Shown here piece after piece: positions 1 through 64,000 of a DNA stretch of 64,000 nucleotides (its first letter is position 1; every line of letters begins with the position of its first letter). Position numbers and translations under genes: made by a program. This DNA comes from Rahnella aquatilis CIP 78.65 = ATCC 33071 (lineage in GTDB: Bacteria > Pseudomonadota > Gammaproteobacteria > Enterobacterales > Enterobacteriaceae), in NCBI RefSeq assembly GCF_000241955.1, contig NC_016818.1, positions 2,542,001-2,606,000 of the forward strand, read 5' to 3'. Under the pieces are notes generated by a model. It ran no database searches. It was not told the origin of the DNA and saw only the letters and a list, made by a program, of their open reading frames with translations.

Positions 1-298
1 CAGGCACGCTATTCTCTCTCAGCAAGGCGGTAACGTGATGTTCGATCACCCGGTCGGCAGCGGGCAGGATTTCTACCTGTTCCAGCGGTTCCGGCCACGC
101 CAGCAATAATCCGGCTCCCGCCGTGCGCGAAACCGCACCAAAGCGCATCACCACCGCACGCTTATCGGGCTCTATCTGCCGGACATTAGAGAAAAGCCAG
201 TTCGCGGCGGCAATCAGCGTCATGGCAAACAGCGCCAGATACGCCATGCGCCCTGCCTGAAACCACGCATTGCCCTGAAAACGGGACAGCGGATTCAT
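1..298 (-). CDS. SPFH/band 7 (HflK/HflC-like) protein, N-terminal part only
   Basis: The window edge cuts this gene; 99 codons are readable. The ATG at 298 overlaps the TGA of the preceding gene (ATGA), so it is the third gene of a translationally coupled operon. Residues about 18-36 form one hydrophobic membrane anchor. It is followed by EPDKRAVVMRFG and a proline-rich strand (LLLAWPEPLEQVEILPA), the usual entry of an SPFH domain. Proteins of this family form membrane-bound oligomeric rings that modulate proteases such as FtsH. The specific role here is unknown. It is not the canonical hflK/hflC pair, which sits beside hflX in enterobacteria. Confidence 0.75.
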   Translation of the reverse strand, partial: MNPLSRFQGNAWFQAGRMAYLALFAMTLIAAANWLFSNVRQIEPDKRAVVMRFGAVSRTAGAGLLLAWPEPLEQVEILPAADRVIEHHVTALLRENSVP

Positions 299-1335
299 GG
301 CCGCGTCCCGTTACCGGCGGCGGGTAATACTGGCGGACCTTCAATCAGTTGCCGGAACGGTGCGGCATCAGTGCGCAATATCAGCTGAGTACCCGGTGTG
401 ATCACGTTGTTGAGCGTGTCCAGCGAGCGCAGCAGATCGTACAGTTCCGGGTTACCGGCCCGGGCCCTGGCGTATATCGCTGTGCTCTCCACCTGTGCCT
501 GCGCTTCAATATTGGCCGCGTTGACTGACGCATCAGCCTTAATCACGCGGGCATCCCGTTCGGCGGAGGATCGGATTTCAGCCGCCTGACGCTTGCCTTC
601 CGCAGACCGCTCGGTGGCAATAGTTTCGCGCTCTGCCCGCATGCGATCCACAGTGGCATCCAACGTCACCGACGGTAATGTCAGGCGTTCAACGCCGACC
701 TGCACCAGTTCGATGCCGTAGCTGTCGAGCAACTGGCGGGCAATCTGGTCATGCAAATGCTGTTCAAAGCCGGAAAGGCGGATTTTGCCGGCGTCAGTGT
801 TCACCAGTTCAGCCAGCGCAAAACCGCTGGTGGTCGTTTCCAGCGCCGAACCGATAAACGTCCTTATCTGTGCGGCAGCCATATCCGGCTGATTTTGTAC
901 CGCGCGGATAAAACGCTGCACATGTTGAGGATCGTTTTTCACCTGCCAGACGGTATAAGCCTGCACAATGATCCGCAGTCCGTCGCGCGTACCGACATCC
1001 TGCAAACCACTGGACGTCGTGCGGATACGTAAATCCACCGGGATCGCCGTCTCCAGCGGCACCGGCAGATGCCACGCCAGACCGGGTTGCAGCAGCACAC
1101 GCACCGGATTGCCGAAGCGTGTGATCACCATCGCTTCACCGGATCGCACCTGTACCAGACAGGCCGTGGCGGCAATCAGCGCCACCAGGACAACGGCAAT
1201 TATGACCCGCCGCCAGAGTTTGGGAGCTGCTGGCCCGGAATGATGATGGTGATGATGATGTCCGGCACCGTGATGATGTCCGCCATGTGCGTCATGATCA
1301 TGTCCGTGGCCTTCAGGTTGTTGGGTATCACTCAC
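295..1335 (-). CDS. SPFH (HflC-like) membrane protein with poly-histidine N-terminus
   Basis: A 346-residue SPFH/band 7 protein. The first ~35 residues are extremely rich in His, Asp and Gly (HGHDHDAHGGHHH and a run of seven His), probably cytosolic and able to bind metal. A single membrane helix follows at about residues 42-62. Then comes the SPFH domain (VITRFGNPVRVLLQPGLAWHL) and an alanine/glutamate-rich stretch at about 235-290 (RAERETIATERSAEG and following) typical of the coiled coil through which these proteins oligomerise. The start overlaps the end of the upstream gene by 4 bp and its stop overlaps the next start. Family membership is clear; the protease or complex it serves is not shown by the sequence. 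Confidence 0.8.
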   Translation of the reverse strand: MSDTQQPEGHGHDHDAHGGHHHGAGHHHHHHHSGPAAPKLWRRVIIAVVLVALIAATACLVQVRSGEAMVITRFGNPVRVLLQPGLAWHLPVPLETAIPVDLRIRTTSSGLQDVGTRDGLRIIVQAYTVWQVKNDPQHVQRFIRAVQNQPDMAAAQIRTFIGSALETTTSGFALAELVNTDAGKIRLSGFEQHLHDQIARQLLDSYGIELVQVGVERLTLPSVTLDATVDRMRAERETIATERSAEGKRQAAEIRSSAERDARVIKADASVNAANIEAQAQVESTAIYARARAGNPELYDLLRSLDTLNNVITPGTQLILRTDAAPFRQLIEGPPVLPAAGNGTRP

Positions 1336-3389
1336 CGGGTAGTCTCCGCTTTAACAGAATGCGCCGCTTTATCCGCTCCGGGCGTAAATGGCAGGGTAAA
1401 ATTTCTCAGATCCAGCACCGGCGGTGTCCCGCTACCGATCCGGTGATCGACAATCAACACCTTCGGATGCTGCTGCATTGCCAGCGTCAGCTGACTGAAA
1501 TAACGCCCGGTCAGGAACGATTGCCCGCCAGTCTGATACGCCTGATTTTCTGCATTAAAGCGCAGCGCCATGACCTGCGCCTGATCGCGGTTTTCATGGT
1601 TTTTTGCGCTGGCGGCATCCAGCGCCAGACGGGCAAATTGCTGCGCAGCATTCAGTTGCTGCGCGGCCTGGCCTTTCTCACCGGCAATTGCACTTTGCGC
1701 CAGAATTTGTGCCGCCTGTACGCTGTGATAAGCATCCGCTGCACCCGCTGGCGGATGTATCGATTCAATCACTGTGGCCAGCAGTTCCACGCCGCTGTTG
1801 AGATGATCAAGCTGGCTCTGCACTTTGCGGCCAATATCTGCGGCGAGACGTGTCTGTTCGCTGCCGAGCAGGCTGTCGAGCGTGCGTGAGGAAAAATCAT
1901 GCACCAGCACCTGATTGGCGATACTGCGGATCAGCACCGGCATATTTTCGGTGTGATAGAGGCTCGCCATCGCCGCGTCATCGTTCATGGCGATGCGGTA
2001 TACAAAGCGGACGTCCATATCCATGATTTGAAAACTTTGCCGGTCATTCGCGGCACTGGCAATGATTTGTGATTTGTCGCTGCTGTGGCCTGAGTCCCAT
2101 AAACGGTTCGCACTTTCCGGTGCCGGGCCTTCGGCGGTGTCAGCCACCGCGACAGCCCCGACGGTCGCCGCTTCTTCTGAACCCGTGGTAAGTTCATGCA
2201 CTTCGCCGTTATCGACCCTCAGCGTGCGGCCAAAAGGCCACGGCAGCCCTGCATGTAAACCAGGTTGCCTGACCGCCACCGGTTTACCAAAAGATTCATA
2301 AATGCCGCGCTGGGTCAGCGGCACCTCGCTGATGCCCGTCAGCAGCCAGCCGGTCAGCAATAAGAGTGCGCCCAGCGGCAACAGCGCGCGGCGCATAAAA
2401 TGGAATGCCCAGATCTGGCGAAGATCGATACCAAAATGCTGATGCAGTTCATTTTGCACAAACTGTAGCGGACGCGGCGGCCAGCAAATCTGCGCGGCCA
2501 GCAGGCTGCCCGCAATAAACTCAGGCTCTTTATCTTCACGCGGCGGCGAAAACATCGCCATCAGCGCCCGCAGGAAAAGCTCCAGCGCCACCAGCCCCGG
2601 TAACAAGCCGGTGAGCATCAGCAGGTGCGCTGGCCACCCCGAAGCACCACGGGCAAACATCAGGGCTAACGCGCTCAGCAAAAAGACACCAATCATCATG
2701 CGCATTATTGCTGCGAGCTTAGCCGCTTCCGGCCATTCCAGCGGATTTTTTAACGTCCAGTGGCGCTCCAGAACCAGCACAGCAAAGGCACAAAGAATGA
2801 ATATTACACCTGCGATAATCCCCGCTTCACCGGCATCACTGGCCGGTAACGGCAATTGCCACAACAGCGCAATGAGCAATAGTGCGGCTAACGCGGGAAA
2901 TGCCTGGAAGAACACATGCGCGTCGACATAACGCAAAACCGGACGCATCCATGGCCGGGATAGCAGGCGCTGAGAAAATCCGGCAGGGTTTTGCTGTGCG
3001 GCGGTTTCAGCAACGGTAGCAATAGCGGGCGCCAACTGTTGCTCGCGCCAGCGGGAGATGCGCCGGGCGCATTGCAGGGAGGCCGCGCAAACCCACATCG
3101 CCGCCATGAAATTGCCGGTCACCCACGGCCAGACCGATTCCGGAGAGACCAGATACAGCATCAGCAGGATCAGATACATCACGCTGCTGATCACCAAAAT
3201 AGTGTTGATCAGCCCGCTCAGCCCGCGCGTATGGGAGGCGGCTGCCTGAAAGCGCAGCTGCTTGCTGGCGTCATCAGCCCCGGATGCTTTGTTTATGCTC
3301 ATATCCGCTCCGGCAGAGGAGAAAAATAACCCGCCACGCTGGCTGTGCGCCAGTGCATGCGAAATCAACCGAGCGTAACGGTATAACAT
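1332..3389 (-). CDS. polytopic SPFH/HflK-like membrane protein
   Basis: A 685-residue protein joining an unusual multi-spanning N-terminal half to a C-terminal SPFH domain. About seven hydrophobic segments lie between residues ~55 and ~350. The SPFH part begins near 355 (VPLTQRGIYESFGKPVAVRQPGLHAGL) and is followed by an Ala/Gln-rich helical region (about 570-640) resembling HflK/HflC coiled coils. Canonical HflK has one membrane helix and about 420 residues, so this is a distinct architecture. The ATG at 3389 has GGGAA about 8 bases upstream. An internal ATG at 3302 (MSINKAS) is preceded by GGAG and is a real alternative. First gene of the three-gene SPFH operon. Confidence 0.72.
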   Translation of the reverse strand: MLYRYARLISHALAHSQRGGLFFSSAGADMSINKASGADDASKQLRFQAAASHTRGLSGLINTILVISSVMYLILLMLYLVSPESVWPWVTGNFMAAMWVCAASLQCARRISRWREQQLAPAIATVAETAAQQNPAGFSQRLLSRPWMRPVLRYVDAHVFFQAFPALAALLLIALLWQLPLPASDAGEAGIIAGVIFILCAFAVLVLERHWTLKNPLEWPEAAKLAAIMRMMIGVFLLSALALMFARGASGWPAHLLMLTGLLPGLVALELFLRALMAMFSPPREDKEPEFIAGSLLAAQICWPPRPLQFVQNELHQHFGIDLRQIWAFHFMRRALLPLGALLLLTGWLLTGISEVPLTQRGIYESFGKPVAVRQPGLHAGLPWPFGRTLRVDNGEVHELTTGSEEAATVGAVAVADTAEGPAPESANRLWDSGHSSDKSQIIASAANDRQSFQIMDMDVRFVYRIAMNDDAAMASLYHTENMPVLIRSIANQVLVHDFSSRTLDSLLGSEQTRLAADIGRKVQSQLDHLNSGVELLATVIESIHPPAGAADAYHSVQAAQILAQSAIAGEKGQAAQQLNAAQQFARLALDAASAKNHENRDQAQVMALRFNAENQAYQTGGQSFLTGRYFSQLTLAMQQHPKVLIVDHRIGSGTPPVLDLRNFTLPFTPGADKAAHSVKAETTR

Positions 3390-3489
3390 TACAGAATTCC
3401 CGGCGATATGAATTTAGCTACTTTTTTGCCACGAATTGTAAGCGTTTATCAGCGCAGGCAATGGCATGAGAGCATAATGAAAAAAATAT

Positions 3490-3513
3490 CCTCCGGCATA
3501 GCCGGAGGTTTTT
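3490..3513. terminator. GC-rich hairpin with T/A tracts on both sides
   Basis: Perfect 8-bp stem CCTCCGGC (3490-3497) / GCCGGAGG (3501-3508), three-base loop, five Ts after it and an A-run before it, so it could terminate transcription in both directions. It probably belongs to the IS200 right end. A second inverted repeat (TATGCGCCTGT 3516-3526 / ACAGGCGCATA 3553-3563) lies just beside it. Confidence 0.6.
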
Positions 3514-3590
3514 CATATGCGCCTGTAAGGCTCTGTTACCAGCCGCGCCCTAACAGGCGCATAGCAATCTGACATTTGCATCCAAATTCG

Positions 3591-4049
3591 TTACTTACCG
3601 CCCGTAAACGGGCTCCCTGGATACGGGATTGATAACTGTTCCCCTAGTTTATCCTGCTCCAGTTGGTGCTTTATGTATTCCTGGATCTTCGATGTATTTT
3701 TACCCACTGTATCTACATAATACCCTCGGCACCAAAACTCCCTGTTCCTGTATTTGAATTTAAGATCACCAAATTGTTCATATAGCATCAGACTACTTTT
3801 GCCCTTCAGATACCCCATGAAGCTCGATACACTCATCTTCGGCGGGATTTCCACAAGCATATGGATGTGATCTGCACAGCATTCTGCTTCCAGAATGTGC
3901 ACATTTTTCCATTCACACAGTTTTCTTAAAATACTCCCTACTGCACGGCGTTTCTCGCCGTAGAAGACCTGCCTTCGGTATTTAGGCGCGAAAACTATGT
4001 GATATTTACAGTTCCATCGGGTGTGCGCTAAGCTCTTTTCGTCCCCCAT
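3591..4049 (-). CDS. tnpA: IS200/IS605 family transposase TnpA (Y1 HUH)
   Basis: A 152-residue single-strand DNA transposase, the standard length for IS200. The HUH metal-binding motif is His61-Ile-His63 (ADHIHMLVEIPP) and the likely nucleophile is Tyr125 in KIQEYIKHQ. The ATG at 4049 is chosen because AAAGGGGG lies about 7 bases upstream and the protein then begins MGDEKSLAHT as in relatives; an upstream in-frame ATG at 4100 would add 17 unrelated residues. There is no adjacent tnpB. All catalytic residues are present and the frame is open, so it looks functional. Confidence 0.9.
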   Translation of the reverse strand: MGDEKSLAHTRWNCKYHIVFAPKYRRQVFYGEKRRAVGSILRKLCEWKNVHILEAECCADHIHMLVEIPPKMSVSSFMGYLKGKSSLMLYEQFGDLKFKYRNREFWCRGYYVDTVGKNTSKIQEYIKHQLEQDKLGEQLSIPYPGSPFTGGK

Positions 4050-4160
4050 TGGGACCCCCTTTTGATTTCTTGTTTGACCAATGCAGTTGCCAGACCGCAA
4101 GGTGTTTTAACAAATCAAAAGGGGTTTTTATATCCGGCTCAAAGCTGGAAGCTTTACGGA

Positions 4161-4181
4161 ACCCCCAGCCTAGCTGGGGGT
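4161..4181. other. IS200 left-end hairpin
   Basis: Perfect stem ACCCCCAGC (4161-4169) / GCTGGGGGT (4173-4181) with loop CTA, followed by TTTCTATAG. In IS200 a hairpin at this end blocks read-through transcription into tnpA, which would agree with its position ~110 bp before the tnpA start. A smaller AAAGC/GCTTT hairpin lies at 4141-4155. Confidence 0.6.
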
Positions 4182-4192
4182 TTTCTATAGAC

Positions 4193-4222
4193 AAAAAAGG
4201 TGCCGTTTTAAGCGGCACCTTT
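4193..4222 (-). terminator. rho-independent terminator of the SulP gene
   Basis: Stem AAAGGTGCCG (4196-4205) / CGGCACCTTT (4213-4222), 7-base loop. Read on the minus strand it ends in a T-run (complement of AAAAAA at 4193-4198), 11 bp after the SulP stop codon. Confidence 0.8.
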
Positions 4223-4232
4223 AGATAGAAGG

Positions 4233-5714
4233 TCAGAGGTTATCTTCTGCAACGTAATATTGCGGATCGTCGAGTTCATGAGAACAGAATGGCCCGGCTT
4301 TTTTGAGCAAACCCACGCAATCATTGCTGAGATGACGCAGGCGAATGGTTTTACCGGCATCAAGATAACGCGCAGTCAGCTTATCAATCGCCTCCACCCC
4401 GCTGGAATCCATGACCCGCGTACCGGCAAAATCCAGCACCACGTTTTGCGGATCGTTTTCAGGATTAAACAGCTCGGCAAAGGTCGCGGCAGATCCGAAG
4501 AACAGCGGGCCATCCAGCTTATACACTGCCAGGTCGCCTTTAGTTTTATGCTCGCGCACACGGATACGCGCCTGCTGCCAGGCAAACACCAGCGCCGAGA
4601 TAATCACGCCACTGATCACCGCCACGGCAAGATCGGTGAAAATCGTGATGACGGTGACAATCAGCATCACCAGCATATCGGCTTTCGGCATACGGCGAAG
4701 ACGGCGCAGCGAACTCCACTCAAACGTGTTGTAGCACACCACCAGCATAATCCCCGCCAGCGCCGCAACCGGCAACAGGCCGATATACCCGGAGAGACTG
4801 ACCACAAACAGGATCAGCAAAATTGCCCCCACTGTCCCGGAAATCCGCCCGCGACCGCCGGAAGTGAAATTAATGATTGATTGTCCAATCATTGCGCAAC
4901 CGGCAAAGCAACCAAACAGCCCGCAAATCGTATTGCCTGCGCCCTGCGCGATACTTTCGCGGTTGCCGTTGCCCTTCTTATTCCCCATTTCATCCAGCAC
5001 CGTCATAGTCAGCAGCGATTCAATCAGGCCGACCAGCGCGATCACCACCGCGTAAGGCAGCACGACTTTCAGCATCTCAATATTGAAAGGCGCGACCGGC
5101 AGGCTAAAGTGCGGTAATGCCCCTGAGATATCCGCGAGATCCCCCACCCGCAAGGTAGGCAGGTTAAAACCAATCGCTACGGCCGAAACGACGATCAGCG
5201 CCGCCAGCGAAGCGGGAATGATTTTGGTCAGTTTCGGGAACAGTACCACCACCAGAATCGCCAGCAGCACCAGCCCGTACATCAGCGGCCCCTGCCCGGC
5301 GATCATATGCAACTGCGCCAGCATAATGACAATCGCCAGACCATTCACAAAGCCGTGAACCGCAGGCAACGGCACCAGCCGGATAAATTTACCGAGGCGG
5401 AAAACACCTATCAGGATCTGGATCACCCCGGCAAAAATGGTTGCCCACAGCACATATCCCATACCGTGTTGCGCCGCCAGACTCATCAGCACCACCACAA
5501 TGGAACCCGCTGCGCCGGACACCATGCCCGGTTTACCGCCGAACAACGCCGTCACCAGCCCGATAATAAACGCCGTGTGCAAACCGACAATTGGCGACAA
5601 TCCGGCAACCAGTGAAAACCCGACCGCTTCGGGGATCATTGATACCGCCACCACAAATCCGGCCAGCGTTTCGTTCTTCACTTCAGACAACTTCAGACCA
5701 CGCGGATTAAACAT
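4233..5714 (-). CDS. SulP family (SLC26) anion transporter with STAS domain
   Basis: A 493-residue inner-membrane transporter. Residues ~15-370 are hydrophobic with 11-14 predicted helices, including the family signature region MIPEAVGFSLVAGLSPIVGL near the N-terminus and GFVNGLAIVIMLAQ. Residues ~385-485 form a STAS domain (VVLDFAGTRVMDSSGVEAI, Ser in the DSSG loop). SulP proteins carry sulfate, bicarbonate or dicarboxylates; the substrate cannot be read here. E. coli DauA (about 559 residues) lies near ychF too, but this protein is shorter, so equivalence is not assumed. It is transcribed divergently from ychF and has its own terminator. Confidence 0.88.
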   Translation of the reverse strand: MFNPRGLKLSEVKNETLAGFVVAVSMIPEAVGFSLVAGLSPIVGLHTAFIIGLVTALFGGKPGMVSGAAGSIVVVLMSLAAQHGMGYVLWATIFAGVIQILIGVFRLGKFIRLVPLPAVHGFVNGLAIVIMLAQLHMIAGQGPLMYGLVLLAILVVVLFPKLTKIIPASLAALIVVSAVAIGFNLPTLRVGDLADISGALPHFSLPVAPFNIEMLKVVLPYAVVIALVGLIESLLTMTVLDEMGNKKGNGNRESIAQGAGNTICGLFGCFAGCAMIGQSIINFTSGGRGRISGTVGAILLILFVVSLSGYIGLLPVAALAGIMLVVCYNTFEWSSLRRLRRMPKADMLVMLIVTVITIFTDLAVAVISGVIISALVFAWQQARIRVREHKTKGDLAVYKLDGPLFFGSAATFAELFNPENDPQNVVLDFAGTRVMDSSGVEAIDKLTARYLDAGKTIRLRHLSNDCVGLLKKAGPFCSHELDDPQYYVAEDNL

Positions 5715-5851
5715 AAAACATCCGGTACATTTCCCGATCAGTTAAAAAATTGTGACAAGTATCTAAAAATGAACCAGGTGAGGCAAGGTTTATCCTGTGT
5801 ACTGACAACAGGGGCGGCCACAAGCGGATCGAGATAAATGTGGTTCTCGTG

Positions 5852-5857
5852 TATAAT
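5852..5857 (+). promoter_or_regulatory. probable -10 box of the ychF promoter
   Basis: A perfect TATAAT lies 76 bp before the ychF start in the 218-bp gap between the divergent sulP and ychF genes. I see no good -35 at 17 bp, so the assignment rests on the -10 and on position. Confidence 0.4.
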
Positions 5858-5932
5858 GCGGGGAATTGTGGTCATTACATCGTGCGGTTATATTTAATCG
5901 TTTGATAATTAAGATATTAAGGTGAGAAAAAC

Positions 5933-7024
5933 ATGGGATTCAAATGCGGTATCGTCGGCTTGCCGAACGTCGGTAAATCTACTCTGTTCAATGCGCTGAC
6001 CAAAGCGGGTATCGAAGCAGCAAACTTCCCGTTCTGCACCATCGAACCGAATACCGGTGTGGTACCAATGCCCGATCCGCGTCTCGACCAGTTGGCCGAG
6101 ATTGTAAAACCGCAGCGTATCCTGCCAACGACCATGGAGTTCGTGGACATCGCTGGTCTGGTAAAAGGCGCATCTAAAGGTGAAGGCCTGGGTAACCAGT
6201 TCCTGACCAACATCCGTGAAACCGAAGCGATCGGCCACGTGGTGCGTTGCTTCGAGAACGACAATATTATTCACGTGAACAACAAAGTGGATCCGGCTGA
6301 TGACATCGACGTTATCAACACCGAACTGGCGTTATCTGATCTCGATACCTGCGAACGTGCCATTCACCGTGTGCAGAAACGTGCCAAAGGCGGCGACAAA
6401 GATGCGAAAGCAGAACTGGCTGCACTGGAAAAATGTCTGCCACAACTGGAAAACGCCGGCATGCTGCGTGCGCTGGATCTGACCGAAGAAGACAAAGCGG
6501 CCATCCGTTACCTGAGCTTCCTGACGCTGAAGCCTACCATGTACATCGCTAACGTTAACGAAGACGGTTTCGAGAACAACCCTTACCTCGACGTTGTGCG
6601 CAAAATCGCAGACGCAGAAGGCTCTGTGGTCGTTGCTGTTTGTGCTGCGGTTGAATCTGACATCGCAGAACTCGACGACGCTGACCGTGAAGAATTCATG
6701 GCTGAACTGGGCATCGAAGAACCGGGCCTGAACCGAGTGATCCGCGCAGGTTACGAACTGCTGAATCTGCAAACTTACTTCACCGCTGGCGTGAAAGAAG
6801 TCCGCGCATGGACCATTCCTGTCGGCGCTACCGCGCCACAAGCTGCCGGTAAAATCCACACCGACTTCGAGAAAGGTTTTATCCGCGCACAAACCATCGC
6901 GTTCGAAGATTTCATCACCTACAAAGGTGAGCAAGGCGCGAAAGAAGCCGGAAAAATGCGTTCAGAAGGCAAAGACTACATCGTTAAAGATGGCGACGTG
7001 ATGAACTTCCTGTTTAACGTCTAA
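5933..7024 (+). CDS. ychF: redox-regulated ATPase YchF (OLA1/Obg-like)
   Basis: Ribosome-associated P-loop ATPase of 363 residues, exactly the E. coli length. The G1 motif GLPNVGKST is at residues ~8-16, [18 protein letters not shown] supplies G3 and the following glycine-rich loop, and ANVNEDGF carries the altered G4 (NxxE) that switches specificity from GTP to ATP. The C-terminal TGS-like part ends with FLFNV. A strong AAGGTGAG precedes the ATG. YchF binds ribosomes and is linked to catalase control and oxidative stress in E. coli. The codon use (many preferred codons) suits a well-expressed housekeeping gene. The pth gene usually beside ychF in E. coli is not in this window. Confidence 0.97.
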
Positions 7025-7051
7025 ACCGCACTTCAGTTTCTGCATTTACTT

Positions 7052-7080
7052 AAAACCCACGCATTGACGTGGGTTTTTTA
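7052..7080 (+). terminator. rho-independent terminator of ychF
   Basis: CCCACG (7056-7061) / CGTGGG (7068-7073) with flanking A/T pairs and six Ts (7074-7079), 30 bp after the ychF stop. Confidence 0.85.
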
Positions 7081-7423
7081 TTGCCTGAATAATTTAAACT
7101 ATGCAAGCACACCGGGAATAATTAATTTCTGATACGCTTTGTTTTGTAAATAACACTCCCTTCCTCATGATATTTATAAACACGTCTGTTTTAAAACCAA
7201 CGGGGAAGTAACAATAAATATCATCAAAACTGAATTAATCATTAATTTGACGAGTCATAAGATGGACTTCAAAATCCATATTCGGACAATTTAATAAATT
7301 GAAATAGTTACGCGCAGGATTCATAATTAGTCTGCTTATAGATGGTGTTCTATATGCATTTAAATATCTATTCATTTTATTTATAGATACACCGCATGCA
7401 ACACTCAAATTAATGGACTAAAT
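7081..7423 (+). promoter_or_regulatory. AT-rich leader region of the fimbrial operon
   Basis: No gene in these 343 bp. The base composition falls sharply here compared with ychF. A perfect 11-bp inverted repeat ATGATATTTAT (7167-7177) / ATAAATATCAT (7214-7224) with a 36-bp spacer is the only clear structure. It could be a regulator site or a hairpin. I could not fix a promoter. Confidence 0.45.
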
Positions 7424-7948
7424 ATGAAAAAGAATCTACTCACTCTTTCTTTGACCACAATAATGTTGTCAGGAATGATTAATACGGCTTCAGCCGCCTC
7501 AGTCACATTCACCGGAAAAGTTTCGGGTAATACCTGTAATGTGGATATCAATGGCACGGGTTCTGATACGGGTGATGTTGATATGGGTGCAATCCCTGTT
7601 AACGTATTAGCGGCAGACGGTATGTACGGTGGCACATCAGCCCCCGTCGCTTTTACTCTGGCTCTGACACACTGTGCGCACAGAACAAATGGCTATTCTA
7701 TTAACTTTGGCGGCATTGCCAGCGGCGATCGCTTCGCGGCACCTGCGGCCATGGGCGGGGGGGTATTCTACGAGATTAAGGATGCCGCGGGTAATAACAT
7801 TAAAGCTAATGAAAATATCTCTACAGGGATGTCGGCAACAGACTCGTCTAAAGCAATGGACTTCACTGTAAATCTGACTGCTGTCAACCAGTTCATTAAT
7901 CAAGGTAGTTTTAATATGCCAACGGTTGTGAATATTGTTTACAACTGA
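7424..7948 (+). CDS. type 1-like fimbrial major subunit (paralogue 1)
   Basis: A 174-residue pilin of the chaperone-usher class. The Sec signal peptide ends near residue 25 (NTASAA), the mature part begins with a strand SVTFTGKVSG, and a Cys pair (about residues 38 and 78) would form the pilin disulfide. The penultimate Tyr (VNIVYN) gives the C-terminal strand recognised by the chaperone. Length and pattern are typical of a FimA-like shaft subunit. It is first in the operon, followed 78 bp later by a second subunit of identical length; the pair probably arose by duplication and diverged. Confidence 0.85.
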   Translation: MKKNLLTLSLTTIMLSGMINTASAASVTFTGKVSGNTCNVDINGTGSDTGDVDMGAIPVNVLAADGMYGGTSAPVAFTLALTHCAHRTNGYSINFGGIASGDRFAAPAAMGGGVFYEIKDAAGNNIKANENISTGMSATDSSKAMDFTVNLTAVNQFINQGSFNMPTVVNIVYN

Positions 7949-8026
7949 TGACCTGAACCAAATTTACCTTTCACATTTAGAACGATGAAGTTCACATTAA
8001 TGAATAAAACTGTATATGGATATATT

Positions 8027-8551
8027 ATGAACAAGAAATTTATTTCCCTCGCTCTCGGCATGTTATTTTCAGCTGCCGCTATCAGCAATGCTTCTGCAGC
8101 AACAGTTAATTTTAAAGGTTCACTCACTAGCAGCGTTTGCGTTATTGATATTAATAATACCGGTGCAGAAACGGGTAATGTCGATCTCGGCACCGTAAAT
8201 GCAGATGAAATGAGCACCATTGGTGCCACTTCTGATGCTGTTTCATTTAACGTTGCGATGAAGAGTTGTCCTACAGGGTACTCCAACTACCGGATCCAGT
8301 TTGACGGTGTCGAAGATGCCTCCAGTGGTGATTTCGCTATCGTTGGCTCCAAAGACGATGGCTTGGTTATTCAGTTAAAAGATGCTAACGGCTCTAAAGT
8401 TTCCCCAAATACGCCGGTAGACATAGCGACACCATCTGGCAGGAACGGTGAACTGAGCGTGCCATTCACTGCCAGTATTGTTTCAACACGTGGCACAGCC
8501 GGAAGTGGCTCCTTTAGCATGACCTCAAACATCTCCGTAAAATATGACTAA
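8027..8551 (+). CDS. type 1-like fimbrial subunit (paralogue 2)
   Basis: A 174-residue pilin of the same plan as the preceding gene: signal peptide ending NASAA, mature start TVNFKGSLTSS, Cys pair (CVIDINN and KSCPTG) and C-terminal ISVKYD. The ATG at 8027 is chosen because it begins a proper signal peptide (MNKKFISLALGML); an in-frame ATG at 7985 would add 14 residues ahead of it. The shared VDINGTG..TGDVDMG / IDINNTG..TGNVDLG segments show common descent with the first subunit. A terminator-like hairpin directly follows it. Confidence 0.83.
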   Translation: MNKKFISLALGMLFSAAAISNASAATVNFKGSLTSSVCVIDINNTGAETGNVDLGTVNADEMSTIGATSDAVSFNVAMKSCPTGYSNYRIQFDGVEDASSGDFAIVGSKDDGLVIQLKDANGSKVSPNTPVDIATPSGRNGELSVPFTASIVSTRGTAGSGSFSMTSNISVKYD

Positions 8552-8580
8552 ATTTTATTCGTTTTAAGAAATAGTCCGAG

Positions 8581-8606
8581 AAACTTCCAGGGATGGAAGT
8601 TTTTTT
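8581..8606 (+). terminator. intra-operon terminator after the fimbrial subunits
   Basis: Stem AAACTTCCA (8581-8589) / TGGAAGTTT (8594-8602), loop GGGA, seven Ts (8600-8606). It lies between the abundant pilins and the chaperone gene, a usual place for partial termination that keeps chaperone and usher expression below that of the pilin. Confidence 0.75.
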
Positions 8607-8643
8607 ACCCGCTTTCACGCCCTTTTAAGTTTCGGAGCACAGC

Positions 8644-9372
8644 ATGTCATTGTTTAAAAAGATCATACTACCTCTTCTATTAACCACTTTTACTTCATGT
8701 TCTTTTGCCGGAATTCAGATCGGTGCAACACGCGTCATCTATGAAGAACAAAAACAGGATGCCGTTCTAAAAATATCAAATCCAGATAAAATGAGTAATT
8801 ACCTCATCCAGTCCTGGGTTGGTGCTTTTACAGAAACTGAGCCTGCAGTAAATGAAGTCCAAAAAAAACCTGCAGAGAAATTTAAAAGTCCTTTTGTTGT
8901 CACCCCACCTCTGTTTAACATTTCTGCCGGCGAAGAGAACATTATCCGTATTATTCATAACGGAAAAGCATTACCCGCAGACCATGAGTCTATTTTTTGG
9001 CTGAATATTAAATCAATACCAGAAACAGAAAAAAAAGACACCAACATGGTGATTTTTTCAGTGAAATCTTCCCTGAAACTCATTTATCGACCGGAAGCGC
9101 TGTCAGGAGAAAAAGCTACCAATGCCTATCGAAATATCACTTTCAAAAAAGATGGGAACCAATTAATTGCAGAAAACCCTACTCCGTACTATCTGACACT
9201 ATCTTCATTGAAAGCAGATGATCATGAATTAACAATTAAAGATAAGGTAATGCTTTCTCCGCATTCATCGCAACGATACGACTTAGGGAAATATTCAAAC
9301 ACAAAGACTGTCAGTTGGGAAACACTGGGTGATTTGGGGCAAATAACTGACGCCATGTCAGCCAAATTATAA
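8644..9372 (+). CDS. periplasmic fimbrial chaperone (PapD-like)
   Basis: 242 residues with a signal peptide ending near SFAG (about residue 23), followed by IQIGATRVIYEEQKQDAVLKISN, the first Ig-like strands of PapD-type chaperones. It contains PPLFNISAGEENIIRI and the interdomain region FSVKSSLKLIYRP, where the conserved Arg helps anchor the pilin C-terminus. The second Ig domain covers about 150-240. It caps pilins by donor-strand complementation and delivers them to the usher encoded next. GGAG precedes the ATG. Confidence 0.9.
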   Translation: MSLFKKIILPLLLTTFTSCSFAGIQIGATRVIYEEQKQDAVLKISNPDKMSNYLIQSWVGAFTETEPAVNEVQKKPAEKFKSPFVVTPPLFNISAGEENIIRIIHNGKALPADHESIFWLNIKSIPETEKKDTNMVIFSVKSSLKLIYRPEALSGEKATNAYRNITFKKDGNQLIAENPTPYYLTLSSLKADDHELTIKDKVMLSPHSSQRYDLGKYSNTKTVSWETLGDLGQITDAMSAKL

Positions 9373-9528
9373 TCTGCTCAAATAATTTTGATTGTAATCA
9401 TCAATTTAACGGTAGTTAACGTAAAATAAGAATATTTTATTTTATAAAACAACAATAGCTTCCAGACAGTCTTGGTGTACTTCGTTTCACTGGTATTGAA
9501 AGATAGAGTTAGGGATCAGGGATTAATA

Positions 9529-12078
9529 ATGCAAAAGTTGGCTACGCCGAAGGTTGAAACGTTTACCTTCAGATATCGGAGAAAGTTAGTTTGCCTTGCC
9601 AGCGCAGAATTACTGATGCTTTTGTATTCCCCATTAGCCCTGGGTACAGAGAAATATTTTGATGCCAGTGCGCTGGAGTTAGAAGGTCCAGATGGTATAC
9701 AGCCAGTTGATCTTTCACGTTTCACAACTCCGGGGAAGCAGTTACCGGGGATTTACCATGTTGATATATTCATCAATAATAAACACACAGGTAAACACGA
9801 CGTCAATTTTGTTGAGGACGAAGAAAAAAACTTAACACCAGAAATTTTGCTAAAAGAGTATAGAAATGCAGGATTAAAAATCAACGACATTAAAGAATTA
9901 AAAAACAAACAGGATACTGATGTCGTCACCGGTCTGGATAAAATAATCGACGGTGCCTATACAAATTTTAATTTCAAAAAACAAAGCCTGAATATCAACA
10001 TTCCGCAGGCGTTAATGAATAACAGCCCTATAGATTATATTGATCCTTCCCAATGGGATAATGGACTTTTAGCCATGTTCTCAAGTTACGATCTCAGTGG
10101 TGCGCAGAGCCTGAATAAAAAACAAGACTCGACTGAACAGGACCAATATCTGGGTTTACGTAATGGGGTCAATCTGGGTGCGTGGCGACTCAGAAATTAT
10201 ACTACCTACAGTCATAACTCTTCGGGCAATACCCAATGGGACAATATTAATACTTATCTTCAACGCGATATCTCTCAAATCAAAGGCAAGTTAACTCTGG
10301 GTGACGATTCAACTCAGGACGATGTTTTCGACAGCTTCGCTTTTAGTGGCATACGCATCGCTTCTGAGGATCGCATGCTATCAAATAGGGAAAGCGGTTT
10401 CGCCCCTGTTATCCGCGGTATAGCGAAAATGGCTAATGCACAGATCACTGTTCGTCAGGGAGGTTACATCGTATACCAGTCGTATGTACCGGCTGGCCCC
10501 TTTGAACTTACAGATTTATTCCCCAGCACGGGCGGTGGCGACCTTCAAGTCACTATAAAAGAGTCTGACGGCAGCGAGCGTATTTTCACACAAAGTTTTG
10601 GTTCTGTACCAATAATGCAACGCGAAGGTCATCTGAAATATGAATTGATGGCCGGTAAGTATAATAATGAGAGCAATACTTCAGCAGATCCCAATGTTTT
10701 ACTGGTGACGGGCCTCTATGGTTTACCTCATGATACAACTCTCTATGGCGGCATAACAAAAAGTGAAAAATATTCTTCAGGTCAGGCTGGTTATGGTATG
10801 GGGTTGGGAATATTTGGCTCAGTGTCAATAGATGCTACGCAGGCAATAACCAGGTATCAGGAAAAAGAATTGCGTGGGAAAGCCTATCGTCTTAAGTATT
10901 CAAAGTCAGTTTCAATGACGGGTACAGAGATCAATGCATCCGTATTTCATTTTCCTGATGAAAATTATTATACTTTTGAAGACTCATTAAATATTTCAGA
11001 GAGTGATCCACAAACGAGCTCTTTTTATACTGATAAAAAGCGAAACCGATATGAAGTGAGTTTGAGTCAACCGCTAAGTGAGTATGGTTCGATTTCATTA
11101 TACGCCAGCCGTGAGAATTACTGGATTAATGATCCTGAAAATTATTTTTCCCTCTCGTACAATGGGAATTACAATGGCATGAACCTGAGTCTTAGCTACA
11201 GCTACACGCACAGCGATACCGGTGAACCTGACCGGCAACTTGCTTTAAATGTGCAAATCCCACTGGAAAGCCTTTTGCCACAAACCTGGGCTAATTACTC
11301 TATGACATCTGACAGCTCACATCACATTACTCAAACCGTCGGAATAAACGGAACCCTTCTTGAAGAGAGAAATCTTAATTATGGAATAAATGGTAGCAAA
11401 GGAAGTGAAAGTGATGGTGGCAGTATTACCGCGAACTATAAAGGATCACAGGCTGAATTCAATGGTAATTATAGTGAAACACTGTCAACCCGGCGTTTAA
11501 GTTATGGAATGCGTGGCGCTATTGTAACACATCCCTATGGTGTTACACTTTCTCAATATTTATCCGATGACACATCTCTGGCTTTAGTTCGTATTCCCGA
11601 TCAGGGTGGCATTCCCATTAATAATGGAGCAGGAATTAAAACAGATTCACGTGGATATGCCGTGATTCCTAACTTACAACCTTACAGAATCAATGACATT
11701 AGCATCAATACTGAAAGACTTAATAATAAACTCGATATCACCTCAACAATTAATCATGTTACGCCTTCTGACGGAGCGATGATATTAGCTAATTTCAGTG
11801 TACGTTCAGGTGAGCGTGTTTTAATGACACTGTCTCGCCCCGCAAATAAAACTATTCCTTTTGGTGCGATGGCGACGGCGGGACAAGACACGGGCAGCAG
11901 TATCGTTGCTGATGATGGATTAGTGTATTTAATTGGTATGCCACATAAAGGGATCGTAAAAGTAACTTGGGGTGAAGAAAACAGCGAGCAATGTGAAGCG
12001 CCCTTTGAGTTGCCCGCAGAAGATGCTACAGCAGAACACAAAATATCATTAGTAGAAATCGATGCCCTTTGCATTTAG
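9529..12078 (+). CDS. outer-membrane fimbrial usher
   Basis: 849 residues from the ATG at 9529, which has AGGG at about 9 bases; a TTG further upstream (9472) would extend a long leader without a better ribosome site. The signal peptide is long and ends near LGTEKYFDASALE, the usual usher N-terminus (FDxxxL). The N-terminal domain, a large beta barrel with plug (VRQGGYIVYQSYVPAGPFELTDL and TDSRGYAVIPNLQPYRIN) and C-terminal domains with two Cys (EQCEAPF and DALCI) are all present. It exports and assembles the pilins as a pore in the outer membrane. Confidence 0.92.
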   Translation: MQKLATPKVETFTFRYRRKLVCLASAELLMLLYSPLALGTEKYFDASALELEGPDGIQPVDLSRFTTPGKQLPGIYHVDIFINNKHTGKHDVNFVEDEEKNLTPEILLKEYRNAGLKINDIKELKNKQDTDVVTGLDKIIDGAYTNFNFKKQSLNINIPQALMNNSPIDYIDPSQWDNGLLAMFSSYDLSGAQSLNKKQDSTEQDQYLGLRNGVNLGAWRLRNYTTYSHNSSGNTQWDNINTYLQRDISQIKGKLTLGDDSTQDDVFDSFAFSGIRIASEDRMLSNRESGFAPVIRGIAKMANAQITVRQGGYIVYQSYVPAGPFELTDLFPSTGGGDLQVTIKESDGSERIFTQSFGSVPIMQREGHLKYELMAGKYNNESNTSADPNVLLVTGLYGLPHDTTLYGGITKSEKYSSGQAGYGMGLGIFGSVSIDATQAITRYQEKELRGKAYRLKYSKSVSMTGTEINASVFHFPDENYYTFEDSLNISESDPQTSSFYTDKKRNRYEVSLSQPLSEYGSISLYASRENYWINDPENYFSLSYNGNYNGMNLSLSYSYTHSDTGEPDRQLALNVQIPLESLLPQTWANYSMTSDSSHHITQTVGINGTLLEERNLNYGINGSKGSESDGGSITANYKGSQAEFNGNYSETLSTRRLSYGMRGAIVTHPYGVTLSQYLSDDTSLALVRIPDQGGIPINNGAGIKTDSRGYAVIPNLQPYRINDISINTERLNNKLDITSTINHVTPSDGAMILANFSVRSGERVLMTLSRPANKTIPFGAMATAGQDTGSSIVADDGLVYLIGMPHKGIVKVTWGEENSEQCEAPFELPAEDATAEHKISLVEIDALCI

Positions 12079-12090
12079 AGGATAATAATC

Positions 12091-13068
12091 ATGTCACAGC
12101 AACAGATTAAAAACGTAATGAAGAAAATGTTTATCTTTTTACCGGTTTCAGCAGCGATATTATTTTTATTTTGTACTCCATCGCAAGTTTATGCACAATG
12201 CACTGCCCAATCTGAGACTCGCGATGTTTTTTTCACACCCGGGGATATTGTTATTTCGCATAATCTTCCAGCCGGGTATGTTCTTTATGAGCAGACACTT
12301 TCGGACCCGCACGGTAGTGGTCCCGGCCAAACGCTTAACTGTCAGGGTGAAGGGAAACTTTATGCCAGAAACATTCCGGGTACTTTATTAAAAAATAATA
12401 TCTTTTCTACTAATATCCCGGGAGTCGGATATCGGTTTTCTGTGAACGGAAATCCATTCCCCTATGGCATGGTTCTAAAATGTAACAGCGCGCAATGCAT
12501 GCACGATTTCCCTACGGATACGCAATATAAACTTGAGTTAATTAAAACAAATGATCGCAACACCACTGCCGGCACATTAATTGCCGGGCGTTATGCAGCA
12601 GTTAAAACAGATGATGGCAAAGAAATTACCGTGCTTCATATTAATGGCACAAAAATCACACCTGCTACCTGTAGTATTCAGGATGAAAATATCCAGGTTG
12701 ATCTTGGTAAATTTGATGTGAAAAATTTCACCGGGCCGGGAACAACGCTGGGTGAAAAAACCTTCAATATTGAGCTCAACTGTGATGCTCATATGCAATA
12801 CAACGTAGTTTTTGATGGGCAAGAACCCAGCATTAAACCATCAACTGGATTAGTAGCGTTAGATAATACAGCCGGAAGTGCACAGGGGATTTCGATAAGA
12901 ATTAAGTATAAAAACCAACCCATCATTTTAAAAAATAAAATTCCTTTTTTTAGCGGCCCATCAGGAAGAACATCACTGCCATTTAGCGTAGAGTATTATC
13001 AGACCAGTCAGATTGTCACTGCCGGTAAAGCTAACGCTAAAGCAACCTTTAACATCCTTTATGATTGA
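12091..13068 (+). CDS. two-domain fimbrial tip adhesin
   Basis: 325 residues, 12 bp after the usher, with GAGG before the ATG. The signal peptide ends near VYAQC. The N-terminal ~165 residues hold several cysteines and look like a receptor-binding domain of no family I recognise. The C-terminal ~150 residues are a pilin domain (ATCSIQDENIQVDLGKFDVKNF, Cys pair, and the closing TFNILYD strand). This two-domain build at the operon's end is that of FimH/MrkD-like tip proteins. The receptor is unknown. Confidence 0.8.
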   Translation: MSQQQIKNVMKKMFIFLPVSAAILFLFCTPSQVYAQCTAQSETRDVFFTPGDIVISHNLPAGYVLYEQTLSDPHGSGPGQTLNCQGEGKLYARNIPGTLLKNNIFSTNIPGVGYRFSVNGNPFPYGMVLKCNSAQCMHDFPTDTQYKLELIKTNDRNTTAGTLIAGRYAAVKTDDGKEITVLHINGTKITPATCSIQDENIQVDLGKFDVKNFTGPGTTLGEKTFNIELNCDAHMQYNVVFDGQEPSIKPSTGLVALDNTAGSAQGISIRIKYKNQPIILKNKIPFFSGPSGRTSLPFSVEYYQTSQIVTAGKANAKATFNILYD

Positions 13069-13092
13069 CCTCATACAGAAATAGTGATTATT

Positions 13093-13115
13093 AAGGGCCC
13101 ATACCCTGGGCTCTT
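13093..13115. terminator. hairpin between convergent fimbrial and regulator genes
   Basis: AAGGGCCCA (13093-13101) / TGGGCTCTT (13107-13115), 9-bp stem with one G-U pair, in the 56-bp gap between the adhesin and the convergent regulator. There is no long T tract on either side. Confidence 0.5.
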
Positions 13116-13124
13116 GATGATTAA

Positions 13125-13763
13125 CTAATATCTTTCAGGTAATTTAACTATCTTCACCAACTTACCTCTGTTTATTTCTATGTATCCCCCTTTTCGCAAA
13201 TCAGAAAGAATTTTCATAATGACGCTCCTCCCCAGATGGCATCGCTCAGAAATATATTTCTCCACACTCACATTTTTAAGCATTTTTTCTGGCTCCTGAC
13301 TCATTTCAAGAAGTAAGGTCTTTATCAAGATATAACTGTTTTTATTTAATAAATGGCATTGCCTGTTTGTCATAAACCCTAACTGATAGGATAGAATATA
13401 AACAACCGAACGCCAGCAATGATTGGAATCAATAACTTCAAATGCCTTCTGACTATCAATTCTAAAAATAACGCCATTTGATATGTGTTCGATAGAAAAA
13501 CCTTTTATCCATCCTGGGTACATACACTGACCAATACCCAACATTGCCGGTGGCGAGATAGTTTTGGTATTAAATCCTGTGATTACGTCTCTGATGAGAA
13601 AGCACCCAGATTTGATCAGGTATATAAAACAATTCTCATGACTTTCAGTAAATAGAATATGGCCAGAGTCACAAATATCAATTTTTTCAGAGTAAGGAAT
13701 CAGTAACGCAAAGAGTACTTCAAGATGTTCGTCGAGAACTTCCCTTCCTGGGCGACATTCCAT
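13125..13763 (-). CDS. Crp/Fnr-fold transcriptional regulator (IprA-like winged helix)
   Basis: 212 residues. The first ~140 resemble a cyclic-nucleotide-binding-like sensory barrel (SGHILFTESHENCFIYLIKSGCFLIRD). The last ~60 form a winged helix-turn-helix (YISERCHLGRSVIMKILSDLRKGGYIEINRGKLVKI). Residues needed for cAMP binding are not evident. The ATG at 13763 follows GGAAAATATA; a TTG at 13775 is a weaker option. It faces the fimbrial operon and shares its AT-rich composition, so control of these fimbriae is a fair inference. Related proteins in enterobacteria are small regulators often beside fimbrial genes. The ligand is unknown. Confidence 0.75.
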   Translation of the reverse strand: MECRPGREVLDEHLEVLFALLIPYSEKIDICDSGHILFTESHENCFIYLIKSGCFLIRDVITGFNTKTISPPAMLGIGQCMYPGWIKGFSIEHISNGVIFRIDSQKAFEVIDSNHCWRSVVYILSYQLGFMTNRQCHLLNKNSYILIKTLLLEMSQEPEKMLKNVSVEKYISERCHLGRSVIMKILSDLRKGGYIEINRGKLVKIVKLPERY

Positions 13764-14137
13764 TATATTTTCCAATATCTTAAAAAGTTTTATTTGCTTA
13801 ATGAATGAGATTTGTAAAACGCATTGACAACTCGTCCATTCCCCCTAATTTTTAGTAATATTATGCAATAAAAAAAAAGACCAATCCATGAATTTATAAC
13901 ATGCATGAAATAATGCCTGTTACCGCCGGATGATTAAAAACACTTTACAATTCAGTATAAAGTTTCCTGGACATGGCGCTATGCACTCAGGAAGTTAGAT
14001 ACTGGCAAAACGCTCAGGCAAAAATGCTCTGTGTAAAAGCGACCATCCGGCAACGCTTTCATTTTTCCTGGTGCCCCGTTACAGGATATAATGGCGACAT
14101 ACTTTAAAATTTTCTCTTCTAAACGGGTAACATCTCA
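13764..14137. other. non-coding gap between fimbrial regulator and yajD
   Basis: 374 bp between divergent genes, AT-rich on the left with an A-run at about 13869-13879. It marks the right edge of the AT-rich fimbrial block. I see no RNA gene, repeat or clear promoter in it. Confidence 0.4.
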
Positions 14138-14485
14138 ATGGCACTGATCCCCAAAAACTACCAGCGGCTGGAAAGCGGCTATCGTGAGAAAGCACTCAAA
14201 ATCTATCCGTGGGTATGCGGGCGCTGTTCGCGGGAGTTTGTGTATTCAAACCTGCGCGAACTGACGGTTCACCATATCGATCACGACCACACTAATAACC
14301 CGGAAGATGGCAGCAACTGGGAATTGTTGTGTCTGTATTGTCATGATCATGAGCACTCGAAGTACACCGAAGCCGACCAGTACGGTACTCGCGTAGTGGC
14401 AGGTGAAGATGCGCAAAAAGATGTCGGTGCTGCCACCTACAACCCTTTTGCCGATTTACAGGCGATGCTGAATAAAAAGAAATAG
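14138..14485 (+). CDS. yajD: YajD family HNH nuclease
   Basis: 115 residues, the same length as E. coli YajD. Zinc-coordinating pairs CGRC (about residues 27-30) and CLYCHDHEH (about 66-74) frame the HNH core LTVHHIDHDHTNNPEDGSNW. The fold predicts metal-dependent DNA nicking, but the cellular role of YajD is not established. It is a single gene with its own terminator, located just outside the AT-rich block and of ordinary composition. Confidence 0.9.
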   Translation: MALIPKNYQRLESGYREKALKIYPWVCGRCSREFVYSNLRELTVHHIDHDHTNNPEDGSNWELLCLYCHDHEHSKYTEADQYGTRVVAGEDAQKDVGAATYNPFADLQAMLNKKK

Positions 14486-14531
14486 GATCGATTCCGCTCC
14501 TCAGGCAAAATTTAAAACCTCTTCTTTAACC

Positions 14532-14560
14532 AAAATCCACGCCATGCCGTGGATTTTTTT
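14532..14560 (+). terminator. rho-independent terminator of yajD
   Basis: AAAATCCACG (14532-14541) / CGTGGATTTT (14548-14557), 6-base loop, seven Ts (14554-14560). Confidence 0.82.
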
Positions 14561-14648
14561 ATGCTCCGCCAGGTGGTTCCCGCCAAATAAGTGAGTCCCC
14601 TAAGATTTTCCTTGCATCCCGGATCGTCATAAGCATAATCGCAAATCC

Positions 14649-14667
14649 AAATAATAATGATTCTCAG
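14649..14667 (+). promoter_or_regulatory. probable Fur box
   Basis: AAATAATAATGATTCTCAG resembles the Fur consensus (GATAATGATAATCATTATC), with AATAATGATTCTC the best-matching part. It lies 25 bp before a TonB-dependent siderophore receptor, which makes iron repression very likely. Confidence 0.6.
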
Positions 14668-14691
14668 TCCTTTTTACACCAGGGTTACATT

Positions 14692-16899
14692 ATGCGCGAT
14701 TCAGTTACATTTACAGGGTTTAAACCGAGCCTGCTGGCACTCTTTGTCAGCGTCAGCTGCACGTCTGCGATGGCGGCCACCTCCCCTGCTCCGGCGACCG
14801 GTTCAACGGCTGCGGCGGGCGATACCATGACTATCGTCAGTACGCCGGATAATGAATTCAAACCGGGCGGCAATGAGCTGGTGCCGGCCTATCTGGACGG
14901 CCAGGTGGCACATGGTGGCCGTCTCGGCATGCTTGGCGAACAGAAGGCCATGGATGTGCCGTTTAACGTCATCGGCTTCACGTCAAAACTGATTCAGGAT
15001 CAGCAGGCGCGGACCATTGCTGACGTCGTGCGCAATGATGCCACCGTCCAGAACGTGCAGGGATACGGCAACTTCGCCGAAACCTACCGCATTCGTGGCT
15101 TCCAGCTCGATGGTGACGACATGACGTATGGCGGATTGCCCGGCGTAGTGCCCCGTCAGGTGATCGATACGTCATTAATCGACCGGGTAGAAATCTTTAA
15201 GGGTGCGAACGGATTACTGAACGGTGCGGCGACAAGCGGCGTTGGTGGCATGATTAACCTTGAGCCAAAACATGCCGATGACCTGCCTCTGACCCGCGTG
15301 GGTGTGGATTATACCTCCTCCTCGCAGGTCGGCGGCACGCTGGATCTGGGCCGTCGTTTTGGTGATGACAACCAGTTCGGTGTCCGTCTCAATGCCGTTA
15401 ACCGCGAAGGTGAAACCGGTATTGATGGTGAGAAAAAACGCACCACCGCAGCCTCGCTGGGCCTCGATTATCGCGGTGATCGTCTTCGTACCTCAGTGGA
15501 TATGGGCTACCAGAAGAAAACCTTCCACGACGCCCGTCTTGGCGTGAATATCACGGGTGTGGATTTCATCCCGAAAGTGCCGTCCAACAGTCACAATTAC
15601 AGTCAGGACTGGATATACAGCAACATTGAGTCCGAATTTGGTATGGCCAAAGCGGAATATGATGTGACTGATGACTGGACAGTGTATGGCGGCGTGGGCG
15701 CACAGCATTCGCATGAAACCGGCGACTATGCCTCCCCTGCGCTGAAAGATGCTGACGGAACGGCAACAATAGGCCGTCTGGATACCAACCGCATCATCAA
15801 TAATTTCAGCGGAATGGCCGGCATTCGCGGCAATTTCGATACCGCATTTATTACCCACAAGGTCAATTTCGGTTATTCCGCCCTGACTTCACGCAATAAT
15901 ACGGCGTGGCGTATGGCCTACGGTGCCAATGCCGAAAACACCAATATTTATCACACCACGAATGTCCCGAACCCGACACCTAATCTGTCTGGCGGTAATT
16001 ATGACGACCCGCTGACCACCGGGCGTAACCGGACTCAGGGCTATCTGTTAACTGACACGCTGGGCATTCTGGATGACACCCTGTTGTTCACCGTCGGTGC
16101 CCGTCATCAGAAAGTGATCGTGCGTAACTACAGCAATGCGACCGGCGCTGAAGACGTGTCATCACGTTACAGCGACAGCCGCTGGATGCCGACTTACGGG
16201 GTTGTGTACAAACCGTGGCAGGTGATTTCCCTGTACGCCAACCACACCGAATCTTTACAGCCGGGTGATGTGGCACCGAAAAACGCGAAAAACTACGGTA
16301 CAACCACCGGCATTGCCCATTCAAAACAAAACGAAGTGGGTGTAAAAGCGGACTTCGGGCGTATTGGCGGTTCACTTGCATTATTTGAAATCAAAAAACC
16401 TTCAGGCATCCTCAACAGTCAGGATTTCTACGGCATGGACGGTGAACAACGTAACCGGGGCATGGAACTAAACGTCTTTGGTGAGCCGGTACTGGGCCTG
16501 CGCCTGAACGGCAGTGCCACCTGGATTGATCCGGAAATGACCAAAACAGAAGACAATACTTACAACGGTAAAGATGCGATTGGTGTGCCGCGTTACAACC
16601 TGGTTCTGGGGGTGGAATATGACATTAAACCGGTTGACGGCCTGACAGCCACCGCGCTGGTGAATCATTCCGGCTCGCAGTGGGCAGACTCGGCTAATAC
16701 GAAGAAAATTGACGCTTATACCGTTCTGGATCTTGGCGTGCGTTACCGCACCAAAATCAACCAGAATGATATGGTCTGGCGTGCCGGTGTTGATAACGTG
16801 ACCAACGAAAAATACTGGTCAAATATCGACAGCACCGGAACCTATATCTATCAGGGAGAACCGCGTTCGCTCAAAGTCTCAATGACGTACGACTTCTGA
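14692..16899 (+). CDS. TonB-dependent siderophore receptor (FcuA/FhuE-like)
   Basis: 735 residues with a signal peptide ending near AMAA (about residue 29) and a TonB box DTMTIVST at about 44-51. The plug domain (about 70-225) contains PFNVIGFTSKLIQDQQARTI, YRIRGF and VEIFKGANGLLNG; the beta barrel ends with a terminal Phe (MTYDF). The plug sequence is like that of hydroxamate (ferrichrome- or coprogen-type) receptors such as FcuA, but the exact ligand cannot be read. It imports ferric siderophore across the outer membrane with TonB-ExbBD energy. It is a lone gene, behind a probable Fur box and before a strong terminator. Confidence 0.9.
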   Translation: MRDSVTFTGFKPSLLALFVSVSCTSAMAATSPAPATGSTAAAGDTMTIVSTPDNEFKPGGNELVPAYLDGQVAHGGRLGMLGEQKAMDVPFNVIGFTSKLIQDQQARTIADVVRNDATVQNVQGYGNFAETYRIRGFQLDGDDMTYGGLPGVVPRQVIDTSLIDRVEIFKGANGLLNGAATSGVGGMINLEPKHADDLPLTRVGVDYTSSSQVGGTLDLGRRFGDDNQFGVRLNAVNREGETGIDGEKKRTTAASLGLDYRGDRLRTSVDMGYQKKTFHDARLGVNITGVDFIPKVPSNSHNYSQDWIYSNIESEFGMAKAEYDVTDDWTVYGGVGAQHSHETGDYASPALKDADGTATIGRLDTNRIINNFSGMAGIRGNFDTAFITHKVNFGYSALTSRNNTAWRMAYGANAENTNIYHTTNVPNPTPNLSGGNYDDPLTTGRNRTQGYLLTDTLGILDDTLLFTVGARHQKVIVRNYSNATGAEDVSSRYSDSRWMPTYGVVYKPWQVISLYANHTESLQPGDVAPKNAKNYGTTTGIAHSKQNEVGVKADFGRIGGSLALFEIKKPSGILNSQDFYGMDGEQRNRGMELNVFGEPVLGLRLNGSATWIDPEMTKTEDNTYNGKDAIGVPRYNLVLGVEYDIKPVDGLTATALVNHSGSQWADSANTKKIDAYTVLDLGVRYRTKINQNDMVWRAGVDNVTNEKYWSNIDSTGTYIYQGEPRSLKVSMTYDF

Positions 16900-16922
16900 T
16901 CCTGATGTGAAAAACCCGATGT

Positions 16923-16956
16923 AAAAAAGGGGATGCATTCAGCATCCCCTTTTTTT
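16923..16956. terminator. bidirectional terminator
   Basis: AAAAAAGGGGATGC (16923-16936) / GCATCCCC followed by seven Ts (16942-16956). A on one side and T on the other allow it to serve both the receptor gene and the convergent sensor kinase. Confidence 0.88.
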
Positions 16957-16970
16957 GCAGTGCGGATTTT

Positions 16971-18152
16971 TTATTGGCTGTTTTCCGGCGGCGGTAAAAT
17001 GACCGTGATCTTCAGCCCGCCCTGTGTTTTCTTCGCTGCACTGATCTGCCCGCCATGAGCTTCACAAATCGCACGGGCGATGGATAAACCTAATCCGCTG
17101 CCCCCGGAATGCCGTGCACGGGAAGATTCTGCCCGGCTGAAGCGTTCAAACATAACAGGCAGAAAACTGTCATCCACACCCGGCCCCTTATCCTGAAACG
17201 TTATCTCATAACCGCCATTGCGGGGAGCGATCGCGATGTCCAGACGCTGTCCTTCCAGGGCATAACGCAGTGCATTTTCCATCAGAATGGTAAATACCTG
17301 CCCGAGCCGGAACGGATCACCGACATAACGGCACGGGGCACCCGGCGTCAGGGCGATATCAAAACCGGCTTTCGCCGACTGAGGTTTCAGCCATGTAATC
17401 CGCTCGCGCAGCAGGTCTGCCAGATCCAGCTCTGTCTTACTGAGGTTCAGCTGACCGGCATCCGCCAGCGACAGCAGATGCAGTTCGTCGATCAGACGGT
17501 TCAGATGCAAAAGTTGTGTCATTACCATCTGCAACTGCTGCGGCTCCGGGCGGAACACACCGTCCAGCATGCCCTGTAAACGCCCGACCGCCGCCGTGAG
17601 CGGTGAGCGCAGTTCATGCGCCATCGCCACATGGGAGGCCCGCAGTTCCCGCTCATAGCGTGAAAGTTGCAGCATCATGGCGTTAAAATCATCGGTGAAC
17701 TGTATCAGCTCCGCCGGGGCATTTTTCACCGGTTCTGCCCGCGTATTGAAATCCCCCTGCGTGACCGCACGCGCCACCTGCGCCAGACGGCTGAATTGCG
17801 ACGAAAGCGGACGCGCGGCTTTTAATCCCAAAATAGCGATAAACGGCGTTACCACTAATACCATGATGCCAACCAGGAGCCAGTCGGCCGAAGCGATGGA
17901 AGGATCGGAGTACCGCGGCCCCCAGCCCTGATCGACAATCTCATGAAAGCGTGTGAGGTTAAGATCCGGATTATCCCGCAGCAGGTTAAATTCTGCCCTG
18001 AGCGCAGGAGACATATGATGCAATACCCAGAGATTCTGAATGGCAAAACGCAGCCACATGCACACTGCGATCACGACCACACTGCCGATGGCCAGCGTCA
18101 GGATCCGCACACAAATCCAGCGCCACAGGGACTGATAATGTGAGTGATTCAT
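16971..18152 (-). CDS. two-component sensor histidine kinase (AdeS/BaeS-like)
   Basis: 393 residues with two membrane helices (about 15-35 and 90-112) flanking a short periplasmic sensor of ~55 residues. A HAMP linker (about 110-165) leads to the HisKA box MAHELRSPLTAAVGRLQG with the phospho-accepting His near 176. The HATPase domain has the N box (MENALRYAL), G1 (DKGPGV) and G2 (GGSGLGLSIA). It overlaps the response regulator gene by 4 bp (ATGA). Closest in style to AdeS and BaeS, which sense envelope stress or drugs. No efflux pump genes are adjacent; the upstream neighbour is a cyclic glucan synthase. Confidence 0.85.
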   Translation of the reverse strand: MNHSHYQSLWRWICVRILTLAIGSVVVIAVCMWLRFAIQNLWVLHHMSPALRAEFNLLRDNPDLNLTRFHEIVDQGWGPRYSDPSIASADWLLVGIMVLVVTPFIAILGLKAARPLSSQFSRLAQVARAVTQGDFNTRAEPVKNAPAELIQFTDDFNAMMLQLSRYERELRASHVAMAHELRSPLTAAVGRLQGMLDGVFRPEPQQLQMVMTQLLHLNRLIDELHLLSLADAGQLNLSKTELDLADLLRERITWLKPQSAKAGFDIALTPGAPCRYVGDPFRLGQVFTILMENALRYALEGQRLDIAIAPRNGGYEITFQDKGPGVDDSFLPVMFERFSRAESSRARHSGGSGLGLSIARAICEAHGGQISAAKKTQGGLKITVILPPPENSQ

Positions 18153-18847
18153 GGCTGTCTGAACCGGTAACCGACGCCGCGCACGTTAACTAACACGTTA
18201 ACGATGCCTGCGGATTCGAGTTTTTTGCGCAAGTTATAGACATGCGTATCGACCACCCTTTCCAGCGCCTCGCTTTCCGGCAGGCAATGTTCCAGCAAAT
18301 ACTGGCGCGAAAACGGGCGTGTCGGCGCCCGCATCAATGTGCTCAGCACGCCAAACTCTGTCGGTGTTAAATCCAGATAATGCGGTTCACCCGAGGCCGA
18401 ACTCACCGCCGCCGTCAGCGCCTCGACATCCACATCGAGCCCCTGCCAGCGCAACACCGCAGGCGTGCTGTTTTCGTCTGCCGCAATACGGCGCAGCACC
18501 GCCTGCACCCGCGCCACCACCTCGCCGGGGTTGTAAGGTTTGACCACATAATCATCCGCGCCGAAGCGCAGCGCGCCAATTTTATCGGGCACATCGCCCA
18601 TCGCCGTCACCATAATCACCGGCGTGCTGCTTTCACGCCGCAGCGCCGCCAGCACATCGGTGCCACGCATCCCCGGCAGCATTACATCCAGCAGAATGAG
18701 ATCCGGCTTCCAGCGCAGCGCGTGCTCCAGCCCGGAAACACCGTCACCGGCAATCTGTACGTCATACCCTTCACGTTTTAAATAAGCATCGAGAACGTCT
18801 GCCGCATCGGCATCATCTTCAATAATCAGGATCCGCTTTGTCTGCAT
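18149..18847 (-). CDS. two-component response regulator (OmpR family, AdeR/BaeR-like)
   Basis: 232 residues. The receiver domain has the acidic pair ED near residue 10, the phospho-acceptor Asp in LILLDVMLPG (about 53) and the conserved Lys in VVKPY (about 103). The C-terminal winged helix (about 140-230) contains DLTPTEFGVLSTLM and RVVDTHVYNLRKKLE, typical of OmpR-class DNA binding. AAGG lies before the ATG. It is cotranscribed with the kinase gene that follows. It begins 140 bp after the end of the glucan synthase gene on the same strand, so read-through from that gene is possible; no clear terminator separates them. Confidence 0.88.
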   Translation of the reverse strand: MQTKRILIIEDDADAADVLDAYLKREGYDVQIAGDGVSGLEHALRWKPDLILLDVMLPGMRGTDVLAALRRESSTPVIMVTAMGDVPDKIGALRFGADDYVVKPYNPGEVVARVQAVLRRIAADENSTPAVLRWQGLDVDVEALTAAVSSASGEPHYLDLTPTEFGVLSTLMRAPTRPFSRQYLLEHCLPESEALERVVDTHVYNLRKKLESAGIVNVLVNVRGVGYRFRQP

Positions 18848-18987
18848 AGGGTCGCCTTGACTGTTTCATCATAAATTCCCGGCAGTTTACTGACACTGCC
18901 TGTTCATACTTCCGGTTTCCGACGCGGCTGCAATCCGCTACGAAACATACGTTTGGGTGATGAGGGATTATAATGATATCCAGAAAA

Positions 18988-21900
18988 CTAATGCTGCACA
19001 TTATCTGTTTCAGCGTTTTCTGCCCGGCTGCCCAGTTCAACCTCCACCTGATGCGCATTGCCGTCATCCGTCAGCGGGATCAGATCACCGTCCAGCGCAT
19101 TGCCGTCCAGCGTGACACGATAATCCCCTGTGCTGCGCCGCACCGTGATCAGGTAACGGCTGCTGCCTTGTTGATATGTCACCGCGATTTCCGGCCACAG
19201 CGCAGGCAGTTTGCTGTGAATGGCGATAGCATCGCCGTGGCGTGTAATGCCCAGCAGTGATTCGGTGATTAACCGGTATGTCCAGCCCGCAGAACCGGTA
19301 TACCAGCTCCAGCCCGCGCGGCCACTGTGCGGGTCTACCGAATAGATATCGGCGGAAATCACATACGGCTCACCTTTATAGCGGCTGACCGCTTCAGGTG
19401 TGAGGCTGTGATTGATCGGGTTGATCATCGACATCAGTTCCCAGGCGCGTTCGGTGTTGCCCTGTCTGGCAAACGCCATCACCGCCCAGATGGCCCCGTG
19501 GGTGTACTGTCCGCCGTTTTCACGTACGCCAGGCAAATACCCGCGGATATATCCCGGATTCGGCCCGTTGCCGTCAAATGGCGGTGTCAGTAATCGGATC
19601 AGCCCCGCATCGTTATCGACCAGACGCTTGTCGACCGATCGCATGGCGCTGGCAGTGCGTTCAGGCGTACCGGCTCCGGAAAGCACCGACCAGCTTTGCG
19701 CGATCGCATCTATCTGACACTCATCGTTCGCATGCGAACCCAGCGTTTCACCGCTGTCGAAGTAACCGCGCAGATACCACTCACCATCCCATGCATGGTC
19801 GTTGAGATTTTGTTTCAGCAACGCCGACTGCTCGCGGCAGAGGGTAGCGACAGCGATGTCCTGGCGGCTTTCTGCCAGCGCACCATAGCGTTGCAGCACG
19901 TCGTAGAGGAAAAAGCCCAGCCAGACACTTTCCCCACGCCCGCCCAGTCCCACCAGATTCATGCCGTCATTCCAGTCTCCCGCGCCCATCAGCGGCAGCC
20001 CGTGGTCGCCTATTTTCAGGCCATGCCTGAGCGCACGCACGCCGTGCTGCCAGAGGCTTTCCTGCGTTGCGCTGACCTGCGGTTGCTCGTAGAACGACTC
20101 TTCGCCTGCGTCCAGCAGACGTGCCTCAAGATAAGGCACGGACTCTTCCGCAATACCGTCATCGCCGGTAACGGAGATGTAATGGCTGATGGCCAGCGGC
20201 AGCCAGAGATAATCGTCAGAGCAGCGGGTACGCACGCCATTGCCGGTTGGCGGATGCCACCAGTGCTGGACGTCGCCTTCAATGAACTGCCGCGACGCAC
20301 ATAACAGGATCTGTTCACGCATCCGTTCCGGCGCCGCGTGGCTCAGCGCCAGCGTGTCCTGCAACTGGTCGCGGAAACCGAACGCCCCGCCGGACTGATA
20401 ATAACCGCTGCGTGCAAGGATGCGGCTGGCTAAGGTCTGGTAAATCAGCCAGCCATTGGTTAGCAAATCGACCGATTTATCCGGCGTAGTGATCTGAATT
20501 TTGTCCAGCACCTGATGCCAGTGATGATGAATGCGATCCAGCTCAGCCTGCGCCTCTCCCTCCTGAAAATACTGATGAATGAGCGCTTCGGCATCTGCGG
20601 CATTCTGCCCCAGGCCCAGCGCGAAAACAAAGATGCGCTGGTCGCCGTCGATAAGCGTTGTCGCCGACTGCACTGCACCGCAAGGATCCAGCGCCGCGCC
20701 GGTTTTATCGGAAAGACGCTGATTTTTCATGGCAGCAGGCATGGCTGCGGAACCGGTGCGCCCGAAGAACTCGCGACGGTCACCGCTGACCGAGCAATGC
20801 GCGCCGGTCACCGCGAAGAAGGCCGTGCGTTCAGAGCCGTTGCCGGTGTAATGATTGGTCGCCAGTACGCCGCAACCCTTTACCACGTGGGCTGCCGAGG
20901 TGACGATATGCATGGCTGATTTGGCACGTAAATCCGCCATCACCCATTCGGCATAACCGGTCACCGACAATCTGCGCGGCCTGCCGGAGAGGTTAGTCAG
21001 GGTCAGAATAATCAGTTTGACCGGCGCGTGTTCAGCGACTAATACCGTCATTTCGCTGGAAATACCCCGTTCGGTATGTTCGAAGCAACTGTAACCAAAA
21101 CCGTGGCGGGTGACGTAACCGCCGACGCCGCGCACCGGTAGCGGTGCCGGTGACCAGACGCTGCCGCTTTCCTCATCGCGCAGATAAAAGGCTTCGCCGG
21201 AACTGTCGCTGACCGGGTCATTTTCCCACGGCGTTAAGCGGTATTCGTGGGCATTTTCATACCAGGTATACGCCTGCGCGCTTTCTGAAATCACCGTACC
21301 GAAGCGGGCATTTGCCAGTACGTTCGACCACGGGGCTGGCGTGGTTTGCCCTTCGTTGAGCACAATCTGATATTCCCGGCCATCCGGCGAGAAGCCGCCC
21401 AGTCCGTTGAAACAGGCCAGTTCACGTGGTGGCGCAATCACCGGCTGGCTGTCGTTGACCGTACGCACCGGCAGCAACGCAGGCAGGGAAACGAGCGGCG
21501 TTTGCGTCCGCTGATTCAGCTGATCGGCCAGACTGCCACGGCGGTCGTCGATCATCACATGCGCCACGCTCATCAGCAGCGTGCGATCCTCCGGGGTCAT
21601 CTGCTCGCCGTTACGCACGAAAATGCCACCCGGAATATCGGTCTGGCTGGATCCCGCACCGGAGGCCACCAGGCTGAGGATCTGGTTTTGCAGCGCCTGC
21701 TGATAACCGCCGGAATCATTACACAACAGCACCAGATCGACTTTCAGTCCTTTCAGACGCCAGTAGTGATGCGCACGGATCAGCAACGTCACCAGCCCGA
21801 TATTTTCGTTGCTGGTCATGGTCAGCAGTACAATGGGCAGATCGCCGGAAAGCGACTGTCCCCACAGGCCGGATTGCCCGCGGCGGTTGGCGGCGACGGA

Positions 21901-24900
21901 CTGCGCATCGCCGCGCATTTCCTGGCTGGCAAAAATCAGCGCCCCTGCCAGACGGTTAAACAGCCCCGCATCATCTTCCGTTGCATTAAGCTGACGCAGC
22001 ACGACCTGACTGTGCGACCAGGCGATTTCGAACACCCGGTCAGCAATATGATGGTCGCGATATTTTTCCATCAACATCAGGCTTTGCAGGCGCGTGTCGC
22101 TGATGCCGTAAACCATGTCGATAATCACCGGCACACCGGGTTTAAGCCGGATGCGCTGACGAATCACCATCACCGGATCCAGCACTGCACCGGCACTATT
22201 ACCGAGTGTTCCGCCCTTCTGCATTGCCTGCGGACTGGCGGCAGTATTACCGCGTCCGATAAAGGCCGCGCGGTCAGTCTCAAACGAGGTTTCCCGTTCC
22301 ACCGCACCGTGGATCGCCATCATGTGAAACATCCACGGACAGGCTTCATCCGGTTCGCGTGGTCGCCGGTGGCACAAAATCCCCTCCTGAGCGGGCACCA
22401 GTTCGGTCTGCACAAACAAATTACTGAACGCCGGGTGAGCCGCGTCGTTGGCGGCGGGTGCCAGCACCACTTCGGCATAAGTGGTGATATCCAGCGTGCG
22501 CGGATGACGGCCATTATGCGTAACCGTCATGCGGCGGATTTCGACGTCATCTTCCGGTGATACCACGATATGCGTTTGCAGGGTCAGCGCGCCGCGGGTG
22601 CGTGTAAATTCTGCGCCAAAATCGGTCAGTACGGCGTGATAGCTTCCCTTCTGTTTACCGGCGGGTTGCCAGGTATTACTGGTCACTGCGCCCGATTCAG
22701 GATCGCTGACGTAGCAGAAAATGCCACGGTTATCACGGGTGGCATCTTCGCGCCAGCGGGTCAGGGTCAGGTCTTTCCAGCGACTGACACTGCCGCCCGC
22801 CTGCGTGACCATCAGATGGTAATGGGTATTGGAAAGCAGTTGAATTTCCGGCGACGGACTGTCAACGTCGGTGAATTCACGCAGTTCTACATTCACTTTT
22901 TGCAGCGTATTGTCGTGCGATTCAAAGTGACGACGCGGACTGTAAAGCTCGACAGCATCCGGCACACGCTCCTGTAACAGCAAACGGGCGGACTGGAACG
23001 CGGCGTTGGCTGCAAAGCGTGCGACCATCGGCGCGCCGAGCAGCACATTAGCCAGCGCCAGAAATCCCATGCCCTGGTGATGCGCCATGTAAGAGCGCAC
23101 CACGATGTAAATCTGCCCGCGCACCAGACGTGACGGGCTGTAATCCAGAGCATCATAGAAACCGTATTCACCGCGTGCGCCGCAATCCTCCAGCTCCGCC
23201 AGATTCAGACAGGCTTCCTGCGGGCGGATCATCAGCGCCATCATCGTCGCGTAAGGCGCAACGACCATATCTTCACCCAGGCCGCGCTTAAGACCGAGGC
23301 CCGGCACACCGAAGGCGTGATACTGGTAGTTCTGGCTGAGATCAAATGCCGCATACGCCGATTCAGAAATCCCCCACGGCACGCTATTTTCCTTACCCCA
23401 GGCGATTTGCCGGTCAACGGCGGTCTGGCACATCTGCACCAGCAACGTATCGGGATAGGCCGGCATTACCAGCTGTGGCATCAGGTATTCAAACATCGAG
23501 CCGCTCCACGACATCAGCGACGGCTGTTTGTCGATCACGGTGAACAGACGTCCGAGGGCGAACCAGCTTTTTTGCGGCAACTGATTGGTGGCAATGGTGA
23601 CGTAATTCGTCAGGCGGATTTCAGAGGGCAGCAGATCGTACTTTCCGCTGTCCATCTTATGGGCGTCACAATTGTAGCCAACGGTCAGCAGATGGGTATT
23701 TTTGTCATACAGGAAGCGGAAATCCATGTGCGCATGCTCGTTCAGGCGCTGTTCGAGTTCACCGATAATGTCCAGTCGCTGACGCGCCAGCCCGATAGCG
23801 CGGGATAACAGCGGCGACGTCCGGGCATCCTGTTGCGCCAGCCAGTGCAGCGTTGGAAGCGGTTCATTTTGAGCCTCCGGCGACAGCGCACCATAGAAAT
23901 CTGACCACTCTTTAATGCCCGCTCCGAGCTGTTCTGCCAGCCGTTGTTGCCAGCCCTGCGCCGAAACGGCGATCAGACTGCGCATATCCTGCAAATGCGT
24001 AATACTCTCAGCGGCTTTGGCGGCGGTAGCCTGTTTCAGGCTTTCCCGCAGTTTTGCCATCAGCGGTTCATCGGTCTGGCTGTCTGCCATGTTCAGCGTA
24101 TCGCCCAGCCCCGCCAGCCATGCCGCCCTATTCAGCGCGGGCTGCGTGCGCCATAACCGTAATCCGCTGCTGAGGGTCAGCAGATGCCCGGCCAGATTGC
24201 CGCTGTCAACGCTGGAAATATAGCGCGGGTTCAGCGGTGCCAGCGTGCGCGTGTCGTACCAGTTATAAAGATGACCGCGAAAATGCTCGAGTCTATCCAG
24301 CGTATCGAGCGTCTGGCTGGTGCGTTCCAGCACCTCACCCTGCGTGATATAGCCAAAATCCCAGGCGGTGATATTCGCCAGCAACGACAGACCGATATTG
24401 GTCGGCGACGTGCGGTGCGCAATCACCGGCTGCGGAATTTCCTGGAAGTTGTCCGGCGGCAGCCAGTTTTCCTCAGCATTCACGAACGTTTCGAAGAAAT
24501 ACCAGGTTTCACGCGCGGTCTGACGCAAGAAGCGGTGCTGCTGCGCATCAATGTCCGGCTTCTGCCTGACCGCCGGCCAACTCAGCCAGCACATCACCTG
24601 GGGTGCGGCAAGCCACAGCAGACCGAGCGGCAAACCAAACCACAGCAACGGCGGATGCGCACCGGCGGCCAGCACAATCACGGCCACACCGGCCAGCAGA
24701 TTCGGCCACATCCGCCGATAGAAATAGGCCAGGGAGCGCGCACGGGATTTCTCACCAATATTCACACTCGCCCATTCATGCAACTTCCGGTGGCTGATAT
24801 TCAGCCGCCACAGGGTCAGCAAAATGGCGTGTATCGAATACACGGCTTCGTGCGGCAGTGTCATCAGCTGGAGCAAAATCCGCGAACAACGGCTGAGGGT

Positions 24901-27558
24901 GGCAGATGCCACACTTTTCAGATGAGGCATCACCTTGCGGCGGGAGCCTTTGTTGAAGAGATCCAGCACCAGCGCGACGACCACCGGAAACAGCAGCATG
25001 GTGGCGATGAAACCCAGCCAGTAAAGCTTGTTCGGCACCAGCAACAGTGTGCAAAAAATGAGGGTCAGCAGCGCGGGGGCGATCAGGCTGCGGCGCAGGT
25101 TATCGAATAATTTCCAGCGTGAAAGCGTGGTCAGCGGGTTGCGGGTCCGCGTGCCATCTTCCTGCGTGACACGAAAACCCAGCCAGTTCAGCAATTGCCA
25201 GTCGCCACGGATCCAGCGGGTCTTACGCGCCACATCCGCCAGATAATGCTCCGGATACTGCTCGTATAACACCACATCGCTGAGCATGCCCGAGCGGGCA
25301 TAACAACCTTCCAGCAGATCATGGCTGAGCACTAAGTTTTCCGGGCAGGTATTTTCTGTTGCCCGGATGAACATATCGACGTCGTAAATCCCTTTGCCGA
25401 CAAATGAGCCTTCGCCGAATAAGTCCTGATAGATATCGGAGGACATCGACGAATACGGATCATTACCCGGCACGCTGCTGCATAATGCGGCGTAACGTCC
25501 CTGCCCGTTTTCAGGAATTTCTTCGGCCAGACGGGGCTGAAGAATGGCGTAACCCGAAATCACCCGCTGACGTTGTGCATCATAAACCGGATGATTAAGC
25601 GGATGCGCCATGGCAGCAACCAGCTGGTGTGCCGTCGCGCGCGGCAGCACGGTGTCACTGTCTAGGGTGATGACATATTTAACCTGACGCAGTTGCGCCT
25701 GCGTGCTGCCTTCCACCCGTGAAAACGGCTCGCCTTCGCCGCGTAACCAGCGGTTCAGCGCATTGAGTTTGCCGCGCTTGCGCTCATACCCCATCCACAC
25801 GCCCTGCGCCGCATTCATTTCACTGTCGCGATGCAACAATGTGAATAACGGCCCTTGTGTGGTGGGATAGCGACGGTTGAGGGTCTGGATCTGCTGCGTG
25901 GCATAGTTGAGCAACGCTTCGTTGTCTTCATGGTGCTGTTCGTGGCTGTCGTGAAAATCGGTGAGCAGCGCGAAATTCAGGTGCGGCAGAACATTGCCGA
26001 GATAACAGACTTCGAGACTGCTGATCAGTGCTTCAATGCTTTTCCGACTGCCCAGCAGACAGGGGATCACCACCAGGGTACTGGCGTGTTCCGGAATGCC
26101 GCCGACGAATTCCAGTCGGGGCAGCGGCTGCGGCGTGCGGCTGCGGGTGGTGATTTCACTGAGCAGATTCAGCGCAAACTGGCTGGCGACCAGCACTACC
26201 GGCCCCAGTAATAACCACCATGCCCAGTGCATGGCGGGATGCACGGTGCGGTAAAGCACATCGGCAGTGATGGCGGTGGTCAGCAGTAACAGGCTGCCAA
26301 GCCACGAAAGCAACGGCGTCTGACTGAGGCGGCGGCGGATGCGGGTTTGCAGCGAGAATTTCACCTGCAAATCTTTCTCCAGCGCTTTGCGCCCGGCATC
26401 AATCAGATAGTAACCGACATGTTGTTGCTGAAAGGAATCCGTTGCCTGTTGTGCCAGTGCCACCGCGCGACTGGCCACAAAGGCTTCGTCATGGCGGGAA
26501 TGGCGCGACAACCGTTCAATCTGATGGCGGTAATTATCGCGGGTATCAAAATGCATGGCGGCATAAATACCGGCCGGATCCTCACGCAGGACTTTCTCCA
26601 CCACGCTGAGGTTTTCGGCAAATTCTGCCCAGTCCATCTCGGTAAGCTGTCGCAGCCCCATAATGCTGTTGCTGACAGAAAGCTGGCTGGCAGCAAGCTG
26701 CTGGTTAAATTTATCGATCACTTCACGCTGAGTCAGCCCGACTTCACTCAGCCGCTGCTCCACCCAGGTCAGTGGCAGCGCCAGCATCGAGCCGTGCCCC
26801 TGCAACCGGCGCACCAGTTCGGCCACGAAAGCGCTGGTGCGCGGCGGATTGGTGCGCGCCATATCAGCGATCACGATGATCTGGCTGGCGGGATCATTTT
26901 CCGCGCTGTCCTGCAATTTATTGACCCAGAAATCGGCCAGATTGCGTTCCTGCTGTGCGTTCGCCACTTCAATACTGACACGGCGTAAATTCTCGATCAG
27001 CGCCAGACGCAGCATGCCCGGAAACGCCCACAACTCGCCGAGCGTCAGCGGGCGCACACTCTGATAAGTCGAGAGAAAACGGGTCAGGGTTTTAATGTCC
27101 CACAGGCCGTCGCTGTGGCTGACCACTTCGGTCGCAATATCGTAAATGCGCGGGCAAAAATGCGGTGCCCCCAGTGAAGGCAGGCCCTTGCCAAAGTTTT
27201 TCGGCAACAGCTGGCGCACCAGACGGATTTGTTCTTCGATCAGATAGAAATTATCGAGCAGCCATTCACCGGCCGGGGTAATGCCCGCTTTCTCTCCACT
27301 GCTGAGGATCAGGCAACTGCGCGTTAAAACCTTTTCGTTATCGTCGAGGCGCTTTAGCAGGTAATAAGGAAGTTTTTTGCCGGAGAGCTTGTGGGAGAGT
27401 GCGAGTTTTCCGCCGAAGCGTTCCATCTGATCCGCTGAGAAAAGCTCAGCGCTGATCGGTACGGGGTGGGACAGCGCGCTGGCGCGATGACGCCGTGTAT
27501 GGGCAAGAACGGGTGGTGCTCTTTTACTTTTAAACCAGTTAATCACAGCATTTTTCAT
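18988..27558 (-). CDS. cyclic beta-1,2-glucan synthase (NdvB/ChvB/Cgs type)
   Basis: A giant inner-membrane enzyme of 2,856 residues from the ATG at 27558 (AAGG upstream; a start at 27678 would add 40 unlike residues). It matches the rhizobial/Brucella Cgs plan. Membrane helices near 420-465 precede a GT84 glycosyltransferase (about 480-830) with LDSD near 632 and TRWIRGDWQLL near 781. More helices lie near 830-990. A glycoamylase-like cyclisation region starts about 1060 (ITAWDFGYITQGE), and a C-terminal GH94 phosphorylase-like domain sets ring size (GAGDWNDGMN about 2529; GRAGWSWYTGSAGW about 2750). It polymerises UDP-glucose into cyclic periplasmic glucans. The family is unusual for an enterobacterium, where linear OPGs made by OpgGH are the norm. 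Confidence 0.9.
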   Translation of the reverse strand: MKNAVINWFKSKRAPPVLAHTRRHRASALSHPVPISAELFSADQMERFGGKLALSHKLSGKKLPYYLLKRLDDNEKVLTRSCLILSSGEKAGITPAGEWLLDNFYLIEEQIRLVRQLLPKNFGKGLPSLGAPHFCPRIYDIATEVVSHSDGLWDIKTLTRFLSTYQSVRPLTLGELWAFPGMLRLALIENLRRVSIEVANAQQERNLADFWVNKLQDSAENDPASQIIVIADMARTNPPRTSAFVAELVRRLQGHGSMLALPLTWVEQRLSEVGLTQREVIDKFNQQLAASQLSVSNSIMGLRQLTEMDWAEFAENLSVVEKVLREDPAGIYAAMHFDTRDNYRHQIERLSRHSRHDEAFVASRAVALAQQATDSFQQQHVGYYLIDAGRKALEKDLQVKFSLQTRIRRRLSQTPLLSWLGSLLLLTTAITADVLYRTVHPAMHWAWWLLLGPVVLVASQFALNLLSEITTRSRTPQPLPRLEFVGGIPEHASTLVVIPCLLGSRKSIEALISSLEVCYLGNVLPHLNFALLTDFHDSHEQHHEDNEALLNYATQQIQTLNRRYPTTQGPLFTLLHRDSEMNAAQGVWMGYERKRGKLNALNRWLRGEGEPFSRVEGSTQAQLRQVKYVITLDSDTVLPRATAHQLVAAMAHPLNHPVYDAQRQRVISGYAILQPRLAEEIPENGQGRYAALCSSVPGNDPYSSMSSDIYQDLFGEGSFVGKGIYDVDMFIRATENTCPENLVLSHDLLEGCYARSGMLSDVVLYEQYPEHYLADVARKTRWIRGDWQLLNWLGFRVTQEDGTRTRNPLTTLSRWKLFDNLRRSLIAPALLTLIFCTLLLVPNKLYWLGFIATMLLFPVVVALVLDLFNKGSRRKVMPHLKSVASATLSRCSRILLQLMTLPHEAVYSIHAILLTLWRLNISHRKLHEWASVNIGEKSRARSLAYFYRRMWPNLLAGVAVIVLAAGAHPPLLWFGLPLGLLWLAAPQVMCWLSWPAVRQKPDIDAQQHRFLRQTARETWYFFETFVNAEENWLPPDNFQEIPQPVIAHRTSPTNIGLSLLANITAWDFGYITQGEVLERTSQTLDTLDRLEHFRGHLYNWYDTRTLAPLNPRYISSVDSGNLAGHLLTLSSGLRLWRTQPALNRAAWLAGLGDTLNMADSQTDEPLMAKLRESLKQATAAKAAESITHLQDMRSLIAVSAQGWQQRLAEQLGAGIKEWSDFYGALSPEAQNEPLPTLHWLAQQDARTSPLLSRAIGLARQRLDIIGELEQRLNEHAHMDFRFLYDKNTHLLTVGYNCDAHKMDSGKYDLLPSEIRLTNYVTIATNQLPQKSWFALGRLFTVIDKQPSLMSWSGSMFEYLMPQLVMPAYPDTLLVQMCQTAVDRQIAWGKENSVPWGISESAYAAFDLSQNYQYHAFGVPGLGLKRGLGEDMVVAPYATMMALMIRPQEACLNLAELEDCGARGEYGFYDALDYSPSRLVRGQIYIVVRSYMAHHQGMGFLALANVLLGAPMVARFAANAAFQSARLLLQERVPDAVELYSPRRHFESHDNTLQKVNVELREFTDVDSPSPEIQLLSNTHYHLMVTQAGGSVSRWKDLTLTRWREDATRDNRGIFCYVSDPESGAVTSNTWQPAGKQKGSYHAVLTDFGAEFTRTRGALTLQTHIVVSPEDDVEIRRMTVTHNGRHPRTLDITTYAEVVLAPAANDAAHPAFSNLFVQTELVPAQEGILCHRRPREPDEACPWMFHMMAIHGAVERETSFETDRAAFIGRGNTAASPQAMQKGGTLGNSAGAVLDPVMVIRQRIRLKPGVPVIIDMVYGISDTRLQSLMLMEKYRDHHIADRVFEIAWSHSQVVLRQLNATEDDAGLFNRLAGALIFASQEMRGDAQSVAANRRGQSGLWGQSLSGDLPIVLLTMTSNENIGLVTLLIRAHHYWRLKGLKVDLVLLCNDSGGYQQALQNQILSLVASGAGSSQTDIPGGIFVRNGEQMTPEDRTLLMSVAHVMIDDRRGSLADQLNQRTQTPLVSLPALLPVRTVNDSQPVIAPPRELACFNGLGGFSPDGREYQIVLNEGQTTPAPWSNVLANARFGTVISESAQAYTWYENAHEYRLTPWENDPVSDSSGEAFYLRDEESGSVWSPAPLPVRGVGGYVTRHGFGYSCFEHTERGISSEMTVLVAEHAPVKLIILTLTNLSGRPRRLSVTGYAEWVMADLRAKSAMHIVTSAAHVVKGCGVLATNHYTGNGSERTAFFAVTGAHCSVSGDRREFFGRTGSAAMPAAMKNQRLSDKTGAALDPCGAVQSATTLIDGDQRIFVFALGLGQNAADAEALIHQYFQEGEAQAELDRIHHHWHQVLDKIQITTPDKSVDLLTNGWLIYQTLASRILARSGYYQSGGAFGFRDQLQDTLALSHAAPERMREQILLCASRQFIEGDVQHWWHPPTGNGVRTRCSDDYLWLPLAISHYISVTGDDGIAEESVPYLEARLLDAGEESFYEQPQVSATQESLWQHGVRALRHGLKIGDHGLPLMGAGDWNDGMNLVGLGGRGESVWLGFFLYDVLQRYGALAESRQDIAVATLCREQSALLKQNLNDHAWDGEWYLRGYFDSGETLGSHANDECQIDAIAQSWSVLSGAGTPERTASAMRSVDKRLVDNDAGLIRLLTPPFDGNGPNPGYIRGYLPGVRENGGQYTHGAIWAVMAFARQGNTERAWELMSMINPINHSLTPEAVSRYKGEPYVISADIYSVDPHSGRAGWSWYTGSAGWTYRLITESLLGITRHGDAIAIHSKLPALWPEIAVTYQQGSSRYLITVRRSTGDYRVTLDGNALDGDLIPLTDDGNAHQVEVELGSRAENAETDNVQH

Positions 27559-27903
27559 GTCGGCATACCTTACGCGGACCCGAGAAGGCAGTTGCCTGAG
27601 CTGCGATAAGAGTTCACATGATAAGAAAATGGGTAAGAGACAGGGAGGCACAAAAGATGAGTCACCCGCGGCGGGCAATTAGTTTTATACTAGCCTGTTT
27701 GCAGGCGCAACGTTGAGTTTATTTTTTCGCCAGCACCCAATATCCGTGTGTAAACCCCTGCCGGTTTTCGCTGTCGGTGGTCTATATCAGGGCTCAAAAG
27801 CATAAACTCCCGGATCCGGTTCATGCGATTATCGGGCGGTTATTGTGGGAATCATTGTCACAGGCAATGCCCCGCGTCCAAATTTACCCTTCAGGAAAAA
27901 AAG
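27559..27903. promoter_or_regulatory. divergent gap between glucan synthase and nitroreductase
   Basis: 345 bp separating two divergent genes and presumably holding both promoters. I found no convincing -35/-10 pair, operator or RNA gene. The left ~120 bp could encode an N-terminal extension of the synthase, but it lacks family resemblance. Confidence 0.4.
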
Positions 27904-28542
27904 ATGACGACCTTAAACGAAAAACTGGCATGGCGCTACGCCACCAAGAAGTTTGATGCGACTAAAACGGTTCCGGCTGAAAAGATTGAAAATATTATTG
28001 AGGCCGTGCGTCTGGCCCCCACCTCAAGCGGCCTGCAACCCTTCGAACTGTTGGTGGTCACCAATCCTGATATCCGCGCAAAAATCCGCACCGTTGCCTG
28101 GGATCAGGCGCAGGTCACCGACTGTTCTCACCTGCTGGTGTTCGCCGCATGGGACGACATCACGCCAGAACGGGTAAACATGATGTTCGACCTGACCAAC
28201 GAGGTTCGTGGTTTTAAAAACGAAGGCTGGGAAAACTATCGCCAGATGCTGCTGGGCATTGTGGCTGAACGCGGTACCGAAGCGAATTATCAGGCTGCCG
28301 CCCGTCAGGCTTACATCGGTTTGGGTGCCGCACTGATCGCCGCCGCATTTGAAGAAGTTGATGCGACGCCAATGGAAGGATTTGATCCTGCTGCCGTGGA
28401 TGAAATCCTCGGCCTGAAAGACAAAAACCTGCGCAGCGTCGTGATCCTGCCGCTGGGCTATCGCGCCCACGAAGGCGACTGGCTGGTGAACCTGAAGAAA
28501 GTTCGCCGCAGCCGTGAAAACTTCGTCATCGAAATCAAGTAA
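27904..28542 (+). CDS. nitroreductase family NAD(P)H-dependent oxidoreductase (NfsB-like)
   Basis: 212 residues of the FMN-dependent nitroreductase fold. The FMN-phosphate region WRYATKKFD is at the N-terminus, RLAPTSSGLQPFELLVV follows near 35-52, and the C-terminal ILPLGYRAHEGDW binds the second face of FMN. The ATG at 27904 follows AGGAAAAAAAG; an ATG at 27823 would add 27 unrelated residues. Such dimeric enzymes reduce nitroaromatics and quinones; the natural substrate is unknown. It stands alone, divergent from the glucan synthase. Confidence 0.88.
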   Translation: MTTLNEKLAWRYATKKFDATKTVPAEKIENIIEAVRLAPTSSGLQPFELLVVTNPDIRAKIRTVAWDQAQVTDCSHLLVFAAWDDITPERVNMMFDLTNEVRGFKNEGWENYRQMLLGIVAERGTEANYQAAARQAYIGLGAALIAAAFEEVDATPMEGFDPAAVDEILGLKDKNLRSVVILPLGYRAHEGDWLVNLKKVRRSRENFVIEIK

Positions 28543-28549
28543 TATCAGG

Positions 28550-28573
28550 CCACCGGCCCTGTCCGACCGGTGG
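28550..28573 (+). terminator. possible terminator after the nitroreductase gene
   Basis: CCACCGG (28550-28556) / CCGGTGG (28567-28573), 10-base loop, then TCTTC. The weak T tract makes this uncertain. Confidence 0.45.
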
Positions 28574-28765
28574 TCTTCATCCTCTAAACGCCTGCGTACT
28601 TTACTGATCCCCCCTGCCGGGAGTGATCAACCCCGCAAAAAATCGCAATAAACAGACCCATTCCGGGAAAAAACCGTCTCCGGGCTAAATACCTGCCTAA
28701 AAATGCCGATAACTCACACAGGTAAATTATTTTCACTGACTCTGTTACTTATTATGAGGTTGTAT

Positions 28766-30298
28766 ATGTTAAGAAAGCTTCGCAATAAGGCTAAGGTCGA
28801 GCTGTATGTTTGGACAGGGTTATTCATAGCAACCTATTTATTTTGTCTGTATTTTAATATGAATGAGGTTTTCTATACTTTTTTTACGTCCTATGAAATT
28901 TATAATTTAGATGAAATTTTCATCGCACTTAATGTGACTGGTTTTCTCGGCCTGATTTTTTCCTTTATGAGAATAAAAACAATGGAAAAGGAAATAAACA
29001 GACGCATGGAGGCTGAAAAGAATTTTCAGTGGGTCGAATGTCATGATCTGGTGACAGGATTACCCAATATAACCATATTAAACGCTGCTATCGCTCAATA
29101 TAGCTATGAAAACAAAACCCGCTGTGGAATATTCACCATTGAAATAAACAGGCTAAAAGATATTAATAACATTTTCGGGCATGACCATCACAATGAAATA
29201 TTAAAAATCGTCGCAGAAAGACTGCTGAATATATTTCCGGGTTGCGTTTATAAATTAGCAGCAGACAGTTTCCTTGTCCTGAAAACCAATATTGACAAAA
29301 CGAACCTGAGCTCACTGTCCGCGCGGGTTATGCGCAGCCTGTGTTCACCGGTTAATCTGGACGGGTTTACCTTCAATATTTCTGCCAATATGGGCATTTC
29401 ACGGTTTCCGGAAGATTCATCCGATCTTAAAAAAGTCATTCAGCAGTCCGACTGTGCTATGCATGTTGCTAAAAAAGCGGGCAGAGAGCAGATCAGAGCA
29501 TTCTCTGCAGACATGGAAGATTCTCTGTTAGCCATGGCTCAACTGGAAAGTGATTTTAAATCGGCCTTGCAAAACAAAGTTTTTGTCAGTCATTACCAGC
29601 CCTTAGTGGATCTGAAATCAGAAAAAATCATAGGTTTTGAAGCCCTTGCCCGATGGGAAATCTCGGAGGGGAAATTCATCCCGCCTTCGAAGTTCATTGC
29701 TCTTGCGGAAGACACGGGGGCAATAACAGAACTGACAGAATATCTCTTACGGGAGGCATGCCTTGATGCGCTAAAATGGCCATCCGATAAATTCTTGTCC
29801 TTCAATCTTTCACCGTTCCTTTTATGCAACAAGGATCTTAAATCAAGGATCATCGCTATCCTTGATGATGTGGGTTTTCCGCCAGAGCGGCTGGAAGTGG
29901 AAGTCACGGAAAGCGCGTTATTTAGCGATAAACACCTTGCCCGATATACCCTTAAAAGACTCCGTGACGCAGGCGTTAAAATCGCTCTCGATGATTTTGG
30001 TACAGGATATTCAAGCCTTTCTCAGCTCTGTAACTTCCCTTTTGATACTTTGAAAATTGATAAGAGTTTTATTGATACATTTCAGACGAATGAGAAACAG
30101 AATAAAATCGTTTGTTCTATCCTTTCCCTTGCCAACGCACTCAACGTGAAAGTCGTTGCGGAAGGCATTGAATATAAAAGTCAGCTTATTATATTACAGG
30201 AACTCGGATGTGACATTGGTCAGGGATATTATCTCGGGAAACCGGCCCCTGTCGCCACTATTCGTCAATCAATCAAATCACCTTTAACGGAAGCTTAA
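28766..30298 (+). CDS. membrane EAL phosphodiesterase with degenerate GGDEF domain
   Basis: 510 residues. The ATG at 28766 has GAGG at 6 bases; ATGs at 28703 and 28754 lack such a site. Two membrane helices (about 10-32 and 45-68) lead to a GGDEF domain (about 90-245) whose signature is AADSF near residue 164, so cyclase activity is probably lost. The EAL domain (about 260-505) is complete: GFEALARW near 291, the Asn in SFNLSP, the Glu in EVEVTESAL, DDFGTGYSSL, the Lys in TLKIDKSF, and the Glu in VVAEGIE. It should hydrolyse cyclic di-GMP and so favour motility over biofilm. Composition is slightly AT-richer than its neighbours. Confidence 0.88.
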   Translation: MLRKLRNKAKVELYVWTGLFIATYLFCLYFNMNEVFYTFFTSYEIYNLDEIFIALNVTGFLGLIFSFMRIKTMEKEINRRMEAEKNFQWVECHDLVTGLPNITILNAAIAQYSYENKTRCGIFTIEINRLKDINNIFGHDHHNEILKIVAERLLNIFPGCVYKLAADSFLVLKTNIDKTNLSSLSARVMRSLCSPVNLDGFTFNISANMGISRFPEDSSDLKKVIQQSDCAMHVAKKAGREQIRAFSADMEDSLLAMAQLESDFKSALQNKVFVSHYQPLVDLKSEKIIGFEALARWEISEGKFIPPSKFIALAEDTGAITELTEYLLREACLDALKWPSDKFLSFNLSPFLLCNKDLKSRIIAILDDVGFPPERLEVEVTESALFSDKHLARYTLKRLRDAGVKIALDDFGTGYSSLSQLCNFPFDTLKIDKSFIDTFQTNEKQNKIVCSILSLANALNVKVVAEGIEYKSQLIILQELGCDIGQGYYLGKPAPVATIRQSIKSPLTEA

Positions 30299-30415
30299 AA
30301 GGTCACACAGGAATGAGACAGTGACCGGCGGGTGAACCCGTGGCCATCGCAAGATTGTGCATGACAATCCGGCACGTTATGTGCAGGATGAATTTTTTCT
30401 TTCCGGGGATCATTC

Positions 30416-31267
30416 ATGAGCGTAAAAACGGCATCGCTGGAAAGCCGTATCCGGCAGCAATGGGATCAGCTTTCGTTGCACGAACAACGTTTAGCCGATG
30501 TCCTGTTAGCCGCGCCGGGCCAGCTGGCGATGAATACCGCGACGGAACTGGCACAAAGCGCGGGCGTATCCAAAGCGACCGCCACGCGATTCTTCCGCCA
30601 TATTGGTTATGAAAGCTACGATGCTGCCCGCCGTCAGGCGCGTGAAATGCAAAACAGCGGCTCGCCTCTGTATCTTCAGGCCGCACCCAGCGCATCGCCC
30701 CTGGGCACGCTGATCCAAAATCATCTGGAAAAAGAGGTGTCCAGCCTGGTGAACACCTTCCGTTCACTGGAGGACGACCAGCTTGAAGCTTGCGTGGAGG
30801 CCATCGCGAAAGCAAAGCGCGTGGTGGTGATGGGCTGGCGTCACAGTCAGAGTATCGCCATGCTGATTTACCGCGACCTGATCCACGTTCACCCTGACGT
30901 GCGTCTGCTGCCGCGTGCCGGTGATTCACTGGCGGAACATCTGGCAGCGCTTGGCCCGCAGGATGTGGTGATCTGTGTCGGGCTGCGTCGCCGAATGCCT
31001 GCACTGGAAACCGCCATGAGTGCCCTGTCTGAAATGCAGGTGCCGATGCTGTATATCTCCGATGTGCTGGCCGGTAAACCCGCGAAATATGCCCACTGGG
31101 TATTGCGTTGCCATACTGACAACAATCTGATTTTCGACAGCACCGTGGCACTTTCCGGCGTCTGTAACCTGCTCTGTTCACTGGTCGCCCGTAGCATGGG
31201 TAAAACCGGCAGCTACCATCTCGCCACCATCGAAACCCTGCACCAGAGTCTCGAAGAACTGGAGTAA
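30416..31267 (+). CDS. MurR/RpiR family transcriptional regulator
   Basis: 283 residues with an N-terminal RpiR helix-turn-helix (about 15-75; MNTATELAQSAGVSKATATRF) and a C-terminal SIS domain (about 120-250; VVVMGWRHSQSIAMLIYRDL). SIS domains usually bind phosphosugars, though RpiR members next to amino-acid or urea-type operons are known. It lies 250 bp before a codirectional ABC/DUF1989 operon, separated by a terminator. Two palindromic GAAA-N6-TTTC sites in that gap make it the likely controller of the operon. Confidence 0.85.
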   Translation: MSVKTASLESRIRQQWDQLSLHEQRLADVLLAAPGQLAMNTATELAQSAGVSKATATRFFRHIGYESYDAARRQAREMQNSGSPLYLQAAPSASPLGTLIQNHLEKEVSSLVNTFRSLEDDQLEACVEAIAKAKRVVVMGWRHSQSIAMLIYRDLIHVHPDVRLLPRAGDSLAEHLAALGPQDVVICVGLRRRMPALETAMSALSEMQVPMLYISDVLAGKPAKYAHWVLRCHTDNNLIFDSTVALSGVCNLLCSLVARSMGKTGSYHLATIETLHQSLEELE

Positions 31268-31314
31268 TGCGCCGCACTGGCGCAACGGTTGAACACTTAT
31301 CCCCAAATCAGTGC

Positions 31315-31340
31315 AGCGGCGGATCTTTGCGCCGCTTTTT
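31315..31340 (+). terminator. rho-independent terminator of the RpiR gene
   Basis: AGCGGC (31315-31320) / GCCGCT (31331-31336) plus five Ts (31336-31340), 48 bp after the stop. Confidence 0.7.
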
Positions 31341-31383
31341 CATTCCCCCTGATGAAACCTGAGAAATAAAAATATGAAAATAA

Positions 31384-31426
31384 GAAACATTTGTTTCTCT
31401 TTGATTATGGAAGAAAAAAATGTTTC
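31384..31426 (+). promoter_or_regulatory. tandem palindromic operators, probable RpiR sites
   Basis: Two sites of the form GAAA-N6-TTTC: 31384-31397 (inside the perfect palindrome AGAAACA-TT-TGTTTCT, 31383-31398) and 31413-31426. Their centres are 29 bp apart, close to three helical turns. They lie 92-134 bp before the first gene of the ABC/DUF1989 operon. RpiR-family operators often have this A-rich/T-rich dyad; the link to the adjacent regulator is inference. Confidence 0.6.
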
Positions 31427-31517
31427 CCGTCATATTCAGGCTGTGACTGTTTAAAAAAGTGGCATGGAAACTGCTCGGTGGTCAGTGACATTTCACCAAC
31501 ACCAGGGAATCACCATA

Positions 31518-32354
31518 ATGAAAAAAATAGCATTGCTGATCGCCGCTTTAATCACTGCTGGCGCGGCTGGCACCACACAAGCTGACACGCTGTCAGACAT
31601 CAAAAGCAGCGGTAAAATCACCGTCGGCATCGACCCGACCTTCCCGCCTTATGAGTTCACCAATGATAAAGGCGAGATCACCGGTTACAGCGTGGCGATC
31701 ATGCAATCTTTCGCCAAAGATCTCGGCGTGAAACTGGAGTTTCAGAAAACCGCGTTCAGCGGCATTCTGCCGGGCCTGATCTCCGGCTCATTTAATGCCG
31801 AAGGTTCTTCCCTTAACGTCACTGCCGAACGCGCCAAAAAAGTGCTGTTCACGGTGCCTTACAGCAAAACCGTCAATGGTGTACTGGTGCGCGAGGCCGA
31901 TGTGAAAAAATTCAGCGGCAAAACGTTGTCGCCGGAACAGTTGTCTGGCCTGAGCGGAGCCGTGAAAAGTGCCAGTGTGCCGGAACAGTTGCTTAAGGGC
32001 TTTAACGAAACACTGACCAAAGAAGGCAAGAAGCCGATCACCATCATCAGCGTGGATACGCTGGATCAGACCGTCAGTACGCTGATGACTAAACGCGCCG
32101 ATTTCGTGTTTGACGACATTTCGGTGCTCGCGCCGATCGTTAAAAAATACCCGAACAAAGTCGCTCAGGTTGGCGAAGCCGGTCCGTCGCAGTGGATGGC
32201 GTGGGCAACACGTAAAGACGACACCCGCCTGAACAAAGCCATCAGCGATCATATTTTGGCGATGCAGAAAGACGGCGAACTCACCACGCTGCAAAAACAG
32301 TATCTCGGCACCACCTTCACCGTGCCCGCCAGCGATTTCATTCCCCAGGAGTAA
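31518..32354 (+). CDS. polar amino acid-type ABC transporter substrate-binding protein
   Basis: 278 residues of the HisJ/GlnH class. The signal peptide ends near TTQADT (about residue 23), followed by SGKITVGIDPTFPPYEFTN, the standard first lobe, and later FDDISVLAPIV. The ATG at 31518 has AGGGA ~10 bases upstream and starts a proper signal peptide (MKKIALLIAAL); an upstream in-frame ATG at 31464 would spoil it. It is the first gene of a six-gene operon with two permeases and three DUF1989 proteins. Those partners suggest a urea-, guanidine- or amide-like ligand rather than a common amino acid, which is inference. Confidence 0.87.
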   Translation: MKKIALLIAALITAGAAGTTQADTLSDIKSSGKITVGIDPTFPPYEFTNDKGEITGYSVAIMQSFAKDLGVKLEFQKTAFSGILPGLISGSFNAEGSSLNVTAERAKKVLFTVPYSKTVNGVLVREADVKKFSGKTLSPEQLSGLSGAVKSASVPEQLLKGFNETLTKEGKKPITIISVDTLDQTVSTLMTKRADFVFDDISVLAPIVKKYPNKVAQVGEAGPSQWMAWATRKDDTRLNKAISDHILAMQKDGELTTLQKQYLGTTFTVPASDFIPQE

Positions 32355-32357
32355 GTT

Positions 32358-32987
32358 ATGTGCCACCCCCTGCTGACGGTGCCCGCCGGTCATGGCAAAA
32401 CCTTTACCGTGAACAAAGGGCAATTTATTACCGTCATTGATGCCAAAGGTCAGCAAGCCGCCGATTTTGTGGCCGTGAATGCCGCAAACCTGAGCGAAAA
32501 ACTGTCTCCGGTGCATACGCGTCAGTATCTGCGCTCGCTGTTCTTCAAACCCGGAGATGCGCTCTGGTCGAGTGAAAATCGCCCGATGCTGCGTATCGTC
32601 GCCGACACTATCGGTATTCATGACGCCAATGTTCCGGCCTGTGACCGCACACGTTTCAGTATCGATTTCGGTGTTGAAGGCCATCGCAACTGCGTCGATA
32701 ACCTGCTTGAAGGCATGAAGGCATACGGCGTGACCTATTTCAGCCTGCCGGAGCCGTTCAACCTGTTCCAGAACGGGCCGGTCACTGCCGACGGCCGCAT
32801 GGAGGTCACCGATCCGAACAGTAAAGCCGGTGACTGTATTGTCTTTGAAGCGCTGTGTGACCTGATTTGCGCGGTGTCGTCCTGCCCGCAGGACATTATT
32901 CCCGGCAACGGTTTGCAGGTCACGCCGATTGATATTCAGGTCAGCAATCATTACCACGGGGAGATTCAGCATGCTGTTAATGCGTGA
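32358..32987 (+). CDS. DUF1989 / urea carboxylase-associated family protein (copy 1)
   Basis: 209 residues. It carries the family's conserved features: GQFITVIDAKGQQAADFV near the N-terminus, GHRNCVDNL near 112-120 and SSCPQDI near 177. The paired Cys/His residues look like a metal or catalytic site. In the guanidine and urea carboxylase pathways, DUF1989 proteins act as paired subunits (UcaA/UcaB; carboxyguanidine deiminase CgdA/CgdB). No carboxylase or allophanate hydrolase is encoded nearby, so the reaction here is open. It begins 3 bp after the binding-protein stop and overlaps the next gene by 17 bp, which argues that products 1 and 2 are made together and may form a heterodimer. Confidence 0.8.
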   Translation: MCHPLLTVPAGHGKTFTVNKGQFITVIDAKGQQAADFVAVNAANLSEKLSPVHTRQYLRSLFFKPGDALWSSENRPMLRIVADTIGIHDANVPACDRTRFSIDFGVEGHRNCVDNLLEGMKAYGVTYFSLPEPFNLFQNGPVTADGRMEVTDPNSKAGDCIVFEALCDLICAVSSCPQDIIPGNGLQVTPIDIQVSNHYHGEIQHAVNA

Positions 32988-33618
32988 GGCCTGGGCCGAA
33001 AGTGAAGTCCGTCCGCTGGCCGGGCCGGTGGCTATCAAAGCGGGTGAAACAGGCTCCATCCGCGTGTTGCGCGGGCAGTTATTGCGCATCACGGCAGCGG
33101 GCGAAGGCGCGGTGGCCTCACTGTTTGGCTTCAGCCTGAGCGACCCTGCCGTCTGGCTGTCAGTCCATCATACCCGCGTATTCAGCAACAGCTATCTGCT
33201 GGGTTCAGGAATGCGTCTGGTGAATAACCGCCGTCGTCCGGTAATGGTGCTGGGCAAAGACAGTGTAAAACGTCATGACCTGCTGCTGCCGGCATCGACC
33301 AGTGCATGGCTGGCAGAACGCGGTTATCAGGGTGAAGGCTGCATCGAATCAGTAAAAAGTGAACTGGCACGGCTGGACATGAACGTGCCGAAACTGCCGG
33401 ATCCCATCAATCTGTTCATGCATGTCCGGCTGACACGCGAAGGTGATATTTTGCCGGAAACCAACCGCACACGGCCGGGCGACAGCATTACCTGTCGCGT
33501 GGTGGCTGACACGCTATTTATCGTTTCCGCCTGCTGCACCGGCATTGAAGGCAATGATAAACCCGCGCCGCTGAAGCTTTCGGTTGCGGAAAATCTGTCA
33601 GCATTTGGCGAGGAATAA
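32971..33618 (+). CDS. DUF1989 family protein (divergent copy 2)
   Basis: 215 residues; the ATG at 32971 has GGGGAG upstream and overlaps the preceding gene by 17 bp. The overall fold features persist (RVLRGQLLRITAAGEGAVASLFGF, PDPINLFMHV, and NRTRPGDSITCRVVADTLFIVSAC). The motif residues do not: the HRNC segment is GEGCIES and the CPQD segment is CCTGIEG. It may therefore be a non-catalytic or altered-specificity partner of copy 1, as in CgdA/CgdB-type pairs. That division of roles is inference. Confidence 0.72.
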   Translation: MLLMREAWAESEVRPLAGPVAIKAGETGSIRVLRGQLLRITAAGEGAVASLFGFSLSDPAVWLSVHHTRVFSNSYLLGSGMRLVNNRRRPVMVLGKDSVKRHDLLLPASTSAWLAERGYQGEGCIESVKSELARLDMNVPKLPDPINLFMHVRLTREGDILPETNRTRPGDSITCRVVADTLFIVSACCTGIEGNDKPAPLKLSVAENLSAFGEE

Positions 33619-33621
33619 CGC

Positions 33622-34275
33622 ATGTTGGGGCTGGATGAGCAGGTGATTGCAGCACTTCCCGAATTAGGCCATGGCCTGCTGATGACGCTGACGCTTACCG
33701 TACTGGCAGCGCTGCTGAGCCTGGGGTGCGGGCAAATCATCTGCTTTCTCCAGTTGCGCAAACTCGGGGTATGGCGCGTCACCGGGCGGTTATATGTCAG
33801 CCTGATGCGTGGCACACCGGCCATCGTGCAGCTCTTTGTCGTGTTCTTCACCCTGCCAAGGCTGGGGCTGGGTGGACAGCCAATGCTGGCGGCCGTGCTG
33901 GCGATTGGCCTGAACAGCGGCGCGTACGTCGCGGAAATCTTGCGGGTCAATCAGAGTCTGGTGACCCGCGGACAACGTGAAGCGGCGCGCACGCTGGGGC
34001 TGAACCGCTGGCTGACGTGGTGGTATGTGATCAACCCGCAGGTGATCCGCGCCAGCCTGCCGATGCTGGTGAACGAATTTACGATTTTACTGAAAACTAC
34101 GCCGCTGGCATCCGTGGTGGCGCTGACCGAACTGACCTATGCCGGACAAATCGTTATTGCCCGCACCTACGACGCCACTCAGGTGCTGTTGCTGGTGTCA
34201 GCCGGGTATCTGCTGATCGCCCTGCCGCTGATCAGCGCGGTACGGCATCTGGAAGCCAAACGGAGGATGGCGTAA
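33622..34275 (+). CDS. amino acid-type ABC transporter permease (1)
   Basis: 217 residues, about five membrane helices, with the cytoplasmic EAA loop REAARTLGLNRWLTWWYVINPQ that docks the ATPase. It is of the HisQ/HisM (3-TM core) class of polar amino acid importers. It starts 3 bp after the preceding DUF1989 gene, and its TAA overlaps the next ATG (TAATG). No ATP-binding gene exists in this operon, so it must use an ATPase encoded elsewhere. Confidence 0.88.
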   Translation: MLGLDEQVIAALPELGHGLLMTLTLTVLAALLSLGCGQIICFLQLRKLGVWRVTGRLYVSLMRGTPAIVQLFVVFFTLPRLGLGGQPMLAAVLAIGLNSGAYVAEILRVNQSLVTRGQREAARTLGLNRWLTWWYVINPQVIRASLPMLVNEFTILLKTTPLASVVALTELTYAGQIVIARTYDATQVLLLVSAGYLLIALPLISAVRHLEAKRRMA

Positions 34276-34940
34276 TGGACTGGCAGGCAATTATTACCGC
34301 ATTACCGTCGCTCGGCGCAGGCATGATTGCCACGTTAAAACTCTGTGCCATTGCGGCGATCTGCTCGCTGTTATGGGGCACGCTGATGGCAGTCGCGCTG
34401 ATGCGTGCGCCGCCATTCTGGCAACGGATGCTGTATCTTTACACCAGCCTGACGCTGGCGCTTCCGCTGCTGATCGTCATTTATCTGCTCTATTTCGTGC
34501 TGCCGGAATACGACATCACTTTTACCTCGCCGCAGGTCGGCGTGCTGGCACTGACGTTGTATTACGCGCCGTATATCGCGCAGGTTGTACGCTCGGCGAT
34601 TGAGATGTTGCCGCGCGGCCAGTGGGAAGCCTGTCGTGTGTTAGGGCTGAGCCGTACGGAACAGTTGCGCGATGTGGTGTTACCGCAAACGCTGCCGCAG
34701 ATGCTGTCGCCGCTGGTCGGGCTGATGATCGGCCTGATTAAAGACTCCGCCCTGCTGTCGATTGTGTCGGTGCAGGAGTTTATGTACGCCGCCAGACAGG
34801 CGATTTCTGAGACTTACGCGCCGCTGGAGATTTATCTCACGGTCGCGCTGTGTTACTGGGTGCTGAACAGTTTGATTGACTGGCTGGCGCGCCATATTGA
34901 ATTTCGCATGACGCGCTATCGTCGTGGCATGCAACATTAA
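34275..34940 (+). CDS. amino acid-type ABC transporter permease (2)
   Basis: 221 residues, about five helices, EAA loop WEACRVLGLSRTEQLRDVVLPQ near the middle. The ATG at 34275 is preceded by GGAGG and overlaps the first permease's stop by one base, so the two are translationally coupled and form the membrane heterodimer. The reading frame is open further upstream, but that part is only the shadow of permease 1. Confidence 0.88.
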   Translation: MDWQAIITALPSLGAGMIATLKLCAIAAICSLLWGTLMAVALMRAPPFWQRMLYLYTSLTLALPLLIVIYLLYFVLPEYDITFTSPQVGVLALTLYYAPYIAQVVRSAIEMLPRGQWEACRVLGLSRTEQLRDVVLPQTLPQMLSPLVGLMIGLIKDSALLSIVSVQEFMYAARQAISETYAPLEIYLTVALCYWVLNSLIDWLARHIEFRMTRYRRGMQH

Positions 34941-34953
34941 CCAGGAGAAAAAA

Positions 34954-35631
34954 ATGTCGGCTGAATTTGAGCATCGTGACATCCGGTTGATCCCCGCCCG
35001 CCACGGTAAAGCCGTGCGTCTGGCGAAAGGCGAAGCCGTGCAGGTCGTGAATTTGTACGGCACACAAGTGGTGGATTGCTGGGCGTATAACGCCGAAGAC
35101 GTCAGTGAATATATGTGTATGGAAGCCACCCGTGTCTGGAACCAGCGGCTGAATCCGCAGGTTGGCGACAGCTTTATCACCAGCCAGCGCCATCCGATTC
35201 TGACGCTGGTCGCCGACACCTCACCGGGCGTGCACGACACCTTTATGGCCGCCTGCGATGCGCGGCGTTATGAACTGCTCGGCTGCACCGAACCGCACCG
35301 CAACTGCCATGACAACCTGTTTGAAGGCATGGCAGAACTGGGCGTAACACTGCCGCACGGCAATCTGGCCTCGTTCAACATCTTCATGAACATTCAGGTA
35401 CAACCGGACGGCCGTACCCTGAAAACCCTGCCCGTGGTCACGCGTCCTGGCGACTACATTATCCTGCGCGCCGAAATGGACTGCTACGTCGCCTTCTCCG
35501 CCTGCCCGCAGGACATCGTCAGCATTCAGGGTCAGGGCGACAACACCCCGCGCGATGCCGAGTTGCGCATTCTGACCGCAGGCTTCCCGCAGGTGAAATT
35601 GCAGGGAGCCTGGGTGCCGGAGGGGGTTTAA
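34954..35631 (+). CDS. DUF1989 / urea carboxylase-associated family protein (copy 3)
   Basis: 225 residues starting at the ATG with AGGAG upstream. The conserved motifs are intact: QVVNLYGTQVVDCWAY, CDARRYELLGCTEPHRNCHDN near 98-118 and FSACPQDIVS near 185. It is better preserved than copy 2 and somewhat different from copy 1, so the operon holds three non-identical paralogues. As last gene of the transporter operon it probably acts on the imported compound. Function is not established beyond the family link with guanidine and urea carboxylation pathways. Confidence 0.8.
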   Translation: MSAEFEHRDIRLIPARHGKAVRLAKGEAVQVVNLYGTQVVDCWAYNAEDVSEYMCMEATRVWNQRLNPQVGDSFITSQRHPILTLVADTSPGVHDTFMAACDARRYELLGCTEPHRNCHDNLFEGMAELGVTLPHGNLASFNIFMNIQVQPDGRTLKTLPVVTRPGDYIILRAEMDCYVAFSACPQDIVSIQGQGDNTPRDAELRILTAGFPQVKLQGAWVPEGV

Positions 35632-35671
35632 AGGCAGAAAAAAGCCAAACCCGCTGATGGCTTGATCAACG

Positions 35672-35708
35672 CTTCCCCCTGTGAAGGGGGAAGTTGGGTG
35701 GGGGTTTC
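35672..35708 (+). repeat. REP-like palindromic element, copy A
   Basis: Stem CTTCCCCC (35672-35679) / GGGGGAAG (35686-35693) with loop TGTGAA, then a G-rich tail TTGGGTGGGGGTTTC. The same hairpin-plus-tail design occurs at 61336-61355 + 62544-62565 (split by IS110) and, inverted, at 62611-62647. It lies just after the ABC/DUF1989 operon and may also end its transcripts. Confidence 0.72.
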
Positions 35709-35763
35709 AAAAGTTATCTCAGTCTAAGCACATTTAAAATTTCTGAGGGATAAACCCACCCAT

Positions 35764-36408
35764 TTATCTTCCCGCAGGTTCCGGCCTTACTGCGCCTTCC
35801 AGCACCTCCAGTAATTCACTTTCGGTCATCCGCACACAATAAGACGGCATACCACGCTGGAAGCGCCAGCCTTCGGAAAGTGCGCCGACATCGACGGCGT
35901 CGAAACCAAAGGCGTCATACAGCGCAATGACCGTTTTTTTCGTTTCTGCATCATCGCCAGCGACAGGCAGTGCCCGGCGTTGCGGATCGCCGGCAGGCAA
36001 ACCGTCTTTTTCGAGATCCGTCATCTGAATCGCATTGAATGCTTTGGTGATTTTTGAATGAGGCAGGAAGCCCGCAAGATATTCACTGGTAGTGGTCGTC
36101 TGGTTATCCAGTTCAGCTACCTGACCGTCGCGTTCAGGATAATAATTCACTGCATCAATGACCGGTTTTCCGGCGATCTCCCCGACCGGCAATTGCCCGA
36201 TAGCCGTCAGTGGTACAGCAATCACCAGGATATCGCCAAAAACAGCCGCTTCAGTGGCCGTACCGATTTCACAACCGATCATCGGCTTCAGGCTGAACAG
36301 CGTCTGAGGACCGCGCGAATTGCTGAGCATGACCTGATGTCCGGCTTTGATCGCCAGTTTAGCCACTGCCCTGCCCACAAATCCCGCACCAATAATGCCT
36401 ATTTTCAT
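35764..36408 (-). CDS. NADPH-dependent F420 reductase-like oxidoreductase
   Basis: 214 residues with an N-terminal Rossmann motif IGIIGAGFVGRAVAKLA and the NADP-favouring SNSRGP loop at about 30. Family members include F420:NADP reductase-like and pyrroline-carboxylate-reductase-like proteins, but enterobacteria lack F420, so the substrate is unknown. Residues ~95-120 (YYPERDGQVAELDNQTTTTSEY) fit the substrate side. It is divergent from a LysR regulator 105 bp away, which probably controls it. Confidence 0.8.
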   Translation of the reverse strand: MKIGIIGAGFVGRAVAKLAIKAGHQVMLSNSRGPQTLFSLKPMIGCEIGTATEAAVFGDILVIAVPLTAIGQLPVGEIAGKPVIDAVNYYPERDGQVAELDNQTTTTSEYLAGFLPHSKITKAFNAIQMTDLEKDGLPAGDPQRRALPVAGDDAETKKTVIALYDAFGFDAVDVGALSEGWRFQRGMPSYCVRMTESELLEVLEGAVRPEPAGR

Positions 36409-36513
36409 GATTCTTACCTTTCATTTTGTTGTCGATGGGTTAACAATAATTCCCTACCCAACATTGATAAATCGCCATCATTAACACAGACAAACAACAA
36501 ATAAGAGGGAATC

Positions 36514-37401
36514 ATGGATCGCTTAACCAGCATGAATGTGTTCATCAGAACCGCGGATCTGGGTTCTTTCGCGGCAGCAGCAGAAGCGTTGCGCATTTCT
36601 CCTCAGATGGTGGCGAAACATATCGCGCGGCTGGAATCGCGGCTGGGGACGGCGCTGATCAACCGCACAACGCGGCGTCAGCACCTGACGGATATCGGGC
36701 GCAGTTATTATGAGCGCTGTAAAATCGTGCTTTCAGAGGCCGAGGCAGCGGATGCTATCGCCCTCGAAATGAAAGTCACGCCTTCCGGCACGCTGCGTGT
36801 TAATGCGCCCGTCACCTTCGGCACCTCCTCGCTGGCACCGTTCATTACACATTATCTGGCGCAATATCCGGATACGCAGATTGAGCTGACCCTGAGCGAC
36901 CGCATGGTCGATCCGGTTGAAGAAGGTTATGAGGTGATCCTGCGGATTGGCGAACTGACTGACAGCCAGATGATTGCTTATCCGCTGCGACCGTACCGGC
37001 TGATTGCCTGTGCCTCGGCGGGCTATCTTGCACAAAACGGCATCCCTGAAACACCTGCGGAACTGGCCACTCATTCATGCCTGGTTTACGGTATCTGGTC
37101 ACCTCAGGCTCCCTGCCGCTGGCAATTTTACAAAGAAGGTAAAATGCTGGAAATCCACCCCCAGGGGCGGCTGCGCTCGAATGACTGGCGCGCGCTGCTA
37201 CATGCCGCCGTCAGCGGATACGGCGTGACGCTGGGGCCGGAAGATGTACTGCGCGAAGAGATCAATGCCGGACGGCTGGTACAGGTATTGCCTGATTACG
37301 ACGGGCCGTCAAGACCGATGCATATCCTCACCCCCGCTGGTCTGCGGCAGACCGTGAAGATCCGCAGTTTTATACAGGCAGTGCGGGAAGCGTTTGGCTG
37401 A
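36514..37401 (+). CDS. LysR family transcriptional regulator
   Basis: 295 residues with an N-terminal winged helix (MNVFIRTADLGSFAAAAEALRISPQMVAKHIARLE, about 6-40) and a LysR substrate domain (about 90-290). AGAGGGA lies before the ATG. It is divergent from the F420-reductase-like gene over 105 bp, the classic LysR arrangement for control of a neighbour. Inducer unknown. Confidence 0.9.
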   Translation: MDRLTSMNVFIRTADLGSFAAAAEALRISPQMVAKHIARLESRLGTALINRTTRRQHLTDIGRSYYERCKIVLSEAEAADAIALEMKVTPSGTLRVNAPVTFGTSSLAPFITHYLAQYPDTQIELTLSDRMVDPVEEGYEVILRIGELTDSQMIAYPLRPYRLIACASAGYLAQNGIPETPAELATHSCLVYGIWSPQAPCRWQFYKEGKMLEIHPQGRLRSNDWRALLHAAVSGYGVTLGPEDVLREEINAGRLVQVLPDYDGPSRPMHILTPAGLRQTVKIRSFIQAVREAFG

Positions 37402-37421
37402 GGCATCCGTTACCCATAAAA

Positions 37422-37447
37422 AAAACCCACGCTCACACATGGGTTTT
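37422..37447. terminator. bidirectional terminator between LysR and reductase genes
   Basis: AAAACCCA (37422-37429) / TGGGTTTT (37440-37447), 10-base loop, A-run before and T-run after, between two convergent genes. Confidence 0.72.
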
Positions 37448-37477
37448 CATTTTTACAGCCTTTCACGTCCTGACATT

Positions 37478-40255
37478 TTACCGTTTCGCCAGCGCCGCGG
37501 CATTCTTACCGGCCAGAATGCCGAAGATAATAATATCGGCCACGGCGTTACCGCCGATGCGGTTTGCGCCATGGATGCCGCCGACCACTTCACCTGCGGC
37601 CCAGGCACCGGTGATCACCTGTTTCTGCGCATCAAGCACGGCGGTATCCGGATTGATGGTCACACCGCCCATGGTGTGATGCACACCCGGCGCGATGCGG
37701 ATGGCAAAGAACGGCCCCTGATTAAGCGGGTGACGCAGCGCGGTGGTACGGCCAAAGTCTTCGTCCTTTTTCTCCACCACAAACAGATTGTAGCGCAGCA
37801 GGGTTTCCGACAACGTGTGAGGATCCATATTGAGTTTTACTGCCAGCTTCTCCGGCGTGGGTGCACTTATCACAAACCCCTTGGCGATATACTCGTCAGC
37901 CGCTTTGTTACTCGCCCGCACCTGTTCATCGAAGATTACCCACGCACTTTTCTCGGGTAATGCGATGATTTCTGCCGAGACTTTGTCGCGGGTTTCCATT
38001 TCGTTATAGAAACGCTTCCCGGCCTGACTGATCAGGATCGCGCCGCCGCCACGGATAGCCTCTGAAATCAGATAAGACGTGGTCTGTTCCACTGTCGGGT
38101 GGATCTGAATTTCGCCCATATCCACGGTATCCGCGCCCAGTTTCTGCAGCAGGGCAATCCCGCTGCCGGTCGCCCCCGCATGGTTGGTGGTCACGAAACC
38201 GTCCAGTTCCGGGCGGTACTTCACCACCATCTCGCGGTTGGCACTGAAACCGCCGGTGGCGACAATCACACTTTTGGCATTAAGAATGCGGCTGTCGTTA
38301 TATTCGTCCACCACTTTCACGCCGGTCACCACGCCATTTTCAGACAGGATTTCAGCCACCGAGGTTTCGAGCAGCACTTCGATGTCGCGCTTGTTGATAT
38401 TTTTCACCAGTCCGCTGATCAGGAAACCGCCGACTGCGGAACGATCCGCCGGACGGTGCGTGCGGTCAATGCTCATTCCGCCGGTGATGGTGATGTCGTT
38501 CAGTTCGATCTCTTTCGCCGCCAGCCATTCGACAGCTTCCGGGGCCAGTTCCACAAACTCTCTCAGCAGCACCGGATTGTTTTTGAACTTGCCGCCCTTC
38601 AGCGTTTCTTCATAGAACAGGTCTTTGCTGTCTTCGATGCCTTTCAGTTTCTGGAAACGCGTTTCTGCGGCGTTCATCCCCACTGAGGCTTTGATGGTAT
38701 TACCGCCGATGGTGGGCATCTTCTCGATAATCACCACGTGCGCGCCTTCGTCGTGCGCCTGAATCGCTGCGGCCAGCCCGGCGCCACCGCTGCCGACAAC
38801 CACAACGTCGTAGTTTTGCGGCGCCTGCGGGTTGCCACCTTCTTCAATCACATGCTCTTTGCTGGACGTCGCCAGCGCGCGCGATACGGCTTTCTTCAGC
38901 GCCTCACTCTGGGTGGTCGCGCCGGTAATAGCATCGACATGCGGACTGTTGGCGACCAGCATCCGGGTACGCAGGCTTTCGAATGTGGTGGTGAAATCGA
39001 CGTCCAGCGAGTCATCTTTCACCAGTGCGATATCGGTAATACGGTCGGTGTCGAGCGTGACGCTGATTTTCAGCTTCAGCGCTTCGGCCTCGACTTTTTC
39101 CTGATAGACCCCGGCTTTGTATTTACGGCCAGTGACGCTGGTGTCGCGGATCATGGCGTCAACCAGTGAGAAGCGCCACAGCGGTTCAGGGATGTTCAGC
39201 TCTTCACGTTTGTGGCTGTCGATAAACAGTTCGAGGTGATCATTATTGATAATGCGGTCGGCCCAGTCCGGATAAGCAATGCAGGCTTTACCGACGGCGA
39301 TCAGATCAAAGCCGTATTCCAGTCCCTTTTCGGCATCAGCTTTATTGATCACCCCGCCGACGCCAATCACCGGCACTTTGGCAAGTGTTTCAGAGCGCAT
39401 GGCACGGTATTTCGTGATGAGTGGCGTCGGATCCTGGGTATCGACAATGGAAGGACGCAGCAGTTGTCCGACCGAGAAATGCACATAGTCCAGCCCGCGC
39501 GCGGCGAGTTTTTCCAGCAGATACAGGGTGTCGTCAAAACGGATGCCGGGCACTTCCAGCTCTTCCGGCGAGAAACGGTAGCCGATAATAAAAGACGCAT
39601 CCGCGAGGCGTTCCGCCATTTTGTGGGTGATCTCGAGCACTTCCAGCGGGAAACGTGCGCGTTTGTCGCGGTCTCCGCCCCATTTGTCGGTGCGCTGGTT
39701 GGAGTTCGGCGAGTAAAATTGCTGGATCAGGTAGGTGTTCGCGCCATGGATTTCTACGCCGTCGAAACCGGCTTTAATGGCGCGGTTAACCGCATCACCA
39801 AATTTGGTGATCATGGTGTCCACTTCTTCGCCGGTCAGTTCTTTTGGCCGGGTCGCGCCTTCGCGCGGTGCAGCGATAGCGCTTGGCGCGACAGGTGTAC
39901 GGCCACCGATCAGTTCCGGCTCCACCATTCTGCCGCCGTGATAAATCTGCAAAATCGCTTTTGAGCCTTTGGATTTAATGGCATCAGCAATTTTCTTCAG
40001 ACCGGAAATTTTGTTGTCGCTGTCGATAGCGATCGCGCCCGGAAACGCCGGGCCCATACGGTCAATGAAACAACATTCGACGATGATTGTGCCGATGCTA
40101 CCGGCACGGTCACGGTAATACTCCACCAGTTCACTGGTTACGGTACCGTCATAGAAGCCGGTACAGGTGGTCATGGGGGCCATCAGCAGACGGTTTTTCA
40201 GTACCGCACCGTTTGGCAGCGTGAGCGGATTCAGTACCGGTGTCAGCTTATTCAT
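37478..40255 (-). CDS. fused OYE-like / FMN_bind / FAD fumarate-reductase-type oxidoreductase
   Basis: 925 residues in three parts. Residues 1-370 form an old-yellow-enzyme TIM barrel (GVEIHGANTYLIQQFYSPNSN), which should take electrons from NAD(P)H. Residues ~380-465 are an FMN_bind domain with DAITGAT near 440, the motif where ApbE links FMN covalently to Thr. Residues ~480-925 are a flavocytochrome c/fumarate reductase domain (DVVVVGSGGAGLAAA; QIHPT; TRDK; HHTMGG near 860; GANRIGG near 902) with the catalytic His and Arg kept. This build is known from soluble NADH:fumarate (Klebsiella) and acrylate/cinnamate-type (Vibrio) reductases. The ATG at 40255 has GGAG upstream. It is divergent from a carboxylate transporter, and an FNR-type box lies between them. 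The exact acceptor is unproven. Confidence 0.85.
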   Translation of the reverse strand: MNKLTPVLNPLTLPNGAVLKNRLLMAPMTTCTGFYDGTVTSELVEYYRDRAGSIGTIIVECCFIDRMGPAFPGAIAIDSDNKISGLKKIADAIKSKGSKAILQIYHGGRMVEPELIGGRTPVAPSAIAAPREGATRPKELTGEEVDTMITKFGDAVNRAIKAGFDGVEIHGANTYLIQQFYSPNSNQRTDKWGGDRDKRARFPLEVLEITHKMAERLADASFIIGYRFSPEELEVPGIRFDDTLYLLEKLAARGLDYVHFSVGQLLRPSIVDTQDPTPLITKYRAMRSETLAKVPVIGVGGVINKADAEKGLEYGFDLIAVGKACIAYPDWADRIINNDHLELFIDSHKREELNIPEPLWRFSLVDAMIRDTSVTGRKYKAGVYQEKVEAEALKLKISVTLDTDRITDIALVKDDSLDVDFTTTFESLRTRMLVANSPHVDAITGATTQSEALKKAVSRALATSSKEHVIEEGGNPQAPQNYDVVVVGSGGAGLAAAIQAHDEGAHVVIIEKMPTIGGNTIKASVGMNAAETRFQKLKGIEDSKDLFYEETLKGGKFKNNPVLLREFVELAPEAVEWLAAKEIELNDITITGGMSIDRTHRPADRSAVGGFLISGLVKNINKRDIEVLLETSVAEILSENGVVTGVKVVDEYNDSRILNAKSVIVATGGFSANREMVVKYRPELDGFVTTNHAGATGSGIALLQKLGADTVDMGEIQIHPTVEQTTSYLISEAIRGGGAILISQAGKRFYNEMETRDKVSAEIIALPEKSAWVIFDEQVRASNKAADEYIAKGFVISAPTPEKLAVKLNMDPHTLSETLLRYNLFVVEKKDEDFGRTTALRHPLNQGPFFAIRIAPGVHHTMGGVTINPDTAVLDAQKQVITGAWAAGEVVGGIHGANRIGGNAVADIIIFGILAGKNAAALAKR

Positions 40256-40862
40256 TATGATCAACTCCGAAATGTGTAAGTCTTGAATTTTTTCGTGGCC
40301 GCATTGCTTATCCTTGCTTACCGTAAATAAAAACTACTGTTTAATTAAGCAATCTGCAGCAGGTGATGAAGAGAGAAATCTGTGAGCTAATGTATTTATA
40401 TCAGACGATGAAATTGGCGTTATAAACGTTGTTTAAGCAGGAGTTGTTTATTTATCCGACATGAAAACCCATACCACCATCAATTGTTAATGATGAGTTG
40501 ACAAAAATCAACTTTAGAATAACATAAAAAATCTCACCTTGAAAATCAGCAAGTTGGTAGCAAAACTGGCGTTTACTCAAATTTACTCTACAGTCATTTA
40601 AACAGATTATCTTCAGAAAAAAATTAACCACAAACTTTGTAATGTCATGCGTTAATAAATGAATACATTGTGTCATTTAGCGTAAGAATATTTTCCTAAG
40701 AATAATAGTAACGTATTAATTTCGTCCCAAAGGATCCACCATCATTACGTACCGCTTAACACATTTCAGATCGAAAGAATAATTAATGGTTTTCCGAATC
40801 AGAACACCATCACTGATAACCCTGGCGTAACGCTCACTCTCAATTACGGGCAGACAAAATTT
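40256..40862. promoter_or_regulatory. 607-bp divergent regulatory region
   Basis: AT-rich and non-coding; a 74-codon minus-strand frame at 40452-40676 has no family resemblance and is dismissed. It holds an FNR-type dyad (40498-40511), an ArcA-like GTTTAATTAA near 40340 and a direct repeat TAAGAATA (40683-40690 and 40697-40704). The region is unusually long for two genes, suggesting several regulators. Confidence 0.5.
40498..40511. promoter_or_regulatory. probable FNR box
   Basis: TTGAC-AAAA-ATCAA matches the FNR consensus TTGAT-N4-ATCAA in nine of ten positions. It lies 243 bp before the reductase start and 352 bp before the transporter start, consistent with oxygen-responsive expression of an anaerobic reductase system. 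Confidence 0.65.
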
Positions 40863-42374
40863 ATGAAACCCACATCCACATTGAATGCTCCCGGCCAGGC
40901 CGAACCGGCCGCCGGGGGACTCAAAAAACGTCTGATTATGCTGTTCCTGCCGGTACTGGTGGCGGTGCTTTTACTGCTGACCCCGGTCCCTGCCGGGCTT
41001 GAACCCTATGCATGGCATTTCTTCGCCATCTTTGTCGGCGTGATTGTCGGCCTGATTTTCGAACCCTTACCCGGCGCCGTGATTGGCCTGACCGGCGTGG
41101 TGGTGATCGCCGTGTTCAGCCAGTGGCTGTTATTCAGCCCGGCTGAAATCGCCAACCCGAAATTTAAAATGCCCGCCGAGGCGTTCAAATGGGCGGTGAG
41201 CGGCTTCGGCAACTCGACAGTCTGGCTTATTTTTGGCGCGTTTATGTTTGCCGCCGGATATGACAAAACGCAGTTTGGTCGCCGTCTGGCGCTGATCCTG
41301 GTGAAATATCTCGGTCGCCGCAGCCTGACGTTAGGGTACGCCATTACCTTTGCGGATCTGCTGCTCGCACCTTTTACGCCGTCCAACACCGCACGCAGCG
41401 GCGGAACCATTTATCCGATTATCGCCAACCTGCCGCCGTTATACGGCTCCAAACCGAATGACCCGAGTGCGCGCAAAATCGGTTCTTACCTGATGTGGGT
41501 GGCGATCACCGCAGCCTGTATCACCAGTTCGATGTTCCTGTCGGCACTGGCGCCGAATCTGCTGGCGCTGGCGTTAGTCAAAAGTATCACCGGCTTTACG
41601 ATTTCCTGGGGCATGTGGTTCCTGGCGTTCCTGCCACTGGGGGTGCTGCTGATCCTGACCATGCCGCTGCTGGCATACTGGTTCTATCCGCCGGAAGTGA
41701 AGATTAATGATGAGGTGCCGCGCTGGGCGACCAACGAACTCGAGAAGTTGGGCAAGCTGTCGCGTAACGAAATCCTGCTGCTGATATTTGTGTGTTCTGC
41801 GCTGCTGATGTGGATTTTTGCCGCTGCGTGGATTGAACCCGCGCTGGCGGCGTTGCTGGTCGTGGTGCTGATGCTGTGGACCGGCGTACTGAACTGGAAC
41901 GATATCACCAGTAATAAACCGGCCTGGAACACCTTTGCGTGGTTTGCCACTCTGGTGGCGCTGGCGGACGGCCTTGCCCGCGTCGGTTTTATTGCCTGGC
42001 TGGGTAAAGAAGGCGGTCAGTTACTCAACGGATTCGACCCGCAGGTCGCCGCCGTGATGCTGCTGATTGCGTTCTTTCTGCTGCACTATCTTTTCGCCAG
42101 TACCACGGCGCACACCACCGCGTTGTTACCGGCGATGCTGACGATTGCGGCGGCCATTCCGGGCATCAACATGCCGGTTTACTGCCTGATGATGGTGACC
42201 TCGCTGGGTGTGATGGGGATTATCACCCCGTACGGCACCGGCCCCAGCCCGATTTATTACGGCAGCGGCTATCTGCCGACCAAAGATTACTGGCGTCTGG
42301 GCACTATCTTTGGGGCGATTTTCCTCGGCAGCATGATGCTGATTGCCTATCCGTGGATGGTGCTGATGTTCTGA
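40863..42374 (+). CDS. DASS (SLC13) family carboxylate/anion transporter
   Basis: 503 residues, about 11-12 membrane helices. The two SN(T)-type substrate/sodium motifs of the family are visible: TPSNTARSGG near 178 and ASTTAHTTALLP near 415. In style it is like CitT/TtdT of E. coli, which exchange tricarboxylates, tartrate or succinate. Divergent placement beside the fumarate-reductase-type fusion suggests that it brings in the unsaturated acid reduced by that enzyme or exports the product. The exact substrate is not readable. Confidence 0.87.
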   Translation: MKPTSTLNAPGQAEPAAGGLKKRLIMLFLPVLVAVLLLLTPVPAGLEPYAWHFFAIFVGVIVGLIFEPLPGAVIGLTGVVVIAVFSQWLLFSPAEIANPKFKMPAEAFKWAVSGFGNSTVWLIFGAFMFAAGYDKTQFGRRLALILVKYLGRRSLTLGYAITFADLLLAPFTPSNTARSGGTIYPIIANLPPLYGSKPNDPSARKIGSYLMWVAITAACITSSMFLSALAPNLLALALVKSITGFTISWGMWFLAFLPLGVLLILTMPLLAYWFYPPEVKINDEVPRWATNELEKLGKLSRNEILLLIFVCSALLMWIFAAAWIEPALAALLVVVLMLWTGVLNWNDITSNKPAWNTFAWFATLVALADGLARVGFIAWLGKEGGQLLNGFDPQVAAVMLLIAFFLLHYLFASTTAHTTALLPAMLTIAAAIPGINMPVYCLMMVTSLGVMGIITPYGTGPSPIYYGSGYLPTKDYWRLGTIFGAIFLGSMMLIAYPWMVLMF

Positions 42375-42384
42375 TGCCTTACCC

Positions 42385-42411
42385 TGCCAGACTGCGCCTT
42401 GCAGTCTGGCA
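42385..42411. terminator. strong hairpin between transporter and GntR gene
   Basis: Perfect 11-bp stem TGCCAGACTGC (42385-42395) / GCAGTCTGGCA (42401-42411), 5-base loop, between convergent genes. There is no T-run, so it may work with Rho or be a simple transcript-end stabiliser. Confidence 0.55.
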
Positions 42412-42434
42412 ACCCTTGCTTAATCTCTGCAACT

Positions 42435-42474
42435 GCCCGTCATTTCTGAAGAAAGCCCGTCATTCCTGAAGAAA
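42435..42474. repeat. 20-bp tandem duplication at the GntR stop codon
   Basis: GCCCGTCATTTCTGAAGAAA (42435-42454) is followed directly by the same sequence with one change (42455-42474). The second unit contains the last codons and stop of the GntR gene; the first lies just beyond it. A small local duplication without effect on the protein. Confidence 0.8.
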
Positions 42475-43125
42475 ATAGTGCTTACCGAGAATGGCCGCGC
42501 CGTCATCAATCGATTTGTGGATAAGCTTCACACAGCGTTTTGCGTCGCCCGCTTCCAGCGCCAGTAACAGCTGATCATAATTGTGCTGGCCCTGCGCCAT
42601 ATGCGGCGACTGCGGATAAAGGTAGTTAAAGCACGGGCCAATCTGCACCCACAACTGCTCAATCAGCGCAGTCAGCGTGGGCATCGCGGCCATTTCATAC
42701 AGCGTGAAACGAAACTCCCGGTTAGCCTCTAACGCGTCCTCAACGTTATTTTCCACTTTTGCCGCCATAAATCTGGCATTCAGCGTTTTCAGCAAGGCGA
42801 GGTGTTGCGCCGTGATCTGCCCGCAGGCTTGCGACACGGCCAGGCCTTCAAGATTTTTGCGGATAAGCGTGATTTCCTGATACCGCGCCAGCGCAATTTT
42901 AGGCACCAGAAAAGCCTGTGCCGGGGTGGCATCAAGCGCACCCGCCGACACCAGACGCAGCAACGCTTCGCGCACCGGCGTCACACTGGTACCCAGTTTT
43001 TCAGCAATTTCCTTGGTTACCAGCCGCGCGCCCGGTTTGAGTCCGCCGACAATTAATGCCCCTTTCAGTCTGGCTTCCACCTGCATGGTGAGGCTGACAC
43101 GCTGCGCTTTTTCCATCTCGAACAT
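42460..43125 (-). CDS. GntR family regulator (FadR/VanR-like, FCD domain)
   Basis: 221 residues: N-terminal winged helix (about 12-75; LVTKEIAEKLGTSVTPVREALLRLVSAG) and an all-helical FCD ligand domain (about 85-215), in which acidic and His residues usually hold a metal and a carboxylate effector. AGGA precedes the ATG. It is divergent from the peptide-type ABC operon. A 27-bp near-palindrome lies between them, and a related palindrome precedes the operon's ATPase gene, so this protein probably represses both units. Confidence 0.88.
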   Translation of the reverse strand: MFEMEKAQRVSLTMQVEARLKGALIVGGLKPGARLVTKEIAEKLGTSVTPVREALLRLVSAGALDATPAQAFLVPKIALARYQEITLIRKNLEGLAVSQACGQITAQHLALLKTLNARFMAAKVENNVEDALEANREFRFTLYEMAAMPTLTALIEQLWVQIGPCFNYLYPQSPHMAQGQHNYDQLLLALEAGDAKRCVKLIHKSIDDGAAILGKHYFLQE

Positions 43126-43189
43126 GTGACGTTTTCCTTTAGCAAAATAATGGCTTTTCTTTTGCGGTTTAATCCGTAGCTTGCCAAAA

Positions 43190-43216
43190 ATACATTATAT
43201 AGGATATATCATGTAT
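43190..43216. promoter_or_regulatory. 27-bp palindromic operator, probable GntR site
   Basis: Arms ATACAT (43190-43195) and ATGTAT (43211-43216) enclose the core ATATA-GGA-TATAT (43197-43209); 11 of 13 base pairs are symmetric. It lies 65 bp before the GntR start and 97 bp before the binding-protein start. The core recurs as ATATA-TCG-TATAT at 52511-52523. Confidence 0.7.
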
Positions 43217-43312
43217 TGAGGAATTGAATAATGATTGACCGTTTTTGTGACGCACCACCTTCACGTTAATTCCGTCAACGCTTCTGGCGGCTTCACTTTG
43301 GGAATGACCGTA

Positions 43313-44806
43313 ATGAGAATATCTGCCTTCAAACTGGCTTCACTTGCCCTGCTTATCAGCCTGACCACACCGGCTGTTTTCGCCTCTGAACTGGTGATCG
43401 CCCAACCGGCTTCCGCCACGGCAATGGATCCGGGCTTCCTGAAAGAGTCTGCCACGCTGGTGGATAACCTCTTCGATACGCTGGTGCTGCGCGATGCCAA
43501 TATGCAGTTGCAACCGGGGCTGGCGACAAGCTGGAAATCACTGGATGATACCACCTGGGAGTTCACCCTGCGTCAGGGTGTGAAGTTCAGCGATGGTGAA
43601 CCGGTCAATGCGCAGGCGGTGAAATTCTCTATCGACCGGATCCTGGATCCTGCCAGTCACGCGCCGACCATTTCGTATATCCGCACCATCAAATCCGTGG
43701 AAGTTACCGGCGATTATCAGGTGAAAATCCACACCACCGGCCCCGACCCGCTGCTGCCCACCCGCATGAGCCGCTACCCGACCTATATTGTGCCACCGGC
43801 GTATGTCACCAAAGTCGGTGCCGCTGAATTTGCCCGCAAACCGGTGGGTTCCGGTGCCTATATCCTCACCGCCTTTATTCCCGATGAAAAAGTGGTGATG
43901 CAGGCCAATCCGGATTACTGGCGCGGAAAACCCGCTATCGATACCGTGACCTGGCGTCCGGTCCCGGAAGCCACCGGGCGCATAACCGCCCTGCTGACCG
44001 GCGAAGTACAACTGGTTGACGGCGTACCGGCCGATCTGGTTCCGGCACTGAAAAACAAACCGGGGGTGCATCTTGAGCAGGTAAAAAATGGCGGACTGAC
44101 TATTTATCTCGGACTGAAGAACGACCAGAAACCGCTGAACGATGTGCGCGTCCGTCAGGCGCTATCGCTGGCGCTGAACCGCGCGGCCTATACCCGCGAT
44201 TTACTGCACGGTTTTGGCACGCCGACCGGCACCATGGCCGGACCGAAAGATTTTGGCTATGAGGCGATCCCCGCACCGGCGCAGGACATCGCCAAAGCCA
44301 AAGCGCTACTGGCAGAAGCGGGCTATCCGCAAGGCTTCACCCTGCGCTTTCAGGCACCCCGCCGTTATATTGCCAGCGCAGACGTCGCCCAGGCGATTGT
44401 GCAGGATCTGGCGGCTATCGGCGTGAAAGCGCAACTCGAAGTACCGGAATGGTCGGTCTATACCCAGCAGGTGGCGGCGCAGAAACAGGCACCGATGTAC
44501 ATGCTGGCGTGGGGATCAACGCAGACGCTGGATGCCGATGCCGCGCTTTATCCGATACTGCACTCCGGCGAACCGTATTCCACGGTGAATTCGCCTGAAC
44601 TGGATGCCCTGCTCAACAGCAGTCGCACCACGGTCGACCCGGCCAGACGGGAGAAAATTTTGCAGCAAATACAGCAGGTTGTTGCACAGCAGCAGCCGCT
44701 TATTCCGCTTTACAAAGAAGATTCCCTGTATGCCAGCGTCGATAACGTGGCCTTCACCGGCCGTGCCGATTCGCGCATTCCGCTGTTTGACCTGAGGATG
44801 AAATGA
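43313..44806 (+). CDS. peptide/nickel-type ABC transporter substrate-binding protein (SBP_bac_5)
   Basis: 497 residues from the ATG at 43313, which has GGGA ~9 bases upstream and opens a clear signal peptide ending near AVFAS (about residue 24); a TTG at 43235 is less likely. The family signature runs TWEFTLRQGVKFSDGEPVNAQAVKFSIDRIL at about 80-110. DppA/GsiB-like proteins of this class bind peptides and many peptide-like molecules. It overlaps the next permease gene by 4 bp. Operon partners (M20 hydrolase, PLP lyase, cyclodeaminase) suggest a conjugated amino-acid ligand. Confidence 0.9.
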   Translation: MRISAFKLASLALLISLTTPAVFASELVIAQPASATAMDPGFLKESATLVDNLFDTLVLRDANMQLQPGLATSWKSLDDTTWEFTLRQGVKFSDGEPVNAQAVKFSIDRILDPASHAPTISYIRTIKSVEVTGDYQVKIHTTGPDPLLPTRMSRYPTYIVPPAYVTKVGAAEFARKPVGSGAYILTAFIPDEKVVMQANPDYWRGKPAIDTVTWRPVPEATGRITALLTGEVQLVDGVPADLVPALKNKPGVHLEQVKNGGLTIYLGLKNDQKPLNDVRVRQALSLALNRAAYTRDLLHGFGTPTGTMAGPKDFGYEAIPAPAQDIAKAKALLAEAGYPQGFTLRFQAPRRYIASADVAQAIVQDLAAIGVKAQLEVPEWSVYTQQVAAQKQAPMYMLAWGSTQTLDADAALYPILHSGEPYSTVNSPELDALLNSSRTTVDPARREKILQQIQQVVAQQQPLIPLYKEDSLYASVDNVAFTGRADSRIPLFDLRMK

Positions 44807-45648
44807 TTTCACTGCGTACAACCCTGCAAAGGAAACCCCGCCGCCGGTTTTATGGTGACGGGATCCTTGGCGGACTGTTGCTGTTGCTGGTGATTGTCCC
44901 GGCGCTCCTGGCGCCGTGGCTGCCCCTGCCGGATCCGCTGACCAACGATCTGGCAGCGGCCTTTTCGCCACCGGGCGGTCATCATCTGCTGGGCACCGAT
45001 CAGCTGGGGCGTGATTTGCTGTCACGGATTTTATCAGGTACGCGGCTTTCGCTGATGGTGGTATTGCTGGCGGCAGTGATTGCGGCGGTCATGGGCTCGG
45101 CACTGGGCATGATTGCCGGTTATACCGGCGGCTGGCTCGACGCGCTGATTATGCGCCTGATGGACATTCAGCTGGCGGTGCCGTTTATCCTGCTGATCCT
45201 GCTGGTGATGGCGCTGTTCGGCGCGTCGATGACCAATATCATTGTGATCATGGGCGTGACCAGTTGGGCGATTTATGCCCGTGTCGCCCGCGCTAAAACG
45301 CTGGAAATCCGCGAGCTGGAATTTATCGAGTCGGTCAAAGCCATGGGATTTTCCACCCCGCGCATTTTGCTGCGCCATATCTTGCCTAATCTGATGACCC
45401 CGCTGATCGTGCTGCTGACGCTGGATATTCCGCGTCTGATCGTGCTGGAAGCCTCGATTGGTTTTCTCGGCATGGGCATTCAGCCGCCAACGCCGACGCT
45501 CGGCAATCTGATCGGCGAAGGCCGTTCTTACATGCTCCTTGCACAATGGCTGGTGCTGTATCCGGGGCTGGTGATTGCGGCGCTGGTGATTGGCTGCAAC
45601 CTGCTCGGCGACAGCCTGTTGCGTAAAACCCACACGAGGCTCGACTGA
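44803..45648 (+). CDS. peptide-type ABC transporter permease (DppC-like)
   Basis: 281 residues, six membrane helices, N-terminal cytoplasmic stretch rich in Arg, then GTDQLGRDLLSRILSGTRLSL and the EAA loop ESVKAMGFSTPRILLRHILPN near 175-195. It has the DppC/OppC hallmarks. It overlaps the binding-protein gene by 4 bp and the next permease start follows after 1 bp. The DppC-type permease precedes the DppB-type here, the reverse of the usual dpp order. Confidence 0.9.
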   Translation: MISLRTTLQRKPRRRFYGDGILGGLLLLLVIVPALLAPWLPLPDPLTNDLAAAFSPPGGHHLLGTDQLGRDLLSRILSGTRLSLMVVLLAAVIAAVMGSALGMIAGYTGGWLDALIMRLMDIQLAVPFILLILLVMALFGASMTNIIVIMGVTSWAIYARVARAKTLEIRELEFIESVKAMGFSTPRILLRHILPNLMTPLIVLLTLDIPRLIVLEASIGFLGMGIQPPTPTLGNLIGEGRSYMLLAQWLVLYPGLVIAALVIGCNLLGDSLLRKTHTRLD

Positions 45649-45649
45649 T

Positions 45650-46564
45650 ATGCTGCGTTATATTTTGCAACGCCTCGGGCAGTCAGTGCTGGTGATGTTT
45701 GGCGTATCGCTGCTGATTTTTTACAGCCTGCACCTGACCGGTGACCCGGCGGCGGTAATGATGCCGCCGGGTTCCAGCCAGCAGGAAATTGACAATTTCC
45801 GCCACAGCATGGGCTTTGACCGCTCGCTGACGTGGCAGTACTGGCATTATCTGACCGGTGTTTTACAGGGCGATCTCGGCGAATCGCTGCGCTACAGTCA
45901 GCCGGTCACTGAACTGATTGGTCAGCGCGTTCCCGCCACCCTGCTGCTGGCTATTACCGCGTTACTCTGGAGCACTGTCGCCGGTTTGCTGCTCGGCATC
46001 GTCAGTGCGTTATATCAGAACTCGCTGTGGGATCTGGTCTCGCGCCTGCTGGCCTTCAGCGGTCAGGCGGTGCCGGTTTTCTGGCTTGGCCTGCTGCTGA
46101 TTATCGCCTTCAGCCTGAACCTGCGCTGGCTGCCGTCCGGCGGTTATGGCAGCGCCGCTCAGCTGGTGATGCCTGCCATCAGCCTCGGTGCGTATTACAT
46201 GAGCGCCATTGCGCGACTGATCCGCGCCAGCCTGATTGACGTGCTGCAACAAGATTACATTCGCACCGCCCGCGCCAAGGGGCTGAGCCGCTGGCGGATT
46301 GTGGTTCGCCACGGTTTACGCAATGCGCTGATCCCGGTGATTACGGTGCAGGGCATGTATTTTGCCTCGCTGCTTGGCGGGGCGCTGGTGACGGAAATCA
46401 TTTTTGCCTGGCCGGGTATTGGCCGCCTCGCCGTTCAGGCGATCCAGAACCGCGATTTCCCGCTGGTACAGGCCATTGTGCTGCTCGCCGCGCTGGTGTT
46501 TGTCGGCATCAACCTGATTATCGATTTGCTCTATGTGGTACTCAATCCGAGGATCCGCCTGTGA
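45650..46564 (+). CDS. peptide-type ABC transporter permease (DppB-like)
   Basis: 304 residues with six helices. The N-terminus MLRYILQRLGQSVLVMFGVS is typical of DppB/OppB, and the EAA loop is TARAKGLSRWRIVVRHGLRNALI. The ATG at 45650 follows the previous stop directly; the frame stays open upstream only as a shadow. Its TGA overlaps the GTG start of the M20 gene (GTGA), so all are translationally coupled. Confidence 0.9.
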   Translation: MLRYILQRLGQSVLVMFGVSLLIFYSLHLTGDPAAVMMPPGSSQQEIDNFRHSMGFDRSLTWQYWHYLTGVLQGDLGESLRYSQPVTELIGQRVPATLLLAITALLWSTVAGLLLGIVSALYQNSLWDLVSRLLAFSGQAVPVFWLGLLLIIAFSLNLRWLPSGGYGSAAQLVMPAISLGAYYMSAIARLIRASLIDVLQQDYIRTARAKGLSRWRIVVRHGLRNALIPVITVQGMYFASLLGGALVTEIIFAWPGIGRLAVQAIQNRDFPLVQAIVLLAALVFVGINLIIDLLYVVLNPRIRL

Positions 46565-47943
46565 CACGTTCCATTTCCCCCTCACTGCAAGCGACGCTCG
46601 ATTTACTCAAGGCGATGACGCCGTTTGCCAGTGTGTCCGGCCAGCTCAGCCAGCAGCGCGAACTGGCGCAATGGCTGGAAGACTGGATCCGCCAGCAACT
46701 GAACGGCGTGCCGGTGTTGCCGGTCAGCCTGCAAAACGACGAAAACACCCCGCCGCTGGTACATATGCGCATTGAGCGTCAGGCGGCGAAAACGCTGGTG
46801 CTGTACAACATGTACGACGTGATGCCTGCCGTGGATGAAGGCTGGGAATTCCCGCCCTTCACCGGCGGCATTAGCGAATGGCCAGGTACCGGCGCGGTGT
46901 ATATCGCACGCGGCGCGGAGAATAACAAAGGGCCGCTGGCAGGTATGCTGATGGCAGTGAAAGCGCTATGCGACGCGGGCGGGCCGGACGTTAATCTCGA
47001 GATCATTCTCGAAGGCGAAGAAGAAACGGGCAGCGGCCGCCTGCGCCGTTATCTGGCGCAGGAACCTTGTCCGGTGCCGTCCGCCGGTGCGGTGTTTTTC
47101 CCTTCGCTGTGTGAATACGGCGGCGGCGAACCGCGCGTATATCTCGGTTTCAGCGGGCTGAGCGGCGGCCGTTTACGGGTCAGCGGCGGCGCATGGGGCG
47201 GCCCTCACACGGCAATCCACGCCAGTAACGCCAACTGGATTGCCAGCCCCGTCTGGCGGCTGGTTCATGCCCTTCATGCCATTGCACCCGCTGAAAACAG
47301 CGGCGTCATCACCCGTCAGCCCGTCGATGAACCGGCAAATCAGCTGCTGCATACGCTGGCGGAACAGTTCAGCATCCGTGATGAACTGCGTTTTCGCCGC
47401 AGCGAAACCCTGTCGGTCAGCGGCGATACGCTGGAATGCCTGCAACAACTGATTAACGGCGCGGTGCTTAACATTTCAGAAATCCGCAGTGACCCGCAGC
47501 AGGCGCGGGGCGTGATCCCGCACAGCGCCAGCGCGGAACTTGCGCTGCGCGTGCCGCCGGGCATTGACGGTGAAAACCTGCTGGCGGCGATGCGTCAGAC
47601 GCTCAGCCGACCGGAATTCGGCGGCGTGGAACTTGAACTGGACGACAGTTACCCCGGCCACCGCTTTCCGCGCAACAGCCCCGGTGTCGATGCCCTGCTT
47701 GCCAGCTATCAGGCACAGGGCGCGCAACCGCAGGTCTGGCCGTGGGCACCCGGCTGCGCACCGGCGTATACCTTTGCCCGCATCGCACCGGCTTTTCTGA
47801 TTGGCGGCCTCGGCCACGGCGGCAATGCCCACGGCGTGAATGAATTTGTCACCCTGCGCGGGCTGGAACGCTTTCAGCAATCTGTCACCGACTGGATCCG
47901 TTTTTACACCCGCGACACCCCTTTTTCTGCCTTGCCGGCATAA
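46561..47943 (+). CDS. M20 family metallopeptidase-like protein with altered metal site
   Basis: 460 residues, GTG start overlapping the permease stop. M20 architecture: catalytic domain with an inserted dimerisation domain (about 195-340). Some signatures are intact: EGEEETGSGR near 151-160 (general-base and metal Glu) and GHGGNAHGVNE near the C-terminus. The usual GHxDV is NMYDV (Met84 where the metal-binding His belongs), and the bridging Asp of (D)DKG is Asn121 (ARGAENNKG). It may bind one metal or use changed chemistry, or hydrolyse an unusual amide. It lacks a signal peptide, so it acts in the cytoplasm on the imported compound. Confidence 0.85.
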   Translation: MTRSISPSLQATLDLLKAMTPFASVSGQLSQQRELAQWLEDWIRQQLNGVPVLPVSLQNDENTPPLVHMRIERQAAKTLVLYNMYDVMPAVDEGWEFPPFTGGISEWPGTGAVYIARGAENNKGPLAGMLMAVKALCDAGGPDVNLEIILEGEEETGSGRLRRYLAQEPCPVPSAGAVFFPSLCEYGGGEPRVYLGFSGLSGGRLRVSGGAWGGPHTAIHASNANWIASPVWRLVHALHAIAPAENSGVITRQPVDEPANQLLHTLAEQFSIRDELRFRRSETLSVSGDTLECLQQLINGAVLNISEIRSDPQQARGVIPHSASAELALRVPPGIDGENLLAAMRQTLSRPEFGGVELELDDSYPGHRFPRNSPGVDALLASYQAQGAQPQVWPWAPGCAPAYTFARIAPAFLIGGLGHGGNAHGVNEFVTLRGLERFQQSVTDWIRFYTRDTPFSALPA

Positions 47944-48003
47944 TCCGGCGGGGCTTTGCGTCAACATCCGGGAATGTTTTAAAAGATAATCACCAGGAAA
48001 ATT

Positions 48004-49005
48004 ATGATGAAACAAGCAGATGATTTTGAACGTGTTTCACTGGGATTCTTCCCCACGCCGCTCGAACGCCTGACCACACTTGGCGATTCACTGGGCATCA
48101 CGCTGGATATCAAACGTGATGATTACACCGGTTTTGGCGGAGGCGGAAACAAAGTCCGCAAGCTGGAATATCTGATGGCCGACGCCTGCCGCAAACAGGT
48201 CAATGTGGTGATTACCACCGGCGGACATCAGTCAAACCATGCGCGGATGGTGGCGGCGGCGGCGCGTAAGTTCGGCATGAAACCGGTGCTGGTGCTGCGC
48301 GGCCATCAGCCGGAAACCTATCAGGGCAATCTTCTGCTCGATAAGCTGTTCGGCGCGGAACTGGAGTTTCTCGACCCCGACGGCTATTTCACCCAGATTG
48401 AAGGGGCGATGAACGCCCATGCAGACGCCGCACAGGCGCGCGGTGAAAAGGCGCTGATTATCCCGCTCGGCGGTGCCACCCCGCTCGGTGCGCTGGGTTA
48501 TGTGCGCGCCATCGAAGAAATGGACGCCCAGCTTAAAGCACGTCATCAGTTGCCGCCGGAGGTGATTGTCGCCCCGACCGGTTCCGGCGGCACGCTGGCC
48601 GGGCTGTACGTGGGTGCGCGTAAATACTGGCCGGACACCAAAATCGTTGGCATCAGCGTCAGTGCCAAAGCGCAATGGTTCCAGGCACGTATTTCCGCCA
48701 TGGCGCAGGATTGCGCCGACTTGCTGGAATGGCCGCAAAACTGGACGCCGGAAGATATCTGGATTGAAGACGACTTCGTCGGCACCGCGTATGGCGTGCC
48801 GTCTGACGGCGGCATTGACGCCATCTACCGTGTCGCACAGGCCGAAGGTTTGCTGCTGGATCCGGTCTACACCGGCAAAGCCATGCACGGGCTGATCAGT
48901 CTGGTGGAGCAAGGAAAAATCAGTGCCGGTTCCCGGGTGATTTTCGTCCACTGCGGCGGCTCACCGGCGCTGTATCCTTTTGCGCAGACTTTGCTGGAGC
49001 ACTGA
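48004..49005 (+). CDS. D-cysteine desulfhydrase / ACC deaminase family PLP enzyme
   Basis: 333 residues of the fold-type II PLP family. The PLP Lys is K50 in GGGGNKVRKLEY, followed by TTGGHQSNHARM (carboxylate-binding loop) and the glycine loop PTGSGGTLAG that holds the phosphate. This subfamily cleaves D-cysteine, opens aminocyclopropane carboxylate, or acts on related beta-substituted amino acids; the sequence alone does not choose. AGGA precedes the ATG, with a 60-bp gap after the M20 gene. Next to a rhodanese, release of sulfide from a cysteine-like product is the simplest reading, which is inference. Confidence 0.86.
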   Translation: MMKQADDFERVSLGFFPTPLERLTTLGDSLGITLDIKRDDYTGFGGGGNKVRKLEYLMADACRKQVNVVITTGGHQSNHARMVAAAARKFGMKPVLVLRGHQPETYQGNLLLDKLFGAELEFLDPDGYFTQIEGAMNAHADAAQARGEKALIIPLGGATPLGALGYVRAIEEMDAQLKARHQLPPEVIVAPTGSGGTLAGLYVGARKYWPDTKIVGISVSAKAQWFQARISAMAQDCADLLEWPQNWTPEDIWIEDDFVGTAYGVPSDGGIDAIYRVAQAEGLLLDPVYTGKAMHGLISLVEQGKISAGSRVIFVHCGGSPALYPFAQTLLEH

Positions 49006-49006
49006 G

Positions 49007-50005
49007 ATGACGCAGGGTTTCCGCTATCTGAATCAGCAGGATGTCATGGCGCTCGGCGGTACGCAGGCGCAGGCCGCGCTGGATGATGTGCGTGACGTTG
49101 TCACATTAATGCGCCAGCAACAGGCGCAAATGCCGCCGGAAACCCACATCAGTCTCGCCGGTGCGCGGGGAAAAGCCTACGCGCTGCCCGCCTGCGTGGG
49201 GGGCCGTTTTAATGCCGCCGGGGTGAAATGGACGGCACATCGACCCGATGCGCACGACGGCCTGCCGCAGGCGATGGCGATGACGCTGATTAACCGCGCA
49301 GACAGCGGTCTGCCGCTCGGGCTGGTGGAAAGCGCCGCCCTGACCGCCACCCGCACCGCTGCCGTCTCGGCGCTGGCGTTACGTCATGCCGCACCGCGTC
49401 CGGTACGGCGCGTTCTGCTGCTCGGCACCGGCGTGCAGGCCACGGCGCATCTCGACATGCTGCGCCAGCTTTTTCCGGATCTGCAACAGGTTAGCTGGTG
49501 GAGCCGCAGTACATCTGCTTTTGCCCCAGACAGCGAAAACCTGCCATGGCCGCTGGTCAGGATCACCGGTTTACAGCACGCCTGCGCACAAGATATTGAC
49601 GCCATCATCACCTGCACCAGCGCCGCAGAACCGCTGCTGGGCACGGAGGCAATCCGTCCCGGAAGGCTGATTATTCAGGTGGGTTATCACGAAGTCACGT
49701 TCGAAGCGATTGCCCGCGCCACGCGGGTGGTGGTCGATTTGTGGGGAGATTTCTGCGAAACCAGCGCCAAAAGTCTTTTTCAGATGTACCGCGCCGGACA
49801 GTTTTCGCCGGACCGCGTGGATGCCGATTTAAGCCATCTGCTGCTCGATGGCTGGCGGCCTGCACCGGATGACAGCGTGTATTTCTCCTCGTTTGGCCTC
49901 AACGTTTTCGACATCGCCCTGGCGGCACGCGTGCTGGCACTCGCACAGCAACAGAACACCGGCACGTTGTTACCGCTTTTTCCGGAGTCATTTTATCTTG
50001 ACTGA
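49007..50005 (+). CDS. ornithine cyclodeaminase / mu-crystallin family protein
   Basis: 332 residues. The N-terminal part holds the substrate Lys region (GVKWTAHRP) and the middle has a Rossmann motif RVLLLGTGVQATAHLDML near 140. Family members include ornithine cyclodeaminase, alanine dehydrogenase, mu-crystallin (ketimine reductase) and SbnB-like enzymes. The ATG at 49007 follows the previous TGA by 1 bp. Its place between a cysteine desulfhydrase-like and a rhodanese gene makes an imine/ketimine reductase role plausible but unproven. Confidence 0.85.
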   Translation: MTQGFRYLNQQDVMALGGTQAQAALDDVRDVVTLMRQQQAQMPPETHISLAGARGKAYALPACVGGRFNAAGVKWTAHRPDAHDGLPQAMAMTLINRADSGLPLGLVESAALTATRTAAVSALALRHAAPRPVRRVLLLGTGVQATAHLDMLRQLFPDLQQVSWWSRSTSAFAPDSENLPWPLVRITGLQHACAQDIDAIITCTSAAEPLLGTEAIRPGRLIIQVGYHEVTFEAIARATRVVVDLWGDFCETSAKSLFQMYRAGQFSPDRVDADLSHLLLDGWRPAPDDSVYFSSFGLNVFDIALAARVLALAQQQNTGTLLPLFPESFYLD

Positions 50006-50852
50006 TTATTCTGCTTTATCCCTGCCGCACATTATTATCAGCGCCGCCGAACTGCCTGAACGCCACAAAAATGGCGAACAGTTTGCGCTGATTGATGTCC
50101 GTGAAATCGCTCAGTGGCGGGCCGCAACCCTGCCGGGCGCGCATCATCTGAATGTTTATGATTACTTTATTCCCGACAGCACGGAAGCCGGGATCAACAG
50201 CCTGCTCAATGCCTTTCAGCGTGCCTGGGCGTCGCTGAATATCAGTGACAACGTCACGCCGGTTTTCTTTGAACAACAGGTCGGTATGCGCTCCCCGCGC
50301 GGTGCATGGTTTGCGCTGTGCGGCGGTATCCGTCAGCCGCTGGTGCTCGATGGCGGGCTGGATGCCTGGCAACGCGCAGGCGGCGAGCTCATGCCGGGAA
50401 CCGGCCACAGCGCGGTAATAAGCGCAGAAAATCCGGATTACCGTGCGGCCAACCCACAAGGCAACACCCTGACGGCTACGCGGGCGGAAGTGCTGGCGGC
50501 GCAGGCGTCGGGCGCACAGATTCTGGATGCCCGGCGTCCGACCGAATTCAGCGGTGAATTTGCGCATGAATGCTGCCACCGGGCAGGAAGAATTCCCGGT
50601 GCAAGTTTGCTGTTCTGGGAGGATGTGGTGCATAACGGCGCGTTTCGGGATGCCACAGAAATCCGCCATCGCGCGGAAAAAGCCGGACTGCACCCCGACC
50701 GGCGGGTGATTATTTATTGTCACCGCGGCGCACGCGCCGCCACGGTATTCACCGCCTTACAGCTGGCAGGTTACCGGCAACTGGCCATTTATGTCGGTTC
50801 CTGGCATGAATGGGCAGAGCATTCTGAACTGCCCCTGCTGACGGGTTTTTAA
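49998..50852 (+). CDS. thiosulfate sulfurtransferase (tandem rhodanese)
   Basis: 284 residues from a TTG at 49998 preceded by GGAG, overlapping the preceding stop by 8 bp; no ATG fits better, so the start is tentative. Two rhodanese domains: the N-terminal one (about 10-130) has no Cys at its active loop (FFEQQVGMRS), while the C-terminal one (about 150-280) has YCHRGARAA with the catalytic Cys. This is normal for two-domain sulfurtransferases. It could pass on sulfane sulfur from the neighbouring PLP enzyme's product. Its last bases overlap the convergent ATPase gene by 4 bp. Confidence 0.82.
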   Translation: MTDYSALSLPHIIISAAELPERHKNGEQFALIDVREIAQWRAATLPGAHHLNVYDYFIPDSTEAGINSLLNAFQRAWASLNISDNVTPVFFEQQVGMRSPRGAWFALCGGIRQPLVLDGGLDAWQRAGGELMPGTGHSAVISAENPDYRAANPQGNTLTATRAEVLAAQASGAQILDARRPTEFSGEFAHECCHRAGRIPGASLLFWEDVVHNGAFRDATEIRHRAEKAGLHPDRRVIIYCHRGARAATVFTALQLAGYRQLAIYVGSWHEWAEHSELPLLTGF

Positions 50853-52477
50853 CTGACATTGCGCAGTTGCAGCGCCTGCCTGATATCCGGCGCTGCCGCC
50901 AGTAAGGTTTGCGTATACGTGTGCTGCGGCGCGCCCAGCACCTGTGCGGTAAGCCCGCTTTCCACAATATTGCCGTGATAAAGCACCACAACCCGGTCAC
51001 ACACCTGTTTTACCGCAGCGAGATCATGGCTGATAAACAGCACGGTCAGGCCGAGTCGCTGACGGAGTTCATCCAGCAACGTCAGGATCTGCCCGCGCAC
51101 CGAGAGATCTAACGCCGACACCGCTTCATCCGCCACCAGCAGTTCCGGTTCTAACGCCAGCGCACGGGCAATCGCCACGCGCTGACGCTGACCGCCGGAA
51201 AATGCGCCGGGCAACCGGCTGGCGTGGTGAGCTTCCAGCCCTACCAGTTTCAGTAATTCCTCTACCCGCGCCTGAATCTGTCCGGCAGGACGCAATTTCC
51301 AGACACGAAGCGGCTCAGCAATTTGCTCACCGATGGTCATTTTAGGGTTCAGACTGGCGTAAGGATCCTGAAAGATTATCTGCGCCCGGCGGCGCATTTT
51401 CTGCCGCGTGGCATGACTGGCGCGGGTCAGGGAAACGCCGTCAAACTCAATATCACCGCTGTCAGTTTCCGTCAGGCCAATGATCGCCCGCCCCAGCGTG
51501 GTTTTCCCCGAACCGGATTCGCCGATAAGCCCCAGAATTTCGCCGCGGCGGATCTCCAGCGACGTCGGGTAAAGCACCGTTTGCCGCTTTGCCGGTACGA
51601 ACGGCAGGCGCTGCGCCTGCGGGTAGCTTTTGGTCAGTTCATGCAAACGCACCAGCGGCGATATCGCGCTGATTTCTGCGCTGACCGGACGCGGTTCAGG
51701 CTGGGAAGCGGCAATCAGTTTGCGGGTGTAAGGCTCCTGCGGATCGGTCAGCAGTGTTGCCACCGGCCCTTCTTCCACCAGGCTCCCCTGATGCATCACG
51801 TAAGCACGGTCAGCGTAACGCGCCACCACGCTCAGGTCATGGGTGATCAGCAGCACGCCCATCTGCATTTCCTGCTGTAATTCCAGCAACAACGCCAGAA
51901 TCTGCGCCTGAATGGTGACATCCAGCGCGGTGGTCGGCTCATCGGCAATCAGCAACGAAGGCTTACAACTGATGGCGCTGGCGATCATGACCCGCTGGCG
52001 CATGCCGCCGGAAAGCTGATGGATATACTGGTTCGCCCGTTGCTGCGGATTCTGGATACCGACGCGATCCAGCAAAGCGATGGCCTCACGGTGCGCCTGT
52101 TTCCAGCCCGATCCCTGATGACGCACCAGCACTTCGGCTATCTGTTCACCGACTTTCAGCACCGGATTCATACTGGTCATCGGTTCCTGAAAAATCATCG
52201 CCAGCCGTTGACCCCGCGCAGAGGCATCAAACGCCCCCTGCGGGCTGGCAATGGATTTACCGGTCAGCCAGATTTCCCCGCCCGTCATACTCACACCCGG
52301 CGGCAGCAATCCCATCAGCGCCAGCGAACTCAGCGTTTTACCGGAACCGGACTCCCCCACCAGCGCCACCATTTCGCGGCGATTCACCTGCAGGGAAAGT
52401 GATTTCACCAGCGGTAATCCGGCATCGGTATGAATGGCGAGGTGGCGAACGTCGAGCAAAGGTCTGGCAGTCGTCAT
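50849..52477 (-). CDS. peptide-type ABC transporter ATPase, two fused NBDs (DppDF-like)
   Basis: 542 residues with two complete nucleotide-binding domains: Walker A GESGSGKT in each half, signatures LSGGMRQRV and FSGGQRQRV, Walker B LLIADEP and LLVADEA (second catalytic residue Ala rather than Pro, common in this class). DppD and DppF are fused here, as in GsiA/YejF. It is transcribed convergently to the 43.3-50.9 kb operon yet is the only ATPase present for it. The palindrome before it (52506-52528) shares its core with the operon's operator, supporting joint control. Confidence 0.9.
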
Positions 52478-52505
52478 GGCGGTGATCCGGCGAAGAATTA
52501 AGCAT

Positions 52506-52528
52506 TGAGAATATATCGTATATTCTCA
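52506..52528. promoter_or_regulatory. palindromic operator before the ATPase gene
   Basis: Arms TGAGAATATA (52506-52515) and TATATTCTCA (52519-52528) pair perfectly around TCG. It is 29 bp before the ATPase start, so a bound protein would block the promoter. Same core (ATATA-N3-TATAT) as the site at 43197-43209. Confidence 0.7.
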
Positions 52529-52695
52529 GGCGACAACCGTAAAGACAGCCCGCCGATAGATTAATTTCTGCTAATTAAACCGGTAATAAATACATGCGCA
52601 CACTGTTCTGCCCGCTTTTGGCGCGGAGTATTACTTTCTCTGCATGAAAAATTTAACCTTAACGCCGCCCTTTTGCAGCGGCCAACTCTGCAAAC

Positions 52696-53631
52696 TCAAA
52701 AATGATACGCCACCGCATTTTCATGCTCCGGCCACGGATGTGATTTATACGGCTTGGCCGGATAGTTAATCTCGACACTCCGGCGGCGGAAATCACTCGG
52801 GCTTACCCCAACCCGCTTGCGGAATACCCGCGAGAAATACAACTGATCGTCATATCCCACCACGCGGCCAATCGTCGCGATGGATTCCTGCGTGGTCTGT
52901 AATAACAGTTTGGCACGGATCACCCGCTGATCTTCGCGCCAGCGCAGGATATTGATCCCGACCTGTTCGCGGAATAAATGCGCCAGCCGCGATGGGGAAA
53001 GGCAAACATGACGGGCGACTTCATCGATACGCAGTTCACCCGCCAGATTGCCGGTGATAAACTGGCAGGCTTCGATGACACGCGGATCCATAATTTTTTG
53101 CGGACTTTGCGGATCTTCTTCCATGGCGCGCAGCAAGAGACGCTCCAGCAGATTCATCCCCAGCTCTTCGCAAAAACGTCGCCCCGATTTTTGTGTTTGT
53201 TCGATGTTGGCAAACAGACGGTCAAACTCCAGCAACAAGGTGTTATTCGGCAAAGAAAGACGACCGACATCGCGGGTTTTGGTGTGCCATTCCAGCCAGT
53301 CTGCCCAGTAGGCACGCGGGCGGAAATACACCCAGCGGTGATACCAGGAATCGGCGTTGGCAGAACGGCTGTAAAGATGACGGGCTTTCGGCGGGAATAA
53401 CAGCAAATCGCCGGGATTGCAGTAGAACGTGTCTTCGCCGTCGAAGACTTTACCCTGCCCCTTCACTGTCAGATTAAGAATGTAGCCTTTCATCCCGCCC
53501 GGCCGGTCGATGGCGAAATCCAGTGGCCCGTCAGCAAGGATAGGTGTCATACCGGCGACCAGATAGGCATTGAAACTGTAACCCGGTAACAGCGGATTTT
53601 GCTGTTGATCCTGAATCATACGGTGATACAT
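52696..53631 (-). CDS. araC: arabinose operon regulator AraC
   Basis: 311 residues, clearly AraC by [19 protein letters not shown] near the N-terminus, [27 protein letters not shown], and the double helix-turn-helix ([22 protein letters not shown] and [20 protein letters not shown]). The N-terminal domain binds L-arabinose and dimerises. AGGAGG lies 5 bases before the ATG at 53631. E. coli AraC has 292 residues; the extra length is at both ends. It sits downstream of araFGH on the same strand rather than divergent from araB, so the E. coli araC-araB loop layout is not reproduced. Confidence 0.96.
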
Positions 53632-53738
53632 CGAACCTCCTGAAACTTCACGTGGCTATGGACTTTTCATCTATTCTAATCGGCAGTGAAAACGCTGCCA
53701 GTAAAGGTTGCTAAATTGTGAACAACCACGCGTTTTTA

Positions 53739-53770
53739 CGGCATTTAACCCGTAATAGCGTTAAATGCCG
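53739..53770. other. inverted repeat between araH and araC
   Basis: Perfect 11-bp stem CGGCATTTAAC (53739-53749) / GTTAAATGCCG (53760-53770), 10-base loop, no T-run. It could end araFGH transcripts or bind a regulator of araC. The adjacent TGTGA-N8-TCACA (53781-53798) is two bases too wide for a normal CRP site. Confidence 0.55.
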
Positions 53771-53807
53771 CGCGAGGATTGTGTGAAAGCGTTATCACAA
53801 AACCGGA

Positions 53808-54812
53808 TTAAACGGTCTTTTTAGCTTTCTGTTTGTAACGGTCGAAGATCACCGCCGCCAGCAGGATCAAACCACGTACCACATACTGCGAGAACGGAGA
53901 AATGTTCAGCAGGTTCATGGCATTTTCCACGGTACCCAGAATGAGGATCCCGGACACCACATAGGAAATTTTGCCGATGCCGCCTTTCAGGGAAACGCCA
54001 CCCAGTACACAGGCAGAAATAACGATCAGCTCAAAGCCCAGTGAGGTCATCGGCTGACCGCTGGTCATACGTGACGCCAGAATGATGCCCGCCGCCGCTG
54101 ACACCAGCCCGGACAGCACGAAGATGATAATTTTCGTACGCACCACCGGCACACCCGCCAGACGCGCCGCATCTTCATTACCCCCAATCGCCAGCGTGTT
54201 ACGCCCGAAGGTGGTTTTGTTCAGCAACAGACCGAAGATGATCAGACAGCCGACCGTCAGCCAGATTGGCGCAGGCAGCCCCAGCCAGTTGGCGTAACCG
54301 AGGGTGAAGAAACGTTCGTCTTCGATGCCCACCGCTTTACCGTCAGAAATGATATACGCCAGACCGCGCACAATCTGCATGGTGGCAAGCGTGGTGATCA
54401 GCGCATTGATTTTCAGGCGGGCGATAACAAAACCGTTGAGCAAACCGGTCAGCATCCCGAGCAGTAAACCGGCAGCAACGCCAATCCACAGGCTTTCGGT
54501 CATATTGATAACCACGGCGGTGGTGACACCCGCACAGGCAATCACCGACGCAACTGACAGGTCGAAGTCACCGGAAGCCAGACAGAACAGCATCCCGCAG
54601 GCCACCATGCCGGACATCGAAATCGCCAGCCCCAGCCCTTTCATGTTGATGAAAGAACTGAAGTTTGGCACGAAAATGGTACAGGCGATAAACAGCACGG
54701 CGAACACCACTAACATGCCGTAACTGTCCCAGATACGCATCAGACCCTGGCCGCCGCGTGAGGCTGCTGAAGGTTGATCCGGTTTGGCTGAATTGGTTGT
54801 CATACTCGACAT
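53808..54812 (-). CDS. araH: L-arabinose ABC transporter permease AraH
   Basis: 334 residues, about ten membrane helices, of the RbsC/AraH/XylH sugar permease family (E. coli AraH 328). Motifs include SGMVACGMLFCLASGDFDLSVASVIA, GRNTLAIGGNEDAARLAGVPV and the C-terminal GLILLAAVIFDRYKQK. It forms the membrane channel with AraG as the ATPase. It starts 18 bp after araG. Confidence 0.95.
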   Translation of the reverse strand: MSSMTTNSAKPDQPSAASRGGQGLMRIWDSYGMLVVFAVLFIACTIFVPNFSSFINMKGLGLAISMSGMVACGMLFCLASGDFDLSVASVIACAGVTTAVVINMTESLWIGVAAGLLLGMLTGLLNGFVIARLKINALITTLATMQIVRGLAYIISDGKAVGIEDERFFTLGYANWLGLPAPIWLTVGCLIIFGLLLNKTTFGRNTLAIGGNEDAARLAGVPVVRTKIIIFVLSGLVSAAAGIILASRMTSGQPMTSLGFELIVISACVLGGVSLKGGIGKISYVVSGILILGTVENAMNLLNISPFSQYVVRGLILLAAVIFDRYKQKAKKTV

Positions 54813-54830
54813 AATATTTTTGCTCCTCAG

Positions 54831-56417
54831 TCAGGCAGCGTCATGGGCAGAATCAAGAACAGGTGTTCGCAACATAGCGAGCCCCAGCGCTTTTTCTTCG
54901 GTGGCGTCGTCATGCAACAGTTCGCCGGAGATTGCGCCTTCGCGCATCACCACCACTCTGTCGGCCAGACCCAGCACTTCCGGTAAATCACTGGACGCAA
55001 ACAGCACCGCAATACCCTGTTTTGCCAGTGAATAAATCACATTGTAGATTTCATGCTTGGCGCCAACGTCAATACCGCGCGTCGGTTCATCCAGCAAAAT
55101 GACTTTCATGTCTTCCGACAACCAGCGGCCCAGAATGGCTTTTTGCTGATTGCCCCCCGAAAGGTTCATGATCAGCTGCTGGTCGCTGGGGGTTTTGATA
55201 TTCAGCGCATCGATATGTTTACGCGCATTTTTCGCTTCCCAGGCATTGTTGATCAGGCACCCTGCTTTCACCGTTTTGCGACGGGCGCTGATGTTGATGT
55301 TGTCGCGCACCGAGTGCACAGGAATAATGCCGTCAGCTTTGCGGTCTTCCGGGCACAACATGATGCCCTGGCGGATCGCGTCTGCCGGTTTACGGATATT
55401 CAGTGCCACGCCGTCCAGCCGGACGGTGCCGCCGGTAATACGCGTGCCGCCGAATAATCCTTTCATCAGCTCACTGCGCCCTGCACCCACCAGCCCGAAC
55501 AGGCCGACGATTTCGCCCTGACGCACCGTCAGGCTCACCGGGGTTCTCACGCCCGGTGCTTTTACCTCATCCAGTTCAAGGCGGATTTCGCCGTGCGGAC
55601 GTGGCGCGTACCCGTAAATGTCATCAAGATTACGGCCAACCATCGCCTGTACCAGTTTGCTGTTATCCACCTGCGTCATGTCGTCGAAGGTACTAACGTA
55701 ACGTCCGTCTTTGAAAACGGTGACAGCGTCACTTAATGCAAAAATTTCTTCCATACGGTGCGAGACATACAAAATTACGCGACCTTCAGCCCGTAACTCA
55801 CGGATAACACGGAACAACTGTTCAATTTCGCGCGCAGAAAGCGAACTGGTAGGCTCGTCGAATGCAATGATTTTGGCATTGCGCGCCAGCGCCTTGGCAA
55901 TTTCCACCATCTGCCACTGGCCGATGGAGAGATATTTCAGCGGCGTATCCGGGTCGATATCCAGGCCGAGATGTTCAAGCTGAAGTTTGGCTTCGTAGCG
56001 CAGCAATTTGCGGTTCACAAAACCGTGTTTGCTCGGCAACTGTCCGAGATAAATGTTCTCTGCCACCGTCATTTCCGGCACCAGATGTAATTCCTGATAA
56101 ATGATCGCCACACCGGCATCGAGCGCATCCGTGGTATGGCTGAACGCGACCGGCTGGCCTTTGATGTGAATATGGCCCTGGGAAGGCTGATAATTCCCGC
56201 TGAGGATCTTCAGCAGCGTGGATTTCCCCGCCCCGTTTTCTCCCATCAGCGCATGAATTTGTCCGGCGTAACAATTGAATGAAATACCGTCCAGCGCTTT
56301 CACGCCCGGAAAAGTTTTGCCAATGTCATGGAATTCCAGATACGGCCTGGCCGCATCAAACTCCGTCAGTGACGGTGTCAGCAAAGGCGTCTTATTATCG
56401 AAAGATTGCTGAGTCAT
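54831..56417 (-). CDS. araG: L-arabinose ABC transporter ATP-binding protein AraG
   Basis: 528 residues with two NBDs of the sugar ABC class. The N-terminal one has [31 protein letters not shown] and [11 protein letters not shown]. The C-terminal one has a divergent Walker A ([17 protein letters not shown]), [15 protein letters not shown] and [19 protein letters not shown]. The ATG at 56417 follows AGGT; an upstream in-frame start at 56525 would run into the ERIC element. About 24 residues longer than E. coli AraG, mainly at the N-terminus ([12 protein letters not shown]). Confidence 0.95.
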
Positions 56418-56522
56418 AGTGGCTACCTGGAAGTTGATTAAGTATGGATGCACGCCGCTGCACAGCAGAAAACAGTTCGTAAAACTTCCTGTCGTCCGCC
56501 ATGCAGCAGCGTCTCTCCCCTT

Positions 56523-56640
56523 CATACTTCAAGTCGCAGATGCGTTGGCTACGCTTACTCACCCGAATCACTTACTTATGTAAGCTCATCGGGACTCGCT
56601 CACTTGCCGCCTTCCTGCAACTCGAATTATTTAGGGGTAT
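56523..56640 (-). repeat. ERIC element (enterobacterial repetitive intergenic consensus)
   Basis: About 118 bp. Read on the minus strand it contains GAGCTTACATAAGTAAGTGA, then CGGGTGAG, AGCCAACGCA and ACTTGAAGTATG, all hallmarks of ERIC, with complementary ends. It lies in the araF-araG gap and is transcribed in the araFGH message, where its hairpin could lower araGH expression relative to araF. Confidence 0.85.
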
Positions 56641-56665
56641 TGCTTGTTTCAACCACATCTGAAGA

Positions 56666-57652
56666 TCACATAAGACCTTTCTTCTTCAACTCTTCTTTGA
56701 AGTTATCGCGGGTAATCAGAACAACATCAGTCACTTCAGTAAATTTCGGTGGTTCAACGCCTTTGGTAACCCATTCATTCAGCATCTGGATACTTTTATA
56801 ACCATGGATATCCGGGCTAGGTAACAGGGAACCGTAGAAACCGGTCTGGGCACTTTTTGACAACTCATTCACCGCATCCACACCGTTGATGCCGATACCG
56901 ATGACGTTTGCCGCTTTAAAGCCCTGACCTTCTGTTGCACGTACGCCACCCAATACGGTGTTGTCGTTCATGCCGATGATCAGCCAGTTTTTCACTTCAG
57001 GATGTTGCACCAGCAGGGAGTTACCGGCATCGAGCGCACCCGGAATGTCGTTGGATTTGGTCGGGACTTTATAGATTTGTTTTTCCGGGAATCCGGCGGC
57101 TTTCAGCGCGTCCATTGAACCGGATGTGCGGCGGCGCGCGGTATCCAGCTCATCTGCGGTAATGGCCATGACGCCGGTATCAGCGACTTTCCAGCCACGC
57201 TTTTGCATTTCTTTGTACAGTTCCTGCCCCTGACGTTCGCCGATTTTGGTCGCGGCCATCATGACTAACGGCACTTCTTCCATCGGCTTGCCTTTGGCAT
57301 TCACAAACTGGTCATCTACCTGGATGACTTTCATGTCATAGCTGCGCGCTTTCGCCATGATGGCAGGTCCGAGACGCGGATCCGGCGTACAGATGACAAA
57401 ACCTTTCGCCCCGTTGGCCGCCAGGCTGTCGATTGCATTCAACGTTTTTTCACCATCCGGCACGGCGATTTTAATGACGTCGAAGTGGAGATCCTTACCG
57501 GCTTTATCTGCGAACCGCCATTCAGTCTGGAACCACGGCTCTTCCGGCTGTTTAACCAGGAATCCCAGCTTCGGATTCTCGGCTGCCATAGCTGAATGTG
57601 ACATAAGGGCAGCTAACCCGACCGCCGCTAATGCCTTAGTGAATTTATGCAT
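56666..57652 (-). CDS. araF: L-arabinose-binding periplasmic protein AraF
   Basis: 328 residues (E. coli 329). The signal peptide ends near SAMAA (about residue 23), then NPKLGFLVKQPEEPWFQTEW begins the first lobe; GMNDNTVLGGVRATEGQGF is also typical. It delivers L-arabinose to AraGH. It is the first gene of araFGH, divergent from araB across 417 bp. The ERIC element follows it. Confidence 0.96.
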   Translation of the reverse strand: MHKFTKALAAVGLAALMSHSAMAAENPKLGFLVKQPEEPWFQTEWRFADKAGKDLHFDVIKIAVPDGEKTLNAIDSLAANGAKGFVICTPDPRLGPAIMAKARSYDMKVIQVDDQFVNAKGKPMEEVPLVMMAATKIGERQGQELYKEMQKRGWKVADTGVMAITADELDTARRRTSGSMDALKAAGFPEKQIYKVPTKSNDIPGALDAGNSLLVQHPEVKNWLIIGMNDNTVLGGVRATEGQGFKAANVIGIGINGVDAVNELSKSAQTGFYGSLLPSPDIHGYKSIQMLNEWVTKGVEPPKFTEVTDVVLITRDNFKEELKKKGLM

Positions 57653-57918
57653 GATGTTCTCCGACTTTTATTGTTGTTTTTCACAATCGCAGTCTTACAT
57701 CGGGTGGTTTACCGCAATCGTGAAAACGTTATCAGTAGCGTAAAGAAACAAAGTGAAAGTGCGGCGAAGTCCGGTTTTATAGAGGATTTACGTCACACTC
57801 TCTTGTAAGACGGGTTAAGTTTTAGCGGTAATTTTGCAACGGAATGTAGAGCGCTATCACACGGCGGGAAAACAGCAGGTTTGTGCATAGATATAGCGAT
57901 TTTAGCCAAACGCTAACA

Positions 57919-57934
57919 TTTGACCAACCTCACA
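57919..57934 (+). promoter_or_regulatory. CRP-binding site of the araB promoter
   Basis: TTTGA-CCAACC-TCACA matches TGTGA-N6-TCACA in nine of ten positions. Its centre lies about 91-92 bp before the inferred transcription start, close to the -93 position of the CRP site in E. coli pBAD. Confidence 0.75.
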
Positions 57935-57948
57935 GAAACATCATTGGG

Positions 57949-58011
57949 AGCAGATTTGTGCATACTTCCAGCTAACGCCTCCTCACTCACTTTTTTGCAT
58001 CCTCCTACTGT
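57949..58011 (+). promoter_or_regulatory. pBAD-type promoter with AraC half-sites I1 and I2
   Basis: I1-like AGCAGATTTGTGCATA (57949-57964) and I2-like AGC-N7-TCC (57970-57985) start 21 bp apart. The -10 TACTGT (58006-58011) lies 57 bp from the I1 start. These spacings are the same as in E. coli pBAD, whose -10 is also TACTGT. The -35 would be CTCACT (57983-57988), overlapping I2, as expected for a promoter needing AraC contact. Confidence 0.85.
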
Positions 58012-58069
58012 TGTAGCAATTCGATTCGCCGCCGTAATGACTACGGCAAACCTGAAGGAGTGAGAAAGA

Positions 58070-59749
58070 ATGACGCAAGGTGCGATTGCTCTTGGTCTTG
58101 ATTTTGGCAGCGATTCCGTCCGTGCCCTGGCTGTGGATTGTCAGACCGGTGCCGAGATGGAAACCGATGTGGTTTATTATCCGCGCTGGAACGAAGGTCG
58201 CTATTGTGATGCGGCAAAAAATCAGTTCCGCCACCACCCGCTCGACTATATAGAGGCAATGGAACAGGCGATTAAAAATGTTGTGCAACGTCTGGGCAGC
58301 GAACGTGCTGCCCGCGTGGTGGGTATCGGTGTTGATTCTACCGGCTCAACCCCCGCTCCTGTCGATCAGGAAGGCAACATTCTGGCACTGAAAGCGGAAT
58401 TTGCCGAAAACCCGAACGCCATGTTTGTGCTCTGGAAAGATCACACAGCCATAGAAGAAGCCGAGGAGATCAACCGTCTGTGTCGCAGCGGTGATTTCCC
58501 CGACTATTCCCGCTATATCGGCGGTGTTTACTCCTCAGAATGGTTCTGGGCAAAAATCCTGCACGTCTCCCGTGAAGATGCTGCGGTTAAACATGCGGCC
58601 GCGTCATGGGTCGAATTATGCGACTGGGTGCCCGCCCTGCTTTCCGGTACCACCGCGCCGGACAAAGTGGTGCGCGGTCGTTGCAGCGCCGGACACAAAA
58701 TGCTCTGGCATCCCTCATGGGGCGGCCTGCCACCAAAAGAGTTCTTTGCCGCTCTCGATCCGCTGCTGGTTGAACACCTGCCGTATCCGTTGTTTACCGA
58801 CACAGTCACTGCCGAACAGGCTGTTGGCACACTGACACCTGAATGGGCAGAACGCCTTGGCTTACCGGCCAGCGTGGTGCTGTCGGGCGGCGCATTCGAC
58901 TGCCACATGGGCGCAGTCGGCGCGGGCGCACAACCTTATACACTGGTCAAAGTGATCGGCACCTCCACCTGCGACATTCTGATCGCCGATAAAGAACGCG
59001 TCAATGACCGCGCCATTGCCGGGATCTGCGGCCAGGTCGAAGGCAGCGTGGTACCGGGAATGATCGGGATGGAAGCCGGACAATCCGCTTTCGGCGACAT
59101 GTATGCCTGGTTCAGTCGCCTGCTGAGCTGGCCGCTGATTCAGGCAGCCAAAGCGCATCCGGAAATGGCACCGCAACTGACCAGCCTGCAAAAAAATCTG
59201 CTGACCGATCTCACTGCGGCCTGGGCCGCTCATCCGAAACTGGATCACCTGCCGCTGGTGCTCGACTGGTTTAACGGCCGCCGTACACCGTTTGCCAACC
59301 AGCGTCTGAAAGGTGTCATTACCGATATCAATCTGGGCACAGAAGCGCCGGAACTGTTCGGCGGCTTTATCGCGGCAACCGCTTTTGGTGCCCGCGCCAT
59401 CATGGAATGTTTCGAACAACAGGATATTCCGGTGGAAAACGTGCTGACCCTCGGCGGTATCGCGCGTAAATCGCCGGTCATCATGCAGGTTTGCGCCGAT
59501 GTGATGAACCGTCCGCTGCAAATTGTCGCCTCGGATCAGTGCTGCGCGCTGGGTGCTGCAATTTTTGCCGCCGTCGCGGCCGGGGAGTTCAACGATGTCC
59601 CTGCCGCACAGGAAAAAATGGCCTGCAGCATCGAACGTACGCTGACGCCGGATCCGCAACGCGTTGAGCAATATCAGCGCCTGTACGAACGTTATCAGCA
59701 ATGGTGTGCCACGACTGAACCGCTGTTTGCAGCGAAACCGGCGCATTAA
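58070..59749 (+). CDS. araB: ribulokinase AraB
   Basis: 559 residues (E. coli 566) of the FGGY kinase family: N-terminal [16 protein letters not shown] phosphate loop, [15 protein letters not shown], and C-terminal [19 protein letters not shown] plus [15 protein letters not shown]. It phosphorylates L-ribulose to L-ribulose 5-phosphate. AAGGAG lies 8 bases before the ATG. It is first of the araBA unit under the pBAD-like promoter. Confidence 0.97.
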
Positions 59750-59785
59750 CTCGTATTTCATCTATCCGATATTCAGGAGTAATAA

Positions 59786-61291
59786 ATGGACGCGTTTAAA
59801 CATCTCGAAGTGTGGTTCGCCATTGGCAGTCAGCATCTGTACGGTCCGCAGGCATTACGTCAGGTAAAAGAGAACGCCGAGAAGGTTGTCAATAGCCTGA
59901 ACAGCGAAGCCGGTTTGCCGATCAAACTGGTGCTCAAACCGCTGGTGACCACGCCGGACGAAATCACCGCGTTGTGCCGCGAAGCCAACTATGACAATGC
60001 CTGCGTGGGCATCATCACCTGGCTGCACACCTTCTCGCCGGCCAAAATGTGGATCGCCGGGCTGAGCATTCTGCATAAGCCGCTGATGCAGTTCCATACG
60101 CAATTCAACGCCGAAATTCCATGGGAAACCATGGACATGGACTTCATGAACCTGAACCAGACCGCGCACGGTGGCCGTGAATTCGGTTTCATCGGTGCCC
60201 GTATGCGCCAGCAACACAGCGTGGTGGCCGGTCACTGGCAGGACGGCGAATCTCACCGCCGTATCGCCCAGTGGATGCGCGTTGCCGCCGCGAAGAACGA
60301 AAGCCAGCACCTGAAAGTGGCACGCTTTGGCGATAACATGCGTGAAGTCGCGGTCACTGAAGGCGATAAAGTGGCTGCACAAATCCAGTTCGGTTACAGC
60401 ATCAGCGCCTACGGCATTGGCGATCTGGTCAGCGTCATCAATGAAGTCAGCAAAGGCGACATCGATACGCTGGTGGAAGAATACGAAGCCACGTATCGCC
60501 TGACGGATGCGGTAAAACTCAACGGCGAACGTCGTGAAAACCTGCTGGATGCCGCCAAAATTGAACTCGGCATGACCCGTTTCCTCGAACAGGGTAAATT
60601 CGGCGCGTTCACCACTAACTTTGAAGATTTGCACGGCATGAAACAACTGCCGGGGCTGGCCGTTCAGCGTCTGATGCAGAAAGGCTACGGTTTCGGTGGC
60701 GAAGGCGACTGGAAAACGTCTGCCCTGCTGCGCATCATGAAAGTGATGGCCAGCGGCCTGAAAGGTGGCACATCGTTCATGGAGGATTACACCTACCACT
60801 TCAAACCGGGCAACGATCTGGTGGTCGGCTCGCACATGCTGGAAGTGTGTCCGTCGATTGCCAAAGAAGAAAAACCGCTGCTTGATGCGCAGTACCTCGG
60901 CATAGGCGGCAAGGCGGATCCGGCGCGTCTGATCTTCTCCACCCCGGCAGGCCCGGCGGTCAACGCCAGCGTCATCGACATGGGTGACCGTTTCCGTCTG
61001 CTGGTCAATCTGGTGGATACCGTTGAACAGCCACACCCGTTGCCAAAACTGCCTGTTGCCCGCGCTATCTGGAAAGCCCAGCCATCACTGGCCACGGCGG
61101 CAGAAGCCTGGATCCTCGGCGGCGGCGCGCACCATACCGTGTTCTCACAGGCACTGGATATCGACGCGCTGCGGTTATATGCGGAACTTACCGGGATTGA
61201 ATTGCTGGTGATTGATAACGAGACGACGTTGCCGGACTTCAAGAATCAGATCCGCTGGAATGAGGTGTATTACAAACTCTGCAGTCGCTGA
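59786..61291 (+). CDS. araA: L-arabinose isomerase AraA
   Basis: 501 residues (E. coli 500). It shows [18 protein letters not shown] N-terminal sequence ([20 protein letters not shown]), [13 protein letters not shown], and the catalytic Glu regions MEDYTYHF and [13 protein letters not shown]. It converts L-arabinose to L-ribulose with Mn2+. AGGAG precedes the ATG, 36 bp after araB. In E. coli araD follows; here the next features are a REP-like hairpin and an IS110 element, and no 4-epimerase gene appears in the window. Confidence 0.97.
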
Positions 61292-61335
61292 TTTGTTTGC
61301 TCCTCCCACTTCAAAGAGCAGTTTTTTCTTTGCTC

Positions 61336-61355
61336 CTCCCCCTGCGAAGGGGGAG
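61336..61355 (+). repeat. REP-like element copy B, left half (split by IS110)
   Basis: CTCCCCC (61336-61342) / GGGGGAG (61349-61355) with loop TGCGAA is the hairpin of the REP-like family. Its G-rich tail is missing here and continues as GGCCGGGAGGGGGTTTT at 62545-62561, beyond the IS110 element. Joining the halves at one AG gives a normal member of the family. Confidence 0.75.
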
Positions 61356-61385
61356 CAGCTGTGTCGAATGTCAATCCGGCAGCGA

Positions 61386-62324
61386 TTAATTTGCTGCCCA
61401 TTCACGGCCATCTCGCACCATCGCATTCAGGATTGTCACCAGTTTCCGGATGCATGCTGTTAGCGCAACTTTCTTTAACTTTCCCCGAGCGATGAGACCG
61501 TCGTAAAACCTCTTGATTTCCTTATTATTCTTTTTTGCCACCAGCGCAGCCATATACAATGCAGCCCGCACCGCTGAACGCCCTCCCCAGATAGCTCGCT
61601 TCCCTTTGAGCTTTCCGCTGTCATGTGAATAAGGGCACACTCCCACCAGAGCACTAATTTTCCTCCGACTCAGTGTTCCTAATTCAGGCAAAAGTGCTAA
61701 TAACGTCGCCGTCGTTGTTGGGCCTACGCCTTTGACACTGCTCAGGATTTTTGCTTTCTCCTGCCACAGTGGCATCACACGCAACTGTCGTCCAATGTCA
61801 TCATCGAGATCTTTTATCTGGCTGTTCAGCCACTCGATGTGATGGTGAATGAGTTCCGCAACATCAAGATGGACACCATCAAGGCGGTTTTTTTCCATCG
61901 TCCGCATATCGATCAACTGACGCCGTCTTGTCACCATTTGCGCAAGCCGCTGGGTCTGCTCATCACTTGCTACTGTCAGCGGCGGCAACACGACTTGTGC
62001 AAAGCGACTCAGCACCATGGCATCAAGTTTGTCCGTTTTCGCGAGATTCCCGAGCGATAAGGAAAAATGCTTAACCTGCCGTGGGTTTACGACCGATACG
62101 GGATAGTTTTCCACAGATAAATTTGCGGCTAACACACAGTGATAACGACCCGTAGCCTCCATGACTATCTGTGCAACCTCATAATTTTTAAGCAAATTAA
62201 TGAAGTCGACATGGCCAGTTTGGTTGTTAGTAAACTTCTGATAGAAATTGCCAACGTTAATAAAAACATCGAAGGTTTCTTTAGAAATATCGACGCCGAC
62301 AAATGCTTTTGGGGACTGATTCAT
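61386..62324 (-). CDS. IS110 family transposase (DEDD/serine recombinase)
   Basis: 312 residues. The N-terminal RuvC-like DEDD domain shows D12 (VGVDISK), E56 (IVMEATGRY), and D98 and D101 (LAKTDKLDA). A central coiled-coil stretch (about 130-175) joins it to the C-terminal Transposase_20 domain with VKGVGPTTTATLLA and the conserved serine region GVCPYSHDSGKLKGKRAIWGGRSAVRAALYMAA. The frame is intact, so the element may be active. It recombines a circular donor with a target chosen by its bridge RNA. Confidence 0.93.
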   Translation of the reverse strand: MNQSPKAFVGVDISKETFDVFINVGNFYQKFTNNQTGHVDFINLLKNYEVAQIVMEATGRYHCVLAANLSVENYPVSVVNPRQVKHFSLSLGNLAKTDKLDAMVLSRFAQVVLPPLTVASDEQTQRLAQMVTRRRQLIDMRTMEKNRLDGVHLDVAELIHHHIEWLNSQIKDLDDDIGRQLRVMPLWQEKAKILSSVKGVGPTTTATLLALLPELGTLSRRKISALVGVCPYSHDSGKLKGKRAIWGGRSAVRAALYMAALVAKKNNKEIKRFYDGLIARGKLKKVALTACIRKLVTILNAMVRDGREWAAN

Positions 62325-62327
62325 TAT

Positions 62328-62475
62328 TTCCCGTCCTTGTAGATACGGGCTGGTGCAGGCACCGCCCAGGCAGCTGTTCGGGTTAAAAATGAGCTGACGT
62401 AACGCAGGAATGCTCCCCCACGGGCTTGATGTCCCAGAGGCCGGACTTGCTGCTACATCAGTTTAGAACTCGTTA
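62328..62475 (-). ncRNA. IS110 bridge RNA (target- and donor-binding loops)
   Basis: Read on the minus strand. The target loop is closed by GTAGCAG (62456-62450) and CTGC-GT-TAC (62407-62399). It carries CCGGCCTC (62444-62437), identical to the left target plus core on the strand read, and GGGGGAG (62419-62413), complementary to core plus right target CTCCCCC. The donor loop is closed by CCCG (62382-62379) / CGGG (62333-62330) around an inner hairpin GGGC-GGTGC-CT-GCACC-A-GCCC (62367-62347). It carries ACAGCTGC (62377-62370), matching the RE end, and TACAAG (62341-62336), complementary to CTTGTA at the LE. This is the layout described for IS621 bridge RNA. The ends of the RNA are estimated. 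Confidence 0.78.
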
Positions 62476-62497
62476 AAATAATAGATGCTTGAAAGAG

Positions 62498-62534
62498 ATT
62501 TCAATGATCAACGACGTAAATCAATCATTGAAAT
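62498..62534. other. 11-bp inverted repeat inside the IS110 left end
   Basis: ATTTCAATGAT (62498-62508) / ATCATTGAAAT (62524-62534), perfect, 15-bp spacer. It lies between the element's tip and the bridge RNA; it may be part of the promoter or a structural element of the end. Confidence 0.65.
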
Positions 62535-62543
62535 GAACATACA

Positions 62544-62565
62544 AGGCCGGGAGGGGGTTTTAAAG
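62544..62565 (+). repeat. REP-like element copy B, right half
   Basis: AG core, then GCCGGGAGGGGGTTTTAAAG (62546-62565), corresponding to the tail TTGGGTGGGGGTTTCAAAAG of copy A. With 61336-61355 it makes one uninterrupted REP-like element. Confidence 0.7.
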
Positions 62566-62610
62566 CCAAGCACGCTGTCAAAGTACACTTTAAGTCTTTG
62601 AATTTTCATT

Positions 62611-62647
62611 AATACCCCACCCCAACCCTCCCCTTCGCAGGGGAGGG
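62611..62647 (-). repeat. REP-like palindromic element, copy C
   Basis: In inverted orientation: stem CCCTCCCC (62626-62633) / GGGGAGGG (62640-62647), loop TTCGCA, tail AATACCCCACCCCAA (62611-62625). Same design as copies A and B. Confidence 0.72.
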
Positions 62648-62705
62648 AGTCGCCCCCAGCCAGTCTTCACATTTCTTAAGCATCCTCGACAAGAACGAAC
62701 AGAAA

Positions 62706-62723
62706 CTGTCATCCGTCCGTCAC
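62706..62723 (+). promoter_or_regulatory. PhoB box
   Basis: CTGTCAT (62706-62712), 4-bp spacer CCGT, CCGTCAC (62717-62723): two 7-bp direct repeats in the arrangement of the PhoB consensus (CTGTCAT-N4-CTGTCAC), one mismatch. It lies 55 bp before the ABC ATPase start, implying induction by phosphate starvation. Confidence 0.72.
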
Positions 62724-62778
62724 ATTCCCCCTTTACGCTCACCTGCACTAATAAGTCCCAAAGAGGATAGTACCAACC

Positions 62779-63528
62779 ATGATCATTCCAGCTCATACCA
62801 GCGGGAATGCGCCTGCGCGCATGTCTTCTCCCCCCGCGATCGCTATCCATCAGGTGTCCCATTTCTTTGGGAGCAACCAGGTACTCAATCACGTCAATTT
62901 ATCCGTGCCCGAAGGCACTATCCTCGCCCTGCTTGGCCCTTCCGGCTGCGGGAAAAGTACGCTGCTGAAAATGCTGGCCGGGCTGCTGCATCCGGTGTCG
63001 GGGCAGATCAGTTTCGATGGCGAAATCGTCGCCAGCGGGAAACTCAGCGTGCCGCCGGAAAAACGCAATCTCGGCATGGCGTTTCAGGATTACGCTTTGT
63101 GGCCACACATGACCGTGCGCCAGAACGTCGCGTTCCCGTTGCAGATGCGCGGTATCCGTGGCGCGGCGCAGCAGGAGAAAGTGATGGCCGCGCTGGAACG
63201 TGTCGGGCTGGCAGATTTTGCCTCAAGACGCCCTTCTGAACTTTCCGGAGGGCAGCAACAGCGTGTGGCGCTGGCACGGGCGATCGTGGCCGAGCCGCGC
63301 ATTTTGCTGTTCGACGAGCCGCTGTCGAATCTTGATCGTGATTTACGCGAAAGCCTGTGTGATGAAATGGCGACATTATTGCGCCAGCTCGGCACCACGG
63401 CGGTGTATGTCACCCACGATCAGCATGAAGCCCGCACACTTGCACACCGCATTGCGCGCATGGACAAAGGCACGATCCTCAGCATTGACCAGACTGATCC
63501 TTCCGTTGTTTCACCTTTTGTTGCTTAA
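62779..63528 (+). CDS. ABC transporter ATP-binding protein (FbpC/AfuC/PotA-like)
   Basis: 249 residues with Walker A GPSGCGKST near 53, Q loop AFQDYALWPHM, signature LSGGQQQRVALARA, Walker B ILLFDEP and the switch His in VYVTHDQHEA. It is shorter than FbpC (~350), lacking the C-terminal regulatory domain. The ATG at 62779 is the first in frame; MSSPP at 62821 is possible. It precedes a binding-protein gene. Sequence alone suggests iron(III)-type import, but the PhoB box upstream points to a phosphorylated compound such as a sugar phosphate or phosphonate (AfuABC of Actinobacillus takes up sugar phosphates). Confidence 0.83.
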   Translation: MIIPAHTSGNAPARMSSPPAIAIHQVSHFFGSNQVLNHVNLSVPEGTILALLGPSGCGKSTLLKMLAGLLHPVSGQISFDGEIVASGKLSVPPEKRNLGMAFQDYALWPHMTVRQNVAFPLQMRGIRGAAQQEKVMAALERVGLADFASRRPSELSGGQQQRVALARAIVAEPRILLFDEPLSNLDRDLRESLCDEMATLLRQLGTTAVYVTHDQHEARTLAHRIARMDKGTILSIDQTDPSVVSPFVA

Positions 63529-63539
63529 CCTTTGATGGA

Positions 63540-64000
63540 ATGAAAATGATGACCCGCATACACAATAAAAGCACCCACAGCTTTTCCCGTACCAAAACAG
63601 GCGTAATGACCGCAATGACTCTTTCTCTCACAATGGCAGCTGGCAGCGCTCAGGCGCTGACGCTCTATACCGCCGGGCCGGGTTCTCTGGCAAAAAAACT
63701 GGCAGCAGGCTATGAAAAACAAACCGGCGTAAAAGTCGATGTGTTCCAGGCAACAACCGGCAAAGTGATGGCTCGCCTGGAAGCCGAACAGGCCAATCCG
63801 CGCGCCGACGTGCTTATCTCAGCATCCTGGGATACCGCCACCGATCTTGAACAGCGCGGCTGGTTGCTCGGATACCAAAGCCCGAATGCGGCACAGGTTC
63901 CTGCGCAATTCAAAACGCCGTATTACGTCGCACAGGGGATTTCCGCACTGGGTATCGTATGGAATACCAAAAGTGGGACTACCGAGCCTAAAGACTGGGG
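63540..64000 (+). CDS. ABC transporter substrate-binding protein (FbpA/AfuA-like), N-terminal part
   Basis: 153 codons are readable before the window ends. A long signal peptide ends near GSAQALT, then TLYTAGPGSLAKKLAAGYEKQTGVKVDVFQATTGKVMARLEAE, the first lobe of the Fbp/Afu/PhnS-like class, and ADVLISASWDTATDL. The ATG at 63540 or the one at 63546 may be used; GGA lies before both. It begins 11 bp after the ATPase stop. The ligand is not evident; tyrosines for iron would lie in the missing part. Given the PhoB box, a phosphorylated ligand is the leading guess. Confidence 0.8.
   Translation, partial: MKMMTRIHNKSTHSFSRTKTGVMTAMTLSLTMAAGSAQALTLYTAGPGSLAKKLAAGYEKQTGVKVDVFQATTGKVMARLEAEQANPRADVLISASWDTATDLEQRGWLLGYQSPNAAQVPAQFKTPYYVAQGISALGIVWNTKSGTTEPKDW

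Follow-up and report, generated by a model that had tools for sequence, protein, structure and literature searches.

A compact IS110-group element in Rahnella aquatilis with a predicted REP-targeting bridge RNA, and its apparently cargo-bearing relatives on plasmids

We analysed a 64,000-nucleotide stretch of the Rahnella aquatilis CIP 78.65 genome (hereafter the window) and find in it a complete element of the IS110 group, 1,190 bp from core to core. It is almost certainly a compact insertion sequence (IS) that carries a bridge RNA in its left end, with a donor loop and a loop addressing REP repeats, and that recombines at a CT core. Comparison with related sequences further suggests that it very probably stands, as the compact sister, next to a clade of natural cargo transposons guided by bridge RNAs. 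Members of the clade would use one RNA and one transposase to mobilise units of 2.8-17.2 kb bearing defence (Gabija, CBASS, type II restriction-modification), export or metabolic genes, their main target being a repeat of the leading region of conjugative plasmids.

The ends of the element were confirmed by two further copies in the same genome, both identical to that in the window. Identity to the window copy spans 236 bases 5' of the start codon and 55 past the stop codon in copy 2, and 223 and 53 bases in copy 3, stretches that are longer than the element because the target repeat is common to the insertion sites. The left junction reads ...TCCCGGC-CT-TGTATG, with TCCCAGC instead in copy 3, and the right junction reads ...ACAGCTG-CT-CCCCC, so that the direct repeat between the junctions is CT only. 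The original prediction, made from the letters of the window, had reconstructed the target as TCCCGGC-CT-CCCCC around a CT core. Both the target and the core proved correct (Table 1).

Table 1. Features of the element and its insertion site, in window coordinates
Feature	Position	Strand	Basis
IS110-group element with both CT cores	61354..62545	-	one of three identical genome copies
Left target TCCCGGC in REP-like repeat, outside element	62546..62552	-	copy comparison
Left CT core	62544..62545	-	sequence
Right donor TGTAT, first bases of left end	62539..62543	-	sequence
TATGTT, -10-like box of junction promoter	62536..62541	-	sequence
Bridge RNA	62328..62531	-	loops and guides by comparison; start near 62531 predicted from IS621
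5' stem-loop of bridge RNA	62498..62534	-	folding, z -3.87
Target-loop outer stem, 5' side	62448..62461	-	covariation
Left target guide GTCCGGCCT	62438..62446	-	guide-flank fit
Target-loop inner hairpin	62421..62436	-	covariation
Right target guide GGGGGAG, pairs with CT-CCCCC	62413..62419	-	guide-flank fit
Target-loop outer stem, 3' side	62394..62406	-	covariation
Donor-loop outer stem, 5' side	62379..62383	-	covariation
Left donor guide ACAGCTGC	62370..62377	-	match to right end
Donor-loop inner stem-loop	62347..62367	-	covariation
Right donor guide TACAAG, pairs with CT-TGTA	62336..62341	-	sequence
Donor-loop outer stem, 3' side	62330..62334	-	covariation
DEDD transposase/recombinase, 312 aa	61386..62324	-	Pfam PF01548 and PF02371, NCBIfam NF033542
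TTGACA, -35-like box, right end	61369..61374	-	sequence
Left donor ACAGCTG, right end	61356..61362	-	donor-guide match and sequence
Right CT core	61354..61355	-	sequence
Right target CCCCC in REP-like repeat, outside element	61349..61353	-	copy comparison

Membership of the IS110 group, likewise part of the original prediction, is upheld by the transposase. Both IS110 domains were found (Pfam PF01548, DEDD_Tnp_IS110, and PF02371, Transposase_20), the NCBIfam profile NF033542, 'IS110 family RNA-guided transposase', scores 228 bits against a cut-off of 140, and phmmer aligns the protein with the solved chains of ISCro4 (E 1e-40) and IS621 (E 2e-37). A serine of the C-terminal motif is aligned between the window transposase (GGRSAVRAALYM) and IS621 (GHVSLRRALYM) and is presumably the catalytic one. 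A weak match to the TIGR_Tas profile raises the alternative of a TIGR-Tas-like RNA-guided nuclease, or of an IS1111-type rather than an IS110-group element, which we consider extremely improbable: the TIGR_Tas match reaches 28.8 bits where the cut-off is 100. Tandem guide arrays are a mark of TIGR-Tas systems, and subterminal inverted repeats of 7-17 bp one of IS1111 elements. IS1111 elements, according to excerpts of PMC11208160, keep their RNA in the right end, whereas here the RNA lies 5' of the gene, in the left end, and only 30 bp run from the stop codon to the right core. In a tree of 27 transposases the protein of this IS110-group element is grouped with a clade found on plasmids (support 100/97), itself one group (96/89); the tree has long branches, and the tool warned of long-branch joins.

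A bridge RNA had been predicted in the left end, with a target loop followed by a donor loop and two guides in each. This layout held: all four guides are present on the minus strand in that order (CCGGCCT at 62438-62444, then the remaining three as in Table 1), and the stems covary. The two loops stand as proposed, and the start of the RNA very likely lies 5' of the limit first set for it, a 5' stem-loop having been overlooked. The 15-bp hairpin at 62498-62534, which none of 200 shuffles equalled in folding, fits an IS621-type 5' stem-loop; by analogy with IS621, the RNA would start near 62531. Folded as a single sequence, the whole bridge-RNA region does no better than its shuffles (z -0.02), and the loops folded alone give z -1.75 (target) and z -0.80 (donor); the evidence for the RNA is comparative, not thermodynamic. 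An Rfam search with the region returned no match at E<=1.

Similarity at the DNA level to plasmids spans the region directly 5' of the transposase gene of relatives whose proteins are about 49% identical. A ten-sequence structure with both loops had double changes in 8 of 26 pairs (2.6 in shuffles, of which one in 500 was as high). We used a covariance model, R1, trained on ten sequences; the E. coli row L079 was excluded from training because the first MAFFT alignment had mispaired it, and its RNA was later recovered by the model. Given 27 loci on which it had not been trained, R1 detected the bridge RNA in 25; three of these, L048, L071 and L075, are closely related to sequences used for training. 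It missed L028 and L042, the latter on a contig that starts at the gene, and the weak partial relatives L045 and L046 were left out of the 27. R1 gave 39 matches in all, 34 of them distinct and the training rows among them; in these, 92.9% of stem cells are paired and 177 are double-changed, against 56.5 in shuffles, and 18 of 24 pairs carry a double change, against 14.9 in shuffles (3 of 500 as high). The R1 alignment is fitted to the structure, and therefore controls with slid stems matter: these gave at most 46.8% paired and at most 26 double-changed cells. Covariation among relatives had been suggested as a check with the original prediction, and by this measure the stems covary. Two scans of viral contigs for relatives of the element found none, in 26 and 5 pattern stretches.

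Two neighbouring cases may be recorded here. In Pantoea dispersa a second bridge RNA of another subtype adjoins the first (L078, 824-951, minus strand). The Rahnella sikkimica locus L048 (genome G204, NZ_CP019064.1) is a decayed relative, a remnant at 90% DNA identity, whose left target guide is CCGACATC where that of the window is CCGGCCTC.

The guides can be read against both the element and its site. As predicted, the donor guides fit the joined ends of the element itself, ACAGCTG-CT at the right end and CT-TGTA at the left, and the target guides match TCCCGGC-CT-CCCCC, the left one with seven Watson-Crick bases (core included) and one U.G wobble, the following base being a mismatch. In copy 3 the single changed target base forms a wobble with the guide. 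In 19 of the 39 model matches the right end is exactly what the donor guide calls for (7 of 7 bases, then T), and five distinct donor guide sequences are represented, including ACGGTTG, ACAGTCA and ATAGTCA; by our own estimate the chance of this is about 0.6% per row, and several rows are near copies. The 20 rows without an exact right end are 11 of the plasmid clade, the remnants L048 and L073, the second L078 RNA, and L012, L018, L038, L041, L043 and L044; the right ends of L038 and L041 were found in a later search.

We scored target guides against the elements' own flanks and against permuted flanks in 34 elements with both ends, a permutation that ignores shared descent. The summed score was 218 for left guides (permuted 174.7, sd 4.7) and 157 for right guides (permuted 71.8, sd 12.3), and no permutation among 20,000 reached either sum. 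Reducing the set to a single element for each distinct left arm (n = 22) gave sums of 140 against 112.0 on the left and 105 against 46.9 on the right, again with 0 of 20,000; among six elements of distinct right guide, sums at least as large came up in 60 (left) and 25 (right) of 20,000 permutations. The right target fits at 5 of 5 bases in 29 of the 34, falling short in L013 (3), L031 (2), L132 (3), L139 (0) and L140 (4), and the left fit is poor, at 3-4 Watson-Crick bases of 8, in L092, L031, L035, L041, L039 and W08. L071 and L069 were left out of the test, their sole donor-like match misfitting the guide or core, and would have lowered the sums; for L071 (the same as W05) an end with one mismatch was found later, and its right flank misfits. 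Also left out were W02 (a near copy of W01), W10 (right end on the other strand) and elements in which either end was missing, and L030 contributed a right flank of only 5 bases before its contig end. In the type comprising L029-L041, L091 and L092, TGTTA lies right of the core in 14 of 15 scored relatives and the left side varies, targets that presumably resemble integron attC sites.

These scores bear on whether an IS110 element might recognise REP repeats by protein or by hairpin shape, the guide fit being a GC-rich coincidence. The target is indeed a GC-rich palindrome, and pairings of low complexity, GGGGGAG with CCCCC for one, arise easily. Coincidence would nevertheless have to explain how guides track right sites as different as TACAT, ATGCT, TCTCT, TGTTA, CACCC and CCCCC, why no permutation did as well for the 34 elements, and how donor guides predict the end in nearly half of the model matches, and we regard it as very improbable. 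Recognition through the guides of the bridge RNA is the reading we retain.

The REP-like nature of the target, also proposed at the outset, was confirmed by the sites of the other two copies, a check suggested at the same time: all three occupy REP-like repeats of a single class, CCGGC-CT-CCCCC for two of them and, by a single base change, CCAGC-CT-CCCCC for the third. The pattern CCSRGCCTCCCC, picked after the occupied sites were known, occurs uninterrupted 15 times in the genome, and its reversed control does not occur. The wider repeat is found in many places in most of 14 genomes of the genus, with at least 43 matches in one and a single match in G173. In all three copies GGGGTGGGGTATTAA lies left of the target, and across the element the target repeat is faced by an inverted REP-like repeat (window 61333-61352 and 62630-62649).

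At the locus itself, two of 13 congeners are uninterrupted and read TCCCGGCCTCCCCC at the core; with the element removed, the joined flanks align to them as one piece (G207, 93%, positions 3-402 of 402; G206, 92%, 3-402). In the remaining 11 the best match covers the joined flanks only partly. The element had been called probably active. Recent movement is indeed suggested by the identity of the three copies and by the empty site in each of two congeners, and actual mobility is a prediction. One may instead suppose a dead or decaying copy with its anatomy intact and its mobility lost, an account compatible with the anatomy we favour: mobility is here predicted from sequence only, and in R. sikkimica the relative at 90% has been reduced to a remnant. 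Set against this are the full-length transposase and intact ends as well as the identical copies and empty sites, and we think decay unlikely.

When the right and left ends are joined, they rebuild TTGACA-N17-TATGTT, a promoter-like arrangement read from the bases alone; according to parts of PMC11208158 and PMC11208160, a promoter is likewise rebuilt at the junction in IS621. By analogy, we propose that the element would be excised as a circle in which the right and left ends meet, and that the promoter rebuilt there would drive the bridge RNA from the left end. The donor loop would then pair with the joined ends, ACAGCTG-CT-TGTA, and the target loop with the REP-like repeat, CCGGC-CT-CCCCC, allowing the transposase to recombine the two at CT.

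In the plasmid relatives, no right end was found beside the transposase gene. We considered whether they lack one and rejected this: the end is ACAACTG, which fits the guide ACAATTG by way of a U.G wobble, and it stands at a distance of kilobases. The predicted donor-core-target junction, ACARYTGCTCMCCC, has exact matches in 8 of 11 plasmid records, one per record except for two in W06 and W11. When up to two mismatches were allowed, the reversed control, tallied with its exact and inexact matches together, also matched 11 of 11 records, and only exact matches carry weight. Seven of the eight exact records have the match on the transposase strand, 2.3-16 kb beyond the gene, and W10 has it on the other strand. 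All eight right ends hold TTGACA at the same position, though it was not part of the query. In Kosakonia (W09), where the right guide is GGGGGAG, the junction reads ...CT-CCCCC in place of ...CT-CACCC. Four further plasmid records, of at least 31 listed, each have the right end downstream, in a search that required TTGACA.

A right-end pattern, TTGACATNNRACACARYTGCT, matched six of 392 genomes, the element's own included, and its control none. Of the five regions inspected, L132 and L136 are elements with both ends; L134 holds a 635-bp derivative (18841-19477) that keeps both ends, a truncated bridge RNA and a small ORF, lacks the transposase, and may be a non-autonomous element mobilised in trans. 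At L135 no left end was found by the pattern used, and at L133 an RNA of another type lies about 16 kb away. Overall, 13 of 18 loci with the clade's RNA (W01-W11, L137-L140, L132, L136 and G460) have both ends in order, the predicted right end standing 2.8-17.2 kb from the left; several of the 13 are near copies. The others are W05, with a one-mismatch right end and a misfitting right flank, W10, with its right end inverted, and W03, W07 and G460, where no right end was found. The predicted units measure 8,269 bp (L086), 8,268 (L109), 7,142 (L087), 4,503 (L105), 9,047 (L088), 3,477 (L106), 17,171 (L108), 8,187 (L132), 8,277 (L136), 2,805 (L137), 7,320 (L138), 7,145 (L139) and 7,321 (L140). The transposase gene is broken or short in three of them: split in L108, with a frame break in L109, and with a reading frame of 254 aa in L132.

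Several of these predicted units carry defence genes. L109 encodes GajA (E 3e-234) and GajB (E 1e-231) with a type II restriction enzyme and methyltransferase, L105 the restriction enzyme and methyltransferase alone, and L087 a CBASS cyclase, a SAVED effector and an E1-E2 protein. GajA of a different family is found in L088, and GajA with a restriction enzyme in L136, the helicase partner in both being assigned by annotation or position only, as are the genes of L086 and L139. Other cargo is not defence by these tests: LysR, enolase-like and oxidoreductase genes in L132 (no PADLOC match in the three scanned), and a C39-peptidase ABC exporter, HlyD, a Clp protease and a methyltransferase in L138 and L140. 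The cargo of L106 and L108 is not defence by annotation, and that of L137 is one protein with no Pfam or PADLOC match. L105 and L109 have ends, transposase and restriction genes in common and differ by a Gabija pair, which in L109 lies between these shared parts: inside a single framework, cargo genes have been acquired or lost.

L138 and L140 are 98.2% identical over 7.4 kb in two plasmid contexts, the alignment extending past the predicted element by about 66 bases on the left and about 10 on the right. The 17-kb unit of L108 interrupts a LysR gene; once its flanks are joined they match, unbroken and at 95.3%, an annotated LysR gene of three other P. vagans records. In the stretch with L105 the target repeat recurs twice more, at 84% and 78%, each time with an unbroken core. 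The joined site of W01 matched 4,063 plasmid records, 131 of them over at least 80% of its length, and the target is therefore a widespread plasmid repeat; among the best 25 of these matches (87% covered, 81-84% identity) there was no near-identical empty site. In L105 and L086 the target repeat lies near leading-region genes, namely antirestriction, DUF1380 and psiB genes. We only raise the question of whether it is the known single-stranded promoter Frpo (compare excerpts of PMC11541004).

Because the bridge RNA names both the target and the ends, target prediction becomes testable without prior data. In the sister clade, reading the guides located right ends kilobases off, and the cargo transposons could therefore be outlined where gene-by-gene annotation shows just an IS110 gene beside a defence island. 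If the units move, defence systems would be passed between plasmids by RNA-guided transposition among other means, and the existence of natural units as large as 7 kb or more would show what such recombinases can handle. The abstract of PMC11208160 (2024) calls IS110 elements minimal, and parts of PMC11187229 describe earlier, engineered cargo carriage by such elements. Titles and abstract openings in the IS110 and cargo or defence literature, with subscription papers and bioRxiv outside the scope, contained no report of natural cargo-bearing bridge-RNA elements. The window element is itself of a known, IS621-type kind; the cargo of its closest relatives appears to be undescribed in the literature searched.

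Among known systems, the nearest in design is IS621 of E. coli, an IS110-group element. As described in parts of PMC11208160 and PMC11208158, it shares with the window element the DEDD and Tnp domains, the CT core, a REP target, the junction promoter, and a left-end bridge RNA in which a 5' stem-loop precedes the target loop and then the donor loop; its left donor guide is also 8 nt long, nucleotides 123-130 by the named linkers (PMC11208158). IS621 differs in its distant protein (phmmer E 2e-37), in its guides and in the REP family targeted. ISCro4 (structure 9t56), compared by protein alone, is the top match among solved structures. The IS1111 group with its seekRNA, from excerpts of PMC11187229, likewise has an RNA matching the top and bottom target strands, but the RNA lies in the other end and its guide order is reversed. 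The cargo-bearing sister clade has the same RNA architecture (R1, 108-150 bits), similar ends and the same junction promoter as the window element, whereas its predicted right end lies kilobases from the left, with cargo between, and its targets are others.
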